A DNA stretch of 64,000 bases. It comes from an uncultured Bacteroidales bacterium. Its GTDB lineage: Bacteria; Bacteroidota; Bacteroidia; Bacteroidales; Paludibacteraceae. A program made the position numbers and the translations under genes. The stretch lies in contig CAIWCC010000104.1 of the NCBI GenBank assembly GCA_903911085.1, positions 1 to 64,000 of the forward strand, written 5' to 3'. Shown piece by piece: positions 1 to 64,000 of this stretch (within the stretch, counting starts at the first letter, position 1; every line of letters begins with the position of its first letter). Below the pieces are notes generated by a model. It was not told the origin of the DNA. It saw nothing but the letters and a program-made list of their open reading frames with translations, and ran no database searches.

Positions 1-104
<104 letters not shown>

Positions 105-106
105 TT

Positions 107-142
107 AAGCCCCGCATATTAAGTTATGTGGGGCTTTTTTTG
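107..142 (+). terminator. Intrinsic terminator of the rRNA operon
   Basis: A strong hairpin with stem AAGCCCC (107-113) against GGGGCTT (130-136), extended inwards by several more pairs, is followed by a run of T. It lies directly after the 5S gene. Confidence 0.9.
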
Positions 143-360
143 TGCTATTTGTTTACAAATTGTTTTTTTTGCGGGCTCAACCGGAAAAGTTGTGTTATAA
201 ATTTCTTTATTCACAAATTTTAGTGAGTTTGAAAAGTAAAAATCTAATATCTCTAAACCCTCTGAATGATGCTCCAAATTTTTGATTTTATCGTTAAATG
301 ATTCATTCAGCCGATGTGTGTGTTCTTCTGTTATCAAAATAATTGAGAATTGTCACTTAA

Positions 361-716
361 TGAGATTGAATTGTACGTGTTAAAGTTCCCAAAAGAAAGG
401 AATTGAATTTTATTAACTCTGTCATACCATTGAGCCAATCAATAGCAAATAACTACCTCCATTTTGGCGATTTTGATTTTGCAGGAATTGGCAATTAACT
501 CAATGAATTTCAGAAATATATCAGAGAGTGAGATAACTTTTTAATTCCCAATAATATTGAAGAATTGATAATGAAGAATGGTAGTAAAAAAAGATATGAT
601 ATTCAAAAAATAAATTTTGATATCTAACACATTAATGAAGATAAGGTATTTATTTGATTGAGATAATACACAAATATAAAAAAGGATTGGATCAGGAAGG
701 GTTAATTGTGAAATGA
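361..716 (+). pseudogene. Decayed JetD/DUF2220-like (Toprim-type) gene remnant
   Basis: No intact gene is present, but a readable protein trace survives. From about 436 the frame reads YLHFGDFDFAGIGN, then stop, LNEFQKYIRE, stop, then FLIPNNIEELIMKNGSKKRYD and QKINFDI, stop. After a frameshift near 650 it continues as LIEIIHKYKKGLDQEGLI and ends at a TGA at 714-716. Upstream, in another frame, EIELYVLKFPKERN may belong to the same protein. At least three in-frame stops and two frameshifts show a dead gene. The GDFDFAG motif with the downstream layout resembles the C-terminal Toprim-like domain of Wadjet JetD (DUF2220) or the related DUF7281 family. That assignment is from memory and uncertain; decay itself is clear. 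Its N-terminal part is missing, presumably lost or unrecognisable in 143-360. Confidence 0.6.
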
Positions 717-786
717 TTTAAATGTGAATTATTTGTTCCAATGAAAATAATTTGTTAATTTTGGTAGACTTAAGAATGTAAAATCT

Positions 787-825
787 TTAAAATAGCAGTC
801 AATTTTTTATTGACTGCTATTTTAA
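787..825. terminator. Bidirectional terminator downstream of miaB
   Basis: A 16-bp perfect stem, TTAAAATAGCAGTCAA (787-802) against its complement (810-825), encloses a short T-rich loop. It lies 25 bp past the 3' end of miaB and has A/T flanks on both sides, so it can work for the minus-strand gene and for read-through from the left. Confidence 0.8.
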
Positions 826-849
826 AGATAATTTTCAGTTTAATAATAA

Positions 850-2214
850 TTATTCAATTACTTCACCAATTAGTGCAGCTGAAGATGCACTTAAAATTTT
901 AACTTGAATGGTTTCACCAATATGACGACCCAAGCGCGGAAAAATAACCACCTTGTTTTGTGAGGTTCGTCCGAAAAGTTGCTCTTTCGATTTCTTTGAA
1001 AACCCTTCAACAAGGACTTCAAATATTTTACCAATGTCTTTTTGATTGCCTTTATTGGTCAATTCACGCTGAATGTCAATTATTTCGGCTAATCGACGAA
1101 GTTTTTCATCTTCGGATATGTTATCTGGTAAATTTTTGGCTGCAAATGTGCCTGGTCGTTCGGAGTATTTAAACATAAAGGCTAAATCAAAATTCACTTC
1201 GCGCAATAATGAAAGTGTTTGTTGATGATCATCCTCTGTTTCGCTATGAAAACCACAAAACACATCAGTGCTAATTGAAGCATCTGGTAAAATCCTTCGA
1301 ATTGCAGAAATTCGTTCTAAATACCATTCTCGGGTGTATTTTCTATTCATCAATTTTAGAATTGCGTTACTGCCTGACTGAACGGGTAAATGAATTGATT
1401 TACATAGGTTTGGATGTGAAGCAATTGTTTCTAGAGTACGGTCACACATATCTTTTGGATGCGAAGTAGAAAAGCGGAAACGGATTTCAGGTGAAGCTTC
1501 GGCTACAATTTTTAATAAATCAGGAAACTCTATCACTTTTCCATCTTTTTCAATTCGATAGGAGTTTACATTCTGACCTAGCAAAGTTACTTCTTTGTAA
1601 TTTTTATTCTGTAAATCTTTTAATTCATTTAAAATACTTTCTACATCCCTACTTCTCTCACGACCTCGCGTGTACGGTACAATACAATAAGAGCAAAAAT
1701 TATTACATCCACGCATTATTGATATAAATCCAGAAATTGATTTGCTTAACCGAGATGGTAAAATATCACTGTAAGTTTCTGTTGTTGAAAGTTCTACATT
1801 AATTGCCTTATTGCCATTTTCAATACTTCCAATCAAGTTAGGAATATCAAGATATGCATCTGGTCCAACTACTATATTAACCCCATGATGGTTTATCAAT
1901 TCGTCTTTTACACGCTCAGCCATACATCCAACAACCCCAATGATTAGTTTTTTGTTTTTGCGCTTTAATGTTTGGAAGTATTTCAATCTGTTAATTACTT
2001 TCTGCTCGGCATTGTCTCGTATAGAACATGTGTTAACGAAAATGGCATCTGCCTCTGATATTTTATCTGTTAATTCAAAACCATCCATTTGCATAATTGA
2101 AGCTACAACTTCACTATCTGCAACATTCATTTGACAGCCATAGGTTTCGATAAATAATTTTTTGTCGTTTAAAGCAGATTTAAAGTCTGTTGAAACGTCG
2201 TTATTTTCAATCAT
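850..2214 (-). CDS. miaB: tRNA-2-methylthio-N6-dimethylallyladenosine synthase MiaB
   Basis: This radical SAM methylthiotransferase adds the 2-methylthio group to i6A37 of tRNAs that read UNN codons. The 454-residue length is typical. The N-terminal UPF0004 domain supplies Cys27 (ETYGCQMN), Cys63 (NTCSIRDNAE) and Cys97 (GVVGCMAE) for the auxiliary [4Fe-4S] cluster. The radical SAM motif is Cys170, Cys174 and Cys177 in RGCNNFCSYC, followed by the MiaB-typical IVPYTRGRERSR. A TRAM domain fills the last 65 residues or so. The QMN/ADSE signature and length favour MiaB over RimO or MtaB. The gene stands alone, with a promoter at 2247-2276 and a terminator at 787-825. Confidence 0.96.
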   Translation of the reverse strand: MIENNDVSTDFKSALNDKKLFIETYGCQMNVADSEVVASIMQMDGFELTDKISEADAIFVNTCSIRDNAEQKVINRLKYFQTLKRKNKKLIIGVVGCMAERVKDELINHHGVNIVVGPDAYLDIPNLIGSIENGNKAINVELSTTETYSDILPSRLSKSISGFISIMRGCNNFCSYCIVPYTRGRERSRDVESILNELKDLQNKNYKEVTLLGQNVNSYRIEKDGKVIEFPDLLKIVAEASPEIRFRFSTSHPKDMCDRTLETIASHPNLCKSIHLPVQSGSNAILKLMNRKYTREWYLERISAIRRILPDASISTDVFCGFHSETEDDHQQTLSLLREVNFDLAFMFKYSERPGTFAAKNLPDNISEDEKLRRLAEIIDIQRELTNKGNQKDIGKIFEVLVEGFSKKSKEQLFGRTSQNKVVIFPRLGRHIGETIQVKILSASSAALIGEVIE

Positions 2215-2246
2215 AATTTATTTTTCTAATGTTTAATTTTCAAATA

Positions 2247-2276
2247 CAAAGGTACATCTTATAATTTAAATACAAA
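2247..2276 (-). promoter_or_regulatory. Promoter of miaB
   Basis: On the minus strand, TTTG (2273-2276) and TACCTTTG (2247-2254) are 18 bp apart. This is very close to the Bacteroidota -33/-7 consensus TTTG-N19-TAnnTTTG. It lies 33 bp upstream of the start codon. Confidence 0.7.
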
Positions 2277-2581
2277 AACTAATCAGTTAACTATATTTAA
2301 CATCTTCATTAATGCTTATATAACTTATTGATTTATAGAAATAAAATTGAGATGTATCAGATGATATTAATGCAAAAACATAATATTTTTATATTTTTTG
2401 ATACTAGGTATTGCAGGACTAAAATAATTTTCTGACTTTTGTAAAGTAAACAAACAGATAAATTTTTCATAGTTAAGGTTTAGGTTAAAATGTACAATGG
2501 GTGGCTGTGAAGTTACCCTTTGTTTTTTGTTTACTTTCTATTAAAATTTATTTTTATACCAATTAATTCAAAAGTAATTTG

Positions 2582-2589
2582 TATTTTTG
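2582..2589 (+). promoter_or_regulatory. Probable -7 box of the 2613 gene
   Basis: TATTTTTG matches TAnnTTTG and ends 23 bp before the ATG. No clear -33 TTTG is seen at the usual distance. Confidence 0.5.
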
Positions 2590-2612
2590 TAAAACTCAAA
2601 TTTTGATATTCT

Positions 2613-3014
2613 ATGGACGGTATAGGCGATTATTTTTATCTAATAGTTTTGGTTATTGCTGGATTAAGTAGTTTGTTTAAGAATAAAAAGGAAACAACAA
2701 ATTCAGAGACAGCACCAAAAACCTCAAAGAAGAATTGGGAAGATGTTTTAAGAGAATTGACACCAATAAGTGTAGATAAACAAACAAAAACTGTAGTTGT
2801 TAAACGAACGGAGGAAGTGCCAAAAACCTTTGTAGAAGGTACTTCTAGCATGAAAGACCGAAGTCCTGTTTCGAACATGGTAAGTACTCATAAGATTATA
2901 AGTGAAGAAGATAAAATATTGACTACAGAAGAGTGTACCGATATTCAAATCAATTTACGCAACAATGCAAGAAGTGCATTTATTTATTCTGAAATTTTCA
3001 ATAGAAAGTATTGA
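2613..3014 (+). CDS. Small membrane-anchored protein of unknown function
   Basis: I do not recognise an assigned function. The 133-residue protein has an N-terminal hydrophobic segment at about residues 7-20 (FYLIVLVIAGLSSLF), a basic stop-transfer stretch (KNKKE), and then a long polar, probably disordered region rich in Lys, Thr and Ser. It ends in a compact motif, LRNNARSAFIYSEIFNRKY. Small proteins of similar architecture with an ARxAFIYSEIFNRKY-like tail are, as far as I recall, common hypothetical proteins in Bacteroidales; the conserved tail suggests an interaction peptide. It sits upstream of greA but is separated by greA's own promoter. The start is fixed by the promoter box 23 bp upstream. 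Confidence 0.7.
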   Translation: MDGIGDYFYLIVLVIAGLSSLFKNKKETTNSETAPKTSKKNWEDVLRELTPISVDKQTKTVVVKRTEEVPKTFVEGTSSMKDRSPVSNMVSTHKIISEEDKILTTEECTDIQINLRNNARSAFIYSEIFNRKY

Positions 3015-3134
3015 AATATATTATAAAATTGTTATTTGACTATTTCAACTGTTCATTTCAATTGAATTTTAGGACTGATAATTAAATAAATACAAATAAA
3101 TGCAATCCGAATAGTTTATTTAAAAAAAAGCTAG

Positions 3135-3142
3135 TATATTTG
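3135..3142 (+). promoter_or_regulatory. Probable greA promoter (-7 box)
   Basis: TATATTTG matches TAnnTTTG. It lies between the stop of the upstream gene and the greA leader hairpin, so the hairpin would be in the greA transcript. The -33 element is weak. Confidence 0.55.
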
Positions 3143-3172
3143 CAGTGTATTAAAAATAAATTAAATTAGAAT

Positions 3173-3206
3173 AAGAGTTCCGGCTGATATTGTCGGAATT
3201 CTTTTT
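3173..3206 (+). terminator. Terminator-like hairpin in the greA leader
   Basis: A 10-bp stem, AAGAGTTCCG (3173-3182) against CGGAATTCTT (3194-3203) with one G-U pair, has an 11-nt loop and is followed directly by T residues to 3206. It has the shape of an intrinsic terminator. Because a promoter box lies about 30 bp upstream and greA starts 44 bp downstream, it looks like a promoter-proximal attenuator rather than the end of the preceding gene, although the latter is possible. Confidence 0.7.
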
Positions 3207-3249
3207 GTTATATACTTAAAAAAACACACCTAATAAAAGGAGTAAAGCT

Positions 3250-3720
3250 ATGGCAATAAATTATATGACTGTTCAAGGCTACAATAAATTAGTAGAGGAA
3301 TTGAATGAACTTGAAAGTGTTCAGCGACCAGCTATATCAAAACAAATTGGTGAAGCACGTGATAAAGGCGATTTGTCGGAAAATGCTGAATATGATGCTG
3401 CGAAAGAGGCACAAGGTTTACTTGAGATGAAAATTTCAAATCTTAAAAACATTGTTGCTACTGCACGTATGTTGGATGAAACAAAAATTAACACCAAAGA
3501 GGTTCAGATACTTACACGTGTGAAAATTAAAAATACTAAAACTCAACAAATCATGAGTTACATGATTGTATCTGAAAGTGAAGCTAATTTTAAGGAAGGA
3601 AAACTATCGGTGTCAACACCTATTGCCAAGGGATTGCTTGGGAAAAAAGTTGGTCAAAAAGCAACTGTTAATGTCCCTTCGGGTGTTATGGAGTTTGAGA
3701 TAATTGAAATTTCTTTGTAA
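3250..3720 (+). CDS. greA: Transcription elongation factor GreA
   Basis: GreA binds the secondary channel of RNA polymerase and stimulates cleavage of the nascent RNA in backtracked complexes. The 156-residue protein has the N-terminal coiled-coil with the family signature DKGDLSENAEYDAAKEAQG at about residues 38-56, where the acidic tip residues (D, E) coordinate the catalytic Mg2+. A C-terminal FKBP-like domain ends at GVMEFEIIEISL. The start codon follows a purine-rich AAAAGGAG about 8 bp upstream, unusually good for this organism. It is followed after 38 bp by the HIT gene on the same strand, probably one transcript. Confidence 0.97.
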   Translation: MAINYMTVQGYNKLVEELNELESVQRPAISKQIGEARDKGDLSENAEYDAAKEAQGLLEMKISNLKNIVATARMLDETKINTKEVQILTRVKIKNTKTQQIMSYMIVSESEANFKEGKLSVSTPIAKGLLGKKVGQKATVNVPSGVMEFEIIEISL

Positions 3721-3758
3721 AAATTTTCTTTAAAATTATTGAAGTTAGGAGACAAATT

Positions 3759-4151
3759 ATGGCAACAATTTTTTCAAGAATAATATCAGGTGAAATACCT
3801 TGCTACAAGATTGCTGAAGATGAACATTTTTTTGCTTTTTTGGATATTAATCCAATGGTCAAAGGTCATACACTTGTCATTCCAAAGTTAGAAGAGGATT
3901 ATATTTTCAATTTGGATGATAGAACATTATCTGATATGATGGTTTTTGCAAAAAAGATTGCAAAATCAATAGAACAAAGTGTATCATGTTTGCGAGTAGG
4001 AGTGGCAATAATTGGTTTGGAAGTGCCTCATGCACATATTCATCTCATTCCAATAAATAAAGAGTCTGATATGAATTTCAAAAATCCTAAATTAAAACTT
4101 TCGGAAGTTAAAATGATTGAAATTGCTAACAACATAAAATCAAATTTATAG
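3759..4151 (+). CDS. HIT family protein (nucleotide hydrolase/transferase)
   Basis: Histidine-triad proteins hydrolyse nucleoside phosphoramidates or dinucleoside polyphosphates through a covalent His-nucleotide intermediate. The 130-residue protein shows the whole domain: IFSRIISGEIPCYKIAEDE at the N terminus, the FLDINPMVKGHTLVIPK strand-helix, and the triad HAHIHLIPI at about residues 91-99. The size and layout fit a Hint/HinT-like enzyme; the natural substrate is not predictable. The GreA-HIT arrangement is, as far as I recall, frequent in Bacteroidales. Confidence 0.93.
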   Translation: MATIFSRIISGEIPCYKIAEDEHFFAFLDINPMVKGHTLVIPKLEEDYIFNLDDRTLSDMMVFAKKIAKSIEQSVSCLRVGVAIIGLEVPHAHIHLIPINKESDMNFKNPKLKLSEVKMIEIANNIKSNL

Positions 4152-4237
4152 AAATTTTTTTTACAAATGAATCAATTATGCTTTTGGTAATATAACTTGA
4201 TTATTTAAATTTTAATTTTTTATAAAAAATAATTAAC

Positions 4238-4278
4238 AAAAAAATGGATGGTATAAGATTTTATACCATCCATTTTTT
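4238..4278. terminator. Bidirectional terminator between HIT gene and purF-like gene
   Basis: A near-perfect inverted repeat, AATGGATGGTATAA against TTATACCATCCATT, is flanked by A6-7 on the left and T6 on the right. It lies between two convergent genes and should terminate both. Confidence 0.88.
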
Positions 4279-4310
4279 GTTAATATATTGCAAGTGTTCA
4301 GTAAGGTGAT

Positions 4311-6107
4311 TTAATTATCCCTACCTTCATAAAAATTAATGTATGCTAAATTTACCATACGATTTCCGCCAGGGGTTGGATAATTTCCTGAAAAATACCA
4401 ATCTCCAGTATGATTTGGACACGCTTCATGTAAACCTTCAATAGTTTGATATACTAATTCTACGGGACAATCCACACCAGCGGGAGTAAGCATTTGAGCT
4501 ATTTTTTTTGATATTTCTTCCAATGTGAATGGTTTGTAAATTTCAGTAACATAGTTTATTACGTCTTCTTTTGGTAAATGCTCTTGCGCCTTTGATTTAA
4601 AATACACCGAATCAATTAAATCTTGCTGACCAGTTTCCTTTAATAACTCGATTGCTGCCCTAAAAGCGCAAAATTCATTCATTCGTGCCATGTCAATTCC
4701 GTAATAATCTGGATAACGGATTTGAGGCGAAGATGATACAATGACAATTTTTTTTGGTTCTAAGCGATTTAGAATTTTTAAAATGCTTTGTTTCAGTGTT
4801 GTACCACGAACAATTGAATCGTCGATGGCAACCAAATTATCAACTCTACCACGACGAATTGAACCATAAGTAACATCGTAAACGTGTGTTGCTAAATCAT
4901 TTCTTTCATCATTCGTAGAAATAAAAGTACGTAATTTAATGTCTTTTATAAGCACTTTTTCAACTCTAATGGGTCTGCCTGTAGCTAGATTAATACCATC
5001 TTTCATTCCATAAAAGGCAACTTCTGCTGTGTTTGGAATAAATGAAAAGACAGTGTTATCTACATCGTAATCAATGGCTTTAAGAATTGGATGTGCCAAC
5101 GATTGACCAAGTTTTTTGCGTTCTTTGTAAATGTCAATATCACTTCCGCGAGAGAAATAAATTCGTTCAAAAGAACATTTTGTTAATTCGGAAGAGGCTG
5201 GACGTATGGTTTCAAATTTTATAGTTCCATTTTTTTTGATAATTAAAGCTTCTCCAGGTAATAATTCTTTGATGTCCTCTTCTTTTACATTCATAGCTGT
5301 CTGAATGACAGGCCGTTCTGAAGCAGTTACAACAATTTCATCATTAATATAATAAAAAGCGGGACGAATGCCTTTAGGGTCGCGAAAAACAAATGAATCA
5401 CCATGACCTAACATGCCACAAATAACATAGCCGCCGTCCCACATTTTTTCGGATTTACGAATAAATGAGGCTATGTCAAGGTTTTCTTCAATTTTTTGAG
5501 TTATTGCTAAATCGTTAGTGTAGCGCTGTTTAATTTTATCATATTCTTTTTGAACCTCTTGATCTAATTGAAAACCTAGTGATTCAAGCATAAGAAACGT
5601 ATCGCCTTTGTCCCGCGGATGTTGGCCTTTGAGTGTTAGGTGATTAAATAATTCATCAACATTAGTTAAATTGAAATTTCCAGCTAGTACTAAAGTTCTG
5701 TTTTTCCAATTGTGGCGTCGCAGAAATGGATGAACGTATGACAATCCGCTTTTTCCAGTGGTGCTATAGCGCAAATGCCCCATATACAGCTCACCAGCAA
5801 ATGGTAATTTTTCTTTCGATTTTGCAGCGCTTAGATAAACTTCATCCGAAGTTTTTATCATTTGTTTGTTAATCGTTGCAAAAATTTCTTGAATTGCATT
5901 TTTACCTTCTACTCGTTCACGCCAGATATATTCTTCACCCGCAGGCATATCGAGTTTTACGGTTGCTAAACCAGCACCTTCTTGTCCTCGATTATGCTGT
6001 TTTTCCATTAATAAATACATTTTTTGCAATCCGTATTGCCAGGTACCATATTTTTCTTGATAAAAATCTAATGGCTTTAAAAGCCTAACCATTGCTATTC
6101 CGCACAT
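4311..6107 (-). CDS. purF: Amidophosphoribosyltransferase, long Bacteroidota form
   Basis: This enzyme catalyses the first step of purine synthesis, PRPP plus glutamine to 5-phosphoribosylamine. The N terminus, MCGIAMVRLL, places the nucleophilic Cys at position 2, exposed after Met removal (class II glutamine amidotransferase, residues about 2-290, with HNRGQEGAGLA). The type I phosphoribosyltransferase domain carries the PRPP loop VAIDDSIVRGTT at about residues 425-436. At 598 residues it is longer than the roughly 470-500 of E. coli or Bacillus PurF, with inserts in the glutaminase half; long forms of this kind are usual in Bacteroidales, where a shorter PurF may also occur elsewhere. It is therefore either the purine enzyme or a paralogue of it. 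It has its own promoter and a terminator on both sides. Confidence 0.88.
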   Translation of the reverse strand: MCGIAMVRLLKPLDFYQEKYGTWQYGLQKMYLLMEKQHNRGQEGAGLATVKLDMPAGEEYIWRERVEGKNAIQEIFATINKQMIKTSDEVYLSAAKSKEKLPFAGELYMGHLRYSTTGKSGLSYVHPFLRRHNWKNRTLVLAGNFNLTNVDELFNHLTLKGQHPRDKGDTFLMLESLGFQLDQEVQKEYDKIKQRYTNDLAITQKIEENLDIASFIRKSEKMWDGGYVICGMLGHGDSFVFRDPKGIRPAFYYINDEIVVTASERPVIQTAMNVKEEDIKELLPGEALIIKKNGTIKFETIRPASSELTKCSFERIYFSRGSDIDIYKERKKLGQSLAHPILKAIDYDVDNTVFSFIPNTAEVAFYGMKDGINLATGRPIRVEKVLIKDIKLRTFISTNDERNDLATHVYDVTYGSIRRGRVDNLVAIDDSIVRGTTLKQSILKILNRLEPKKIVIVSSSPQIRYPDYYGIDMARMNEFCAFRAAIELLKETGQQDLIDSVYFKSKAQEHLPKEDVINYVTEIYKPFTLEEISKKIAQMLTPAGVDCPVELVYQTIEGLHEACPNHTGDWYFSGNYPTPGGNRMVNLAYINFYEGRDN

Positions 6108-6134
6108 ATCTTTTTTTGATAAATAATTATATTA

Positions 6135-6142
6135 CAAATATA
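6135..6142 (-). promoter_or_regulatory. -7 box of the purF-like gene
   Basis: On the minus strand the box reads TATATTTG and lies 27 bp before the start codon. No good -33 element is visible. Confidence 0.5.
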
Positions 6143-6190
6143 TTGTAAAAATCAATAACTTAATAAAATTCTAATAATAAACCTAATAAA

Positions 6191-6218
6191 AAAACCCCAA
6201 CGTAAACGCAGGGGTTTT
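6191..6218 (-). terminator. Terminator of glmS
   Basis: The stem AAAACCCC (6191-6198) against GGGGTTTT (6211-6218) has a short loop. On the minus strand it is followed by a run of seven T, directly after glmS. Confidence 0.85.
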
Positions 6219-6226
6219 GTTGTATG

Positions 6227-8068
6227 TTATTCTACAGTAACCGATTTTGCCAAGTTTCGAGGTTGATCCACATTACAACCCTTTACAACTGCAATATGAT
6301 ATGCAAGTAATTGTAATGGTATGGCGGCCAATAATGGAACTAAACATTCCTCAGTTTCGGGTATACTTATTGAATAATCGGACATGTTTTTAACTGTAAC
6401 ATCTCCTTCAGTAACTATCGAAATTATTTTTCCTTTTCGAGCTTTTATTTCTTGAATATTGCTAACTACTTTTTCGTACATACCTACATTTGGAGCAATT
6501 ACTACCACTGGCATTTCCTGACTAATTAGAGCAATTGGCCCATGTTTCATTTCGGCAGCTGGATATCCTTCAGCGTGAATATATGAAATTTCCTTTAATT
6601 TTAATGCTCCTTCTAATGCTACAGGGAAGTTATAGCCACGACCCATATAAATAAAATTATTTGCATAAGTAAAAGTCTTAGCAAATTCTGCTATTATTTT
6701 ATCTTGCTTTAATAAAGTAGTAATTTTATCTGGAATTCGCCCTAACTCGTGTACAATTTTTAAATAATTTTCTTGGCTCAATGTTCCTTTTTCTTTTCCA
6801 ATCATTAATGCCAACATGGTTAATACAGTTACTTGTGCAGTAAATGCTTTGGTAGAAGCAACTCCAATTTCGGGACCAGCGTGGGTGTAACAGCCAGAAT
6901 GCGTGTTGCGTGGAATTGATGCACCAACAACATTACAAATTCCAAAAATAAAAGCGCCATGTGATTTAGCTAATTCTACTGCGGCCAAAGTATCAGCAGT
7001 TTCTCCAGATTGCGAAATTGCAATCACTAAATCATCGGGATTAATTACTGGCTTACGGTATCGAAATTCTGATGAATATTCAACCTCCACAGGTATACGT
7101 GCAAACTCTTCAATTGCATATTTTCCGATTAACCCTGCGTGCCAAGAAGTTCCACATGCAGTAATTATTATTCGTTTTGCATTTAAAAACTTTTCCTTAT
7201 TATCAATAAAACCAGCTAATGTAATAATATCTTCGTCAACATTTACACGTCCACGCATACTGTCACTTAGTGTTTTAGGTTGCTCGAAAATTTCTTTAAT
7301 CATAAAATGAGGATAGCCACCTTTTTCGAGTTGACTCAAAGTCATTTCAAGTTGTTTAATTTCTGGTGTTTTTTCTACATTCCCAATTGTCTTTATTTTT
7401 AATTCCTTTCCACGTTGTAAAGTAACTATTTCTTCTTCACCGATATATACAACTTTGTTGGTGAATTCTACAATTGGGGTTGCATCCGAAGCCAAAAAGA
7501 ATTCATCGTCTCCGATACCAACTACCAAAGGACTACCTTTACGTGCGGCAACAATAATATCTGGACAACCTTTTTCAATAACAGCAATTGCATATGCTCC
7601 AACAACTTGGTTTAGTGCTAGTTGAACGGCTGTTGTTAAATCAACTTTATTTGATTTTTTTATGAATTCAATTAGTTGTATTAGCACCTCTGTGTCAGTT
7701 TCACTGGAAAACGTATAACCACGTTCTTTTAAACCTTCTTTGAGAACAGCATAATTTTCAATTATTCCATTATGAATCAATGCCAATTCTTCCGATTGTG
7801 AATAATGTGGATGGGCATTTACCTTATTCGGTTCGCCATGTGTTGCCCAACGAGTATGAGCAATACCGATAGTTCCTTGAATATCTTTTTGTTCAGCAAA
7901 GTGTATTAAGTCAGAAACTTTTCCTTTGGCTTTATAAACATTAAGTTTATCATTATTCAATAACGCAATACCTGCACTATCATATCCTCTATATTCAAGA
8001 CGTTGTAAACCTTTGATAAGAATGGGATAAGCTTGTTTATTTCCAATGTAACCTACAATTCCACACAT
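6227..8068 (-). CDS. glmS: Glutamine--fructose-6-phosphate aminotransferase (isomerizing)
   Basis: GlmS makes glucosamine-6-phosphate from fructose-6-phosphate and glutamine, the entry to UDP-GlcNAc for peptidoglycan and lipid A. The 613-residue length is normal. MCGIVGYIG gives the N-terminal Cys nucleophile, with HTRWATHGEPNKVNAHPH at about residues 71-88 in the glutaminase domain. Two SIS domains follow (about 290-430 and 460-600) with CGTSWHAG, SQSGETADT, and the C-terminal QPRNLAKSVTVE that closes the sugar site. No glmS ribozyme is expected or seen. It lies 51 bp after dapL on the same strand, probably co-transcribed. Confidence 0.97.
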   Translation of the reverse strand: MCGIVGYIGNKQAYPILIKGLQRLEYRGYDSAGIALLNNDKLNVYKAKGKVSDLIHFAEQKDIQGTIGIAHTRWATHGEPNKVNAHPHYSQSEELALIHNGIIENYAVLKEGLKERGYTFSSETDTEVLIQLIEFIKKSNKVDLTTAVQLALNQVVGAYAIAVIEKGCPDIIVAARKGSPLVVGIGDDEFFLASDATPIVEFTNKVVYIGEEEIVTLQRGKELKIKTIGNVEKTPEIKQLEMTLSQLEKGGYPHFMIKEIFEQPKTLSDSMRGRVNVDEDIITLAGFIDNKEKFLNAKRIIITACGTSWHAGLIGKYAIEEFARIPVEVEYSSEFRYRKPVINPDDLVIAISQSGETADTLAAVELAKSHGAFIFGICNVVGASIPRNTHSGCYTHAGPEIGVASTKAFTAQVTVLTMLALMIGKEKGTLSQENYLKIVHELGRIPDKITTLLKQDKIIAEFAKTFTYANNFIYMGRGYNFPVALEGALKLKEISYIHAEGYPAAEMKHGPIALISQEMPVVVIAPNVGMYEKVVSNIQEIKARKGKIISIVTEGDVTVKNMSDYSISIPETEECLVPLLAAIPLQLLAYHIAVVKGCNVDQPRNLAKSVTVE

Positions 8069-8119
8069 AATTTTTATTTTAATTGATTTTATAATTCGTT
8101 GATAAGGTAATTCTATTAT

Positions 8120-9349
8120 TTATTTCATTCCATTTCGAAGTCTTTTCATAGCTTCTATTGTATCTTCTCTACTGCTAAATCCTGTAAATCTCATATAACC
8201 TTCGCCAGAGCTTCCAAACACAACTCCAGGAGTTCCAATTACTTGATGTTCATAAAGCAATTGTTGAAAGAACTTCCATGATATTTGATTATCGGGTGTT
8301 CTGAACCAGACATAAGGTGAATTAATTCCTCCGTAAACTTCCAACCCAGCCAATAGTAATTCTGACCTAATTAATGAAGCATTGGTCATATAATAATCAA
8401 CTAAAGCCTGCGATTCAATTTTTCCTTTATGCGAATAAATTGCTTCAGCAGCACGCTGAACTACATACGAAACTCCATTTGTATAATTAGTTATTCTTCT
8501 ATTCCACAGTTTGATAAGTGGCACTTCATCACCCATCTTAGTATATACCATTAGTTCATTTGGAAATATGGTATAACCGCAACGTAAACCCGTAAACCCT
8601 GCCGTTTTGGAAAAAGTTCTAATTTCTACAGCAACCTTTTTAGCTCCTTTTATCTCGTAAATACTACGAGGTACATTTGTTTCTTTAACATAAGATTGAT
8701 ATGCGCCATCGTAAACTATAATGCTTTGATGTTCTATTGCATAATCTACCCAGCGTTTTAATTCTGTTTTGTTTAATACAGTTCCTGTTGGATTATTTGG
8801 ATTGCATAAATAAATTATGTCTATCTTTTCTTTTGGTAATTCAGGAACAAACTTTGTATCGGCAGAACAACGTAAATATACAATATTGCTCCATTTCTGG
8901 TCATCGTTAATTACACCTGCTCTACCACTCATTATAGTTGCATTTTCGTAAACAGGATATACAGGATCGGCAATAGCAATTATGTTGTCGCGTCCTAGAA
9001 TGTGTCCAATGTTACCAATGTCTGATTTTGCACCATCATTCACAAATATTGTATCTTTTTCCAAAGTAACACCTAAAGTTCGATATTCTTTTAATATTTT
9101 CTCTATCAAAAAGTCATATCCTTGTGGTGGACTGTAACCCTTAAAAGTTTCCACACGTCCCATTTCGTCAATAGCTTTATGCATTGCTTGAACGGCTTCA
9201 TTAGGTAAAGGACGTGTTACATCACCAACCCCTAATCGAATAATATGTGAATTTGGATGCAGAATTTTATAGGCATTTATTCGCTTCTCTATGTCGTCAA
9301 AACAATAGATTTCAGGAGTTTTTAAATAATTCTCGTTTGCTAATGCCAT
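8120..9349 (-). CDS. dapL: LL-diaminopimelate aminotransferase
   Basis: DapL converts tetrahydrodipicolinate directly to LL-diaminopimelate using glutamate, bypassing DapD/DapC/DapE in lysine and peptidoglycan precursor synthesis. The 409-residue fold-type I PLP enzyme shows the family hallmarks: RLGVGDVTRPLP near residue 38, NDGAKSDIGNIG, CNPNNPTGTVL, and the PLP lysine in FSKTAGFTGLRCGY at about residue 247. These motifs are specific to DapL rather than AspC. It is upstream of glmS, a plausible pairing of two cell-wall precursor genes. No obvious promoter box was found in the 118 bp upstream, so it may be transcribed with the 9467 gene. Confidence 0.95.
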   Translation of the reverse strand: MALANENYLKTPEIYCFDDIEKRINAYKILHPNSHIIRLGVGDVTRPLPNEAVQAMHKAIDEMGRVETFKGYSPPQGYDFLIEKILKEYRTLGVTLEKDTIFVNDGAKSDIGNIGHILGRDNIIAIADPVYPVYENATIMSGRAGVINDDQKWSNIVYLRCSADTKFVPELPKEKIDIIYLCNPNNPTGTVLNKTELKRWVDYAIEHQSIIVYDGAYQSYVKETNVPRSIYEIKGAKKVAVEIRTFSKTAGFTGLRCGYTIFPNELMVYTKMGDEVPLIKLWNRRITNYTNGVSYVVQRAAEAIYSHKGKIESQALVDYYMTNASLIRSELLLAGLEVYGGINSPYVWFRTPDNQISWKFFQQLLYEHQVIGTPGVVFGSSGEGYMRFTGFSSREDTIEAMKRLRNGMK

Positions 9350-9466
9350 TTTTGAGATTGATTATTGAATATTTGTAGATGAATTTTCAAATTGAATATG
9401 CAAAATTGCATTTTTTTTCTGATTATCTAAAACAATTTCAGTGAAAAGATATGAAGAAGTGAAAAA

Positions 9467-10459
9467 TTATTTCATATTTACTATCGTTCTACCTTTTAAT
9501 TTGCCTTGCAAAATTAAATCTATTGTGTTTTTTACCTCATTCAATGTTATTTCCGTATAGATTTGCATTAAATTATCAGGTTTCCATTCGTTTGCCAATT
9601 TATTCCATAAGTTTGGTCGAAGTGAAGTGGGATAGTTTTGAGCCGAAATTCCAATCAGTGTAATTCCACGTAAAATAAAAGGAAATACTGTCATGTTCAG
9701 TTGAGTGGAAGATACACTACCACAAGTGGTTACAATACCTAATGGTTGTAGTGATTTTATAATGTTTTCTAAAATTGGTCCTCCTACAGTGTCAATTCCT
9801 CCTGCAAATTGAGCAGAAAGCATAGGACGTTTATCCACATTTTGAAACTCTACTCGAGAAATAATTTCTGAAACTCCTAGTTCTTTCAAAAATAAACTTT
9901 CCGACTCTTTTCCTGAAACTGCAACTGTTTGATAACCAAGTTTTGATAATAAAGAAATTGCAACAGAACCTACACCACCAGTTGCACCTGTTACAATTAT
10001 TTTACCAGCATTGGGTTTAACAAGTTCCGTTAAGCGTAAAGTTGATATGCCTGCAGTAAATCCAGCAGTTCCAATAATCATGGCTTCTTTCATCGACAAA
10101 TTTTTGGGCAGCATAATTACCCATTCGGATGGTACTCGTATATATTGTCCTAAACCACCAGAAGTATTCATTCCCAAATCATAACCTGTTACAATAACTT
10201 CATCTCCTTTTTTAAATTGATCATTTTCGGAGTGTTCAACAATACCTACTGCATCAATACCTGGTGTATGAGGGTAATTTTTAGTTACTCCTTTGTTTCC
10301 AATAGCAGAAAGTGCGTCCTTGTAATTGATTGATGAATAATAAACACGAATCAGAACTTCACCTATTGGCAAATCATTTGTTTCAAGTGTTTTTATTGAT
10401 TGAATAAATTCTCCATCAATTTGATCTATAACAAGTGCTTTATATTGAATGTTTTGCAT
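9467..10459 (-). CDS. YhdH/AcuI-type NADPH-dependent quinone/acrylyl-CoA reductase
   Basis: This is a zinc-free medium-chain dehydrogenase/reductase of the YhdH family. Characterised members (AcuI) reduce acrylyl-CoA to propionyl-CoA with NADPH; others are annotated as quinone oxidoreductases. The 330 residues include the GroES-like half with SSINYKDALSAIGNKGVTKNYP and the family-specific TPGIDAVGIVE, and a Rossmann half with GATGGVGSVAISLLSKLGY at about residues 155-173. No structural or catalytic zinc Cys cluster is present. It shares the strand with bactofilin upstream but is separated by a terminator hairpin. Substrate remains uncertain. Confidence 0.9.
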   Translation of the reverse strand: MQNIQYKALVIDQIDGEFIQSIKTLETNDLPIGEVLIRVYYSSINYKDALSAIGNKGVTKNYPHTPGIDAVGIVEHSENDQFKKGDEVIVTGYDLGMNTSGGLGQYIRVPSEWVIMLPKNLSMKEAMIIGTAGFTAGISTLRLTELVKPNAGKIIVTGATGGVGSVAISLLSKLGYQTVAVSGKESESLFLKELGVSEIISRVEFQNVDKRPMLSAQFAGGIDTVGGPILENIIKSLQPLGIVTTCGSVSSTQLNMTVFPFILRGITLIGISAQNYPTSLRPNLWNKLANEWKPDNLMQIYTEITLNEVKNTIDLILQGKLKGRTIVNMK

Positions 10460-10485
10460 GATAATAATTGTAATATTAAAAATAA

Positions 10486-10515
10486 AACGTTGAAGTAAAA
10501 AATCACCTCAACGTT
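10486..10515 (-). terminator. Terminator of the bactofilin gene
   Basis: AACGTTGA (10486-10493) pairs with TCAACGTT (10508-10515). On the minus strand the hairpin is followed by TTTTATTTTTA, fitting an intrinsic terminator after bactofilin. Confidence 0.7.
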
Positions 10516-10555
10516 AATTTATTTTTCTTGTTTTGTTCTAAGATCATTTAGAATA

Positions 10556-10924
10556 TTATTGAATTCCTGCACCATTTGAAGCGTCGCGCATTGAGCAAGT
10601 TCCGTTAAATATTGCATTTGGTTCTACCATCAACACTTTAGTTTTCACATCTCCAGAAATTACTGCTGTAGAACGTAATGATAAAGTTTCTGATACTACT
10701 AAGTCGCCATCAACTGTTCCTATTACTTCTGCATTAACGCAAGTGATAGAGCCTTTTAAAAAGCCTTTTTGTCCAATTACTACTTTACCATTACAGCTTA
10801 TTGTTCCTTCTACTTCACCATCAATCCTAAAGTCACTATCAGCGAATATTTTCCCAATAATTTTGCTACCGTTTGTTAGTGCGTTGTACATTGCACCGGC
10901 ATTATTTACTACTTCTTTAGCCAT
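10556..10924 (-). CDS. Bactofilin (polymer-forming cytoskeletal protein)
   Basis: Bactofilins assemble without nucleotide into filaments at the inner membrane and organise cell-wall enzymes and cell shape. The 122 residues contain a right-handed beta-helix built from short repeated rungs, starting at SKIIGKIFADSDFRIDGEVEG and continuing through CNGKVVIGQKGFLKGSI, NAEVIGTVDGDLVV and STAVISGDVKT. The short polar N and C termini are typical. It is monocistronic, with a -7 box upstream and a terminator downstream. It is adjacent and divergent to the surface-glycan cluster. Confidence 0.93.
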   Translation of the reverse strand: MAKEVVNNAGAMYNALTNGSKIIGKIFADSDFRIDGEVEGTISCNGKVVIGQKGFLKGSITCVNAEVIGTVDGDLVVSETLSLRSTAVISGDVKTKVLMVEPNAIFNGTCSMRDASNGAGIQ

Positions 10925-10950
10925 AAAATTTGCTATTTTTTTTCAAGCTT

Positions 10951-10958
10951 CAAAATTA
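10951..10958 (-). promoter_or_regulatory. -7 box of bactofilin
   Basis: On the minus strand the box reads TAATTTTG and lies 26 bp before the start codon. Confidence 0.45.
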
Positions 10959-11087
10959 CTACAATCTTTTTGAATAAAAAAATTATTCTCTCCAAAATAC
11001 CATATTAACATTAAATTTAGATGTATTTGACTTATTTTGCACAAATAATTAACATCAAATAAATAGTGATTTATAAAAAAAAAGTCT

Positions 11088-11095
11088 TACTTTTG
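11088..11095 (+). promoter_or_regulatory. -7 box of the first glycan cluster
   Basis: TACTTTTG matches TAnnTTTG and lies 42 bp upstream of the first FemAB-like gene. It is the only good candidate found for the six genes to 17425. Confidence 0.5.
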
Positions 11096-11137
11096 CTTTT
11101 TCATACATTATTAAAAAACACCTACATCTTTTTTTAA

Positions 11138-12106
11138 ATGAAAGTAATTAATACAAATAAAGAGCGTTATGTTTTATTTTGTCAACAGAATAAAAAAGTT
11201 CCACTATTTATGCAAGCTTGGTGGATGGATGCAGTTTGTAATTACAAGAATTGGGATGTTTTATTTTATGAAAAAAATAATAAAATTATAGCAGTTTGGG
11301 TTTACCATTTTGTAAAAAAGTTTGGATTGAAGTTAATTATACAACCACAACTTACTCAAATAAATGGAATTTGGATTGATTACCCAGATAATTTGTCTAG
11401 CAATGAAATTGTGTCGTTTGATAAAATTGTGATGACAGATTTGTTGAATCAATTTAAGAATGAAAAATTTTCTTATTACGATCAGAACTTTCATTATTCA
11501 ATAAAAAATTGGCTCCCATTTTACTGGAGAGATTTTAAGCAAACAACACGTTATACTTATCAAATTAATGATATATCAAATCCACTAAAATGTTTAGAAG
11601 AATTTAGTTATGCTAAAAGAAAGCAGATAAAAAAATCGAATAATAATTTTAAATGCGATTTTGAACTTAGTGGTGAAGATTTTTATAAACATGTAAAGTT
11701 GAATTTAAATGCTTTAGGCAAAAAAGTTAATTACAGTAATGAACTTTTCTTAAGGATTTATAATTCTTGTGTTTCAAGAAATCAAGGTTGCATAATTTCA
11801 GCTTTTGATGAAAATGAAAATTTACATGCAGCACTTTTTATTGTTTGGGATCAAAATAGTGCATTTAATCTTATATCAACAATCAATCCAAAATTCAAAT
11901 CATCAGGTGCTTCAACATTTGTTGTTTGGGAGGCTATCAAAGCAATGTCAAATAATACTCAAATATTTGATTTTGAAGGTAGTATGAGTGAAAATATCGA
12001 AAATTCTTTTCGTCAATTTGGGACTAATCAAGTTCCATATTTTAGAATTATAAAGCAAAAATCTTTGTTTCTTAAGTTAGTTTTTAGATTGAAAAGATGG
12101 AAATAA
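11138..12106 (+). CDS. FemAB/GNAT-like acyltransferase, first of a pair
   Basis: The 322-residue protein resembles GNAT-fold proteins of the Acetyltransf_6/FemAB type, which transfer an acyl or aminoacyl group to a cell-surface precursor. The C-terminal half is the recognisable part: SYAKRKQIKKS, AFDENENLHAALFIVWDQNSAFNLIST, SSGASTFVVWEAIKAM, and FDFEGSMSENIENSFRQFG near residues 283-301, followed by VPYFRI. The acceptor is unknown. It overlaps the next gene by 10 bp, and the two look like distant homologues. Position at the head of a glycosyltransferase cluster suggests that it modifies the glycan. Base composition is strongly AT-rich, like the following genes. Confidence 0.75.
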   Translation: MKVINTNKERYVLFCQQNKKVPLFMQAWWMDAVCNYKNWDVLFYEKNNKIIAVWVYHFVKKFGLKLIIQPQLTQINGIWIDYPDNLSSNEIVSFDKIVMTDLLNQFKNEKFSYYDQNFHYSIKNWLPFYWRDFKQTTRYTYQINDISNPLKCLEEFSYAKRKQIKKSNNNFKCDFELSGEDFYKHVKLNLNALGKKVNYSNELFLRIYNSCVSRNQGCIISAFDENENLHAALFIVWDQNSAFNLISTINPKFKSSGASTFVVWEAIKAMSNNTQIFDFEGSMSENIENSFRQFGTNQVPYFRIIKQKSLFLKLVFRLKRWK

Positions 12107-13071
12107 TTAATCAACAAGTTTTCTTCAAAATTATTCATGATTTTGATATCGTTCCATATACTCAATCGAAGGGAATGTGTGAAATGTACTCAATTGCAGG
12201 TAGAGAAAAAATTCATTTTTTTTCGAATGATGTTGAAACTCCAACAATGGCTTGTTTTGGTCACGAAAAAGTATTTTTTACGAAAAAAATGATTTTGATT
12301 GAAGGCGAATGTTTTAGAAAGAAAAGTGATATTAATTCCACAAGTATTAAAAGTTTTTACGCTGATATTTTGCAATTGGGCTATGACTTTGTTGAAGTGT
12401 GTTCCAACGCACCATATAATTTTAATTATGAAACTGGTTTACGCCAAGCAGGTTATCTACGTCCTGTTGGTCAGTTTTCAATGCCTATTACCAAGATAAT
12501 TGATTTGACTTCTGAAATAAAGTACAATCAAAATTGGAAACGAAATATTAAAAAATCACAATCTAATAACTTAAAATTTGAGGTGATAAATGAAATAACC
12601 AAACTGGATTCCGATGACTTCATTTCAATTTATAAAGAAATGTCTGAACGAAAATCCATGACATTATCTCTTAATTCACATCAAGTATTAACTTTATGCA
12701 AATCAAGCAATTTTCGGTTGTTTTTTGTTTCTCATGACAACATTCGACTGGCTGCAATTCTAATTCAAAATTCTAATTCACATGCAGGCTTGCTATATGC
12801 AGCAACAACTAAAAATGCTTTAACAGTTTTAGCTTCTTTTTTTATGTACAGTGAACTATTTGAATACTTAAAATCTACTGGATGTAAAACTTTTGATATG
12901 GAAAAATTAGTGCCATCTACAGATGCTGTTAATAGTGTTTTCCTTTTTAAAAATGGAGTTGAAGGTACTCATGTTCAACTAAATGGAGAATGGTCGTGGT
13001 ATCGAAAATCGTATTATAGGCCATTAATGTATTTTGTTAAGAAGTACCTTATGAAAAAGCGTGAGCTTTAA
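12097..13071 (+). CDS. FemAB/GNAT-like protein, second of a pair
   Basis: The 324-residue protein has the same overall layout as its upstream neighbour, though similarity is low. NQNWKRNIKKSQSNNLKFEV near residue 145 corresponds to the start of the second GNAT-like half; FRLFFVSHDNIRLAAILIQNSNSHAGLLYAAT and KTFDMEKLVPSTDAVNSVFLFKNG form its core, and a basic C terminus follows. FemAB-like proteins use paired GNAT domains. No catalytic residue can be named with confidence. The tandem with overlapping ends suggests that both act on the same product, possibly as a complex. Alternative: an inactive GNAT-fold scaffold. Confidence 0.65.
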   Translation: MEIINQQVFFKIIHDFDIVPYTQSKGMCEMYSIAGREKIHFFSNDVETPTMACFGHEKVFFTKKMILIEGECFRKKSDINSTSIKSFYADILQLGYDFVEVCSNAPYNFNYETGLRQAGYLRPVGQFSMPITKIIDLTSEIKYNQNWKRNIKKSQSNNLKFEVINEITKLDSDDFISIYKEMSERKSMTLSLNSHQVLTLCKSSNFRLFFVSHDNIRLAAILIQNSNSHAGLLYAATTKNALTVLASFFMYSELFEYLKSTGCKTFDMEKLVPSTDAVNSVFLFKNGVEGTHVQLNGEWSWYRKSYYRPLMYFVKKYLMKKREL

Positions 13072-13078
13072 TAATAAA

Positions 13079-14260
13079 ATGAATAAAACAGAAAATAAAA
13101 TACATATTCTTATGCTTCCATCTTGGTATTTACCACATGGTGGCCATTTTTGTAGAAATCAAGCGCAGGCACTCACTGAAAATGGAGTAAAAGTAAATAT
13201 ACTTGCCAATGTATCAATTTCTTGGATAAAATATGGAAAGAAGATTTTTAAGTTTCGCTGGCTTCCATATACTAGCATTGAAGATGGATTAGTAGTAGAA
13301 CGTTTTTTTTCGAGGAACATTCCATATTTTAAGAAACCAAATGGGTTATTGTGGAGTTGGCAAACACTTTGGCTGTACGATAAGTATGTAAAAAAGCATG
13401 GTAAACCTGATTTAATTCACGTACATAGTGTTTTATGGGGTGGATATGCGGCTTATCTTATCAATAAAAAAAGAGGTGTACCATATATAATAACTGAGCA
13501 TAGAGGTGTTTTTGCAGAATCGTGTGAATATGCTAGAAATGAATTTGTTGATTGGCAAACTCCTTATATGGAAAAAGCCTTTTCGAATGCTAAAGCTATT
13601 ATTCCTGTTTCGACTAAACTCATACCAAAAATTAAATCTTTTCTTAGAACCGATGTGCCAATACATCAAATATCAAATTTAGTTGATACAGATTTCTTTT
13701 ATTATAAAAAGAGAATTGTAGAAGAAGAAATTAAATTAGTGGCAGTTAATGGTTTTATGTTCGTCAAAGCCTATGATATATTGCTTCCTGCATTTGATTT
13801 GGTTTGTGATAAGTTGTCGAATTTACAATTAAGGATTGTTGGCGAAGACTTTATTGGACCTGAATTTGATAAAATATGGTCGAAAGTAAAACACAAGAAT
13901 AAAGTAACATTTGCAGGAGAGCTGGACATGGATGGTGTAAGAAGTGAGCTTTGGAAGGCGAATATTTTTGTTATTCCAAGTCGTGTTGAGTCTCAGTCTG
14001 TTTCTGCATTAGAAGCTCTGAGTACTGGATTACCGATGATTTGCACCACGGTAATTCCTACTGAAATGGCAAATGAAAAAACAGCAATTATTGCTCCAAT
14101 AGAGGATGTAAATTCATTATCTGTTGCGATTATTGAGATGACATCAAAATTTCAACAATTTGATGGTAATAGTATATCAAATCTAATTAGTAATTTGGCA
14201 AGTAAAAACGCTGTTTCAAATAAACTCATTGATTTGTATTCACAATTAATTCGTAATTAG
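13079..14260 (+). CDS. Glycosyltransferase family 4
   Basis: This is a GT-B fold retaining glycosyltransferase. The N-terminal half has ILMLPSWYLPHGGHFCRNQA and DLIHVHSVLWGGYAA; the C-terminal half shows the EX7E motif in VIPSRVESQSVSALEALSTG at about residue 300, where the first Glu is catalytic and the second binds the nucleotide sugar. I chose the ATG at 13079 (393 residues) over a GTG at 13061 that overlaps the previous gene by 11 bp; both are possible. It lies between FemAB-like proteins and a flippase, so it probably builds the lipid-linked repeat unit. Donor and acceptor are unknown. Confidence 0.9.
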   Translation: MNKTENKIHILMLPSWYLPHGGHFCRNQAQALTENGVKVNILANVSISWIKYGKKIFKFRWLPYTSIEDGLVVERFFSRNIPYFKKPNGLLWSWQTLWLYDKYVKKHGKPDLIHVHSVLWGGYAAYLINKKRGVPYIITEHRGVFAESCEYARNEFVDWQTPYMEKAFSNAKAIIPVSTKLIPKIKSFLRTDVPIHQISNLVDTDFFYYKKRIVEEEIKLVAVNGFMFVKAYDILLPAFDLVCDKLSNLQLRIVGEDFIGPEFDKIWSKVKHKNKVTFAGELDMDGVRSELWKANIFVIPSRVESQSVSALEALSTGLPMICTTVIPTEMANEKTAIIAPIEDVNSLSVAIIEMTSKFQQFDGNSISNLISNLASKNAVSNKLIDLYSQLIRN

Positions 14261-14261
14261 A

Positions 14262-15515
14262 ATGCAAAAAATACTGGAGATAAAAAAACTATTAACTAAC
14301 AATTTAAAAGTTATAGAGAATTATTTCTTTATGACTATTATACAAGTAATTGGATCATTAATTGGAATAATAATTTACCCATATTTAATTAGAAGTTTAG
14401 GTTCTGAAAGTTACGGTTTATATATTTTTGCACTTTCTATAGTAAGCTATTTTCTTAAGATTGTCTCTTTTGGATTTAGTTTGCCAGCAATAAAAGCCAT
14501 TTCTCAAAATGTTGACAACAAGGAGTTTAATAGCAAAGTTGTGTCAAGTGTAATTTCTGCAAAAGCATATTTATCAATTATTTCGACAATTGTCTTTTTC
14601 GTTTCTATTTATTTCATTCCTTTTTTGAATCAAAATATCTTGATTTATTGTATTTGTTTTACTCAAATTATTTCAGAGGTATTTTTTCCGTTTTGGTATT
14701 ACCAAGCAATGCAAAAAATGAGAATTATTGCCTTTTTGCAATTAGGAATTCGAATTCTTTCATTGCCTTTTATCTTTATTTTTGTCAAATTCACAAATGA
14801 TATTTTTATTTATGCAATAATTGGAACACTATCAAATATCATTGTAGCTATGCTCTCGATTGTACACTTAACAAAAAAAGAAAATATTAAGATTTGTTTT
14901 GTACCAATAAAACAGCTTAAAACATATTTCAAAGATGCATTACCGTTTTTCTGGTCTTCGTCAGCTAGTACTATTAAAACCGAAAGTATAACAACAATAA
15001 TTGGTATCTATTTTAGCATGGTCGATGTAGCACAATGGGATTTAGCGAATAAAATATTGCAGTTACCACGTATAATTGCGTCAAGTATTAATGAAGCAAT
15101 ATTCCCGAAAATGATAAAAGATACAAAAAAATCCGTAGTAAAACAAATCATTAAGTACGAATTTTTTTTAGGATTGGGAATTTTTATAATAATTGCTATA
15201 ACTGGACATTGGTTGGTATTATTACTTGGTGGAGAGGCAATGAGTGGAGCTTATCCTTTAACAGTAATTTTTAGTTTGACTATTTTACAAGGTTTAATAA
15301 TTGGTTGTTATTATAGTTTTGTATTTATCCCCAATTATAAATATTATTTTATTACAAAAAATCAAGTTCTATCTTTTTTCAGTTTTTTTGTGTTATGCAT
15401 CTCTGGGATACTGTTATTTAATAATATTTTTATAGTTGTTGCAGCATTGGTTTTATCGGGAACCTGCGAGATTGCATATTGTAACTATCTAATAAAGAAA
15501 TATAAATTGGCATGA
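14262..15515 (+). CDS. Polysaccharide flippase (Wzx/RfbX-like, MOP superfamily)
   Basis: The 417-residue protein is almost entirely hydrophobic, with about 12 predicted membrane segments, as in Wzx proteins that flip undecaprenyl-diphosphate-linked repeat units across the inner membrane. The N-terminal segment with VIGSLIGIIIYPYLIRSLGSESYGLYIFALS is the signature of the polysaccharide biosynthesis family. It starts 1 bp after the GT4 stop and ends overlapping the GT2 gene by 4 bp (ATGA), so translation is probably coupled. No Wzy-type polymerase is found in this cluster. Confidence 0.88.
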   Translation: MQKILEIKKLLTNNLKVIENYFFMTIIQVIGSLIGIIIYPYLIRSLGSESYGLYIFALSIVSYFLKIVSFGFSLPAIKAISQNVDNKEFNSKVVSSVISAKAYLSIISTIVFFVSIYFIPFLNQNILIYCICFTQIISEVFFPFWYYQAMQKMRIIAFLQLGIRILSLPFIFIFVKFTNDIFIYAIIGTLSNIIVAMLSIVHLTKKENIKICFVPIKQLKTYFKDALPFFWSSSASTIKTESITTIIGIYFSMVDVAQWDLANKILQLPRIIASSINEAIFPKMIKDTKKSVVKQIIKYEFFLGLGIFIIIAITGHWLVLLLGGEAMSGAYPLTVIFSLTILQGLIIGCYYSFVFIPNYKYYFITKNQVLSFFSFFVLCISGILLFNNIFIVVAALVLSGTCEIAYCNYLIKKYKLA

Positions 15516-16504
15516 AAACTCCTAAAGTATCAATTTTAGTTCCGATTTACAATGTTTCAAATTTTATTGAACGTTGTGCTCATTCTTTATTTCAACAAAC
15601 ATTTCAGGACATTGAATTTGTTTTTGTAAATGATTGTTCGACCGATGATAGTATGACAAAACTAATTCTTGTTATTGAACAATATCCATTAATTTATGAG
15701 CGAATTAAAATTATTAATCATTCAATCAATAAAGGACCTGGCACAGCACGTAATACAGCTATAGATGCTTCGACAGGTGAATATATTTCTGTAGTTGATA
15801 GCGACGATTATATTGAGCCAAATATGATTTATGAACTATATAGTAAAGCTTTAAGTGATGAAGCAGATATTACAGTGTGTGATTTTTTTATCGAATATGC
15901 TGACGATACTGTTATTAGAAGGGATGAAATTTGCCAAGATAAATGGGAGAATTTCAGACAAATGATATTACAAAATAATACTCATTCATGTTTGTGGAAT
16001 AAATTAGTGAAGAGGATTTTTTATGAAATGAACGAATGTAGAGTGCCTGAAGGTTTAAATACATCTGAAGATAGACATATTATTAGTAGAATGTTTTATT
16101 TTGCAAGTAAAATTTCAAAACTAGATAAAACTTTATATCATTATAATCAACATAATATAAATTCAATTACTTCCACTAGATCTGCTATGCATTTCGAAAA
16201 TGTTATTCAGTTTTGGAATTTGTTTGATGAATTTTTGATTGAACATGGATTAAATGAAAAATATAGATTGGAAGTATCTCAAACTAAAGCACGTGGAAAA
16301 GCTAGTTTAATGATTAATACTCAGTCATATTGTCTTCAAAAAAAATATAGTTATTTATTTTTAGCAGAAGAAAAAGAAAATTTTATTTTACTTGCTAAAG
16401 GTGAACGTTTATTGTTATTTCTATTACGAAGAAAATTAAATCTCATAGCTCTTCTATTTCAGTATTTATTGGTTTTCAAAAACAAAGGGAAGTTTAAATT
16501 GTAA
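15512..16504 (+). CDS. Glycosyltransferase family 2
   Basis: This GT-A fold inverting glycosyltransferase of 330 residues begins with KVSILVPIYNVSNFIERCAHSLFQQT. The DxD region is VVDSDDYIEPNMI near residue 92, which binds the metal and nucleotide sugar; TSEDRHI follows near residue 189. The C-terminal 60 residues are basic and hydrophobic and may associate with the membrane. The start overlaps the flippase stop by 4 bp. Its glycan substrate is unknown; it is followed by a fucosyltransferase-type gene. Confidence 0.88.
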   Translation: MKTPKVSILVPIYNVSNFIERCAHSLFQQTFQDIEFVFVNDCSTDDSMTKLILVIEQYPLIYERIKIINHSINKGPGTARNTAIDASTGEYISVVDSDDYIEPNMIYELYSKALSDEADITVCDFFIEYADDTVIRRDEICQDKWENFRQMILQNNTHSCLWNKLVKRIFYEMNECRVPEGLNTSEDRHIISRMFYFASKISKLDKTLYHYNQHNINSITSTRSAMHFENVIQFWNLFDEFLIEHGLNEKYRLEVSQTKARGKASLMINTQSYCLQKKYSYLFLAEEKENFILLAKGERLLLFLLRRKLNLIALLFQYLLVFKNKGKFKL

Positions 16505-16531
16505 TTGTTTATATTATATTTTCTGTCCATT

Positions 16532-17425
16532 ATGATAATTGTAGCTATTTATGGTGGTTTGGGCAATCAGATGTTTCAGTATGCCACGGCAAAGGCTGTT
16601 GCAGAGAGGCTTGGTGTGGAACTAAAGCTTGACTTGTCGTTAGTTAATGATAGAACACCAAGTCCTGGGTTTACTTTTAGGAACTTTGAATTAAACGCTT
16701 TTAATATAAATGAAAGTATTGCACACTCATGTGAAGTCAGAAAATTCGTTCCAAATTTGTGGAATGCTGGAAATATCCAAAAGAAATTATACAAAATTTG
16801 GAGATTATTGAATAACATATTCTTTTATTATGAAAAGAATAAGTTTCAATACGAAGAAAGAATCGAAGATATTCAGGATAATACTTATGTGTTTGGTTAT
16901 TTTCAGACTGAATTGTATTTTATGAAAAATAGACTCAATTTGCTGAATATATTTGAATTAAAAGATGAATTGAACATCGAAAGTAAAGCCATTGATACAC
17001 TAATTCAATCAATAAATTCAGTTTCGGTTCATATACGCAGAGGTGATTATGTCGATTCGATATACCATAGTTTATACGATTCGAGTTATTATCAAAAAGC
17101 TATCGAGATGATTAAAATTAAAATTGAAAATCCAGTATTTTATTTTTTTTCGGATGATATTCTGTGGGTGAAATCACAATTTAAAAACTTAGATATAAAA
17201 AAAGTATTTGTAGAGCTAGATAATGCTCAAAATCCAGCTGTAGATTTGATACTAATGTCTCATTGTAAGCATAATATATGTGCAAATAGTTCATATAGTT
17301 GGTGGGCTGCATGGTTAAATATAAATCCTGAAAAAATGGTTATCGCACCAAAGAAATGGTTTAAATCTGGTCCTTTTGCTTACAATACATATGATTTGAT
17401 TCCAACAGAATGGCTACAAATTTAA
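16532..17425 (+). CDS. Alpha-1,2-fucosyltransferase-type GT11
   Basis: GT11 enzymes transfer L-fucose from GDP-fucose to galactose in alpha-1,2 linkage. The 297-residue protein begins MIIVAIYGGLGNQMFQYATA, the family's defining N terminus, and contains SVHIRRGDYVDS (GDP-fucose binding, about residues 168-179) and a late ANSSYSWWAAWLN motif. I chose the ATG at 16532 because the family starts immediately before the GGLGNQ block; an in-frame TTG at 16505 would add nine residues. It is the last gene of the cluster and suggests a fucosylated, possibly host-like, surface glycan. No GDP-fucose synthesis genes are in the window. Confidence 0.92.
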   Translation: MIIVAIYGGLGNQMFQYATAKAVAERLGVELKLDLSLVNDRTPSPGFTFRNFELNAFNINESIAHSCEVRKFVPNLWNAGNIQKKLYKIWRLLNNIFFYYEKNKFQYEERIEDIQDNTYVFGYFQTELYFMKNRLNLLNIFELKDELNIESKAIDTLIQSINSVSVHIRRGDYVDSIYHSLYDSSYYQKAIEMIKIKIENPVFYFFSDDILWVKSQFKNLDIKKVFVELDNAQNPAVDLILMSHCKHNICANSSYSWWAAWLNINPEKMVIAPKKWFKSGPFAYNTYDLIPTEWLQI

Positions 17426-17579
17426 AAAAATATTTGTAAAAATAGTGTTGAAATTAGCAGTTGAATTAATTAAATTGTTGTAAATCATTATTATAGTTGA
17501 TTTTAGTTTGCTATTATAAGTTAAATGTGTTGGTTAGATATTTTTGAATAAAAATCTATATCTTTATATTGAACTATAT

Positions 17580-17587
17580 TACCTTTG
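17580..17587 (+). promoter_or_regulatory. -7 box of the Xaa-Pro aminopeptidase gene
   Basis: TACCTTTG matches TAnnTTTG and lies 53 bp before the ATG. The rest of the 215-bp spacer after the GT11 gene shows no terminator. Confidence 0.5.
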
Positions 17588-17640
17588 CGAATGATAAATC
17601 AAAAAGAATTTTAAATGAATAAATTAACAAATAACTTACC

Positions 17641-19434
17641 ATGAAACAAATTCAAAATTCACTCTCATTATTACGCACCTCGATGAAAAATGAGGGTGTT
17701 TCTGCATGTATAATTTTTGGAACTGACCCTCATGCAAGTGAATATATTGCAGATTATTGGAAAGAACGTGTGTGGATTTCGGGTTTTGATGGCTCGGCTG
17801 GAACGATAGTTGTTACTTTAGAAAGTGCAGGATTGTGGACAGATTCTCGCTATTTTCTTCAAGCCACTGAGCAATTGCAAGGAACTGGAATTGAATTGAT
17901 GAAACAGGGACAGGCTGATACATTGGATATTGTGCCTTGGATTATCACGCAATTAAAAACGGGTGAAAGGGTAGGAGTAAACCCACAAATGATTTCGATG
18001 AATGCTTATTCAAAGATGAAAACAGAATTGCAAGATGTTGACATTGAGCTCATTTCTGTGGATTTAATAGCTCCTGTTTGGACGAATAGACCACATTTGC
18101 CACAAACTCCTTTTTATGAATTTAATGTAGAATTTGCAGGTGAATCGTCTTCTGATAAACTTAAAAGGTTGCGTGCCGAAATGAAAAAATTGCATGTAGA
18201 TTCTTTTGTTGTTTCTGCTTTGGATGATATAGCGTGGTTGTTCAACATTCGCGGAAATGATGTGAATTATAATCCTGTTGTAATTGCTTATGCACTAGTA
18301 CAATGTGATAATGTTACTTTGTTTGTTTCACCAATTAAATTAACACCGCCAACAATTTTGTATTTGAAAAATGAAGGTGTACAAATAGCTAATTACCAAG
18401 ATGTTTATGCATCAATTAAACAAATCACAACTAGTAATTCAGTTTTGGTAGATGGTACAAAATTAAATCAATCTTTGTTTGAATCGATTCCTACTGATTG
18501 CAAAATAATTAATACAATGTCACCGATTTTTAAACTCAAAAGCGTTAAAAATTCAATTGAGATTGCAGGTGTGAAAAATGCGATGTTAAAAGATGGAGTT
18601 GCTTTAACACGTTTTTTTATTTGGTTAGAAGCAAATTTGAAAAATGAAAATTTAACAGAAATTTCAATTTCCGAAAAATTATGTGAGTTTCGAAGTGATC
18701 AATCAAACTTTGTTGGCGAAAGTTTTGGTACAATAGCTGGTTATGCGGCTCATGGTGCTATTGTGCATTATAGTGCTACGCCTGAAAGTGATGCTGTATT
18801 AAAATCCGAAAATATTTTGCTACTCGATTCGGGTGGTCAGTATTTGGACGGCACTACTGATATTACTAGAACAGTGGCTCTTGGAAAACCTACAACTCAA
18901 CAGCAAACTGATTTTACACTTGTACTTAAAGGTCATATTGCACTTGCTACTGCCATATTTCCGTTAGGAACTCGTGGTTCGCAGTTAGATGTGTTGGCGC
19001 GTAAAGCTTTGTGGGAAAGTGGTTTAAATTATGGGCACGGTACTGGACACGGTGTTGGACATTTTTTGTGTGTTCATGAAGGACCGCAAAGTATTCGTAT
19101 GGATGAAAACCCAACAATTTTACAGTCAGGAATGATAATATCAAATGAACCAGGTATGTACCGCACTAACGAATATGGTATCCGTATTGAAAATTTGGTT
19201 CATGTTGTGCCAGCTACAATAACTGATTTTGGTCAATTTCTGCAATTTGAAACTTTAACATTATTTCCAATTGATAGAAATTTAATTGAAATAATGTTAC
19301 TTACAGAAGAAGAAGGAAATTGGATAGATAATTACCATACAAAAGTGTTGGAATCACTTTCGCCATTTTTGACAGAAAGTGAAATAGTTTGGTTGGAAAA
19401 TAAATGCAAACCAATTTATGATTTAATTTTTTGA
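17641..19434 (+). CDS. Xaa-Pro aminopeptidase (M24B family)
   Basis: This cytoplasmic metallopeptidase removes an N-terminal residue preceding proline. At 597 residues it is the three-domain form (two creatinase-like N domains to about residue 310, then the pita-bread catalytic domain and a C-terminal tail), like eukaryotic XPNPEP1 and many Bacteroidota enzymes. Dimetal ligands are visible: Asp in LLLDSGGQYLDGTTDITR (about 395-412), His in GTGHGVGHFLCVHEG (about 465), and Glu in ISNEPGMY and YGIRIENLV. The N-terminal GFDGSAGTIVVT and LWTDSRYF motifs are also diagnostic. Confidence 0.95.
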   Translation: MKQIQNSLSLLRTSMKNEGVSACIIFGTDPHASEYIADYWKERVWISGFDGSAGTIVVTLESAGLWTDSRYFLQATEQLQGTGIELMKQGQADTLDIVPWIITQLKTGERVGVNPQMISMNAYSKMKTELQDVDIELISVDLIAPVWTNRPHLPQTPFYEFNVEFAGESSSDKLKRLRAEMKKLHVDSFVVSALDDIAWLFNIRGNDVNYNPVVIAYALVQCDNVTLFVSPIKLTPPTILYLKNEGVQIANYQDVYASIKQITTSNSVLVDGTKLNQSLFESIPTDCKIINTMSPIFKLKSVKNSIEIAGVKNAMLKDGVALTRFFIWLEANLKNENLTEISISEKLCEFRSDQSNFVGESFGTIAGYAAHGAIVHYSATPESDAVLKSENILLLDSGGQYLDGTTDITRTVALGKPTTQQQTDFTLVLKGHIALATAIFPLGTRGSQLDVLARKALWESGLNYGHGTGHGVGHFLCVHEGPQSIRMDENPTILQSGMIISNEPGMYRTNEYGIRIENLVHVVPATITDFGQFLQFETLTLFPIDRNLIEIMLLTEEEGNWIDNYHTKVLESLSPFLTESEIVWLENKCKPIYDLIF

Positions 19435-19563
19435 CGAAATGGTGTTATTGTATTTAAAGTACTCTAGTTGTAAATGTTTGATAAAGAAGTGTTTTTCTAG
19501 ATTTGTAAGTTAAAATCCTGCTCAATTTATATGCCTAAAATATTTTGAAAATTATTGTGGTAA

Positions 19564-20463
19564 TTATAAAAGCAGCCCAATTCCAAAAGTTATTGCAAAC
19601 ATCAAACTAGCTAACGATAACCTTGGCAACTCAGGATATAATTGTAAAGCATTTTTGTAAGTTAAAACTTTGTTTAAATTCAAAAAAAGGAATGGAAATG
19701 AAAGAATGAAAAGCCATTGCCATATTGATTCATAGTTCATTAGAGTATAAGCTATTGCCATAATCAGTGCTCCAATAACCAAAATAAAGTGATAATAAGT
19801 TGCTTTTCTTAATCCTAAAGCCACCACAATAGTGCGTTTATTTGCATTTTTATCTGCCTCATAATCACGCATATTGTTCATGTTTAGAACTCCAGTACTC
19901 AAAAAACCAATTGCCGAAGCGGGTAGTAAAATGTCCCAATGAAAAATATGAGTTTGTAAAAAAAATGTACCAATAACACCAACCAAGCCGAAAAATACAA
20001 AAACAAATAAATCACCCAAACCTCGATAACCATATGGATTTTTGCCAACTGTGTACTTGATAGCAGCTGTAATTGCGGCAATTCCCAATAAAATAAAAAT
20101 CCATAGGTTTGAAATATCTATACCTTTTGTTCCCAATAAAATTAGCGAAAAGCCTGAAAATGAACATAAAATGCCAATGAGAATAATGCCAATTAACATT
20201 TTATTTGGTGTTATTTCACCAGACTGTACCATTCTTTTTGGGCCAATTCGTTCAGTGGTATCTTTTCCATTTACAAAATCACCATAATCATTGGCCATGT
20301 TCGACAGTATTTGTAACAAAATTGTAGTTAAAGCAGTTAAGCCAAATACTTGCCACTGAAATTTATTTTCAGCGGCAGCCAAGCATGTTCCAATTATTGT
20401 GCTCGACAAAGCCAATGGAAGCGTTTTTAGTCGAAATGATTGAAGCCAAGGTTGTATTTTCAT
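19564..20463 (-). CDS. menA: 1,4-dihydroxy-2-naphthoate polyprenyltransferase MenA
   Basis: MenA attaches the polyprenyl tail to 1,4-dihydroxy-2-naphthoate, giving demethylmenaquinone, in the inner membrane. The protein has about eight membrane segments and two Asp-rich motifs for prenyl diphosphate binding, NDYGDFVNGKD and NNMRDYEADKNANKRT; QSGEITPNKM and FVFFGLVGVIGTFF are also MenA-like. I chose the ATG at 20463 (299 residues), which gives the usual start MKIQPWLQSFRLKTLPLAL; a start 36 bp upstream is possible but adds an atypical tail. It is the last gene of the men operon, with the convergent aminopeptidase gene beyond; no terminator was seen. Confidence 0.93.
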   Translation of the reverse strand: MKIQPWLQSFRLKTLPLALSSTIIGTCLAAAENKFQWQVFGLTALTTILLQILSNMANDYGDFVNGKDTTERIGPKRMVQSGEITPNKMLIGIILIGILCSFSGFSLILLGTKGIDISNLWIFILLGIAAITAAIKYTVGKNPYGYRGLGDLFVFVFFGLVGVIGTFFLQTHIFHWDILLPASAIGFLSTGVLNMNNMRDYEADKNANKRTIVVALGLRKATYYHFILVIGALIMAIAYTLMNYESIWQWLFILSFPFLFLNLNKVLTYKNALQLYPELPRLSLASLMFAITFGIGLLL

Positions 20464-20473
20464 TATTTTCATT

Positions 20474-20525
20474 ATATATTTTTGACTATTAACTATCAAC
20501 TGTCAACTGTCAACTATTAACTGTA
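20474..20525 (-). repeat. Short tandem-like repeats in the menB-menA spacer
   Basis: The spacer reads as imperfect copies of ACTATTAACTATCAACTGTC, with CAACTGT occurring twice in succession and ACTATTAACT at both ends. Related AT-rich strings occur in other operon spacers of the window (for example 35700-35720 and 37440-37460). Possible roles are unknown. Confidence 0.5.
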
Positions 20526-21341
20526 TCACGGCATTTTCGGAAACTTAGAAAAATCAGGTTTGCGTTTTTCTAAAAATGCATTTTTACCTTCGTGAGCTTC
20601 TTCTGTCATATAATAAAGCATAGTGGCATTTCCTGCAAGTTCCTGAATTCCAGCTTGCCCATCGAGTTCAGCATTAAGTCCAGCCTTAATCATTCGCAGT
20701 GCAAGTGGGCTGTGATTCATCATTTGTTTGCACCAAGCCACTGTTTCATCCTCAAGTTTATCAAAAGGAACAACTGCATTTACCAAACCCATTTCTAATG
20801 CCTCTGCAGCTGAATATTGTTTACATAAAAACCAAATTTCGCGGGCTTTCTTTTGTCCTACTATACGTGCCAAATACGACGACCCAAAACCAGCATCAAA
20901 ACTACCAACTTTAGGCCCAGTTTGACCAAATATTGCATTTTCGGATGCAATTGACAAATCGCACACTACATGTAAAACATGTCCACCGCCTATTGCATAA
21001 CCATTTACCATTGCCACAACTGGTTTTGGTAAACTGCGAATGAGTTTTTGTAAATCGAGCACATTTAAGCGCGGTACTCCATCTTTGCCAATGTACCCTG
21101 CAATATTTTTTACATTCTGATCGCCTCCAGCACAAAATGCTTTATCTCCTTCACCAGTTAGTATTACAGTTGCAATATCTTGATTTTCACGGCAGAAAAC
21201 CATACATTCAATTATTTCTTTAATTGTGTCGGGCGTAAACGCATTGCGATAGCGTGGACGATTAATCGTAATTTTTGCTATTCCTTCGAAGTATTCGAAC
21301 TTAATTTCTTCAAATTCTTTTATTGTAGTCCAGTTTCTCAT
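20526..21341 (-). CDS. menB: 1,4-dihydroxy-2-naphthoyl-CoA synthase MenB
   Basis: MenB cyclises o-succinylbenzoyl-CoA to 1,4-dihydroxy-2-naphthoyl-CoA. The 271-residue protein belongs to the crotonase fold: [20 protein letters not shown], the oxyanion-hole segment [15 protein letters not shown], and [23 protein letters not shown], which is characteristic of MenB with its active-site Asp. The C-terminal [13 protein letters not shown] is the standard MenB ending. It lies 62 bp upstream of the chosen menA start and 100 bp downstream of menD, the latter spacer containing a repeat. Confidence 0.97.
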
Positions 21342-21359
21342 AATTTTTTTAATGATTAC

Positions 21360-21400
21360 TCCTTGTCCCTTAGGGGAATAAGAGATGTTAGTATTGTTTT
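21360..21400. repeat. Partial copy of the dispersed palindromic repeat
   Basis: CCCTTAGGGGAATAAGAGAT followed by GTTAGTATTG matches the left half of the fuller element at 29748-29860 (CCCTGAAGGGGAGTAAGAGA, then GATTAGTATTA). It lies in the menD-menB spacer and lacks the right arm. Confidence 0.6.
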
Positions 21401-21441
21401 GTATTTGATTGTGCTAAATTGTATATGATTTATTTTTATAA

Positions 21442-23124
21442 TTATAGATTTATATTCTTCAAATTTTTAAAATAATTCATATAGTTCTCAGTGTTTAAGT
21501 CTGCATTTGTAAATATCTCAAGTACTGTTGCTTTATCCGATTTGATAAATTGTTGCAAATTTTCCTCTAGCTCTTCTGTTTGATTACAAATCAAATAATT
21601 TAATCCGTATGCTTCAACCAGAGCTTTTATTTTTACATTATGTGGTGTAGTGAAAAAATCTAAACTTCTTTCCATTAATTGTTTATCTCCAATAAATCGG
21701 AATATATTTCCACCATTGTTGCTTAAAACAATCACTTTAAATTTATTGCTTATGTAATTATTCCACAGTCCATTAGAGTCATAAATAAATGATATGTCAC
21801 CAGTTAAAAACACAGTCGATTGTTTGGATGCATAAGCAAAACCAGCTGCTGTCGACATACTTCCATCTATGCCAGATGTACCTCTATTACAGTAATAAGT
21901 TAAATCACTTCGCGTTGGGAATAATTGCGTCCAACGAACAGAAGTACTGTTTGCTAAATGTAAATCTGTGTTTTCAGGAATAATTTTTAATAGTTTTTTT
22001 ACCACACACATGTCCGACAAAGGCGCATTCATTACAAATTCTTCATGTTTTTTGGTGATAATTTGATTTTGAATTTTAAATAATTCGGAATAGCTACTTT
22101 CAGTAAGTCCCAAAGGCATTTTGTTTAAAGTTTTAACAGCCGAACCTTGACTTGTTAAATTTAAACATTTATAAGTATCAATATATGCAAATGAAGAATC
22201 AAATTGCCATTGTTCAATGGGATTGTTATTGCGCAAAAATAATTTTAATTGTTTACAGATAGACGAATGTCCGATGGTTATTAACAATTCAGGCTTGTAA
22301 TTTTTCTTTTCTTCATCACTGAGTGAAGAGAAAAATGATTCTGGTTGAGTTATGATATTTTTACCACTGATATTTGATAAATTTTCGGCAATAACCACTA
22401 AGTCAGGTTCTTGTGCTAACAGATTTGCTAGTTGATTTAAAGCGGAATTTTTTTTTGATACACCAAAAATCACCATTTTTTTTCTATAACCAGTCCACGA
22501 CTTTTGTAAAAAATATATACTTTCTTCATTTAATGAAACTTCTGCAGATAATGTTTTGATAATTTTGGGATTACTGTGTTTATCTGGCAATGCAGAATAG
22601 ATTGGTTCTCGCATAGGTACATTGATGTGCACAGGTCCTTGTGGATACGTTAGAGCTGTATCAATTGCTTGTGAGATTTGGCGATCGGAAAAATCTAAAT
22701 CAGACAAATTAATGGTTTCTACAGGTAAATCAAAACTCGATTTTATATAATTTGCAAAAATGTTTGTTTGTCTAATTGTTTGTCCGTCAGCTTGATCAAT
22801 CATTTCGGCAGGTCGATCGGCAGTAATAACAACCAAAGGTAAATTCAGATAATATGCTTCAGCAATGGCAGGTGCAAAATTCAAAACAGCAGTACCAGAT
22901 GTACAAACTAATGCCACCGCTTCGCCACTTTGTAATGCTATACCTAATGCAAAATAACCAGCCGAACGTTCGTCAGTAATGCTTAAACACTCAATTTTTG
23001 TATTTTCAGTAAATGCAAATATAAGAGGTGCGTTGCGTGAACCTGGTGCAATTATTACTTTGCGCACACCGTGTTGCACGCAAATTTCTGGTATGTTTTT
23101 TATTCCCTGTCTAAAATGAAACAT
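21442..23124 (-). CDS. menD: 2-succinyl-5-enolpyruvyl-6-hydroxy-3-cyclohexene-1-carboxylate synthase MenD
   Basis: MenD is a ThDP-dependent enzyme that adds a succinyl semialdehyde unit from 2-oxoglutarate to isochorismate. The 560-residue protein has the N-terminal VRKVIIAPGSRNAPLIFAFTE, the ThDP-activating Glu in SITDERSAGYFALGIA (about residue 51), SGTAVLNFAPAIAEAYY, and the late ThDP/Mg2+ motif TGDISFIYDSNGLWNN near residue 448. It begins 35 bp after menF in the same direction. The gene order menF-menD-menB-menA is a usual Bacteroidota arrangement. Confidence 0.96.
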   Translation of the reverse strand: MFHFRQGIKNIPEICVQHGVRKVIIAPGSRNAPLIFAFTENTKIECLSITDERSAGYFALGIALQSGEAVALVCTSGTAVLNFAPAIAEAYYLNLPLVVITADRPAEMIDQADGQTIRQTNIFANYIKSSFDLPVETINLSDLDFSDRQISQAIDTALTYPQGPVHINVPMREPIYSALPDKHSNPKIIKTLSAEVSLNEESIYFLQKSWTGYRKKMVIFGVSKKNSALNQLANLLAQEPDLVVIAENLSNISGKNIITQPESFFSSLSDEEKKNYKPELLITIGHSSICKQLKLFLRNNNPIEQWQFDSSFAYIDTYKCLNLTSQGSAVKTLNKMPLGLTESSYSELFKIQNQIITKKHEEFVMNAPLSDMCVVKKLLKIIPENTDLHLANSTSVRWTQLFPTRSDLTYYCNRGTSGIDGSMSTAAGFAYASKQSTVFLTGDISFIYDSNGLWNNYISNKFKVIVLSNNGGNIFRFIGDKQLMERSLDFFTTPHNVKIKALVEAYGLNYLICNQTEELEENLQQFIKSDKATVLEIFTNADLNTENYMNYFKNLKNINL

Positions 23125-23159
23125 TATTTAATCTACTCTAAAATTTTAGTTTTTTTTAT

Positions 23160-24299
23160 TTATGGATTTTGTGTGATAACATTCATCAGCGTTTTCATCT
23201 TATTATTAGTTTCATCCCATTCGTTTTCAGGATTTGAGGCAAGAGTTATTCCAGCACCGCTATATAGTGCAAATTGGGTCTCAAATAATTGCAAGCACCG
23301 CAAGTTCACAAACAAATTACTTTTGTAGTGCATATTTATAGGACCTAAAAAACCAGTATAATAAGCTCGATTATGTTTTTCGTATTCCAGAATAAAATCT
23401 CGGGCAGCATTTTTTGGCAAACCACCTACTGAGGGTGTTGGATGCAACGCATTAATGAAATTTCCTAAGTTTTGTCCTAAATCATTCAGTTTGAATTCAA
23501 AACTCGATTTGAGGTGAATCAAATTTGCAGCTTTATAGTTATAAGGACCATTCAATACGTAATCGTAAATACTAAATGAATGCAAAGCTTTTTCAACATA
23601 ACTTGTTACAATACCTTGTTCTTCAATCTCTTTGTTGGTCCAATTGTAGTTTTCAATTTCGCACTCTGTTGCTAATTGTGTACCTGCTAGCGACACGGTT
23701 TGGACTTTTTCGTCAGCAATAATCAAAAAAGGTTCAGGCGAAGCACCAATCCAAACTCCAACTTGAGGAAGTTGTATCATATATACAAATGCGTATGGAT
23801 ATAAGGTGCTTAATTCCAGAAATAAATCACTTGCATTGAAGTTGTTGTGTAACTTTTCCAATTTTACACGCGATAATACAACTTTGCTGAATTTTCCATC
23901 TTTTATTGCTTCTTTTGCATGTTTTACTTGCTGAATGAAATCTTCTTTAGTTGTTGTATCAATTTCATTTTTAGAAGGTTTTACTATGTTTTTGAATAAA
24001 AAATTAGATGCTAAACTTTGCAAGAATTCGTCGTCAATTTGAGAATTTTCAAAAACTTTTTCAGGAGTCAAAAAGTACAAGTTATTTTTTTCAGTTTCAA
24101 AGAATGGAGCTATCAAAAATCCGCTTTTATTATTGATATACTGAATTGATTCAATCTTTTCTGGCATTGATTGATGTTGTACCATTGTTATTATTTCTGA
24201 TTGCAATGGTAATTTATATGAAGCAAATGGAATATTTTGCTGCAAACATGACAAATGTAAATTGCTTAATGACTGATGTTTGTTGTTTGATAATGTCAT
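23160..24299 (-). CDS. menF: Isochorismate synthase MenF
   Basis: This chorismate-utilising enzyme converts chorismate to isochorismate, the first committed menaquinone step. The 379-residue protein carries the C-terminal domain motifs KVVLSRVKLEKL, FVYMIQLPQVGVWIGASPEPFL, VSLAGTQLATE, LHPTPSVGGLPKNAA and the metal-binding ENEWDETNNK end. The context (menD just downstream) favours MenF over a siderophore EntC. It follows the hotdog thioesterase after 62 bp. Confidence 0.94.
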   Translation of the reverse strand: MTLSNNKHQSLSNLHLSCLQQNIPFASYKLPLQSEIITMVQHQSMPEKIESIQYINNKSGFLIAPFFETEKNNLYFLTPEKVFENSQIDDEFLQSLASNFLFKNIVKPSKNEIDTTTKEDFIQQVKHAKEAIKDGKFSKVVLSRVKLEKLHNNFNASDLFLELSTLYPYAFVYMIQLPQVGVWIGASPEPFLIIADEKVQTVSLAGTQLATECEIENYNWTNKEIEEQGIVTSYVEKALHSFSIYDYVLNGPYNYKAANLIHLKSSFEFKLNDLGQNLGNFINALHPTPSVGGLPKNAARDFILEYEKHNRAYYTGFLGPINMHYKSNLFVNLRCLQLFETQFALYSGAGITLASNPENEWDETNNKMKTLMNVITQNP

Positions 24300-24361
24300 T
24301 TTTTTACTTTTTGCATTGTTTTAATCAAATTAGAAATAGATTATTAGAAAATTTAAATTTA

Positions 24362-24814
24362 CTAATTTAATTGTCCAGTATTAGTTGTGGTTTCAGTTTT
24401 CTTAATTGTAATAATACGGTTAGTAAGTCTGCAAAGTGAAACCAATTTTCCTGTAGAATCTTCAATTCGTATTTCCCAAACATGTGAACTTTTACCTCGA
24501 TAAACTATAGTTCCAATTCCAAATACAAATTTTTCTGTGGTAGTATTTACATGGCTTCCACTAATTTCAACGCCTAAAACTACGAATTTTGTTAAATCAA
24601 CCAGAAACATTGAGCCAGCACTACCAACCGATTCGGCCAATGCCATGGAAGCACCACCGTGTAAACGTTTCATAGGTTGAATTGTTCGTTCGTCAATCGG
24701 CATTTTTGCTACTATTTTTCCATCTGAAACTTCAATAAATTCTATACCCAAATTATCCATCATAGTGTTTTCACACAGATTGTTGAGTTTTTCCAAATTA
24801 AGTGAATGTGACAT
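24362..24814 (-). CDS. Hotdog-fold thioesterase, probable DHNA-CoA hydrolase
   Basis: The 150-residue protein belongs to the PaaI/YdiI hotdog family, whose menaquinone-pathway members (MenI) hydrolyse 1,4-dihydroxy-2-naphthoyl-CoA. The motif RLHGGASMALAESVGSAGSM at about residues 50-69 contains the HGG and catalytic Glu typical of YdiI. The first position in the men operon strongly suggests the MenI role, since DHNA-CoA produced by MenB must be hydrolysed before MenA. A broad acyl-CoA thioesterase is the alternative. Confidence 0.85.
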   Translation of the reverse strand: MSHSLNLEKLNNLCENTMMDNLGIEFIEVSDGKIVAKMPIDERTIQPMKRLHGGASMALAESVGSAGSMFLVDLTKFVVLGVEISGSHVNTTTEKFVFGIGTIVYRGKSSHVWEIRIEDSTGKLVSLCRLTNRIITIKKTETTTNTGQLN

Positions 24815-24972
24815 AACTAAATATTATAATTAGAAAATTTAGATACTTGTTAAAAAGTATACATAGGTAAGTTGTTAAGCAAAATCAAATAATAGTTAAT
24901 TTATTTCGAATGGTTTCTTGTTTTGGTTTATCCACAATTTCAAAAAGGAAGTTTCGAAAGACATCATTTGTG

Positions 24973-24980
24973 CAAAATTA
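24973..24980 (-). promoter_or_regulatory. Possible -7 box of the men operon
   Basis: On the minus strand the box reads TAATTTTG. It is about 160 bp upstream of the thioesterase gene, with no good -33, so it is only a candidate. Confidence 0.3.
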
Positions 24981-25071
24981 ATTTACACTGGCGACATTAA
25001 GTATCTCAATTTAATTTGATTTTATATGCTAAAATTCAGATGTTTATATGTAGTTTGAGTCATTTGTACTA

Positions 25072-26109
25072 TTAAACTTCTCTTGATTGTACCACTTCTT
25101 TCAAAAATATTGCGTTAAGTTCCGAAATACCGAAATATTTTTTGGTGAAGAGTTGATATACATAATTGCTTAAAAAATAAAGCACAAATGCCATTACAAA
25201 TCCAGCATAAACGTCAATTAAATAATGTGCTTGAATATATACAGTAGCTGCAACTAATGCACAATATAATGGTAGAATTAGTGCAAAAACAAAATAATGT
25301 TTATTTTTAGCAAACAATATCATAATTAATGTTGATATACCAACATGTGAACTAGGAAAAGCAGCTGTGGGTCTTTCTCCAAGTTGTTGTGTAGTTTCAA
25401 CTAATCTGTAAAAGAAACCAGAATCGTGTGTGTTAGGTAATAGTACTTGATTATTATTGAAATAATGACTTATTGGCGGGAATAAACCTGCTTTGACATT
25501 TTCTAGGCCTATGGCCGAATAATAGTATTGGGGGCCAGCAGTTGGAAATAAAATAAATATCAAAAAGTAGAATAAAAAAGCAAACAATATTGTGAAGAAG
25601 AAATAGTTAAAATATTTGCGACTTGTGAAGAAAAAGAAAATGCTACTCCCAATTATCAATGGATAAAATGCAAAATAACCCAAATTTAACACTTCGCAAA
25701 TCCAGTCTTCCGGAAATGCTTGACAGAATAATAATGCTGGTTGAAATCCAAAAATATTTTGTTCCCAATTGGCTAAAAGAAAATCAAAATTAGGAAGGGC
25801 TCTATTTATTTCGAAAGTTTCGGGATACCAATATGGAATTAATGCACCTAAAAATGCAAATCTTAAAAATTTGATTATCCACCAGTTATGTTGTGAATTA
25901 TAGTAAGCAAAAAGAACAATTAATCCTACGAAAATTAATCTATAACCTAAAAGTTTTGTTACATTTTGAATTTCTGGGATTAGAAATAGAATTGTTATGA
26001 AAGTTACTGCAATGTAAATGAAAGTGATTTTTTCGGCAGCAAAAAAACGGATGGATCGATTATTTATCATAACATGAAAAGTGTTTTTAGTTAAAAATAA
26101 ATTATACAA
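25072..26109 (-). CDS. PAP2-superfamily membrane phosphatase/phosphotransferase (Aur1-like)
   Basis: The 345-residue protein has about eight membrane segments. It carries the PAP2 active-site motifs late in the chain: RPTAAFPSSHVGIS (about residues 242-255, His as the general acid) and YIQAHYLIDVYAG (about 290-302, nucleophilic His and supporting Asp). This spacing and the SSHVG form resemble the inositol-phosphotransferase (Aur1/Ipt1-like) branch rather than classical PAP2 enzymes. A substrate among phospholipids, undecaprenyl diphosphate or sphingolipids cannot be chosen. A second Met 13 residues in (26070) is an equally plausible start. Monocistronic as far as can be seen. Confidence 0.8.
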   Translation of the reverse strand: MYNLFLTKNTFHVMINNRSIRFFAAEKITFIYIAVTFITILFLIPEIQNVTKLLGYRLIFVGLIVLFAYYNSQHNWWIIKFLRFAFLGALIPYWYPETFEINRALPNFDFLLANWEQNIFGFQPALLFCQAFPEDWICEVLNLGYFAFYPLIIGSSIFFFFTSRKYFNYFFFTILFAFLFYFLIFILFPTAGPQYYYSAIGLENVKAGLFPPISHYFNNNQVLLPNTHDSGFFYRLVETTQQLGERPTAAFPSSHVGISTLIMILFAKNKHYFVFALILPLYCALVAATVYIQAHYLIDVYAGFVMAFVLYFLSNYVYQLFTKKYFGISELNAIFLKEVVQSREV

Positions 26110-26436
26110 AATAGATAATAATACATCGGCTCAATGGATTTAATATTTTAATCTAAGTCATATAAAAAATCACTAAAGTGTTGAATTTGTATGTTTTGAA
26201 TATGTTGAAGCTTGAAATATTTTACAGTCGACAAAGGTACATTTTTTTTTTATGTAAACCATAAGTTATACAGAAATTAGTAAATTACTCTCCTTATTTC
26301 TGTGTCTTGAAGTTTTATTGTGGATACATAATCGGATGATATTTGAAGAAAAAACTATCAATATATTTGATGGTTAAAAAAATCTCAAGTTCGTATGTAA
26401 CGAACTTGAGATTCAATTATTTAATGAAAAGATTAT
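26110..26436. other. Spacer between hppA and the PAP2 gene
   Basis: The only clear element is the hppA terminator at the left end (26374-26413 region). The rest is AT-rich without coding trace; the PAP2 promoter presumably lies here but no convincing TAnnTTTG box with -33 was found. Confidence 0.4.
26374..26413 (-). terminator. Terminator of hppA
   Basis: A 13-bp perfect stem, AATCTCAAGTTCG (26381-26393) against CGAACTTGAGATT (26401-26413), has a 7-nt loop. On the minus strand it is followed by a run of T. Confidence 0.9.
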
Positions 26437-28680
26437 TTAAAATAAGCTCCAAGCAACAGTTAGACCTGCCATTACGATTGATACCATACTCATTAATTTG
26501 ATGAGGATATTCAACGAAGGACCAGAAGTGTCTTTAAATGGATCACCTACAGTGTCGCCTGTAACAGCTGCTTTATGACAATCGGAACCTTTGCCTCCGA
26601 AGTTACCTTCTTCAATATATTTTTTTGCATTATCCCAAGCACCACCTGCATTGGCCATAAATACAGCCAAAATAAATCCAGTAGAAACACCACCTAAAAG
26701 CAAGCCCATAACACCTGATACACCAAAAATTACTCCAGTTGCAATTGGAATTATAATAGCTAACATAGAAGGTACTAACATTTCTTTTTGAGCGCCTTTG
26801 GTAGAAATTTCAACGCAACGCGCATAGTCCGGTTCAGCTTTTCCTTCAAGAATTCCTTTTATTTCACGGAATTGTCGACGAACCTCTTCAACCATACTCT
26901 GAGCAGCACGACCAACTGCATTCATAGTTAATCCACAAAAAAGGAATGCCGCCATTGAGCCAATAAATGCACCTACCAATACTCTTGGATTCATTAAATC
27001 CACTTGAAAATATTGCATCATTTGAGGTATTGTAGCCTGATGAATATCAACATTTGTAAAGTGATTTGTTGTTGCAAATTCTTTGAATGCCAATACTTTT
27101 TCTGGTACACGAGCCATAGCAATTTTAATTTCTTCGATATACGAAGCCATCAAAGCCAATGCAGTTAAAGCTGCAGAACCAATTGCAAAACCTTTTCCCG
27201 TGGCAGCAGTAGTGTTACCCAATGAATCTAATGCATCGGTACGTTTACGAACTTCTTCTCCTAAGCCACTCATTTCGGCATTTCCACCTGCATTGTCGGC
27301 TATCGGACCATAAGCATCAGTTGCTAAAGTAATACCCAAAGTTGAAAGCATACCTACAGCTGCAATTGCTATTCCGTAAAGACCCATACTTATGTTATTG
27401 AAATCGAAACTTGCTGCAAAAAGGAATGCAAAAATAACTGAAGCACCAACTATTAAAACGGGGAATGCAGTTGAAATCATACCTGTACCAATCCCTGCAA
27501 TAATTACTGTTGCTGGACCAGTTTTGGTCGATTCTGCAATGTCTTGAGTTGGTTTATATCCCGAAGATGTATAGTATTCAGTAATTTTTCCAATTCCAAT
27601 ACCACCAAGAAGTCCTACTAACATTGCCGCCCAAATTCCAGTATAATTTGGAATAGCAAGGTATTGTAATATAAAATAGGAGAAAGCTGCTATAAGAACA
27701 GAACTTACATTCACGCCTCTACCTAAGGCATTTAGCAATTGTTTTTGTGAAGCGCCTTCTTTAGCTTTTACAAGGAAAATTCCAACTATCGAAAGAATAA
27801 TTCCTACTGCCGCAATTATCATTGGAGCAATTACACCATTGAATTGTGTTTCATAACCCATACCAGCAAATGCAGTTGCACCTAAAGCAGCGGTAGAAAG
27901 AATAGCACCACAATAAGATTCATAAAGGTCGGCACCCATACCGGCAACATCACCCACATTATCACCCACATTATCAGCAATAGTAGCTGGGTTACGAGGA
28001 TCGTCTTCTGGAATTCCAGCTTCAACTTTTCCAACTAAGTCGGCACCAACATCAGCAGCTTTTGTAAAAATACCACCACCTACACGTGCAAACAAGGCTT
28101 GAGTAGATGCACCCATACCAAATGTTAGAGTAGTAGTTGTAATCATTATCAATTTCATAGAAGGATTGGCAGCGATTATTGCATCTGTTGTATTATCCAA
28201 TGCGCCAATAATATATTGTAATGCATAAAACCAGATAGAAATGTCGAGCAATCCAAGTCCAACAACTACTAAACCCATAACTGCACCCGAGCGGAAAGCC
28301 AAACGTAAACCATCGTTTAACGACCGTTGTGCAGCATTAGCAGTACGCGCAGAAGCATAAGTGGCTGTTTTCATTCCAAAGAAACCAGCTAAACCAGAGA
28401 AAAAACCACCTGTAAGAAATGCAAATGGAACCCATGGATTCTGGATTTCAAGCACATAAGCCATTACTGCAAAAAGTGCAGTTAAAATAATAAAAACAAT
28501 AGTCACAACTTTGTACTGTTGTTTTAAATAAGCCATTGCACCTTCACGAACGTACAATGCAATTTTTTTCATTGTGTCGGTTCCTTCACTTTCCTTCATC
28601 ATTTGTTTGAAGAAGTAATAAGCAAACCCTAACGCAATAATCGCCGAAATAGGCACTAAAAAGAAAATTTTGCTTTCCAT
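26437..28680 (-). CDS. hppA: Membrane-bound ion-translocating pyrophosphatase (K+-dependent type)
   Basis: This pump couples pyrophosphate hydrolysis to H+ and/or Na+ transport. The 747-residue protein has about 16 membrane segments and the catalytic loops [19 protein letters not shown] near residue 205, [17 protein letters not shown] near 230, and the late [14 protein letters not shown]. The sequence [10 protein letters not shown] near residue 490 has Ala where K+-independent enzymes have Lys, placing it in the K+-dependent clade. Some Bacteroides members of that clade pump both Na+ and H+, so the ion is not settled. It is monocistronic with its own promoter and terminator. Confidence 0.95.
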
Positions 28681-28991
28681 AAATGTAAATAATAATTGAT
28701 TAAAAGTTAATATTAAATTGATGATTATATCCCCAAAATCATAAAATTGAAATGGGAAATTTCGTTGATTTTTTAATATGAAAATTTTTAAACATACCTT
28801 AAGTGCATAAAATAGAATTTATTCGTTGAGTCACAAAAGTATAATGTACTTTTTTGTTTTGGTAATAATTTAATTCAAGTTATGTGCACTTATTTTTGCA
28901 GAAAATGTAAATTATAATGGCAAACTGAAAAAAGACAAATTCAGTAAATTTATAGATTTAAAAAATTGGTATTCAAATATTTGGAATTGTA
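28681..28991. other. Spacer between mtnN and hppA
   Basis: It contains the likely hppA -7 box (28834-28841) and a resulting 5' leader of about 150 nt in which I see no strong hairpin. Nothing else is recognisable. Confidence 0.4.
28834..28841 (-). promoter_or_regulatory. -7 box of hppA
   Basis: On the minus strand the box reads TACTTTTG, about 150 bp upstream of the hppA start. The -33 element is not clear. Confidence 0.4.
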
Positions 28992-29735
28992 TTAAATCAA
29001 AGCTATATATTCTTTTAGTATTGAAAGTGAATAATCAGCGGCATGTTGATTTACAAATCCAATTGCAGATGTATGAGCTTCCTCGTCTGCTGAATCGGAT
29101 ATTATGCGAACAACAATTAACGGTACACCATAATCGTCGCAAACTTGCGCTACAGCTGCACCTTCCATTTCGGCACAAACTACTGACGGTAAATTCTTTA
29201 TAAGTGCATGTTTCATCTCGGAGCTCGAAATAAACAAATCGCCACTTGCAATGTCACCAATCAACATTTTGGGATTTAGAATATTTTGTTCGGTCAATAC
29301 TTTTCGGAATTCTTTGTTGTTTTTTAAAAAATTATGAACCGCTTGCGACATCGTTTCTACATTTTGCAATGGTGTTTCAAATGAAGTTTTTCCAGTTAAT
29401 GGAATTTCAAAACGACGCATCAATGGTCGTGCATCCATGTCATGTTGAAATAATCGTTGTCCAATCACCACATCACCCACGTTTAATTCTGGTGAAATAG
29501 CTCCTGCAACGCCTGTAAACACTATTCTATCAACGTTAAACTCCAAAATTAAATTGGTAACAGTTGTAGCTGCAGCCACTTTTCCCCAACGAGAAAAAAC
29601 AGCCACTACTTCTTGACCGAATAATTCACCTCTATAATAAATTCTACTACCACGTTCAACAATTGTTTTGTTACTAATTGTTGCAATAATTTTATCCATT
29701 TCTTCGGGCATAGCGCCCATTATTCCTAGTAACAT
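28992..29735 (-). CDS. mtnN: 5'-methylthioadenosine/S-adenosylhomocysteine nucleosidase
   Basis: MtnN cleaves the glycosidic bond of methylthioadenosine and S-adenosylhomocysteine, recycling SAM by-products. The 247-residue length and MLLGIMGAMPEEMDKI N terminus are typical; the catalytic Glu12 region is AMPEEM. The nucleoside-phosphorylase fold is shown by VFTGVAGAISPELNVGDVVI, CAEMEGAAVAQVC (ribose-binding Glu) and VRIISDSADEEA with the catalytic Asp. It lies 98 bp downstream of the M48 gene, and the spacer is occupied by a palindromic repeat. Confidence 0.95.
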   Translation of the reverse strand: MLLGIMGAMPEEMDKIIATISNKTIVERGSRIYYRGELFGQEVVAVFSRWGKVAAATTVTNLILEFNVDRIVFTGVAGAISPELNVGDVVIGQRLFQHDMDARPLMRRFEIPLTGKTSFETPLQNVETMSQAVHNFLKNNKEFRKVLTEQNILNPKMLIGDIASGDLFISSSEMKHALIKNLPSVVCAEMEGAAVAQVCDDYGVPLIVVRIISDSADEEAHTSAIGFVNQHAADYSLSILKEYIALI

Positions 29736-29747
29736 AGTATTTAAGAT

Positions 29748-29860
29748 GACCCCAAACCCCTGAAGGGGAGTAAGAGAGATTAGTATTAATTTTTTCTTTT
29801 TTCAAACAATAATTTAAGTAGAATAAACTTGCTTCATTCCCCTTCAGGGGCTAGGGGTTC
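29748..29860. repeat. Palindromic MITE-like repeat, fullest copy
   Basis: The left arm (29748-29771, GACCCCAAACCCCTGAAGGG and onwards) is nearly the reverse complement of the right arm (29837-29860, ATTCCCCTTCAGGGGCTAGG and onwards). Each arm contains its own small palindrome CCCCTTCAGGGG or CCCCTGAAGGGG. The 65-bp centre is AT-rich with no coding capacity. Partial relatives lie at 21360-21400 and 33741-33792. The right arm supplies the final codons of the M48 gene. Confidence 0.75.
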
Positions 29861-31084
29861 ATTCAGCTTTGTAATCCTTTGATATAGTGTCGGATGCGAA
29901 TAATGAAAAAAGACATATATAGGATGCGGCATTAAATTGCTTAACGAAGTTGCTGAGAGTTTTTTCAAGCCCGACAGTAATTGTGGAGCATAACCATATT
30001 TGGCCGCAAAACCATCGGCCTGATATTCAAATTTTCGAGATAGTACATTGGTTGCAATTCCCAAAATTAATGAAATTGGAGAATATAAAATGCTAAATGC
30101 TAGTGCATTGAGATGAAATGAATGAACTGAACCTCCCATTACTTGAGCTAATTCATCACTTTTCAGAATTAATCCAAATAAAATAAAGAGCAATAAAGTT
30201 GATGGCATCGAAATAAAGAAATTTATCAGCGTATGTTTGTGTTTATAATGACCAACTTCGTGTGCCAAAACAGCTACAATTTCGTCGGTTGAAAGTTTAT
30301 CCATTAGGGTGTCATACAATACAATACGTTTTTTGCTTCCAAGTCCACTGAAATATGCATTGGCTTTGGTTGATCGTTTTGATCCATCAATTACAAAAAT
30401 GTTTGAAAGGTTAAAATCTGATTTCGAAGCAAATTTTTCAATAGCAGTGCGTAATTCGCCAGGTTCCAACGCAGTTTGTTTGTTGAATAGCGGAACAATA
30501 ATTTCGGAATAAAACATTGTCATAAAAAGGCTAAACCCTGTAATTAAAGCCCAAGCAAGTAACCAAAAGTATTCTGGAGTGAGTGTGTAAATCCAAATTA
30601 TGGCAAATAAAATTCCACCACCTAGAATAATTGTCATTGCATAACCTTTTAATCTATCAATAAAAAAAAGTTTTGGAGTCACTTTATTGAACCCAAATTT
30701 TTGTTCAATCACAAAGGTGTCGTACCAATCAAATGGAATACTTAATAAATCGTTGGCAAAATAAATGAACGCAAAAAATATTATTGGAGTCCAAATTTCA
30801 TTTTGAATATAAGTCTGAACAAAATTATCGACCCATGCAAAACCACCTAAGCTATACATTAATAGTGTAATAACAAAGCTGAACGAACTTGTGAGCATTC
30901 CGAAGCGCGAATTTGTTTGGAAATATGCTTGCTGTTTTACATATTTTTCGGTATCGTAAATGTCTTTCAAAATGGAAGGCAGTTCTTTTTTTGCATTTTT
31001 AATATTTAAAAATCCCAAATAACGCTCCAAGCCAAAATCGACTATGAGGATGAGAATAAAAGTGATAAATAATGCTTGAACCAT
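29834..31084 (-). CDS. Ste24-type M48 membrane metallopeptidase
   Basis: The 416-residue protein is a member of the CAAX-protease-like Ste24 family of inner-membrane zinc peptidases. It has about seven membrane segments, FDWYDTFVIEQKFGFNKVTPKLF characteristic of Ste24, and the zinc motif VLAHEVGHYKHKHT at about residues 271-284 with a later Glu in SRKFEYQADGFAAKYG. CAAX prenylation is not expected in bacteria, so the role is probably membrane-protein quality control. The last residues, EPLAPEGE, are encoded by the right arm of the adjacent repeat, so the original C terminus was altered by the element. Confidence 0.92.
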   Translation of the reverse strand: MVQALFITFILILIVDFGLERYLGFLNIKNAKKELPSILKDIYDTEKYVKQQAYFQTNSRFGMLTSSFSFVITLLMYSLGGFAWVDNFVQTYIQNEIWTPIIFFAFIYFANDLLSIPFDWYDTFVIEQKFGFNKVTPKLFFIDRLKGYAMTIILGGGILFAIIWIYTLTPEYFWLLAWALITGFSLFMTMFYSEIIVPLFNKQTALEPGELRTAIEKFASKSDFNLSNIFVIDGSKRSTKANAYFSGLGSKKRIVLYDTLMDKLSTDEIVAVLAHEVGHYKHKHTLINFFISMPSTLLLFILFGLILKSDELAQVMGGSVHSFHLNALAFSILYSPISLILGIATNVLSRKFEYQADGFAAKYGYAPQLLSGLKKLSATSLSNLMPHPIYVFFHYSHPTLYQRITKLNEPLAPEGE

Positions 31085-31122
31085 GATAAAAAAAAATATT
31101 AGGGGTAAATTATATTAGGCTG

Positions 31123-31130
31123 CAAATATA
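31123..31130 (-). promoter_or_regulatory. -7 box of the M48 gene
   Basis: On the minus strand the box reads TATATTTG, 38 bp upstream of the M48 start codon. No -33 at the right distance. Confidence 0.5.
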
Positions 31131-31290
31131 GTATATTTATTTTATAAATATCAGATGTGGAAAAATAAATGCACAAAAGTTGCTTTTTTGTGCCATTGAG
31201 CATTTCCAATATCTATAAAAGGCATCACACGACATAAATAATTACATTCAGAAAAACAAAATTTTTACTAATGGTTATTATAGAAATAGA

Positions 31291-31316
31291 AAAGTCCCTG
31301 ATTAATCAGGGACTTT
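31291..31316 (-). terminator. Perfect palindrome, probable dxs terminator
   Basis: AAAGTCCCTGATT is followed directly by its exact complement. The minus strand then reads TTTTC, a weak U-tract. It lies about 80 bp past the dxs stop. Confidence 0.6.
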
Positions 31317-31396
31317 AACTTTAATTAGTGTTTTAAAAAGTCAAGCGGAATCTAAAATGACATTGAGATAGTTTTTTTTCTACAAGATTTTAAATT

Positions 31397-33301
31397 TCAA
31401 ATATTCATACTTAATATACTTCTAGCAATACTTTCCGAATCTAATCCAAGCATTTTAAATAGTTCTTCGGGAGTGCCGTGTTCAACAAAAGTGTCAGGTA
31501 TTCCCATGCGTTTTACATTCACATTATAACCATTGTCCGACATAAATTCTAAAACTGCTGAGCCAACCCCACCATGTATAACCCCATCTTCAATTGTTAC
31601 AATTTGTTTGAATTTTCTTGCAATTTCATGTAACATATTCTCGTCCAGAGGTTTCAAAAAGCGTAAATCGTAATGTGCAATCGAAATATTTTGTTCTTTC
31701 TCAACGATTTCAATAGCTTTTTCTGCATTTTTTGCCATTGTTCCAATTGAAAGTATTGCTAAATCATTGCCTTCTTTCAAACATTCGCCTTTACCAATTG
31801 AAAGTACTTTCATTGGTTGTCGCCAATCAATAATGAATCCTTTTCCACGTGGATAGCGAATTACAAAAGGTCCCATATTGGGTTGTTGAGCTGTGAACAT
31901 CAAATGACGTAATTCAATTTCATTGCGTGGTGCACTGATAGTAATATTGGGAATACAGCGCATATATGCCATATCAAATTGACCTTGATGTGTGGCTCCG
32001 TCTGCTCCAACAATTCCTGCTCTATCCAAACACATTACCACATTCAATTCTTGTAAAGCTACATCATGAATTACATTGTCGTAAGCACGTTGCATAAACG
32101 AAGAATAAATATTGCAAAAAGGCAACATCCCTTCTTTGGCCAATCCTGCCGAAAACGTAACTGCATGACCTTCAGCTATTCCAACATCAAAAACGCGTTT
32201 TGGTAATTCTCGCTGCATAATGTTCATACAACAGCCAGATGGCATAGCTGGCGTAACTGCAAGAATTTTTTCATTCATTTTTGCAAGTTCAAGCAAAGTC
32301 TCACCAAATACATCTTGAAAAAGAGGTGGAGTGGGAGTGCTGGATTCAGAATTTTTAATTTTGCCTGTTTTAACATCAAATTTTCCAGGTGCATGCCATC
32401 CTGTATCCGATTTCTCGGCTGGTTCGTAACCTTTGCCTTTTTTTGTGATACAATGAAGTACTTTAGGTCCTTTGAAGTTTTTTATATCCGAAAGTATTCG
32501 TACAAGTCCTTCAACATCGTGCCCGTCAACTGGCCCAAAATATCTTATATTTAGTCCTTCAAAAATATTTGTTTGTCTTGATAATGTGGCTTTTATGCTG
32601 TTGTTGAATTGTATTATTCTTCTTTTTTTTGCATCGTTGATAATATTCCATTTTTGTAGAAGATTGGATGCTTTGAATCGTATTTTGTTATAAGTTCGAG
32701 ATGTAGTTATATCTACTAGATACTGAGTAAAGCCCCCTTGGATAGGATCTATGGCCATTTGATTATCATTCAGAATAATCAACATGTTGTTTTTAACCAT
32801 CGAAACATTATTGAGTCCTTCGAAAGCTAAACCTCCTGTCATGGCTCCATCTCCTATAATTGCAACCACTTGACGATTTTTTTCACCCTTTTGCACAGCA
32901 GCTACCGACATGCCTAATCCTGCCGAAATGGCTGTAGACGAATGTCCAACTGCAAAAGCATCGTACTCACTTTCTTTTGGATTAGGAAATCCGCAAATGC
33001 CTTTAAATTGACGATTGGTGTGAAATTGGTCACGTCGTCCTGTAAGAATTTTATGACCATAAGCCTGATGACCTACATCCCACACAATTCGATCGTAAGG
33101 TGCATTAAAAACATAATGAATTGCCACTGTAAGTTCTACTACACCCAAGTTTGAACCTAGATGTCCAGGATTTTGTGATACTTCTTCAATAATAAATTGA
33201 CGGAGCTCACCACATACATCAGTAAGTTTATTTCTGTTAATGGCTTTTAAATCAATGGGTGAATTGATTTTGTTGATATATTGATAGGTTTTGTTTTCCA
33301 T
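31397..33301 (-). CDS. dxs: 1-deoxy-D-xylulose-5-phosphate synthase
   Basis: DXS condenses pyruvate and glyceraldehyde-3-phosphate with ThDP, the entry to the MEP isoprenoid pathway. The 634-residue protein shows [36 protein letters not shown], the ThDP motif [16 protein letters not shown] near residue 150, the histidine-containing [10 protein letters not shown] and the late transketolase C domain with [10 protein letters not shown] chose the ATG at 33301 rather than one 75 bp upstream. The family begins at about this point and a promoter box at 33321-33328 lies inside the longer version. Confidence 0.95.
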
Positions 33302-33320
33302 TGTATTGCTAAATTGCCTG

Positions 33321-33328
33321 CAAAAATA
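33321..33328 (-). promoter_or_regulatory. -7 box of dxs
   Basis: On the minus strand the box reads TATTTTTG and ends 19 bp before the chosen start codon, giving a very short 5' leader. It supports the shorter dxs start. Confidence 0.5.
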
Positions 33329-33505
33329 ATACATTTTTGTTGGCAAAGGACATTTTTTTTTGCTTATATTTTTCAAACCAGTGTTTATTTAAGAATTGAG
33401 AAGTTAATAATACGCTTAAAATGATTGAAATTTGATTTTCTCTTATAATTTGAGCCTAAATTCTATCAAATTGAATGAATAAATGTTTTTTTTATATCAA
33501 ACTAT

Positions 33506-33536
33506 TTTGTCGAATCAAATTCTTGGTTTATCTTTG
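33506..33536 (+). promoter_or_regulatory. Canonical promoter of the ilv operon
   Basis: TTTG (33506-33509), exactly 19 bp, then TATCTTTG (33529-33536) reproduces the Bacteroidota consensus TTTG-N19-TAnnTTTG. Transcription should begin near 33543, a few bases before the leader peptide. Confidence 0.85.
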
Positions 33537-33556
33537 CACCCAAAATAAAAATATAT

Positions 33557-33625
33557 ATGATTTCTCAACATATTTATATTACTATCGTGCTCGTCTTGGG
33601 TCTTTTGGTCAAAAATCAGAAGTGA
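33557..33625 (+). CDS. Ile/Val/Leu-rich leader peptide of the ilv operon
   Basis: This 22-codon open frame begins with ATG 21 bp after the ilv promoter -7 box and ends in TGA. The product starts MISQHIYIT and continues IVLVLGLLV before KNQK. Eleven of the 22 residues are branched-chain (four Ile, three Val, four Leu), concentrated at residues 6-18. Such composition is the hallmark of ribosome-mediated attenuation for branched-chain amino acid operons, as in enterobacterial ilvGMEDA and ilvB leaders. The peptide itself is unlikely to have a function; ribosome stalling on scarce charged tRNA would be the signal. It is too short for usual gene finders. Confidence 0.85.
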   Translation: MISQHIYITIVLVLGLLVKNQK

Positions 33626-33706
33626 GGATGGTTACGTTGTATAATGTATGTGAAATATAAAAGCAAAAAAAAGACCTTTCTCACCATAACGGAGAAAGGT
33701 TTTTTT
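33624..33706 (+). promoter_or_regulatory. ilv attenuator: antiterminator/terminator pair
   Basis: The terminator is ACCTTTCTC (33674-33682) paired with GAGAAAGGT (33692-33700), a 9-nt loop and then T7. The 5' arm can instead pair with GAGGATGGT (33624-33632), which overlaps the leader stop codon, in an eight-of-nine duplex including one G-U. ACTATC (33581-33586), in the codon-rich part of the leader, can pair weakly with GATGGT. This gives the 1:2, 2:3 and 3:4 alternatives expected for attenuation. The terminator hairpin is certain; the alternative pairings are inference. Confidence 0.8.
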
Positions 33707-33740
33707 ATTAACACCCTTATCTGTTTTATTAGAAAAGGAA

Positions 33741-33792
33741 AAAGTAGAATAATAAATCTCAAATAATGTCCCTTTTAAGGGCTAATAGTTTT
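33741..33792. repeat. Partial copy of the dispersed palindromic repeat
   Basis: AAGTAGAATAA followed by a GTCCCTTTTAAGGGCTAATAG segment aligns with the right half of the copy at 29748-29860 (AAGTAGAATAA, then CCCCTTCAGGGGCTAGG). It abuts the ilvD start codon and contains an upstream in-frame ATG that I do not use. Confidence 0.55.
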
Positions 33793-35628
33793 ATGAAACA
33801 CGAACTACGAAGTTTAACTAGTACTGGCGGCCGAAGAATGGCTGGAGCTCGCTCGCTTTGGAAGGCCAATGGTATGACAGACAAGCAAATGGGTAAGCCA
33901 ATTATTGCAATAGTAAATTCATTTACACAGTTTGTGCCAGGTCATGTTCATTTGCACGAAATAGGTCAAAAAGTAAAAGCCGAAATTGAAAAAATGGGAT
34001 GTTTTGCGGCTGAATTTAATACTATAGCTATCGATGATGGAATTGCTATGGGACACGATGGTATGCTCTATTCATTACCATCTCGCGACCTAATTGCTGA
34101 TAGTGTTGAGTATATGGTTAATGCTCATAAAGCAGATGCCATGATTTGTATAAGCAATTGTGATAAAATTACGCCAGGTATGCTTATGGCTGCCATGCGG
34201 TTAAATATTCCTGCAGTATTTGTATCGGGTGGACCAATGGAGGCTGGCGAATTGGATGGAAAACATCTCGATTTAGTGGATGCAATGGTTCAATCGGCTG
34301 ACGAAAGCGTTTCTGATGAGCAAGTTACCAAAATTGAAAATGCTGCATGTCCTACTTGTGGTTCTTGTTCGGGCATGTTTACTGCCAATTCAATGAATTG
34401 TTTGAATGAAGCAATTGGTTTGGCTTTACCAGGAAATGGAACTATTGTGGCAACTCATGCCAACCGTATTCAACTATTTGTTGATGCAGCTAAGTTGATT
34501 GTTGAAAATGCCAACAAGTACTATTTCGATGGTGACGAAACTGTTTTACCACGAAGTATAGCTACTCGTGAAGCATTTTTGAATGCCATGACTTTGGATA
34601 TTGCCATGGGTGGATCGACCAATACTGTTCTTCATATTTTGGCAATTGCTCACGAAGCAGGTGTTGAGTTGACAATGGACGATATGGATAAACTTTCTCG
34701 TGTTACTCCTTGTTTATGTAAAGTGGCTCCAAATTCTCAAAAATATCATATTCAAGATGTAAATCGTGCTGGTGGAATTTTGGGCATTTTAGCCGAACTT
34801 TCGAAAGGTGGTTTGGTTAATAAAGCAGTTAATCGAGTTGATGGTTTAACTTTGGGTAAAGCCGTTGAACAATATGACATAACCGCTAATACAGTTATTA
34901 CCAAAGCAATAGAAATATATAAAAGTGCGCCTGCACACCGAATTAATTTGGTGATGGGGTCACAAAATATGCAATATCCTGAACTTGATGGCGATCGAGT
35001 CAATGGTTGTATTCGCAGTGTGGCAAATGCTTATATCAAGGATGGCGGATTAGGAATTCTAAAAGGAAATATTGCGCTTGATGGCTGCGTTATAAAAACA
35101 GCTGGTGTTGACGAAAGTATTTGGAAATTTAGTGGTCCTGCAAAAGTGTTTACATCTCAAGATTCTGCATGTACTGGAATTTTGAGCGGAAAAGTAGTTG
35201 CAGGCGATGTAGTTGTTATTACTCACGAAGGTCCAAAAGGTGGCCCCGGAATGCAAGAAATGCTTTATCCAACCTCTTATATTAAATCCAAACATCTTGG
35301 TGCAGCTTGTGCGTTGATTACTGATGGTAGATTTTCTGGTGGAACTTCTGGATTATCAATTGGACATATTTCGCCAGAAGCAGCTTCAGGAGGTAATATC
35401 GGATTGATTGAAGATGGAGACATTATTGAAATTGATATTCCAAATCGGACTATCAATGTTAAATTGAGCGATGAAATATTAAATCAACGCCGTAAAGTTG
35501 AAGAAGCTAGAGGCAAAGATGCTTTTAAACCAAAAGATAGAAACCGTGTAGTTTCTCAAGCGTTAAAAGCTTATGCTAGTATGGTTAGTTCGGCCGATAA
35601 AGGAGCAGTGAGAATAATTATTAATTAA
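33793..35628 (+). CDS. ilvD: Dihydroxy-acid dehydratase IlvD
   Basis: IlvD removes water from dihydroxy-isovalerate and dihydroxy-methylvalerate, giving the oxo-acid precursors of Val and Ile. The 611-residue product has Fe-S and Mg ligands in [35 protein letters not shown] and a late [12 protein letters not shown] and [15 protein letters not shown] chose the ATG at 33793, giving [19 protein letters not shown]; an in-frame ATG at 33766 adds nine residues translated from a repeat. First structural gene of ilvDBNC, regulated by the upstream attenuator. Confidence 0.95.
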
Positions 35629-35730
35629 AAATTAAGAATTAATACAAATCCTCAATTCTAATTTTGAGTTTACTCGTTTTCTAAAAAAAACTTGTTGACT
35701 TGTTTACTATTAACTCGTATACTATAAAAT

Positions 35731-37428
35731 ATGGAAACAAAAACTAAAATATCAGGTGCCGAAGCATTTATTCGGTCATTATTGCACGAAGGTGTTGATA
35801 CCATATTTGGCTATCCAGGTGGTGCAATTATGCCCGTTTTTGATGCTTTATATGATTTTGATAAACATGTAAATCACATACTTACCCGACACGAACAAGG
35901 TGCTACTCATGCAGCACAAGGTTATGCACGTGTTTCAGGTAAAGTGGGTGTTTGTTTGGTGACTTCGGGACCAGCTGCTACTAATGCAATAACTGGAATT
36001 GGCGATGCAATGATGGATAGTACGCCAATGGTGGTTATAACTGGACAAGTAGGAGCGGCATTATTAGGTTCTGATGCTTTTCAAGAAATTGATGTTGTGG
36101 GTATTACGCAGCCAATTACCAAATGGGCATACCAAATTCGCAAAGCTGAAGACATAGCTTGGGCAGTGGCTAGGGCATTTTATATTGCTAGAAGTGGACG
36201 TCCAGGACCTGTTGTATTGGATTTTGCGAAAAATGCACAATTCGAAAAAATTGATTTCGATTATAAACCATGTACTTTTATTCGTAGCTATATTCCTATT
36301 CCAGAGGTTAATACAGATCAAATTGTTGCAGCGGCAGCACTAATTAATCAGGCAAAAAAACCTTTTGCATTGGTAGGTCAAGGTGTTATTTTGGCTAATG
36401 CCGAACAAGAACTAAAAGCTTTTCTTGAAAAAGGTAATATCCCTGCTGCTTGGACTTTACTCGGTTCGTCGGCAATGTCTACCGATTTTACTTTGAACAA
36501 AGGATTTTTGGGAATGCATGGAAATGTTGGCCCTAACTTGAAAACAAACGAGTGCGATGTGTTAATTGCTATAGGTATGCGTTTTGATGATAGGGTAACT
36601 GGTGATTTGAGTCGTTATGCTAAACAAGCTAAAATCATACATTTAGATATTGATATTTCTGAAATAAATAAAAATGTAAAGGTTGATGCGCCTGTTTTGG
36701 GTACAGCAAAAGAAACATTAGCTGCATTAACAGAAAAAATAAATACTGCATCACATTCCGATTGGATTGAATCGTTCAAGGAATACGAAGAGCGTGAGTT
36801 TGAGAAAGTTATACAAAAGGAAATACATCCTACTACTGCCGAAATAACTATGGGCGAAGTAATTCGCAAAGTAAGTGAAGCCACCAATAATGAAGCGATT
36901 TTAGTTACTGATGTGGGTCAAAATCAAATGATGGCAGCTCGTTATTTCAATTATACCAAAACTCGAAGCATGGTTACATCTGGGGGATTGGGAACAATGG
37001 GATTTGGGATTCCTGCCGCCATGGGTGCTAAAATTGGTGCTCCCGAACGTACAGTTTGTATGTTTGCTGGAGATGGTGGTTTCCAAATGACTATTCAAGA
37101 ATTGGGAACCATTATGCAAGAGCAAATTGGTGTAAAAATGATAATTCTTAATAATCACTTCTTGGGAATGGTTCGTCAATGGCAGGAAATGTTTTTCGAA
37201 GAACGATATTCTTTTACAAAAATGCAAAACCCTGATTTTATTGCCATTGCAAAAGCATATAGAATTGAAGGAACCGAGGTGAGTGCTCGTGAAAATCTTG
37301 ATGCTGCTATTGCTGATATGTTGAAAGACGATAAACCATATTTGTTGGTGGTTAACGTCGAAATGAAAGGCATGGTATTTCCAATGATTCCTACTGGAGC
37401 GTCAGTTAGTGATATATTATTAGGGTAA
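35731..37428 (+). CDS. ilvB: Acetolactate synthase, large (catalytic) subunit
   Basis: The enzyme condenses pyruvate with pyruvate or 2-oxobutyrate using ThDP and FAD. The 565-residue protein has the N-terminal GVDTIFGYPGGAIMPVFDALY, the ThDP-activating Glu in RHEQGATHAAQGYARVSG (about residue 49), and the Mg2+-ThDP motif GDGGFQMTIQELGT with NNHFLGMVRQWQEMFF. The 102-bp spacer after ilvD contains an imperfect inverted repeat of AATTAAGAATT type. The regulatory subunit follows 52 bp downstream. Confidence 0.96.
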   Translation: METKTKISGAEAFIRSLLHEGVDTIFGYPGGAIMPVFDALYDFDKHVNHILTRHEQGATHAAQGYARVSGKVGVCLVTSGPAATNAITGIGDAMMDSTPMVVITGQVGAALLGSDAFQEIDVVGITQPITKWAYQIRKAEDIAWAVARAFYIARSGRPGPVVLDFAKNAQFEKIDFDYKPCTFIRSYIPIPEVNTDQIVAAAALINQAKKPFALVGQGVILANAEQELKAFLEKGNIPAAWTLLGSSAMSTDFTLNKGFLGMHGNVGPNLKTNECDVLIAIGMRFDDRVTGDLSRYAKQAKIIHLDIDISEINKNVKVDAPVLGTAKETLAALTEKINTASHSDWIESFKEYEEREFEKVIQKEIHPTTAEITMGEVIRKVSEATNNEAILVTDVGQNQMMAARYFNYTKTRSMVTSGGLGTMGFGIPAAMGAKIGAPERTVCMFAGDGGFQMTIQELGTIMQEQIGVKMIILNNHFLGMVRQWQEMFFEERYSFTKMQNPDFIAIAKAYRIEGTEVSARENLDAAIADMLKDDKPYLLVVNVEMKGMVFPMIPTGASVSDILLG

Positions 37429-37480
37429 ATTATTTGTTAATAATTGAGAGTTGATAATAAATAGATAAAACAAAATTATT

Positions 37481-38026
37481 ATGGAAAAAACATTATATAC
37501 ACTAACGGTATTCTCTGAAAATTCAGTAGGTTTGCTGGGTCAGATTACAATTATTTTTACTCGTAGAGGAATTAATATTGAAACACTTTCTGTCTCACCA
37601 TCAGCAATTAAAGGCATTCATAAATTTACCATTACTATATATTCAACACTTGATGTAGTAACCAAAGTTGTGCAGCAAATTGATAAACGTGTTGATATTT
37701 TGAAAGCTTATTTCAATACGGACGATGAATTGATTTTTCAAGAAATTGCTCTTTATAAAATTGCTACTGATAAGCTTTTGGCAAAAGGTTCAATTGAAGA
37801 TTTGATTCGCAAATATCATATACGAATTATGGAAATGAACGAAAATTTTGTTGTGTTTCAAAAAGCCGGACATTATGAAGAAACGCAACAATTATTTAGC
37901 GAGTTAAGCGAAACTATTGGTGTATTGCAGTTTATTCGGTCGGGTAGAGTGGCCATTACTAAGTCGAAAGTAGAAAGACTTACTGATATGCTTGAGGGCA
38001 TTCAAACCAAATATGGGAAAAAATAA
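37481..38026 (+). CDS. ilvN: Acetolactate synthase, small (regulatory) subunit
   Basis: The regulatory subunit mediates valine feedback inhibition and stimulates the catalytic subunit. The 181 residues begin with an ACT domain (YTLTVFSENSVGLLGQITIIFTRRGINIETLSVSPS), typical of IlvN/IlvH, and continue with the C-terminal ALS_ss domain. Position between ilvB and ilvC fits. No truncation is seen; 96 bp of non-coding sequence separate it from ilvC. Confidence 0.95.
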   Translation: MEKTLYTLTVFSENSVGLLGQITIIFTRRGINIETLSVSPSAIKGIHKFTITIYSTLDVVTKVVQQIDKRVDILKAYFNTDDELIFQEIALYKIATDKLLAKGSIEDLIRKYHIRIMEMNENFVVFQKAGHYEETQQLFSELSETIGVLQFIRSGRVAITKSKVERLTDMLEGIQTKYGKK

Positions 38027-38122
38027 GTATTCAAAAAAATAAAAATAACAATAAAATAATTGGTAATGTTCTTATAAGATAAGTTGTTAAGCTTGTTTTA
38101 GAGACTTTTAAAATCTTAAAAA

Positions 38123-39601
38123 ATGGCAAATTATTTCAATTCACTTCCTCACCGCCTGAAAGTTCAGGAATTAGGAAAATGTGATTTTATGGAAAACAGC
38201 GAATTCGCTGATGGAGTTAACAAACTGGTTGGCAAAAAAATCGTAATAATTGGTTGTGGCGCACAAGGTCTGGCACAGGGTCAAAATATGCGCGATAGCG
38301 GACTTGATGTATCTTACGCTTTGCGACAAGAGGCTATTGACAATAAAAGAGCTTCTTTTGTAAATGCTACTGAAAATGGTTTTGTTGTTGGAACATTTGA
38401 ACAATTAATCCCAACTGCCGACTTAGTATCGAATCTTGCCCCAGATAAACAACATACTTCTGTTGTGAAAACGGTTGTTCCATTAATGAAACAGGGTGCA
38501 TGTTTGTCTTATTCGCATGGTTTCAACATTGTAGAAGAAGGCACTCAAATTCGCAAAGACATTACAGTAGTAATGATTGCACCAAAATCTCCGGCTTCTG
38601 AAGTGCGTGCCGAATACCTTCGTGGTTTTGGTGTGCCTACTCTAATCGCGGTTCACGCTGATAATAATCCTAATGGTGATGGTCTAGAAATAGCCAAAGC
38701 ATATTGCGTTGGTACAGGTGGTCATAGAGCTGGTGTTTTACTTTCGTCATTTGTGGCAGAAGTAAAATCGGATTTGATGGGTGAGCAAACCATACTTTGT
38801 GGATTGTTACAAACAGGTTCAATTCTTAGTTTTAACAAGATGGTTGAGAAAGGAATTGACGCTGGTTATGCTTCTAAATTAGTTCAATATGGCTGGGAAG
38901 TAATTACCGAAGCCTTGAAAATTGGCGGTATCACACACATGATGGATCGTTTATCGAATCCAGCTAAAATTGAAGCATTCAAATTGGCAGAAGAATTGAA
39001 AGAGATTATGCGTCCGTTGTTTATCAAACACATGGATGATATTTTGTCAGGCGAATTCTCACGTATAATGATGGAAGATTGGGCTGCTGGCGACAAAAAT
39101 CTATTGGCTTGGCGTGCTGCAACTGGCGAAACAGAATTTGAAAAAACACCAGCAGGAAATGTAGAAATTTCGGAACAAGAATACTTCGATAATGCTACTT
39201 TGATGGTTGCTTTTGTTAAAGCAGGTGTTGAATCGGCTTACGAGTCGATGACATGCTCTGGCATCAAAAACGAATCGGCTTATTATGAATCGTTGCATGA
39301 AACACCGTTAATTGCAAATACCATTGCTCGCAAAAAATTATTCGAGATGAACCGTGTGATTTCTGATACTGCAGAATATGGTTGTTATTTGTTCGACCAC
39401 GCTTGCAAACCGCTTTTGGCTGACTTTATGAAAAAAGTTGATACTAACATTATCGGTAAAAACTTTAATGCTAGTTGCAACGGTCGCGTTGATAATTTTG
39501 AATTGGTAAAAATCAATGCTGCAATTCGTAACCATTCAGTAGAAGTTTGTGGTGCTCAATTGCGCGCTGCGATGACTGCAATGAAATCAATTGTAGAATA
39601 A
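38123..39601 (+). CDS. ilvC: Ketol-acid reductoisomerase (class II, NADP)
   Basis: IlvC isomerises and reduces acetolactate and acetohydroxybutyrate. At 492 residues it is the long class II form like that of E. coli and plants, with a duplicated C-terminal knotted domain. Visible are [23 protein letters not shown] (Rossmann, about residues 40-60), [25 protein letters not shown] and [18 protein letters not shown] with metal-binding Asp/Glu. Last gene of the operon; a hairpin follows. Confidence 0.96.
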
Positions 39602-39624
39602 AAAAATACAGCATTTGCTATAAT

Positions 39625-39668
39625 AAATACGAGAGCTGCTTCTTTTTGAAGCGGCTCTTGTTGTATTT
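39625..39668 (+). terminator. Hairpin after ilvC, probable operon terminator
   Basis: AAATAC (39625-39630) pairs with GTATTT (39663-39668), enclosing AGAGCTGCTTC paired with GAAGCGGCTCT (one G-U), with a T5 loop. The stem is strong but the following U-tract is weak, so termination is likely but not sure. Confidence 0.6.
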
Positions 39669-40017
39669 GGTCGGAATGCTGTTAGAATTACATTTTTACC
39701 AATAATATATTTAATTTTATTAGTTAAGAGAATTTTGTAAAAATGTTAGAGTTATTGAGTAATTTGAAATCTTCTAAATAAAACATTTTAATTTTATTTG
39801 TTGTTTGTGTAAGTAATGTATTCTAAAATATTGGTTTCAAAAAAGTATAACAAGAATGTTTGTTTATTAAAAATAAATGTTTAATTTTGAGCGCTTTAAA
39901 AAAACTAGTTCCTTTCAATTTTTTTTGTAATATTTTTTTGAGTACTTACAAATTATTTGCCTGAAATCTCATTACAAAGCAATAAATATTAAATTTACTA
40001 ATTTAAATTATACAAAA
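39669..40017. other. Spacer between ilvC terminator and nitroreductase gene
   Basis: About 350 bp of AT-rich sequence. I see no coding trace, no tRNA, and no convincing TAnnTTTG box for the downstream gene. Confidence 0.4.
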
Positions 40018-40740
40018 ATGACATTCAACGAAATAATTAATTTTAGACGTTCTGTTAGACATTACAAAGATTTACCAATTGATTCAGAGAAGGTTAAATA
40101 TTGTATTGAGCAGGCAACTTTAGCACCCAACAGTTCCAATATGCAGCTTTGGGAGTTCTATCATATTACAAATCCTGAAATTCTTAAAAAACTTTCTGTA
40201 GCATGTTTAGATCAAAAAGCTGCTACTACAGCCCAACAGATGGTAGTTTTTGTTACGCGGCAAGATTTGTATAAAACAAGGACTAAAAAAATGATTGAGT
40301 TAGAAACTCAAAATGTTCACAAAAATAGTCCAACACTAAAACAAGAGAAAAGAATTAAAACATGGAATATGTATTACGGGAAAGTAATGCCATTTTTATA
40401 TTCTCGCTTTTGGGGTATTTGGGGTATTGTAAGAAAAATTTTAGTAAATATTATTGGGATTTTTAGACCAATCACATATCAAGTGTCAGAAAATGACGTA
40501 AGAGTGGTAGTACATAAAACGTGTGCATTGGCGGCACAAACGTTTATGCTGGCCATGGCTAGTGAAAAATATGATACATGTCCGATGGAAGGTTTTGATA
40601 GCCACAGGGTTAAAAGTATACTTAAATTGCCTTGTGGTGCAGAGATTAATATGATAATTTCCTGTGGAATAAGAGATGAAAAAGGAGTTTGGGGCGACAG
40701 AATGAGAATCCCTTTCAGCGAAGTTTATAAAAGAATTTGA
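40018..40740 (+). CDS. Nitroreductase family protein
   Basis: The 240-residue protein belongs to the FMN-dependent nitroreductase family. FRRSVRHYKDLPI near residues 9-21 binds the FMN phosphate, APNSSNMQLWEFYHIT near 37-52 the isoalloxazine region, and the C-terminal half contains MEGFDSHRVKSIL and NMIISCGIRDEKG. It has an insert near residues 90-155 with YSRFWGIWGIV that is longer than in classical nitroreductases. The physiological substrate is unknown. It is 21 bp upstream of a secreted peptidase gene. Confidence 0.88.
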   Translation: MTFNEIINFRRSVRHYKDLPIDSEKVKYCIEQATLAPNSSNMQLWEFYHITNPEILKKLSVACLDQKAATTAQQMVVFVTRQDLYKTRTKKMIELETQNVHKNSPTLKQEKRIKTWNMYYGKVMPFLYSRFWGIWGIVRKILVNIIGIFRPITYQVSENDVRVVVHKTCALAAQTFMLAMASEKYDTCPMEGFDSHRVKSILKLPCGAEINMIISCGIRDEKGVWGDRMRIPFSEVYKRI

Positions 40741-40761
40741 AAGAACAAAAAAATATTCACC

Positions 40762-42813
40762 ATGAAAACTAGTTTATTTTCAATATCTACAATGCTTTGG
40801 GTTTCCATTTCAATATTTAGCGCAACACCCAAATTGACAAATGCTAACACAATGAATAAAAATAATTATATCGATGCCTCGATTTCAAATAACGTTATCA
40901 ATTCAATAAATAGTTTGGCGGGGCAAGACTCGCATTTACGTGTTGAGCGTGGAGTAACACAAGTGGCAGCATTGTGGCGGAAAGAGGATGGTACGCCAGA
41001 GGATTTTAAGAAATTTTGTAAAAATAGTTTTGTGGTTAATGAAGTTCAATTAGATACTTTATTTAAAAAACTACAGCGTAACTTGGAAATTATAAGTGGA
41101 TATTATCAAAAAATAGATTTGCAAATCAAAGAACCAGTGCAACTTACGGGTTCTGAAATAACTCCAATAGATGAACTTTTTGGTGGTTATGATATTAGTT
41201 CGCATCTGGACGATGATTTTTTTGCCAATAAAATAGCGTTTATTACAATATTAAATTTTCCGTATTTTTCATTGGCCGAGAAAGCCAAACTGGGCAAAGA
41301 GTGGTCGCGCAAACAATGGGCTTATGCACGTATGGGTGACAGGTTTACCACGCGAATTCCTTCCAAAATTTTGCAAAATTTGTCGCAAGTACAAGCTTCA
41401 GCAGAAGCCTATATTTCGGGTTATAATATTTGCATGGGCAAGTTACAAAATGATAAAGGCGATTTGCTTTTCCCAACGAATATGAAGTTGATTAGTCATT
41501 GGGGTTTACGCGACGAATTGAAATCAGATTATGCAGATAAAAATGGAAAAGAAAAACAAGAATTAATTTATTCGGTAATGAAACGTATTATTGATCAATC
41601 AATTCCTACCGATGTTATTGATAATGAAAAATATATATGGAATCCGAATTCAAATGTGATATCATTTAATGGAAAACCTGTTGTTGGAAAATCAGAAAAC
41701 AACAAACGTTATGAAGTGTTACTGTCAAATTTTAAAGCGTTAAAGGCGTTGGATGTTTATTCACCACAACTTCCAAATGCAATTGTTCGAAATTTTGAAA
41801 ATGATTTAGAAATTTCACAACATGATGTGGAAACGTTGTTTAAGGGTTTGCTCAGTTCACTTGAGGTTAAAAAAGTTGCAGATTTAATTCAAAAAAAACT
41901 TGGACGCAACCTACGTCCTTATGATATTTGGTACAATGGTTTCAAGTCGAAACCAAACATTTCTGAGGCAGAATTAAATATGATTACTTCTAAAAAATAC
42001 CCCAATCCAAAGGCAATGGAAGCTGATTTACCTGAGATATTGAAAAAGCTAGGGTGGTCGGCTGAGAAAGCAACTCAAATAGCATCGCTAGTAAAAGTGG
42101 ACGCGGCACGTGGTTCGGGTCATGCAGCTGGTGCGGCAATGCGTAATGATTATGCACATCTGCGTACCCGCATTGCTCAATCGGGTATGGATTACAAAGG
42201 TTATAACATTGCAATTCACGAATTTGGTCACAATACTGAGCAAACTATTACTATGAATGATGTAGATTACTGGATGTTGAATGGTGTGCCAAATACTGCT
42301 TTTACCGAAGCGGTTGCTTTTATGTTTCAGAAACGTGATCTTGAATTGCTAGGTTTTAAAAATAATAATTTTGATTTAGAGAGAAATTTGGCACTTGATG
42401 ATTTTTGGTCTTGCTACGAAATAATGGGTGTGGCTTTGCTCGATATTGCCACTTGGGAATGGATGTATGCTCATCCTAATGCCACTGCTCAAGAATTGAA
42501 AGAAGCTGTAATCACTAAATCAAAAGATATTTGGAATACTTATTACGCAGGAATTATGGGTGGAAAAGATGAACCTATATTGGCAATTTATTCACACATG
42601 ATTAATTATCCGCTTTATTTATCGAATTATCCGTTAGGGCATTTAATTAGTTTTCAAGTTGAAGGCCAGATGAAAGGAAAATCTATGGCAGACGAAATGC
42701 AGCGCATGTACACTCAGGGACGTATTATTCCGCAACTGTGGATGATTAATAGCGTTGGAAGGGAAATTTCTACTGAACCCTTATTGCAGGCAGTAAGAAA
42801 GGCATTGGAGTAG
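40762..42813 (+). CDS. Probable secreted zinc metallopeptidase (gluzincin-like)
   Basis: I cannot assign this 683-residue protein to a named family. It has an N-terminal signal-like segment (MKTSLFSISTMLWVSISIFS) and, near residue 486, the zinc motif IAIHEFGHNTEQ (HExxH), with FTEAVAFMFQ about 30 residues later whose Glu would be the third ligand as in gluzincins. The long N-terminal region has no recognised motif; the C-terminal region is helix-rich. The layout is reminiscent of M2/M3-type enzymes. It follows the nitroreductase after 21 bp and precedes a C69 dipeptidase that has its own promoter. Probably periplasmic or outer-membrane associated. Confidence 0.72.
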   Translation: MKTSLFSISTMLWVSISIFSATPKLTNANTMNKNNYIDASISNNVINSINSLAGQDSHLRVERGVTQVAALWRKEDGTPEDFKKFCKNSFVVNEVQLDTLFKKLQRNLEIISGYYQKIDLQIKEPVQLTGSEITPIDELFGGYDISSHLDDDFFANKIAFITILNFPYFSLAEKAKLGKEWSRKQWAYARMGDRFTTRIPSKILQNLSQVQASAEAYISGYNICMGKLQNDKGDLLFPTNMKLISHWGLRDELKSDYADKNGKEKQELIYSVMKRIIDQSIPTDVIDNEKYIWNPNSNVISFNGKPVVGKSENNKRYEVLLSNFKALKALDVYSPQLPNAIVRNFENDLEISQHDVETLFKGLLSSLEVKKVADLIQKKLGRNLRPYDIWYNGFKSKPNISEAELNMITSKKYPNPKAMEADLPEILKKLGWSAEKATQIASLVKVDAARGSGHAAGAAMRNDYAHLRTRIAQSGMDYKGYNIAIHEFGHNTEQTITMNDVDYWMLNGVPNTAFTEAVAFMFQKRDLELLGFKNNNFDLERNLALDDFWSCYEIMGVALLDIATWEWMYAHPNATAQELKEAVITKSKDIWNTYYAGIMGGKDEPILAIYSHMINYPLYLSNYPLGHLISFQVEGQMKGKSMADEMQRMYTQGRIIPQLWMINSVGREISTEPLLQAVRKALE

Positions 42814-42895
42814 GAGAGATGCCATGTCTGCACAAAATTATTTTGATATTTTATGATAATTAAAATTTTTATTTTTGATTACATCGATGGTCATG

Positions 42896-42926
42896 TTTGT
42901 TTTTTAAAAGTTATGCTGTATCTTTG
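42896..42926 (+). promoter_or_regulatory. Canonical promoter of the C69 dipeptidase gene
   Basis: TTTG (42896-42899), exactly 19 bp, then TATCTTTG (42919-42926) matches the Bacteroidota promoter consensus. It is 24 bp before the start codon. Confidence 0.8.
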
Positions 42927-42950
42927 TAGTAATGAATTGAAAATTGATAT

Positions 42951-44597
42951 ATGATTAAGAAAATAATAATTACTGCTTTTATTTGGTTGACTTATAATTC
43001 TGCGTTTGCTTGTACTAATTTTTTAGTTGGAAAATTAGCTACTTTAGATGGTTCCACATTAATTACATATTCTGCAGATTCTTATTTTTTGTTTGGTGCA
43101 TTATATTATTATCCTTCAGCTACATATCCTGCAAATTCTATGTTGGATATTCATGAGTGGGATACTGGTAAATATTTAGGTAAAATTAAGCAAGTTGAAA
43201 AAACTTACTCGGTAATTGGAAATATGAACGAATTTCAACTGAGTATTGGAGAAACAACTTTTGGTGGACGCGAGGAATTGATAGATTCAACAGGAATTAT
43301 TGATTATGGCAGCTTAATTTATATTGCTCTCCAACGATCACGCACGGCACGCGAAGCCATAAAAGTAATGACTGATTTGGTGGCTGAATATGGTTATTAC
43401 AGTAGTGGTGAATCATTTTCAATTGCCGACCCCAATGAAGTTTGGATTATGGAAATGATAGGCAAAGGTCCAAATAATAAAGGCGCAGCATGGGTAGCTC
43501 AAAGAATACCTGATGATTGTGTTTCTGCTCATGCTAATCAAGCAAGAATAACCACATTTCCTTACGACGATAAAAATAATTGTCTTTATTCCGAAGATGT
43601 AATTATATTTGCGCGCGAAAAGGGATATTTTAAGGGCAAAAATAAAGATTTTAGTTTCTCTGATACTTATGCTCCACTCGATTATGGTGCATTGCGTTTT
43701 TGTGAAGCAAGAGTTTGGTCCTTCTTTAGAAAAATTGATCCAACAATGGAAAAATATATTTCTTATGTAAAGGGTGAAACTCTTGAACGTATGCCCCTTT
43801 GGATTAAACCAGCCATTAAACTCACTGCCCAAAAGCTAAAAGATTATATGCGGGATCAATACGAAGGTACCGAATTTGATATGTCGAAAGGCATTGCTGC
43901 AGGACCTTTTGGGAGTAAACTTAGATGCAGTCCGCTCACTTTTAAAGTAGATAGTGTAGAATATGGTAATGAGCGACCAACAGCAACTCAGCAGACAGGG
44001 TTCACCTTTGTGGCTCAAATGCGTGGCTGGCTTCCCAATCATGTTGGCGGGGTACTATGGTTTGGTGTAGATGATGCTGCAAGTACAGTTTATGTGCCCA
44101 TTTATTGTGGTAATAATAGCGTGCCACTTTGCTTTCGGGCTGATAATGGAAGTTTGTTGGAATACTCCTCTACATCTGCTTTTTGGATTTATAATCAAGT
44201 TGCCAATTATGCCTACTCTAAGTATTCATATATGTTACCAGATATTAAAAAAGTTCAAGTTCAATGGGAAACAAATTTCAACTCTTTAGTTCCAGCGATG
44301 GATAAAGTGGCAGTGGGAATGTCGGAAGCAGAGGCAAGAACTTTTCTAACCGATTTTAGCAACGCTCAAGCCGAAAACTCAACTGCATCATGGAAAAAAC
44401 TCTATGAATATCTTTTGGTGAAATATATGGATGGAAACATCAAAAAGGAGAAAGATGGTAAATTCTTGCAAAATGAAGATAAAATTCCACCAAGCATTTT
44501 ACGTGCTGGATATCCACAAGAATTTTTGAAATTGATGGTGAAAGAAAATCCTAAAATTAAGGTTCTCACAGAAGCTGAATTGAAGAATAGAAAATAA
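42951..44597 (+). CDS. C69-family dipeptidase (secreted Ntn hydrolase)
   Basis: The 548-residue protein belongs to peptidase family C69 (PepD-like dipeptidases), N-terminal nucleophile cysteine peptidases. A signal peptide ends at NSAFA, exposing Cys21 in CTNFLVGKLATLDGS as the nucleophile. The GGREELID and SFSIADPNEVWIMEMIGKG segments belong to the conserved core. It would act outside the inner membrane on dipeptides, complementing the upstream metallopeptidase. Own promoter and a bidirectional terminator downstream make it a separate transcript. Confidence 0.92.
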   Translation: MIKKIIITAFIWLTYNSAFACTNFLVGKLATLDGSTLITYSADSYFLFGALYYYPSATYPANSMLDIHEWDTGKYLGKIKQVEKTYSVIGNMNEFQLSIGETTFGGREELIDSTGIIDYGSLIYIALQRSRTAREAIKVMTDLVAEYGYYSSGESFSIADPNEVWIMEMIGKGPNNKGAAWVAQRIPDDCVSAHANQARITTFPYDDKNNCLYSEDVIIFAREKGYFKGKNKDFSFSDTYAPLDYGALRFCEARVWSFFRKIDPTMEKYISYVKGETLERMPLWIKPAIKLTAQKLKDYMRDQYEGTEFDMSKGIAAGPFGSKLRCSPLTFKVDSVEYGNERPTATQQTGFTFVAQMRGWLPNHVGGVLWFGVDDAASTVYVPIYCGNNSVPLCFRADNGSLLEYSSTSAFWIYNQVANYAYSKYSYMLPDIKKVQVQWETNFNSLVPAMDKVAVGMSEAEARTFLTDFSNAQAENSTASWKKLYEYLLVKYMDGNIKKEKDGKFLQNEDKIPPSILRAGYPQEFLKLMVKENPKIKVLTEAELKNRK

Positions 44598-44616
44598 TTA
44601 GACTTATCGATTAAAT

Positions 44617-44657
44617 AAAAAAATGCCTGTTTCTCTCAGAAAAACAGGCATTTTTTT
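44617..44657. terminator. Bidirectional terminator
   Basis: AAAAAAATGCCTGTTT (44617-44632) pairs perfectly with AAACAGGCATTTTTTT (44642-44657). It lies between the convergent C69 and beta-barrel genes and serves both. Confidence 0.9.
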
Positions 44658-44670
44658 TATTTGATAAATG

Positions 44671-45327
44671 CTATAAAAGTCTCCAGCCCAATGATATAAC
44701 AAAAGTACTACCAAGCTTATCAGAAGAAATATTATTTAATTTTGTTTTATACATATCACCAATAAGATTGTAACGTGCATCTAAAGAAAATTTAAAAAGA
44801 TCTACACCAACACCTGCCTCAAGTCCAAGTTGAGATTTTTTTACTTCTGCTGCCAAAACATTGGGATCTACCGTTCCTCCAGTTGTGTTTTCAAAAGAAA
44901 GCTGCGAACCTGCATCCAATCGAATTTTTGGTCCACCAAAAACACGTAAACTTGCAATTTTTAAATCTAATAATTTATACCCCACCAAAATTGGAACATC
45001 AACAGTACTTATTGTCGCAAAATTATCAGGTTTAATTGTGCTAGCATTTTGAAGCGTTACCTGATAATTTTTTTTACCAATTGCATATAGTAATTCAGGC
45101 TGAATGTAAACCTTTTTACTAATAAAAGCACGAGCAAAAATACCGGCTTGAAAATTATTCCACATTTCGCCTTGAACAGAACTCAAACTATAAGAACCAT
45201 CCGCCACTGAACCAAGATTACTCAATGAAAGCGATGAAGTATACCCAGCCTTAACGCCAAGTTCAAATTGAGCATAAGTAGCTGTAAAAGAAAGCAGAAG
45301 TACTGCTGCAATAATAGTTTTTTTCAT
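44671..45327 (-). CDS. Outer-membrane beta-barrel protein
   Basis: The 218-residue protein has a Sec signal peptide (MKKTIIAAVLLLSFTATYAQ) and alternating beta-strand segments typical of the OMP_b-brl_2 (PorT-like) group: FELGVKAGYTSSLS, NFQAGIFARAFISKKVYIQPELLYA, VDVPILVGYKLLDLK, LRVFGGPKIRLDAGS, FKFSLDARYNLIGDMY and a C-terminal SLGWRLL ending in a hydrophobic residue. Such small eight- to ten-strand barrels are common surface proteins in Bacteroidota. Function unknown. Confidence 0.88.
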   Translation of the reverse strand: MKKTIIAAVLLLSFTATYAQFELGVKAGYTSSLSLSNLGSVADGSYSLSSVQGEMWNNFQAGIFARAFISKKVYIQPELLYAIGKKNYQVTLQNASTIKPDNFATISTVDVPILVGYKLLDLKIASLRVFGGPKIRLDAGSQLSFENTTGGTVDPNVLAAEVKKSQLGLEAGVGVDLFKFSLDARYNLIGDMYKTKLNNISSDKLGSTFVISLGWRLL

Positions 45328-45448
45328 ATTCTTTTTTTATTAGTATAACAATTATAATTATTAAACGGTGTTTGAATTAATTTGTTTTAATATCGTCTAC
45401 TTTTTTTGTTGATAAATGTCTGTCAATAATAAATTTAGATAAAAATTC

Positions 45449-46399
45449 CTACTTATCAAAAGGTAATTTGAATGTTGTTGATGAATTTATTACCCAATTT
45501 TGATTGTGTATCTTTATTTTTGAACTATCGAATTTAAAATCATTACTATCAGGAACTTGAATGATATAATCTTTTTTGTTGCTATTCGTTAATTTTCGGT
45601 CTCGCAACCAAATGTTAAAATCTTTAAGTTGAGCATAGCTTATTCCATTTTGTGCTGCCCAAATTGTCCAATTACTAACGCTATCTTTTACAATTATATC
45701 ATTCGTTTTAATTGTTGGATAAAAATCATTACATTGTAGCTCATAACCAAAGATTTTAGGATTTTCCAGAAAGCGTTTCATTGCCAATAATCTAAAAACA
45801 TATCTACTCGTTTCATTATTCAACAACAAATCAAACGAATTATCCACCTGCTGTTTTTCTTGCTCATCAGATATTCTACCCATGCCACAATTATAAGAAG
45901 CAGCTACTGTAGTCCAGTTTTTAAACTTGGTATATGCACTTTTCAAGTACTTACAAGCAGCAATAGTAGACTTTTCAATATGATAACGTTCGTCAACCTC
46001 ATCGGTAACTTCTAGCCCAAACTGTTGCGCTGTTTTTGGCATCAATTGCCAAAGTCCTGATGCAGTTACAGGCGAAATTGCTCTTGGGTCTAAGGAACTT
46101 TCTATTACAGCTAAATATTTAAAATCGTCTGGAATTCCATTTTGTTTAAGTATTGGCTCAATAATCGGAAAAAATCGATTTGCACGTTTTATAAGCAAAA
46201 TACTTGTTGAATGACTATAAGCTATTAATATTTGTTCTCGGTCAAATCTTTCACGCATATCATAGCGTTCTAATGAAATAATTTTATCTGCAAATTCTAC
46301 CTTATTTGGGATTAGAAGCGATTTTATTGGTTCAATGGCAACTGCAGAATGGAATAAAATACAACTTAAAATGATAATTAGTTTAATTTTGATATGCAT
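45449..46399 (-). CDS. Lytic transglycosylase (MltD-like, SLT domain)
   Basis: The 316-residue periplasmic enzyme cleaves peptidoglycan glycan strands non-hydrolytically. It has a signal peptide (about residues 1-21), then the SLT domain with catalytic Glu in VIESSLDPRAISPVTASGLWQLMPKTAQQFG (about residues 94-124), and AASYNCGMGRI. The C-terminal 90 residues hold SNWTIWAAQNGISYAQLKDFN, LysM-like but too weak for certainty. A -7 box lies at 46442-46449. Confidence 0.92.
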   Translation of the reverse strand: MHIKIKLIIILSCILFHSAVAIEPIKSLLIPNKVEFADKIISLERYDMRERFDREQILIAYSHSTSILLIKRANRFFPIIEPILKQNGIPDDFKYLAVIESSLDPRAISPVTASGLWQLMPKTAQQFGLEVTDEVDERYHIEKSTIAACKYLKSAYTKFKNWTTVAASYNCGMGRISDEQEKQQVDNSFDLLLNNETSRYVFRLLAMKRFLENPKIFGYELQCNDFYPTIKTNDIIVKDSVSNWTIWAAQNGISYAQLKDFNIWLRDRKLTNSNKKDYIIQVPDSNDFKFDSSKIKIHNQNWVINSSTTFKLPFDK

Positions 46400-46441
46400 T
46401 ATTTTTAATTCAATTTCTTTACTTTCTCAATTTTTGAACTG

Positions 46442-46449
46442 CAAAGATA
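46442..46449 (-). promoter_or_regulatory. -7 box of the lytic transglycosylase gene
   Basis: On the minus strand the box reads TATCTTTG, 42 bp upstream of the start codon. The -33 element is weak. Confidence 0.45.
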
Positions 46450-46533
46450 ATATACAATTTTAAATATTGTGCCAAAAAGACATAAAAATGTAACTTATTT
46501 GTGTTGTTTATAAATGTAAATATCAAATTTATC

Positions 46534-46541
46534 TATCTTTG
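46534..46541 (+). promoter_or_regulatory. -7 box of coaD
   Basis: TATCTTTG matches TAnnTTTG and lies 63 bp before the coaD ATG. No clear -33 element. Confidence 0.45.
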
Positions 46542-46604
46542 TAATTCAATTCACTTTTATTGAAATTTTTATATGCCACTAATCTTCAAATACCCAACAC
46601 TATC

Positions 46605-47057
46605 ATGAATCGTGCCATTTTTCCAGGAACATTCGACCCATTTACAATTGGTCATTACAGCATTGTGGAACGTGGATTATCTTTTTTCGACGAAATTGTA
46701 ATCGGAATTGGATTTAATCAAAAAAAAAAAACACTTTTTACAGTCGAAAAACGCTTGGATATGATTCAACAGGCGTTCGCACATGAAAAACGAGTTAAAA
46801 TAATGTCGTACAATAGTTTGACAGTTGATTTTGCACTTTCAGTTCAAGCAAATTTTGTTTTGAGAGGTTTACGTTCGGTTGGAGATTTTGAATATGAACG
46901 CACAATTGCCGATGCCAATCGCAAACTTACAGGTATCGAAACTGTAATTCTATTTACTGAGTCAAAATACTCATACATATCGTCTACAGTTGCACGCGAA
47001 TTACTAACTTATGGCAAAGATATTTCAGTTTTTTTGCCACCCAATGTAAAAATTTAA
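46605..47057 (+). CDS. coaD: Pantetheine-phosphate adenylyltransferase
   Basis: CoaD transfers AMP from ATP to 4'-phosphopantetheine, the penultimate step of coenzyme A synthesis. The 150-residue protein begins [17 protein letters not shown], where TIGH is the nucleotidyltransferase signature, and has [20 protein letters not shown] and the SSTVAREL motif near the C terminus. I chose the ATG at 46605; an upstream TTG at 46560 would add 15 residues with no family counterpart. The S41 protease follows 20 bp downstream and is probably co-transcribed. Confidence 0.96.
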
Positions 47058-47077
47058 TATCGTTACAATTATCAGTT

Positions 47078-48754
47078 ATGAAAAAAATAATTTGTATATT
47101 TCTTGTCTCTATTGGTTTAACTATAACTGTGAATGCTGGAACAGTAGCAAATCAACGTACTTTTCGGATAAGTAAAAATCTAAGTATATTCAATTCTTTG
47201 TTTCGAGAACTCGATTTATTCTATGTTGATACTTTGAATTATGACAAAGTAATGAAAACTACGATAGATGCAATGCTTGCCAAATTGGATCCATATACCG
47301 TTTATATGCCAGAAGACGAGACAGATGATCTAAAGTTTATGACTACTGGTGAATATGCTGGCATAGGTTCTATGATTATGAAAAAGGATAATGATATTGT
47401 AGTGTCCGAACCTTACGAAGGCATGCCTGCACAACGAAATGACTTAAGAGCTGGTGACATTATTTTAGAAGTAGATGGAAAAAATATATCAAAACTATCT
47501 GTGAGTGAAGTTAGCACAATGTTAAAAGGCGTTCCAAATACATTTATAAAGTTAAAAATCAAGCGTTATGGAGTGAAAAGTCCAATTGAAAAAGTATTTC
47601 TGCGCGAAAAAATTCAAGTGAATCCAGTTGGATATTCTGGCAAAGTGGCAGAAAAAGTTGGTTATGTTTTGTTAAATGAATTTACCGATCGAGCTGCTAT
47701 TGAGCTTCGTTCAGCTGTTAATGAAATGATTAAACAACATCAAATAGAATCATTGGTACTTGATTTAAGAAATAATGGAGGAGGTTTGATTGATGAAGCT
47801 GTTAAAATTGTTGGTTATTTTGTTCCAAAAGGAACTGATGTTGTTACTACTAAAGGAAAAAATAATGAGGCAGATAGGACTTACAAAACCCCTTTAGAAC
47901 CTGTTTTTCCTAATTTAAAGCTAGTAATACTAACAAATAGATCTTCTGCATCAGCTTCTGAAATTCTTTCGGGTGCAATACAAGATCTTGATAGAGGCAT
48001 AATAGTTGGCGAACGTACATTTGGAAAAGGACTTGTTCAGAATGTTAGACCAGTAGGTTATGGGGGGCATTTAAAAGTCACTACTGCAAAGTATTATATA
48101 CCAAGTGGGCGTTGCATACAGGCACTGGATTATACACACAGAAATGAAGATGGAAGCGTAGGTAGAGTTCCTGATAGTTTAACTTCTGAATTTAAAACTA
48201 AAAATGGCAGAAAGGTACGTGATGGTGGAGGAATTGTACCAGATTCGTTGATAATAGATGAAAGAAAAATGAATATTGCATACTATATTTTTGTTCAAAA
48301 TTTGTATTTCGATTTCGCAACGATGTATTTTCAACAACATCCTAAAGTTGAATTGCCTGCCAATTTTGTTTTGTCAGATGATGATTTTAAAGAATTTTCA
48401 AAATATTTGCTAGAAAAGAAGTTTAATTACACTTCACAAACTGAGAAGTACTTTAATGAACTTCTTGAAACTGCAAAATACGAGGGGTTAGATTCCATTG
48501 CAAAAAATGAATTCTCAGCATTAAAAGAAAAATTAGTGCCAAACATTGCAAGAAGTATCCAAGAAAATAAATCAGATATTGTAGAACTGTTGAGTTTGGA
48601 GATTATTAAGCGCTATTACTATCAAAAAGGAGAAATTCAATATTCGCTGAGAACGGATAAGGATTTGAAAATCGCTATTAATTTTTTGATGTCAGATTCG
48701 AAGTATTTAAAAAAGCTTACTCCACTTCATGATAAGTCAGCTTCATTGAAATAA
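47078..48754 (+). CDS. C-terminal processing peptidase, S41 family
   Basis: The 558-residue protein is a periplasmic PDZ-containing serine protease. A signal peptide (about residues 1-20) precedes a helical segment, the PDZ domain (about 90-170: EYAGIGSMIMKKDNDIVVSEP, LRAGDIILEVDGK) and the S41 catalytic core. The Ser-Lys dyad lies in NRSSASASEILSGA (about residue 290) and ERTFGKGLVQ (about residue 316). The roughly 160-residue C-terminal extension is typical of the Bacteroidota CtpA-like form. Probably processes periplasmic or lipoprotein substrates; no specific substrate is predictable. Confidence 0.93.
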   Translation: MKKIICIFLVSIGLTITVNAGTVANQRTFRISKNLSIFNSLFRELDLFYVDTLNYDKVMKTTIDAMLAKLDPYTVYMPEDETDDLKFMTTGEYAGIGSMIMKKDNDIVVSEPYEGMPAQRNDLRAGDIILEVDGKNISKLSVSEVSTMLKGVPNTFIKLKIKRYGVKSPIEKVFLREKIQVNPVGYSGKVAEKVGYVLLNEFTDRAAIELRSAVNEMIKQHQIESLVLDLRNNGGGLIDEAVKIVGYFVPKGTDVVTTKGKNNEADRTYKTPLEPVFPNLKLVILTNRSSASASEILSGAIQDLDRGIIVGERTFGKGLVQNVRPVGYGGHLKVTTAKYYIPSGRCIQALDYTHRNEDGSVGRVPDSLTSEFKTKNGRKVRDGGGIVPDSLIIDERKMNIAYYIFVQNLYFDFATMYFQQHPKVELPANFVLSDDDFKEFSKYLLEKKFNYTSQTEKYFNELLETAKYEGLDSIAKNEFSALKEKLVPNIARSIQENKSDIVELLSLEIIKRYYYQKGEIQYSLRTDKDLKIAINFLMSDSKYLKKLTPLHDKSASLK

Positions 48755-48847
48755 TATTTTATATTCTCTACATAGTTTATAAAAAAAATATATTGGATTT
48801 TATTCAAATACAACATGTTAATTTGCTGATTTTTTGAGGCTTGTTGA

Positions 48848-48903
48848 CAAAAAAAATCCATGATATATAAAATATTTATTCTGGATTTTTTTGTTCATAT
48901 CAT
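48848..48903 (+). terminator. Terminator after the S41 protease gene
   Basis: CAAAAAAAATCCA (48848-48860) pairs with TGGATTTTTTTG (from 48892). Its right arm is itself a T-run, suiting the plus strand. The loop is about 30 nt and AT-rich. Confidence 0.65.
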
Positions 48904-48915
48904 TATTTGAACAAA

Positions 48916-48945
48916 AAAAACCTCACGATTTTTCGTGAGGTTTTT
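48916..48945 (-). terminator. Terminator of tsf
   Basis: AAAAACCTCACGA (48916-48928) pairs with TCGTGAGGTTTTT (48933-48945) around a T4 loop. On the minus strand it is followed by a T-run; it ends the rplM-rpsI-rpsB-tsf transcript. Confidence 0.88.
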
Positions 48946-48967
48946 CAAAAAAAATTAAAATAGCGAA

Positions 48968-49786
48968 CTATTCTTGATTCAAAGTAATGCGTTTAAATGC
49001 AATTGCTGTTGCTTTGTTAGCTTTCAAATAAGCTTCAACAGTTATTTTGCTATCTTTGATAAACGATTGTTCAAGTAAAGTAGAATCTTGGTAGAATTTA
49101 TTCAAACGACCTTGAGCAATTTTTTCTAACATTGCTTCTGGTTTGCCTTCTTCGCGTGCTTTTTCACGTCCAACTTCCAATTCTGTTTCAATCATTTTTG
49201 CAGGAACAGAGGCACGATCTAAAGATACAGGATTCATTGCAGCTGCTTGCATAGCAATATCACGTGCAATTTGATAATCTACACCCTCTTCGGTAAACGC
49301 CACTAATGTAGCTAATTTGTTTCCTGGATGAATATAAGCTACAGTTGTTCCACCTTGTACAAATTCATAGAAGTCCAATTCCATTTTTTCTCCGGTAATT
49401 CCAATGCGCTCAACGATTAAATCTGCAATAGTTTTATCACCAATTTTTAAAGCAGATAATGCTTCTACTGTTGCAGGTTTTTCTACCAATGCAACATCTA
49501 AAATAGATTGTGTAAGAGCTACAAAATCAGCATTCTTTGCTACAAAGTCGGTTTCACATTTCAATGCCAACACTGCCGCAAAACCACCGTCAGCTTTTGC
49601 AATTACACAGCCTTCTGATGCTTCTCTATCACTTCTTTTAGCAGCTACTGCTTGTCCTTTTTTACGAATAATTTCAATTGCTTTGTCAAAATCGTTTGCG
49701 GCTTCGATAAGTGCATTTTTGCAATCCATCATGCCTGCACCTGTCATAGTGCGCAATTTTGAAATTTCTGCCATTGTTACTGCCAT
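48968..49786 (-). CDS. tsf: Elongation factor Ts
   Basis: EF-Ts exchanges GDP for GTP on EF-Tu. The 272-residue protein starts with AEISKLRTMTGAGMMDCKNAL, the UBA-like domain, followed by KKGQAVAAKRSDREASEG and ALKCETDFVAKNADF, the family hallmark residues (TDFV) that contact EF-Tu. The C terminus ANKATAIAFKRITLNQE is slightly longer than E. coli's core. It is the last gene of the ribosomal operon; the 203-bp spacer to rpsB contains two hairpins described separately. Confidence 0.97.
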   Translation of the reverse strand: MAVTMAEISKLRTMTGAGMMDCKNALIEAANDFDKAIEIIRKKGQAVAAKRSDREASEGCVIAKADGGFAAVLALKCETDFVAKNADFVALTQSILDVALVEKPATVEALSALKIGDKTIADLIVERIGITGEKMELDFYEFVQGGTTVAYIHPGNKLATLVAFTEEGVDYQIARDIAMQAAAMNPVSLDRASVPAKMIETELEVGREKAREEGKPEAMLEKIAQGRLNKFYQDSTLLEQSFIKDSKITVEAYLKANKATAIAFKRITLNQE

Positions 49787-49801
49787 AATTCTAAGTTTTA
49801 A

Positions 49802-49839
49802 ACTACTCTTTTCTCCAGATTAAGAAGTTAAAGAGTAGT
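49802..49839 (-). promoter_or_regulatory. Hairpin just upstream of tsf
   Basis: ACTACTCTTT (49802-49811) pairs perfectly with AAAGAGTAGT (49830-49839), with an 18-nt loop. Its near edge is 15 nt from the tsf ATG, and on the minus strand the loop holds a GGAG. It could control initiation, though a repeat-derived palindrome is the alternative. Confidence 0.45.
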
Positions 49840-49901
49840 ATGTTGTTGATTAATATAATTAATATGTTTTATTCTATTTCCCGTTCTTTAGTTTGGGGTT
49901 C

Positions 49902-49950
49902 AAAAAAACGAGTTACTAGCTACATAATAAAATTATAACTTGTAACTCGT
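49902..49950 (-). terminator. Terminator-like hairpin between rpsB and tsf
   Basis: On the minus strand, ACGAGTTAC (49950-49942) pairs perfectly with GTAACTCGT (49916-49908), the loop is 25 nt, and the stem is followed by T7. It would attenuate transcription from rpsB into tsf. Confidence 0.6.
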
Positions 49951-49989
49951 CTTAAATTGTAAATAGTCAACTGTTTGTTGTTGAAAATC

Positions 49990-50823
49990 TTATTTTTCTT
50001 CGATAATGAATTTCTTTGCTACATTGAGATTCAATGCTTCATCATCATCTTTTTGAGTACGAGGTTTTTTGGTTATTCTCGATTTCTTGTCTTTGTTAAC
50101 CGGTGCTTCAGAAATTTCAGTATCAATTTTTTCTACTTTGCGTTCTTCTAAACCTTCTTGAATTGCAGTAACCATAGCATTAAGAATCACATCAACCGAT
50201 TTAGTTGCATCATCATTTGCTGGGATTACAAAATCAATGTTATTCGGATTTGAATTTGTATCTACAATACCAAAGATTGGAATACCTAAGCGTTGTGCTT
50301 CTTTAACAGCAATATGCTCCTTCATAACATCTACAATGAAAAGTGCTGAAGGCAAACGAGTTAAATCAGCAATAGAACCTAAGTTCTTTTCCAATTTTTC
50401 ACGTTGACGTGTAATTTGAAGTTTTTCACGTTTAGAAATGTTTTCAAATGTTCCATCGGTAGCCATTTTGTCGATTAACGACATTTTTTTTACAGCTTTA
50501 CGAATAGTTGGAAAGTTTGTTAACATACCACCAGCCCAACGTTCTGTGATATATGGCATTCCCACTGCTAATGATTTTTCTGCAACAACATCTTTAGCTT
50601 GTTTCTTGGTTGCAACAAATAAAATTTTGCGACCAGATTTAGCAATTTGTTTCAATGCAGCAGCTGCTTCATCAATCTTAACAACTGTTTTATGTAAATC
50701 GATAATGTGAATATCATTACGTTCCATAAAAATGTATGGAGCCATAGCTGGATTCCATTTACGTTTCAAGTGACCAAAGTGGCAACCTGCTTCTAATAAT
50801 TCGTCGAAATTTGTTCTTGACAT
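49990..50823 (-). CDS. rpsB: 30S ribosomal protein S2
   Basis: S2 is a 30S subunit protein at the head-body junction. The 277-residue protein has FDELLEAGCHFGHLKRKWNPAMAPYIF, AGGMLTNFPTIRKAVKKM and VDTNSNPNNIDFVIPANDDATKS, all diagnostic. The C-terminal 35 residues (KIDTEISEAPVNKDKKSRI and on) are highly charged, as in many Bacteroidota. It follows rpsI by 192 bp on the same strand, with a structured leader. Confidence 0.98.
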   Translation of the reverse strand: MSRTNFDELLEAGCHFGHLKRKWNPAMAPYIFMERNDIHIIDLHKTVVKIDEAAAALKQIAKSGRKILFVATKKQAKDVVAEKSLAVGMPYITERWAGGMLTNFPTIRKAVKKMSLIDKMATDGTFENISKREKLQITRQREKLEKNLGSIADLTRLPSALFIVDVMKEHIAVKEAQRLGIPIFGIVDTNSNPNNIDFVIPANDDATKSVDVILNAMVTAIQEGLEERKVEKIDTEISEAPVNKDKKSRITKKPRTQKDDDEALNLNVAKKFIIEEK

Positions 50824-50856
50824 TTTTGTTTTTTAAAATTGTTTACATTCTGTTTT

Positions 50857-50905
50857 ACTCAATTGCTGAGTAGCCTTCTAATGAATACTAAGAGTCTCGG
50901 CAATT
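50857..50905 (-). promoter_or_regulatory. Candidate rpsB leader RNA structure
   Basis: On the minus strand, AATTGCCGAG (50905-50896) can pair with CTCAGCAATT (50870-50861), ten positions with one C-A mismatch, enclosing a 25-nt loop. A competing small hairpin is ACTCA against TGAGT (50857-50871). It lies about 40-80 nt before the rpsB start, where S2 autoregulation would act. Function is inferred only. Confidence 0.4.
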
Positions 50906-50938
50906 TAGATACTAAACCTAATATATTTACTATCTATT

Positions 50939-50989
50939 CATTTACCTTTTACTATTTGCGTTTTGTACAATATTGTAAAAAGGTAAATG
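50939..50989. repeat. Inverted repeat in the rpsI-rpsB spacer
   Basis: CATTTACCTTTT (50939-50950) is the exact reverse complement of AAAAGGTAAATG (50978-50989). The 27-bp interior contains the palindromes TTGTACAA and TACAATATTGTA. No T-run follows on the transcribed strand, so it is not a simple terminator. Confidence 0.6.
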
Positions 50990-51015
50990 GTAAATAGTGA
51001 AATAGTTAATTGAAA

Positions 51016-51402
51016 TTAACGTTTTGAGAATTGGAATCTCTTACGTGCTTTTGGTTGACCTGGTTTCTTACGTTCTACTTCACGTGGGTCACGAGTCATA
51101 AAACCTTCAACTTTTAACGCTGGTTTGTCTTCTGGATTCATTTTAACTAATGCGCGGGCAATTGCTAAACGCAAAGCACCTGCTTGTCCGTTAAATCCAC
51201 CACCATCAAGATTTACTTTAATATCGTATTTTTCAACTACACCTAATTTGGTGAGAGGTTGTTTTACAATGTATTGCAGTATTGGTGAAGGGAAATATAC
51301 TGATATATCACGTTTGTTGATCGTTATTTGGCCACTTCCTTCGCTCACGAAAACACGAGCAACAGCCGCTTTTCTTCTTCCTAGGGCATTTATTACTTCC
51401 AT
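51016..51402 (-). CDS. rpsI: 30S ribosomal protein S9
   Basis: S9 is a 30S head protein whose C-terminal arm reaches the P-site tRNA. The 128-residue product has MEVINALGRRKAAVARVFVSEG, LDGGGFNGQAGALRLAIARALV and the C-terminal KKPGQPKARKRFQFSKR ending in the conserved Lys-Arg. It starts 5 bp after rplM, in the standard rplM-rpsI order. Confidence 0.98.
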   Translation of the reverse strand: MEVINALGRRKAAVARVFVSEGSGQITINKRDISVYFPSPILQYIVKQPLTKLGVVEKYDIKVNLDGGGFNGQAGALRLAIARALVKMNPEDKPALKVEGFMTRDPREVERKKPGQPKARKRFQFSKR

Positions 51403-51407
51403 ACTGA

Positions 51408-51863
51408 TTATTTAAGTGAGTTTAAATCGATTTGTTTTGGTTGTTGAGCTTGCATATTGTGTTCGCTTCCAGGGAAAACATACAAATTTGTCAACAATTT
51501 ATCTCCTAAACGGTTTTTTGGTAACATACCTTTAACCACTTTTCTGATTAGTTTTTCTGAACTTTTTTCCATCAATTTTGCTGGAGAAATTTCACGTTGG
51601 CCACCTGGAAAGCCTGTATGGCTTAGGTAAATGCGGTCAGTCCATTTGTTACCGGTTAATTTTACTTTTTCAGCATTGATAAGTATCACATTATCACCAC
51701 AATCAACGTGGGGAGTGAAACTTGGTTTGTATTTTCCGCGCAAAAGTTTTGCAACTTTCGAGCCCATACGTCCCAACACTAAATCGGTAGCATCCACTAC
51801 TACCCATTCTTTCTGCGCAGTTGCTTTATTGGCAGAAATGGTTTTATAACTTAACGTATCCAC
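51408..51863 (-). CDS. rplM: 50S ribosomal protein L13
   Basis: L13 is an early-assembly 50S protein. The 151-residue product has KEWVVVDATDLVLGRMGSKVAKLLRGK, FTPHVDCGDNVILINAEKVKLTG, YLSHTGFPGGQREIS and the C-terminal GMLPKNRLGDKLL. It is the first gene of the operon, with a canonical promoter about 140 bp upstream and a leader long enough for regulatory structure. Confidence 0.98.
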   Translation of the reverse strand: MDTLSYKTISANKATAQKEWVVVDATDLVLGRMGSKVAKLLRGKYKPSFTPHVDCGDNVILINAEKVKLTGNKWTDRIYLSHTGFPGGQREISPAKLMEKSSEKLIRKVVKGMLPKNRLGDKLLTNLYVFPGSEHNMQAQQPKQIDLNSLK

Positions 51864-51915
51864 TTTATAAAAATGTTTTTTTTGATTAATAATTCAGTTG
51901 TTTTATTTATTTCAA

Positions 51916-51952
51916 TCATATCTTGGAAGAGGCTAATCGGCACAAAATATGA
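51916..51952 (-). promoter_or_regulatory. Candidate rplM leader hairpin
   Basis: On the minus strand, TCATATTTTG (51952-51943) pairs with CAAGATATGA (51925-51916), ten pairs with one G-U, and the 17-nt loop reads TGCCGATTAGCCTCTTC. It lies in the 5' leader of rplM, about 55-90 nt before the start. A smaller hairpin, ACCAT against ATGGT, is just upstream. An L13-responsive autoregulatory element is possible but unproven. Confidence 0.5.
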
Positions 51953-52002
51953 TATTTACATACAATAAAATCAACCATTTCATGGTGATAATAAACGGAC
52001 TG

Positions 52003-52033
52003 CAAAGATACTATTTTACTTTGAATTACCAAA
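52003..52033 (-). promoter_or_regulatory. Canonical promoter of the rplM operon
   Basis: On the minus strand TTTG (52030-52033), exactly 19 bp, then TATCTTTG (52003-52010) matches the Bacteroidota promoter consensus. It predicts a leader of about 130 nt. Confidence 0.85.
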
Positions 52034-52250
52034 CTATATATACAACTTTTTTTTTGCAATCATATATGTGTTAAATTGAGATTATTTTCAATAATTTTAT
52101 TGTTAAAATAATGCTTGCTAGCTAAGATTTTTTTTTAATTGAAAAAAGTCTGGCATTTTTGAATTTGCGTTTAATGAAATAATTATGTTCTGTTATTTTT
52201 TTTTGATTACTAGAATTGTTGTACTTTGTGTGTGCGTATAAATTTTTTAC

Positions 52251-52258
52251 TATATTTG
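52251..52258 (+). promoter_or_regulatory. -7 box of the methyltransferase gene
   Basis: TATATTTG matches TAnnTTTG and lies 29 bp before the ATG. A TTTG 22 bp upstream may serve as -33. Confidence 0.5.
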
Positions 52259-52287
52259 CGCTCAATTAAATTATTAAAATTACATTA

Positions 52288-53064
52288 ATGAATGATTTAG
52301 AAAAGTATTTCAGAGAAAACGAAGGACGACTTATACACAAGTGGGCACATTACTTCGATGTTTATGACAGGCATTTTGCAAGATTCCGCAATCAAGAAAT
52401 TATAATTCTTGAAATTGGTGTCTCACATGGTGGTAGTTTACAAATGTGGAAAAACTATTTTGGACCTAAAGCCAAAATTTTTGGTATTGATATCAATCCT
52501 CAGTGTAAATCATTAGAAGAGGAGAATATAAAGATATTTATTGGCTCACAATCAGATAGAAAATTTCTAAGAGAAGTAAAAAAGCAAATTCCACCCATTG
52601 ATATTTTAATTGATGATGGTGGTCATAGTATGATTCAGCAAATTGTGAGTTACGAGGAATTGTTTGGTATGGTTAAGGAAAATGGTGTTTATCTTTGCGA
52701 AGATATTCATTCGTCTTACTGGCTCAAATATGGTGGAGGACATAAAAGGTGTGGAACTTTTATTGAATTTAGCAAAAATTTCATCGATTTGCTAAACGCC
52801 TATCACACTGAACAAAAATCGTTAAAAGTAAATGAATTTACTGATACTGTTGATTCTTTACATTATTATGATAGTATATTAGTAATTGAAAAAAAGAAAA
52901 GAGTAAAACCTGTTGATCAAAGATCTGGTAATATAAGTTTCGAAAATGTTGTTCCTAAACAGAATTTTTCGGAAAAAACATGCTCGTTTGTGAAAAGAAA
53001 TTTTTTGATTAAAACGAATCAATTCTTACGCTTTTTTAGGTTAGGTGGCTTTGTTTGGAAGTAG
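52288..53064 (+). CDS. Class I SAM-dependent methyltransferase (CmcI/TylF-like)
   Basis: The 258-residue protein resembles O-methyltransferases of the CmcI/macrocin type. The SAM-binding motif is IILEIGVSHGGSLQMWKNYFG near residues 45-65, followed by IFGIDINPQC (acidic motif II) and DILIDDGGHSMIQQ (motif with metal-binding acidic residues), and VYLCEDIHSSYW. The C-terminal 60 residues are basic. Such enzymes often methylate sugars in surface glycans, which would fit the glycan cluster a few kb away, but it is separated by sucCD and the acceptor is unknown. Confidence 0.82.
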   Translation: MNDLEKYFRENEGRLIHKWAHYFDVYDRHFARFRNQEIIILEIGVSHGGSLQMWKNYFGPKAKIFGIDINPQCKSLEEENIKIFIGSQSDRKFLREVKKQIPPIDILIDDGGHSMIQQIVSYEELFGMVKENGVYLCEDIHSSYWLKYGGGHKRCGTFIEFSKNFIDLLNAYHTEQKSLKVNEFTDTVDSLHYYDSILVIEKKKRVKPVDQRSGNISFENVVPKQNFSEKTCSFVKRNFLIKTNQFLRFFRLGGFVWK

Positions 53065-53330
53065 TTACTTTTTTATATAATTTGAAGTTGATTATTCTTT
53101 TTTCATATCTTTCGATTATCCCAATTCAAATTAATTTATAATTGATTATATCTGGATTGCCATAACTTAATAGTAGTAAGTTAATAATTCAAAATTTTGA
53201 AAAAAAATGTTCGTTTTGAAAAAACATCTTTAAATCTAATAACGTTTAGTATAAAATTGCAATTAGTACAATTAATTTCCGATTACATTATGTTAATGAA
53301 CTAGAAGTAAAAAACTAAAAAGATTACTAA

Positions 53331-54470
53331 ATGAAAATTCACGAATATCAAGCAAGGCAATTGTTTAGACAATATGCTATTCCAGTTCCCGATGACGTTT
53401 TGTGTTACACAGCGGGTGAAGTAGAAAAAGCAGCGCGCGATTTTAATAGAATGGTGGTTGTAAAAGCCCAAGTTTTGGTTGGCGGAAGGGGAAAAGCGGG
53501 CGGTGTGAAGCTTGCTAAAACAGTTGATGAAGCTGTAATAGCAGCTAATAAAATTTTGGGAATGGATATTAAAGGTTTCAAAGTTGAAAAGGTTTTAGTA
53601 GCCGATGCTGTAGAAATTAATAAGGAGTTTTATGTTGGTTTAACTATTGACAGAAACACTAAATCCGTATTGTTTATGGCAAGTACCGAGGGTGGTGTTG
53701 AAATTGAAGAAGTTGCAAAGGAAAATCCTGCGGCTATTCTAAAGATACCGATTGATACCGATTTAGGTATGACTGATTTTCAAGCTCGAAAAATTGCATT
53801 TAAACTTTTTTCTGATATTAATTTAGTAAAGCAAGCAGTTGAAATATTCAAAAAATTGTATAAATTATTTATTGAAAATGATGCTTCGTTAGTAGAAATA
53901 AATCCTTTAGTGATAACTGACAAAAACAGGGTTATGGCTATTGATGGTAAAATGACTTTTGATGACAATGCTTTATTTCGTCAGATTGATATCGAAGCAT
54001 TGAATGAACCAGATGAAGATGAAAAGAAAGAAATTGCTGCCAAAGATAAAGGCTTAACTTATATACGTTTGGATGGAAACATTGGCTGTATGGTTAATGG
54101 CGCTGGTTTGGCCATGGCAACTATGGACGTTATTAAATATTTTGGTGGCAATCCGGCTAATTTTTTAGATATTGGTGGAAGTTCAAGCCCACAAAAAGTA
54201 GTTGATGCAATGAATTTATTGATGTCCGACAAACACGTAAAAGTGATAATGATAAATATATTTGGTGGAATTACTAGATGTGACGATGTTGCTAGAGGAC
54301 TTGTAACAGCTCTTGATCAAATGAAAGTGACTATTCCGATAGTAATTCGACTTTCAGGTACAAATGCTGAAGAGGGGCTTAGAATAATAAGTGATTATAA
54401 TTTGCCTACAGTAAATTCATTAAGCGAGGCAGCTCAAGAGGCTATCAGACTTTGTAATCTTGTAAACTAA
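53331..54470 (+). CDS. sucC: Succinyl-CoA synthetase, beta subunit
   Basis: Together with SucD it interconverts succinyl-CoA and succinate with NDP/NTP. The 379-residue protein has the ATP-grasp N terminus MKIHEYQARQLFRQYAIPVP, VKAQVLVGGRGKAGGVKLAKT, NPLVITDKNRVMAIDGKMTFDDNA and, in the CoA-ligase half, GNIGCMVNGAGLAMATMD and NIFGGITRCDDVARG. The gene pair sucC-sucD, 102 bp apart, is typical. Confidence 0.97.
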   Translation: MKIHEYQARQLFRQYAIPVPDDVLCYTAGEVEKAARDFNRMVVVKAQVLVGGRGKAGGVKLAKTVDEAVIAANKILGMDIKGFKVEKVLVADAVEINKEFYVGLTIDRNTKSVLFMASTEGGVEIEEVAKENPAAILKIPIDTDLGMTDFQARKIAFKLFSDINLVKQAVEIFKKLYKLFIENDASLVEINPLVITDKNRVMAIDGKMTFDDNALFRQIDIEALNEPDEDEKKEIAAKDKGLTYIRLDGNIGCMVNGAGLAMATMDVIKYFGGNPANFLDIGGSSSPQKVVDAMNLLMSDKHVKVIMINIFGGITRCDDVARGLVTALDQMKVTIPIVIRLSGTNAEEGLRIISDYNLPTVNSLSEAAQEAIRLCNLVN

Positions 54471-54572
54471 TTTTAAAATAGTTGACTTACTCTAAAGGAT
54501 AATTACAATTTATAATCTTCAAAATTGAAATTTTATTATAAAACTAGATTTTGTAAATTAAATGATAAAGAA

Positions 54573-55448
54573 ATGAGCATATTAGTAAATAAAGATACCA
54601 AATTAGTAGTTCAGGGAATTACTGGACGAGATGGAAGTTTTCATACTTTGAAAATGAAAGCTTATGGAACAAACGTTGTATCTGGTGTTTCTCCTGGAAA
54701 AGGAGGACAAAATCTTGAAGGAATTCCAATTTTTAATACGGTTGAGGAAGCTGTAAATTTAACTCATGCCAATACGTCTGTTATTTTTGTACCTGCTCCA
54801 TTGGCAGCTGATGCCATTATGGAGGCTGCAGAAGCTGGTATAAAGTTGGTAATTTGTATTTCAGAAGGTGTACCAACTCTTGATATGGTAAAAGTAACGT
54901 CTTATTTAAATAAGAAAGGCGTAAAACTGATAGGAGCTAACTGTCCAGGTTTAATTACTCCAGACGAAGCAATGATTGGTATTCTACCTGTAAATATATT
55001 TAAAAAAGGAAATGTTGGCCTTATGAGTAGAAGTGGAACTTTAACTTATTTGATGGTTAGTTTGCTTACTTCTAACGGGTTAGGTCAAAGTACTTGTGTA
55101 GGAATTGGCGGTGATCCTGTTGCAGGACTTTACTATCAAGAACTGTTGCAAATGTTTGAAGATGATCCAGAAACTGAGGCCATTGTGTTAATAGGAGAAA
55201 TAGGTGGTGACGCCGAAGAACGCGCTGCTGAATATATTAAAAATCATATAACTAAACCAGTAGTAGCATTTATTGCTGGGCAAACAGCGCCTCAAGGTAA
55301 ACGAATGGGACATGCTGGAGCTATAATTACAAGTGGAAGTGGAACTGCAGAAGAGAAAATTGCGGCTTTTGAAGCGGTAGGAGTACCTGTGGCTCGTCTA
55401 CCTGTTGATTTGCCAGTAATATTGAAAAAGTTAATGAAATTAGACTGA
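54573..55448 (+). CDS. sucD: Succinyl-CoA synthetase, alpha subunit
   Basis: SucD carries the phosphohistidine and binds CoA. The 291-residue product has [46 protein letters not shown] and the active-site His in [21 protein letters not shown] near residue 246. I chose the ATG at 54573; one 48 bp upstream would add an atypical tail. A terminator follows. Confidence 0.97.
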
Positions 55449-55471
55449 AAACGCTTATATAATTTGCGAAC

Positions 55472-55512
55472 AAAAAAGCTAACTCGACAAAATTGAGTTA
55501 GCTTTTTTTTTA
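55472..55512. terminator. Bidirectional terminator after sucD
   Basis: AAAAAAGCTAACTC (55472-55485) pairs perfectly with GAGTTAGCTTTTTT (55495-55508), followed by more T. It lies between the convergent sucD and GT4 genes. Confidence 0.9.
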
Positions 55513-55528
55513 ATTGTTTTTTTTTGAA

Positions 55529-56617
55529 TTATGATTTTGTAAAATTTGAAAACAATTCTATAATTTTCAATTTGCGTTGTTCAATCGAAAACATATTTAA
55601 AACTCTTTCTCGAGCTAATTTTCCAGTGTCGTATTTTAAAGCTTTTTTTATACCATCTTCTAATTCAATTACTGACCTATATTTTACAATTATACCAGTA
55701 TCTCCTATAGCATCCGGTATTCCATTTACATTTGAACCAACTGGAATACAGCCCAATAGCATGGATTCGCTTAATGTGTTTGGCATTCCTTCGGTAATAG
55801 AGGCCTGAACAAATACCTTTGCTTTATTATATTTTTCGTTCAAAATATCTTGAGGACAAAATGAAGGGATGATCGTTAGATTCTTGATTTGTGAAACAAA
55901 ATAATTCTTTTCAACCCATTCTAAATAATTTGGTTTTAGACCAATCAAAACAAATTCAATGTCTTTATTTCTACCTGCAACTTCAATAAATAAGTCGAAT
56001 CCTTTGTTGTGAAAATCACCAATGTGATTCATTGTTCCAACAGTAAGTACTAAATTTTCTTGTTTAGTAATAGACACATCTCGTTTTATTCTCGAAGAAT
56101 CAATTCCATTATAAATAATTTCTATCTTAGTGTTAAGTTTTGAAACATAATGTTTTATGCCATCAATATGAGGAGTTTCTTTGTTGTAGTAATAATTTTC
56201 GTGATAAATCAATGATTTGTGATTGGCTATTATTAAGTCGGTATTTCGTAGAGCATATTTTACACACTCGCCTCTAAATTTTTTACGATATACACCTTTT
56301 TTAAGTTCTGGGTACGATACAGCTTCTTGTCCACCAATAAAAATTACGGTTTTTTTATTGGTCAATTTTCCAACAAGAACCATTACAGCAGAATAATAGT
56401 CGGCAAACCAAGCAACAAAAATAATATTTTTTCGAAATGAATTTGAAATTAAATAAAAAAATAATTCAATTAATTTCAATCCAAAAACAACTTTATTGAC
56501 ATTCTGTTTTAGGTTAAAAGGTTTAATGTCAAAACTTTTCTCTAAAATTAGTTGATCACCATTAATAAATGATGAATTGGTTGGTTTAATATAAATAATT
56601 CGAGTTTTTTGTTTCAT
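55529..56617 (-). CDS. Glycosyltransferase family 4
   Basis: This 362-residue GT-B retaining glycosyltransferase has a Rossmann-type N half (IFVAWFADYYSAVMVLVG, TVIFIGGQEAVSYPELKKGVYRK) and a C-terminal half with LVLTVGTMNHIGDFHNKGFDLF, followed by the EX7E motif in ASITEGMPNTLSESMLLGCIPVGS near residue 285. It stands divergent from the second glycan cluster and has its own -7 box (minus-strand TACTTTTG at 56708-56715). Donor and acceptor are unknown. Confidence 0.88.
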   Translation of the reverse strand: MKQKTRIIYIKPTNSSFINGDQLILEKSFDIKPFNLKQNVNKVVFGLKLIELFFYLISNSFRKNIIFVAWFADYYSAVMVLVGKLTNKKTVIFIGGQEAVSYPELKKGVYRKKFRGECVKYALRNTDLIIANHKSLIYHENYYYNKETPHIDGIKHYVSKLNTKIEIIYNGIDSSRIKRDVSITKQENLVLTVGTMNHIGDFHNKGFDLFIEVAGRNKDIEFVLIGLKPNYLEWVEKNYFVSQIKNLTIIPSFCPQDILNEKYNKAKVFVQASITEGMPNTLSESMLLGCIPVGSNVNGIPDAIGDTGIIVKYRSVIELEDGIKKALKYDTGKLARERVLNMFSIEQRKLKIIELFSNFTKS

Positions 56618-57048
56618 AAAATAATTATAAATGGAAATTCAGATTTTACATTTAGTATTGATAGTAAACTGTGAATATTAAAATCAAAAATATCTACTTT
56701 TTTATCACAAAAGTAATAAATCATTTTCAAACCATTTAGATTTATGAATTTTTAGTAGAAATTATTGTTGTGCTGATTTGGTAAGAGTCTGTAGAATAGG
56801 TATTTATGTTGGATGTATAAAAATGCTTCGTTGTCAATTTTCATCGTTCAATTTACAAAAGAAAATAGTATCTTTGATGCTGCAAATTTTGGACTAAAAA
56901 AGAAGAGTTTTTTATAGCCTTATTCTTTGGTTTTAAGGTAGATGTTGACAGAATAACGATTAATTTTTATAAACGCTAAGTGTCATTAAATAAGATTTTT
57001 AATTTAATAATGAAAGCAAAATGGATGCGTTGACATCTATCAATCAAT
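56618..57048. other. Divergent spacer between GT4 and flippase genes
   Basis: It holds the GT4 -7 box at 56708-56715 on the minus strand and the plus-strand box at 56869-56876. The segment from the latter to about 56900 is nearly identical to the region before the SDR gene at 58597-58630. The 150 bp from there to the flippase ATG have no recognisable gene. Confidence 0.55.
56869..56876 (+). promoter_or_regulatory. -7 box upstream of the flippase (duplicated promoter copy 1)
   Basis: TATCTTTG is followed by GATGCTGCAAATTTTGGACT, nearly identical to the region at 58597. The flippase ATG is 172 bp further on, giving a long leader. Confidence 0.55.
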
Positions 57049-58500
57049 ATGGGTGACAATTTGAAAAAGAAAATGATTGGAGCTTTGGCTTGGAGTTCGG
57101 TTGACCGATTTGGACAACAATTAGTTCAGTTTGCTATTGGAATAATGTTGGCTCGGTTACTTTCGCCATCAGACATTGGTTTAATTGGAGTTCTTACAAT
57201 TTTTGTAGCATTGTCAACTGTGCTTATAGATGGTGGATTTGGACAGGCATTAATACGCAAGCAAAATGTTACTAAATTAGATTACAACACAATCTTTATT
57301 GTAAATCTAGCTGTTTCAATTACACTTTACGTAATTTTGTTTTTTGCTGCTCCCTTTATAGCTGATTTTTTTTCGCAACCACGACTAACGAAAATATCTA
57401 GAATATTATTTACATCAGTAATATTCTATGCTCTCTATTTTGTTCAAATAATTATGATAATGAAGAAGCTAGATTACAAAACACTAGCTTTTATTAATAT
57501 TTTTAGTATCTTCATTAGTGGTAGCATTGCAGCAATTTTAGCATATTACAATTTTGGAGTTTGGGCATTGGTAGGTCAACAAATATCTTTTCAAGTAATC
57601 AGATTTATTTTATTTACATCAATTCAACACTGGAAACCTAGTGGGCTTTATTCATTCTCAACTATTAAAGAATTTTGGACATTCTCAATTCATTTGCTTG
57701 GCACAATTACACTTAATGTCATTTTCAATCAAATATATACAATTCTAGTTGGTAGATTTTATCCTTTACAACAAGTTGGTTATTTTTCGCAGGCCAATAA
57801 GTTGAACGAAAATGTAAATGGAGCAACTCAGCAAATTCTGAACAATAGTACATATCCTCTTTTTGTTCAAATTCAAGATGACCGTGAACGATTGGTTCGC
57901 TTATACCGTAAAATTTCGAATTATGTAGCATTATTGGTGTTTCCAATGGTGGCAGTACTTATTGCTGTTGCAGAACCTTTTTTGGTAACTTTAATCTCAG
58001 ATAAATGGCTTTCGTCTATTGTGTTCTTTCAATTGTTGTTGTTATCAGGTTTTTTTACACCATTATATACACTGAATATTAGTATTTTAAATGCAAAAGG
58101 TGAATCACAGAAAACACTTAAATTGGAGATGATTAAAAAATCAATAATTTTACTTTCAATTTTATTATGTTTTAAATATGGTATAAATTCGATGCTCATT
58201 GGATTGGTAATTGCTAATTTTAGTTCATATTTAATATCAATGTTTTTCATCAAAAATAGTCTAAATCATTTTATTGGACATCAGCTATTTGATATTATTC
58301 CAGCTTTCATTTTAGGAAGTTTAATTGGTGGAATAGTTAGTTTGTTCAACTGGACGGATATGAATCTTACATTAAAACTTATCATTCAATTGGCTTGTGC
58401 AGCAATACTCTATATGATTGTAATTAGAGTTTTTTGTGCAGAATTATTTTTTAAAGCTCTACAGTTTATTCGTGAAAAAACACCAATGAAAAAATTCTAA
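57049..58500 (+). CDS. Lipopolysaccharide/polysaccharide flippase (WzxC-like)
   Basis: The 483-residue protein is a MOP-superfamily exporter with about 12-14 membrane segments. The N-terminal GALAWSSVDRFGQQLVQFAIGIMLARLLSPSDIGLIG with FVALSTVLIDGGFGQALIRKQ is typical of the Polysacc_synt_3/WzxC group, distinct from the RfbX-like flippase at 14262. The C terminus is basic. Together with the following sugar-nucleotide genes it probably exports a separate glycan. Confidence 0.9.
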   Translation: MGDNLKKKMIGALAWSSVDRFGQQLVQFAIGIMLARLLSPSDIGLIGVLTIFVALSTVLIDGGFGQALIRKQNVTKLDYNTIFIVNLAVSITLYVILFFAAPFIADFFSQPRLTKISRILFTSVIFYALYFVQIIMIMKKLDYKTLAFINIFSIFISGSIAAILAYYNFGVWALVGQQISFQVIRFILFTSIQHWKPSGLYSFSTIKEFWTFSIHLLGTITLNVIFNQIYTILVGRFYPLQQVGYFSQANKLNENVNGATQQILNNSTYPLFVQIQDDRERLVRLYRKISNYVALLVFPMVAVLIAVAEPFLVTLISDKWLSSIVFFQLLLLSGFFTPLYTLNISILNAKGESQKTLKLEMIKKSIILLSILLCFKYGINSMLIGLVIANFSSYLISMFFIKNSLNHFIGHQLFDIIPAFILGSLIGGIVSLFNWTDMNLTLKLIIQLACAAILYMIVIRVFCAELFFKALQFIREKTPMKKF

Positions 58501-58596
58501 TTGTTGCAAATAGCTTATTCTTTTTCAAAACAGCTTTATTTAGATGTATTTATTTGAGTGATTTAAGTCATTTGTTTAACTTTAAAATAATTATAG

Positions 58597-58604
58597 TATC
58601 TTTG
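58597..58604 (+). promoter_or_regulatory. -7 box upstream of the SDR gene (duplicated promoter copy 2)
   Basis: TATCTTTG is followed by GATGCTTCAAATTTTGAACT and the start codon 25 bp after the box. A TTTG lies 22 bp upstream. Confidence 0.6.
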
Positions 58605-58628
58605 ATGCTTCAAATTTTGAACTAAAAT

Positions 58629-59471
58629 ATGAAAATATTAATTACAGGATATTCTGGTTTTATAGGTAGTTATTTAGTGAAACGGTTGAATCAAACACAA
58701 CACGAATTGGTGTTTGCTGATATTTCGAATGGTATAGATTTGTCTGATTGGCAGCAAGTTAAATGTTTTGAAGATGTTGATGTAATAATTCATTTGGCGA
58801 ATCTTTCGTTTGTACCAGCTTCATACGAACAACCCAAACGATTCTACGAAAACAATTATTTAAGTACGCTTAATATGTTGGAATTATGTAGACTGAGTGG
58901 AGCAAAACTGATATATTTTAGTTCGTATATGTACGGTCATCCGCAATACCAACCAATAGACGAGAATCATCCTATTCAAGCATACAATCCATATTCTCAA
59001 ACAAAAGTCATTTGCGAAAGTCTTTGTGAAGGTTATAGTCGTGATTTCAAAGTGCCTATTACCATTTTTCGACCATTTAATATTTATGGCAAAGGACAAA
59101 ATCCTGATTTTTTGATACCAAGTATCATTCAGCAGGCAAAAAATGGGAAAATTGTAATTAAAGATGACCGTCCCAAACGCGATTATATTCATGTGGACGA
59201 TGTTATTAGTGCTATTATTAGTGCAATCGACAAAGAAAATAATACATTAATAAAGTACAATTTAGGAACAGGTATAAGCTATTCAGTAAAAGAAATTGTA
59301 GACATTGTACGCGGTTTTTTTGACAATGAAATTGAATATTTTTGTACCAACGAAATCCGCCCAAACGATGTAATGGATACAATAGCTGATATTTCGAAAA
59401 TAAAAAATGAAATGAATTGGAAACCAACAGTTTCGATAATTGATGGATTAAAAAAAATGCTTGAAGATTAA
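58629..59471 (+). CDS. NAD-dependent epimerase/dehydratase (extended SDR)
   Basis: This 280-residue nucleotide-sugar-modifying enzyme has the Rossmann motif ITGYSGFIGSYLVKRL at residues 4-19, ADIS (NAD ribose Asp), the conserved FSSYMYG and the catalytic YNPYSQTKVICE with Tyr-x3-Lys near residues 119-130. RPFNIYGKGQNPDFLIPSII is the substrate-domain signature. The specific reaction (epimerase, reductase or dehydratase) cannot be told. It is followed after 58 bp by a LegB-like dehydratase. Confidence 0.88.
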   Translation: MKILITGYSGFIGSYLVKRLNQTQHELVFADISNGIDLSDWQQVKCFEDVDVIIHLANLSFVPASYEQPKRFYENNYLSTLNMLELCRLSGAKLIYFSSYMYGHPQYQPIDENHPIQAYNPYSQTKVICESLCEGYSRDFKVPITIFRPFNIYGKGQNPDFLIPSIIQQAKNGKIVIKDDRPKRDYIHVDDVISAIISAIDKENNTLIKYNLGTGISYSVKEIVDIVRGFFDNEIEYFCTNEIRPNDVMDTIADISKIKNEMNWKPTVSIIDGLKKMLED

Positions 59472-59529
59472 ATGTAAATCAAAGTGTTGAAAAACAATGA
59501 ATTGATTATAATAAATTATATATATTAGA

Positions 59530-60504
59530 ATGAAAAATATTTTAGTTACCGGCGCTGGTGGTTTTATTGGTTCTCATCTTACTGAATTATTAGTAGAAAA
59601 AGGATACAATGTAAAGGCATTTGTTCATTACAATTCATGGAATAAATGGGGTTGGCTCGACAGCAGTTTAGTAAGAAATAAAGTAGAAATTGTGACGGGA
59701 GATATACGTGATTATGATTCCGTGTCGGCAGCAATGCAAGGATGTGATACGGTTTTTCATTTGGCAGCGTTGATTGGAATTCCATATTCTTATGTGTCGC
59801 CTCAAGCATACATAAAAACCAATATAGATGGAACGTATAACGTTTTGCAGGCTGCACGACTACAAGGTGTTGAAAAAGTGATGGTAACATCCACAAGCGA
59901 AACTTATGGAACTGCCCAATATGTACCAATTGATGAAAAACATCCAATGGTTGGTCAGTCACCTTACTCGGCAACCAAAATTTCGGCCGATCAGTTGTCG
60001 ATAAGTTACTATAAATCATTCGATTTGCCTGTGAAAATTGTTCGTCCATTTAATACTTATGGTCCACGACAATCGGCACGAGCAATTATTCCAACTGTAA
60101 TTTCACAGATTTTAAATGGTCAAACAGCTCTAAAACTTGGTAATTTAAGACCAACAAGAGATTTGACATTTGTTAAAGATACTGCCAGAGGTTTTTTTGA
60201 AATAGCAAACTCCGAAGGTCTTTTCGGTGAAATTACTAACATCGGCATGAATGAAGAAATTACAATTGGTAATTTGGTTCAATTAATTGCCGATTTGATA
60301 GGTGTAAATATTGAAATTATTTCTGATGAACAACGCATTAGACCAGATAAGAGTGAAGTAGAAAGACTGTTTTGTAATAATACAAAAATTATTGAAAACA
60401 CTGTTTGGAAACCAAATTTTACACTCGAATCAGGTCTGAAAGAAACAATTGAATGGGTGAAAGATAATTTATCATACTTTAAATCAGATATATACAATGT
60501 CTAA
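59530..60504 (+). CDS. LegB-like nucleotide-sugar 4,6-dehydratase (SDR)
   Basis: The 324-residue extended SDR has TGAGGFIGSHLTELLVEKGY, GDIRDYDSVSAAMQGCDTVFHLAAL, TSTSETYGTAQYVPIDEKHP, and catalytic SPYSATKISADQLS. KAFVHYNSWNKWGWLDSS and GNLRPTRDLTFVKDTARGFF are features I associate with LegB-type NAD-dependent dehydratases that make 4-keto-6-deoxy sugars for legionaminic acid, in Campylobacter GDP-GlcNAc. The remaining Leg genes (LegC, LegG, LegI) are not in the window, so the product is open. It overlaps the next gene by 8 bp. Confidence 0.82.
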   Translation: MKNILVTGAGGFIGSHLTELLVEKGYNVKAFVHYNSWNKWGWLDSSLVRNKVEIVTGDIRDYDSVSAAMQGCDTVFHLAALIGIPYSYVSPQAYIKTNIDGTYNVLQAARLQGVEKVMVTSTSETYGTAQYVPIDEKHPMVGQSPYSATKISADQLSISYYKSFDLPVKIVRPFNTYGPRQSARAIIPTVISQILNGQTALKLGNLRPTRDLTFVKDTARGFFEIANSEGLFGEITNIGMNEEITIGNLVQLIADLIGVNIEIISDEQRIRPDKSEVERLFCNNTKIIENTVWKPNFTLESGLKETIEWVKDNLSYFKSDIYNV

Positions 60505-61201
60505 AAGAGCTGTAATATTGGCTGGTGGAAAAGGAACTCGCCTTAAGCCATATACAATAAGTTTACCAAAACCATTGGTTCCAGTAGGTGATATGCCTAT
60601 TTTAGAAATTATTATCCGTAAATTGACCAATAGTGGTTTCGACCATATAACCATTACTGTTAATCACATGGCTGATATTATTCGAGCGTTTTGTGGCGAC
60701 GGTAGTAAATGGGGTACATTTATCGATTATTCTTTAGAAGACAAACCTTTAAGTACAATGGGACCGTTAAAACTTATTGCCGACTTACCCGAAAATTTTC
60801 TGGTAATGAATGGTGATGTACTAACAGACCTCGATTTGACAGCATTTTATGACAATCATGTGCAGGCTCAAAATATTTTTACAGTGTCGGCATATTCTCG
60901 AACACAAAAGGTAGATTATGGTGTGTTGGAGATTGGTAAAGATGGGAAATTAGTGAATTTTGTGGAAAAGCCTACTAATCAATACAATGTAAGTATGGGC
61001 GTTTATATGGCAAATAATAAGATATTAAACTATATTCCAGATAATCAGCTGTATGGCTTTGATCATTTGATGCTTGACTTAATAAAATTTAACGAGCCAG
61101 CTTCAGTAAAAGTTCATAACGGTTATTGGCTCGACATTGGTCGTCCCGACGATTATGAAAAAGCTTGCAATGATTTTGAAGAAAATAAAATTAAAATTTA
61201 A
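60497..61201 (+). CDS. Sugar-phosphate nucleotidyltransferase
   Basis: This 234-residue NTP-transferase makes an NDP-sugar from NTP and sugar-1-phosphate. The N-terminal AVILAGGKGTRLKPYTISLPKPLVPVGD is the nucleotide-binding motif; FLVMNGDVLTDLD contains the metal-binding Asp; FVEKPT and WLDIGRPDDYEKA complete the family. It overlaps the LegB-like gene by 8 bp, implying that both act in one nucleotide-sugar pathway. It resembles the catalytic part of PtmE-like GDP-sugar pyrophosphorylases, but lacks the CBS domains that PtmE has; nucleotide specificity is uncertain. Confidence 0.88.
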   Translation: MSKRAVILAGGKGTRLKPYTISLPKPLVPVGDMPILEIIIRKLTNSGFDHITITVNHMADIIRAFCGDGSKWGTFIDYSLEDKPLSTMGPLKLIADLPENFLVMNGDVLTDLDLTAFYDNHVQAQNIFTVSAYSRTQKVDYGVLEIGKDGKLVNFVEKPTNQYNVSMGVYMANNKILNYIPDNQLYGFDHLMLDLIKFNEPASVKVHNGYWLDIGRPDDYEKACNDFEENKIKI

Positions 61202-61254
61202 CATAATGTTTCATCTTAAATTCTGAAACTTTTTTACTAAATATTGGGTAACTC

Positions 61255-61863
61255 ATGAGCTATATAGATAAAAATAACCTCCTTACTACATTTTCGAATT
61301 CAAAAAATAAAATTGTTTTGGAACTTGGTTGTGGTAATTCTAAACAATTCCAAAATTCAATAGCAATTGATATTGTAGATATGCCAGGAGTAGATATAAT
61401 TTGTGATTTAAACAAAGGATTTTCATTTATTCCAGATAATTCTGTAGATGAAATTTACTCGTCGCATTTTATGGAACATATTGATGATTTGGGTGTTATG
61501 ATGAGAGAAATTTATAGAATTCTCAAACCAGGTGGTCGAAAAATTATGACTGTTCCACATTTTTCTAATCCATATTATTATAGTGATTATACTCACCGAA
61601 ATGCTTTTGGGTTGTATAGTTTGTGCTATTTTTCAAAATCAATTTATTTTAAAAGACAAGTACCAGTTTTTTATAATGATATTGATTTTCAGATAACAAG
61701 CGTAAAAATTGAATTCAAATCGCGTTGGAAAATACAAAACTTTTTTGTTAAGCAATTTGGTAAAATTGTAAACCATAACAAAACATTGCTCGAATACTAC
61801 GAAGCTAATTGGTGTTATGCTATTCCCGCTTACGAACTTAAATTTATTATCGAAAAAGTTTGA
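61255..61863 (+). CDS. Class I SAM-dependent methyltransferase
   Basis: The 202-residue protein has the Methyltransf_11 layout: VLELGCGNSKQFQNSIAIDI near residues 22-41 (SAM loop), SVDEIYSSHFMEHIDDLGVMMREIYRILKPGGRKIMTVPH (motifs II-III) and a tail rich in Lys/Phe. The acceptor is unknown; its place between a nucleotidyltransferase and GT2 suggests a sugar or glycan modification. It overlaps or abuts the GT2 gene. Confidence 0.85.
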   Translation: MSYIDKNNLLTTFSNSKNKIVLELGCGNSKQFQNSIAIDIVDMPGVDIICDLNKGFSFIPDNSVDEIYSSHFMEHIDDLGVMMREIYRILKPGGRKIMTVPHFSNPYYYSDYTHRNAFGLYSLCYFSKSIYFKRQVPVFYNDIDFQITSVKIEFKSRWKIQNFFVKQFGKIVNHNKTLLEYYEANWCYAIPAYELKFIIEKV

Positions 61864-61865
61864 AA

Positions 61866-62807
61866 ATGAATAATCAATTGGTAAGTATCGTAATTCCAAC
61901 TTATAATCAACCAGAATATATTTTACGTGCAGTCAAAAGTGCATTGATGCAAGATTATGAGCATTTGGAATTGTTGGTTTCGGATGATAGTACTACTGAC
62001 GAAACCCATAAAATACTCTTACCGTTTATTGAAGCGAATAAAATCAAATATTTTCACAACAATCCTCGTCTTGGGCGAGTTGAAAATTATCGGAAATGTT
62101 TGTATGATTATGCCCAAGGTTATTGGGCTCTCAACTTGGATGGAGATGATTATTTGACTGATAAAGAATTTATTAGCCGTGCAGTTGCTGCAATAGATAA
62201 TGACAATGAGGTAGCTTTTGTAATAGCAAGTGGAACAATAAAACTAGCAGACGGAACAGAAATAAAAAAAAGAATTCCAGGTACAAAATTTCCATTTAGA
62301 AAAGTTTCGGGTAAAATATATTTTAGAAATTTTGCAAAGGGAAGAGGTTTTTTCCATCTCACAATACTTTACAATGCACAAAAAGCAAGAAGTATTGATT
62401 TTTACAGATTGAATATGTTATCTACTGATTTGGAGTCTTTTCTTCGCTTATCTTTGAACGGAAAAGTTGTTTTGCTTGACAGAAATGTTGGAGTCTGGTT
62501 TCATCATAACCATAATACATCCTCAAATGCAGATATTCATGAAATTATTGAAAATGTAAAATGGATTGATTCTGTTTCTCAATATGCTATCTCTGCAAAA
62601 AAAATTGCACCGATTTATGCTTTTCTTTGGAATTATATGGTTAAACAACAGGAGCTTACAGGAATGTTTGTTCATAAATTAAAATCAGAATCGGATATAA
62701 ATAAACAAATATCTTTTCTGAAATTTATATTAATAAAACACCCCTGTACATTCTTTTTTCCAGTTTTTCTAAAAAAAATACTTGAGTATTACATTCTTAA
62801 AAGATAA
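61866..62807 (+). CDS. Glycosyltransferase family 2
   Basis: This GT-A fold enzyme begins MNNQLVSIVIPTYNQPEYILRAVKSALMQDYEHLELLVSDDSTTD and carries the DxD motif in WALNLDGDDYLTDKEF near residue 96. I chose the ATG at 61866 (313 residues); an in-frame TTG at 61860 would overlap the previous stop. The final 40 residues are basic-hydrophobic. Last gene of the second glycan cluster. The glycan formed is unknown. Confidence 0.9.
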   Translation: MNNQLVSIVIPTYNQPEYILRAVKSALMQDYEHLELLVSDDSTTDETHKILLPFIEANKIKYFHNNPRLGRVENYRKCLYDYAQGYWALNLDGDDYLTDKEFISRAVAAIDNDNEVAFVIASGTIKLADGTEIKKRIPGTKFPFRKVSGKIYFRNFAKGRGFFHLTILYNAQKARSIDFYRLNMLSTDLESFLRLSLNGKVVLLDRNVGVWFHHNHNTSSNADIHEIIENVKWIDSVSQYAISAKKIAPIYAFLWNYMVKQQELTGMFVHKLKSESDINKQISFLKFILIKHPCTFFFPVFLKKILEYYILKR

Positions 62808-62826
62808 TACATTTTTTGTAATCCAT

Positions 62827-62860
62827 AAAAAAAGCTGAAGAAAATTTCTCCAGCTTTTTT
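62827..62860. terminator. Bidirectional terminator
   Basis: AAAAAAAGCTG (62827-62837) pairs with CAGCTTTTTT (62851-62860), with an imperfect inner stem. It lies between the convergent GT2 and sigma-factor genes. Confidence 0.85.
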
Positions 62861-62873
62861 AATGATAAGTTAC

Positions 62874-63380
62874 TTAATATCGATAATCTTTCAATTGTTC
62901 TTGAAGTCTTTTGCGTGCCAAGAAAATTCGACTTTTTACAGTTCCAATAGGTAAATTCATTGTCTGAGCAATTTCTTCGTATTTGAATCCTTGAATGTGC
63001 ATTGAAAATGGAACACGATATTCATCTGCAAAAGAAGCAATGCTGTTTGTAATTTCCCCAATGGCATAAGAACCTTCTGGACTATCAAATCCTGAATTTT
63101 GAGGCAAATTTAAATGATATAAATCTTCTGTTTTGTCAATAACTGTTTGATTACGAACTATTTTGCGATAGTTGTTGATAAAGATGTTTTTCATTATGGT
63201 TAAAACCCATCCTTTGAAATTTACATTGTCGATAAATTTTTCTTGGTTATCTAATACCTTAAGCGTTGTGTCTTGTAACAAATCTTCTGCATCGTCACGA
63301 TTTAGAGTGAGTGAGAAGGCGAAATTTCGCATATTGCTTTGTAGCGCTATCAAATCATTTTCAAATTGAACGTTTTTCAT
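62874..63380 (-). CDS. RNA polymerase sigma factor, ECF-like sigma-70 family
   Basis: The 168-residue protein has the two-domain ECF layout. Region 2 includes FAFSLTLNRDDAEDLLQDTTLKVLDNQEKF and FKGWVLTIMKNIFINNYRK; region 4 includes FSMHIQGFKYEEIAQTMNLPIGTVKSRIFLARKRLQEQL, the helix-turn-helix that contacts the -35 region. No anti-sigma gene is adjacent in the window, so its signal is unknown. A -7 box lies about 190 bp upstream, leaving a long 5' leader. Confidence 0.93.
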   Translation of the reverse strand: MKNVQFENDLIALQSNMRNFAFSLTLNRDDAEDLLQDTTLKVLDNQEKFIDNVNFKGWVLTIMKNIFINNYRKIVRNQTVIDKTEDLYHLNLPQNSGFDSPEGSYAIGEITNSIASFADEYRVPFSMHIQGFKYEEIAQTMNLPIGTVKSRIFLARKRLQEQLKDYRY

Positions 63381-63569
63381 ACTTTGATTGTTTTATGTGT
63401 GAATAAATTGAACCTAGTGAAACCTCACTATAAAGGTAATTGATCATCTAAAACGAATTATCGTGAAAATACTTTCTGAAACAGAAACAAGTAAATGATT
63501 GTCAGTTGTCTATACTGAAGAATGAAGAACAAAAATCTTTTCTAAAAATATTGCTTTTAGATTTCGCTA

Positions 63570-63577
63570 CAAATATA
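63570..63577 (-). promoter_or_regulatory. -7 box of the sigma-factor gene
   Basis: On the minus strand the box reads TATATTTG. It is about 190 bp upstream of the start, with no clear -33, so it is a candidate only. Confidence 0.4.
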
Positions 63578-63625
63578 GGAGATATTTTTTATTAATAAGC
63601 ACTTTTCTATAAAAAAATAAAAAAA

Positions 63626-64000
63626 ATGCATAGAATTTATAGTCTTTTCACTTTTGTAATAATTACAATGTGCAATTCGCATGTTTTTGCTTCAAGAAAT
63701 GCGGAACCAATTATTTTTTCAATAGACCTCAAGAAAGAAGTAGGAAGTACAACTTGGATTTATATTCAGAAAGGTTTTGCGCAAGCTCAAGAGTCAAATG
63801 CCGATGCAATAATAATTCAAATGAACACTTATGGGGGAGAAGTTTTGTATGCCGATTCGATTAGAACAAAAATATTGAATTGCAAATTGCCTGTTTATGT
63901 TTTTATTGATAATAATGCTGCATCTGCGGGGGCTTTGATAGCCATTGCATGTGACAAAATATTTATGCAAAATGGGGCAAATATTGGCGCTGCCACTGTT
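63626..64000 (+). CDS. NfeD-type membrane-bound serine protease, N-terminal part
   Basis: The gene starts at ATG 63626 and runs off the window in frame, so only the first 125 residues are seen. It has a signal segment (about residues 1-22), then a ClpP/crotonase-type fold: IFSIDLKKEVGSTTWIYIQKG, ADAIIIQMNTYGGEV (oxyanion region, normally NTPGG), and NNAASAGALIAIACDKIFM with the candidate catalytic Ser. This is the N-terminal protease domain of NfeD-like proteins, which usually continue with membrane segments and an OB-fold. Such proteins often accompany a flotillin gene; none is visible here because the window ends. YGG in place of the usual PGG is a small difference. Confidence 0.88.
   Translation, partial: MHRIYSLFTFVIITMCNSHVFASRNAEPIIFSIDLKKEVGSTTWIYIQKGFAQAQESNADAIIIQMNTYGGEVLYADSIRTKILNCKLPVYVFIDNNAASAGALIAIACDKIFMQNGANIGAATV

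Follow-up and report, generated by a model that had tools for sequence, protein, structure and literature searches.

How the ilvDBNC genes of this uncultured Bacteroidales bacterium might be controlled is a question raised by the short stretch of DNA before ilvD, where a small reading frame rich in branched-chain codons is followed by a hairpin and a run of T residues. Our reading of the sequence is that the element is very probably a classical ribosome-mediated transcription attenuator, and that it appears to act as an RNA switch which senses a shortage of isoleucine, valine and leucine through a stalling ribosome. The features of the locus are given below, with positions counted in the window, by which we mean the whole stretch of 64,000 nucleotides that was analysed.

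33506..33536, + strand: promoter motif, with TTTG at 33506-33509, a 19-base spacer and TATCTTTG at 33529-33536 (read from the sequence)
33557..33625, + strand: leader reading frame MISQHIYITIVLVLGLLVKNQK, 22 codons from ATG 33557 and a TGA stop at 33623-33625; 11 of the 22 codons specify Ile, Leu or Val
33622..33631, + strand: antiterminator 5' arm (arm 2), GTGAGGATGG, overlapping the leader stop codon and pairing with 33675-33684
33671..33684, + strand: shared arm 3, CCTTTCTCAC core at 33675-33684, forming the 3' half of the antiterminator and the 5' half of the terminator
33692-33699, + strand: arm 4, GAGAAAGG (read from the sequence)
33671..33706, + strand: intrinsic terminator, with a hairpin at 33671-33703 (-13.8 kcal/mol) and a run of seven T at 33700-33706
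33793..35628, + strand: ilvD, first controlled gene (NF009103, 1056 bits, cut-off 710)
35731..37428, + strand: ilvB, acetolactate synthase large subunit (TIGR00118, 701 bits, cut-off 538)
37481..38026, + strand: ilvN, acetolactate synthase small subunit (TIGR00119, 70.8 bits, cut-off 56.9)
38123..39601, + strand: ilvC, ketol-acid reductoisomerase (NF003557, 865 bits, cut-off 713)

An earlier note on this DNA had described such an arrangement, and its observation is confirmed, with positions correct to within two bases. The promoter motif, TTTG with a 19-base spacer and TATCTTTG, is present before the leader, as is the 22-codon frame with 11 Ile, Val or Leu residues, and the gene identities hold, each of the four products scoring above the cut-off of one NCBIfam model. 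The antiterminator pairing and the terminator stand as well, their coordinates being corrected from 33624-33632 with 33674-33682, and from 33674-33706, to those listed above. The motif is of the type that we take to be the Bacteroidota promoter consensus. The start codon of ilvD is probably the ATG at 33793, where the relatives align, rather than that at 33766.

The features by which an attenuator of this class is recognised are found at the locus: a reading frame carrying codons of the pathway (11 of 22) precedes the operon, a predicted intrinsic terminator that covaries among relatives lies between the leader and the first gene, a likewise covarying antiterminator that excludes the terminator shares an arm with it, and the leader stop codon is so placed that a ribosome terminating there would mask arm 2 and a stalled one would leave it free (the folding predictions are given below). 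The reading frame taken by itself is weak evidence, because, when the 416-base region is shuffled with its dinucleotides kept, 49 of 5000 versions (about 1%) contain a frame of 15-35 codons with at least 11 and at least 50% Ile, Leu or Val codons, thresholds that were taken from the observed value, and because 9 of the 448 small ATG frames in the window, the ilv leader among them, satisfy the same rule. These figures speak for a rival explanation, in which the hydrophobic frame arose by chance and has no role, and the hairpin is a plain or protein-controlled terminator that limits or insulates ilvD. Insulation by the hairpin would be unneeded, since the gene upstream of the attenuator lies on the opposite strand. 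None of 200 shuffles folds as well as the 170-base leader RNA (z -4.7), while the window's own duplex of arms 2 and 3 (helix 2:3) is equalled by 6 of 100 shuffles and is borderline when taken singly. What secures the observation at this locus is that the arrangement is conserved in relatives.

An ilvD search of 60 genomes, including the window's own, found the gene in 46. Upstream regions were obtained for 43 of the 45 other genomes, the remaining two being partial, and one further locus (L088) was left out as too short, at least 150 nt of upstream DNA being required. A parser recognised a unit of leader and terminator in 42 of the 42 same-genus or same-order relatives that satisfied this requirement; the same regions gave 2 positives in 210 when shuffled and 1 in 42 when read on the antisense strand. 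The comparison of relatives that the earlier note had proposed as a check supports its reading, in that the Ile/Leu/Val leader is kept in all 42 and both alternative stems covary.

A second sample consisted of 80 named ilvD loci among the matches listed, which were the best-scoring ones, with taxa taken from the database labels. Seventeen of these belong to other phyla, and the unit was present in none of the 16 having at least 150 nt upstream. The parser found it in 38 of the 63 Bacteroidota loci, one of which (L048, Prevotellaceae) was judged false, and four loci which it missed (L006, L014, L016 and L076) carry the unit whole or in part when read by eye; these lie outside the 82 units analysed below. 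The false positive was dropped from the counts, together with L002 and L003, which are the same loci as L092 and L108. Named carriers include Bacteroides graminisolvens (L005), Phocaeicola faecalis (L011), Heminiphilus faecis (L023), Marinifilum sp. (L054) and Labilibaculum sp. (L055). Relatives without such a frame, which the earlier note had named as the finding that would refute it, were seen solely further out, where 12 of the 16 listed ilvD loci labelled Prevotella, Prevotellaceae or Bacteroidaceae lack the unit both by parser and by eye. The unit-less loci are L031, L034, L035, L037, L042, L043, L046, L049, L053, L057, L073 and L075. This distribution suggests that the attenuator was lost in the Prevotella/Prevotellaceae/Bacteroidaceae branch.

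The leaders have a mean Ile/Leu/Val fraction of 0.54 over the 82 units. Among the same-genus leaders (29 of 30 were long enough), a Leu CTT codon, a Val GTC codon and the TGA stop are invariant, and a Leu TTG codon is present in 28 of 29. Pairwise codon differences within the genus comprise 2536 nonsynonymous and 831 synonymous changes, and the leader peptide is therefore not strictly conserved; 781 of 1167 changes at Ile/Leu/Val codons stay inside this set of amino acids. At 68 of 76 loci the 60 nt preceding the leader start contain the motif TAnnTTTG, which is found in 5.9% of shuffled segments; its median position at these loci is 22 nt before the start codon.

Covariation of the two mutually exclusive helices was examined in an alignment, A1, of 35 sequences chosen by hand among the 82 units so as to be diverse and to have clear arms, a choice that favours the result. 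Helix 2:3 is paired in 87.4% of cells and its double-change cells number 29, compared with 9.7 in shuffles (0/500 reaching this value), and helix 3:4 is paired in 94.3% with 33 such cells, against 7.8 (0/500). Both exceed 500 of 500 shuffles, as well as every version slid along the alignment, in cells paired, double-change cells and covariation score, and sliding either helix by 1-3 columns lowers the pairing to 40-69%. The number of helix 2:3 pairs showing a double change is six, a value reached in 19 of 500 shuffles, and slid versions give six and seven. The counts are not independent events, because the sequences are related. Arms 2, 3 and 4 have changed together in L052, L118, L120, L122, L124 and L125, among others.

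Duplex strength over all 82 units points the same way. Each arm 2 paired with its own partner yields a mean of -15.96 kcal/mol, compared with -12.57 kcal/mol for swapped partners, and none of 10,000 permutations was as good. With the segment tested anchored at the hairpin, 74 of the 82 units have an own duplex that is matched by at most 5 of 100 dinucleotide shuffles, the present locus being one of the eight that miss this mark. An earlier form of the test, with its segment tied to the stop codon (z < -2 in 62/82), was set aside, as it missed arms lying inside longer leaders. A chance frame before an ordinary terminator would not account for a leader, a stop codon at arm 2 and a covarying 2:3 helix that recur together across genera and families, nor for leader codons that track the pathway of the downstream gene (see below), and we regard that explanation as very improbable.

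The spacing of the parts also suits control by a ribosome. In 62 of the 82 units, no more than 8 nt separate the start of arm 2 from the end of the stop codon, and exactly four sense codons follow the last Ile/Leu/Val codon in 42 of the 82 leaders. Stepwise folding was performed on the RNA up to arm 3, such that only the part exposed downstream of the ribosome could fold, with an assumed footprint of 15 nt. For a ribosome placed where the longest Ile/Leu/Val run ends, the antiterminator is predicted in 78 of 82 units, as against 5 of 82 for one at the stop codon; with the ribosome at the stop, the full RNA folds into the terminator in 82 of 82. Once arm 4 has been made, a stalled ribosome no longer keeps the terminator from forming in 76 of 82 units when the full-length RNA is folded to equilibrium, and control by this attenuator must therefore be kinetic. 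Classical attenuators are held to switch in this way. Equilibrium folding of the whole leader with a masked ribosome reproduced no switching in the full-length RNA. In one simulation of the window's own leader, with coordinates off by one base, a ribosome near the last Val codon leaves arm 2 paired with the 5' leader, not with arm 3, and the antiterminator forms solely when the stall lies further upstream and precedes the synthesis of arm 4. In the absence of a ribosome, arm 2 is predicted to be taken up by the leader codons, which lets the terminator form.

The proposed course of events would then be as follows. RNA polymerase would start a short way before the leader, and a ribosome would set out on the 22-codon peptide. 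When charged Ile, Leu and Val tRNAs are ample, the ribosome would reach the stop codon and cover arm 2, whereupon arm 3 would pair with arm 4, the terminator would form and transcription would stop before ilvD. Lack of charge on a branched-chain tRNA would make the ribosome stall in the Ile/Leu/Val run, upstream of the last four sense codons, so leaving arm 2 free to capture the newly made arm 3; no terminator would form and ilvDBNC would be transcribed. If the leader were untranslated, its codons would pair with arm 2, and termination would be the default state. The leader, both alternative stems, their shared arm, the promoter motif and the placement before the matching pathway are supported by the sequence comparisons, while for the ilv unit we infer translation of the leader, stalling, the efficiency of termination and the response to amino acids or charged tRNAs.

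Leader translation could also work mainly at the level of translation, or via Rho, instead of through the intrinsic terminator, and as a general matter the passage of a ribosome would alter access to downstream RNA too. Two properties of the locus make this improbable to the same high degree as the chance frame, namely that 167 nt separate the leader stop from ilvD, and that the alternative structure which is conserved is a terminator of the intrinsic type, with its T run, and leaves the ilvD start uncovered. Direct sensing of branched-chain amino acids or tRNA by a ligand-binding riboswitch or a T-box, which would use the terminator as its expression platform, would suit a structured 5' UTR that folds better than shuffles, and is the least probable alternative, given that no Rfam riboswitch or T-box reaches its gathering score in the window, that the conserved alternative structure is the 2:3/3:4 switch and that the part preceding it is an Ile/Leu/Val reading frame. 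The sole Rfam match at gathering score in the whole window is a 5S rRNA at 1-104, and a scan of 33400-33900 with E up to 10 gave nothing above gathering, the weak matches being judged due to chance. As no Rfam family matched at gathering score, the ilv element could be proposed as one.

We return to the ribosome-mediated attenuator and its possible relatives elsewhere. A covariance model built from ilv elements, R1, was run on the window's genome, and the two best matches after ilvD lie before leuA and a prephenate dehydratase gene. The first (L128, G000:C248:16705-16820) consists of a Leu/Ile-rich leader, MNKNFLHIILLGIILLQNK, and the same type of terminator, and the second (L129, G000:C128:8715-8837, - strand) of a Phe/Tyr-rich leader, MANRFFTYFFFYFYFSR, and a terminator; the assignment of the latter gene (pheA) rests on a best model that scores under its cut-off. 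A Bacteroid-trp leader, MIAILTNNNGWWHTRLFKS, precedes trpB (L126, G000:C68:34915-35046) and scores 48.8 bits with RF01692, for which the gathering score is 49. No His leader was found before hisG in this genome, a promoter-like TACCTTTG occurring shortly upstream of the gene, and the 330 nt checked before thrA contained no ATG frame of 8-40 codons that could be a Thr leader, together with one distant terminator-like hairpin. Among the weaker matches in this genome, which also include L133 and L134, the two that were read (L131 and L132) were rejected as terminators after genes.

Across 198 genomes, R1 gave matches with E <= 0.1 in 126, many of which are mere terminators. The 29 loci read outside the window's genome are the top-scoring matches, one per genome, and in 23 of them the pathway of the downstream gene fits the leader. 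Seventeen of the 23 concern branched-chain amino acids, comprising seven genes for class IV transaminases (one of which is named ilvE by NCBIfam), nine ilvD genes and one gene for an acetolactate synthase small subunit. The other fitting loci precede three anthranilate synthase (trp) genes, one aspartokinase gene (leader MYNSTIIITIIITTGRNLAEE) and one hisG (MKNFNTHRHHFATCFQAS), and at the remaining one a poly-Cys leader precedes a peroxiredoxin gene and then a cysteine-synthase-like gene, the latter named by eye. Three of the 29 are uncertain, with a poly-Cys leader before an ABC transporter gene (L143), a carbonic anhydrase gene (L150) and an aromatic amino acid hydroxylase gene (L154), and no fitting leader was found at L147, L158 and L159. 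At L154 (G170), a short frame with HHSHYY and a terminator stand before the hydroxylase gene, which is followed by a hisH-like gene.

Two families were examined more closely. Among 25 further loci of the G133 family there are 11 Trp-rich leaders, one Ile/Leu/Val leader before ilvD, one Cys-rich leader before a PAPS-reductase gene (L176) and 12 with nothing clear, gene names being assigned by eye except at L176. In the G104 family, model matches with E <= 0.01 occur in 15 of 39 genomes, and 22 of 29 new loci were read, of which 11, from nine genomes, carry candidate poly-Cys leaders and 11 do not. These poly-Cys leaders, with terminators, precede cysteine-synthase-like or peroxiredoxin genes; the best matches of the former are cysM models, yet below their cut-offs. 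The poly-Cys loci of this one family are L146/L169, L230, L231, L232 with L244, L237, L238, L240, L241, L242 with L250, and L243, the leaders standing in tandem in two genomes (L232/L244 and L242/L250). For metY-type genes of the G133 family, 22 of 30 fetched loci were examined, six of which were unparsable; six of the 16 parsed loci have a candidate Met- or Met/Cys-rich leader and a terminator, and ten do not. The Met-type loci are L168/L200 and L201 (G133 and G268), L202, L212, L217 and L221, those at L200 and L201, in two genomes of one genus, being in tandem, and the metY-type gene at L168 is confirmed by an NCBIfam model. Tandem Ile/Leu/Val units precede branched-chain genes at L054, L055, L060, L125 and L167, three of the five loci belonging to Marinifilum, Labilibaculum or Marinifilaceae.

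These loci suggest that the same type of leader may serve many amino acids across the Bacteroidota. The wider proposition, that the phylum runs much of its amino acid and sulfur biosynthesis through one class of leader-peptide attenuator, for Ile/Val/Leu, Leu, Phe, Trp, Thr, His, Cys and even Met, with tandem copies before some operons, we hold to be somewhat favoured over its opposite. If true, an operon behind tandem attenuators would need a ribosome to stall on each of two leaders in turn, and the tandem arrays, like the Met and Cys leaders, would count as new variants. Were this architecture to precede the leu, phe, thr, his, cys and met genes as well, the one case described here would become part of a regulatory system of the whole phylum. 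A defined, covarying leader is, in addition, a direct target for tests of coupled transcription and translation in a major gut and environmental phylum, whose members are, to our knowledge, mostly without Shine-Dalgarno signals.

The author of the earlier note had not seen leader attenuation described for Bacteroidota ilv operons. The phylum already has a trp case (RF01692), and no ilv case was recognised in the literature searched, where multi-term queries could miss other wordings. A survey by Lopatovskaya et al. from 2010 (doi 10.1134/S0026893310010164) may cover ilv leaders of Bacteroidota, and the novelty is provisional on its contents. Leader genes are treated in general terms in PMC4833913, and a transcriptome study of B. 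thetaiotaomicron describes small ORFs in long 5' UTRs that resemble leader peptides, the passages concerned making no mention of ilv (PMC7366714). Branched-chain codons also abound in reading frames ahead of an ilv gene, the ilvB-II and ilvB-OMG uORFs, for which attenuation has been proposed (PMC10272879, whose main text does not contain the term 'Bacteroid'); they belong to other lineages or mixed phyla and have ilvB as first gene, whereas the ilv unit has ilvD first. These motifs are absent from the Rfam matches at the locus, and Rfam may not hold them.

The Bacteroid-trp leader, listed for the Bacteroidetes (Weinberg et al. 2010, PMC2864571), shares both the phylum and the logic of the ilv unit but carries Trp codons and precedes trp genes, whereas the ilv unit carries Ile/Leu/Val codons and scores 21 bits over 33534-33680 with RF01692, where at least 49 are required. 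The poly-Cys leaders of the one Bacteroidota family, which are followed by an intrinsic terminator, are the counterpart of the poly-cysteine leader attenuators known from mycobacteria. The classical systems are the trp, his, thr, leu and ilv leader attenuators of enterobacteria, and with these the ilv unit shares a short leader with codons of the pathway, alternative stems 1:2, 2:3 and 3:4, a stop codon adjoining arm 2 and an intrinsic terminator before the first gene. It differs from them in its Bacteroidota promoter motif, its leader sequence and its arm 3/4 core (CCTTTCTC/GAGAAAGG), and the two are likened by architecture. The class of mechanism is thus already known, within the phylum for trp, and the ilv unit is a widespread member of it with an unexpectedly broad family around it.
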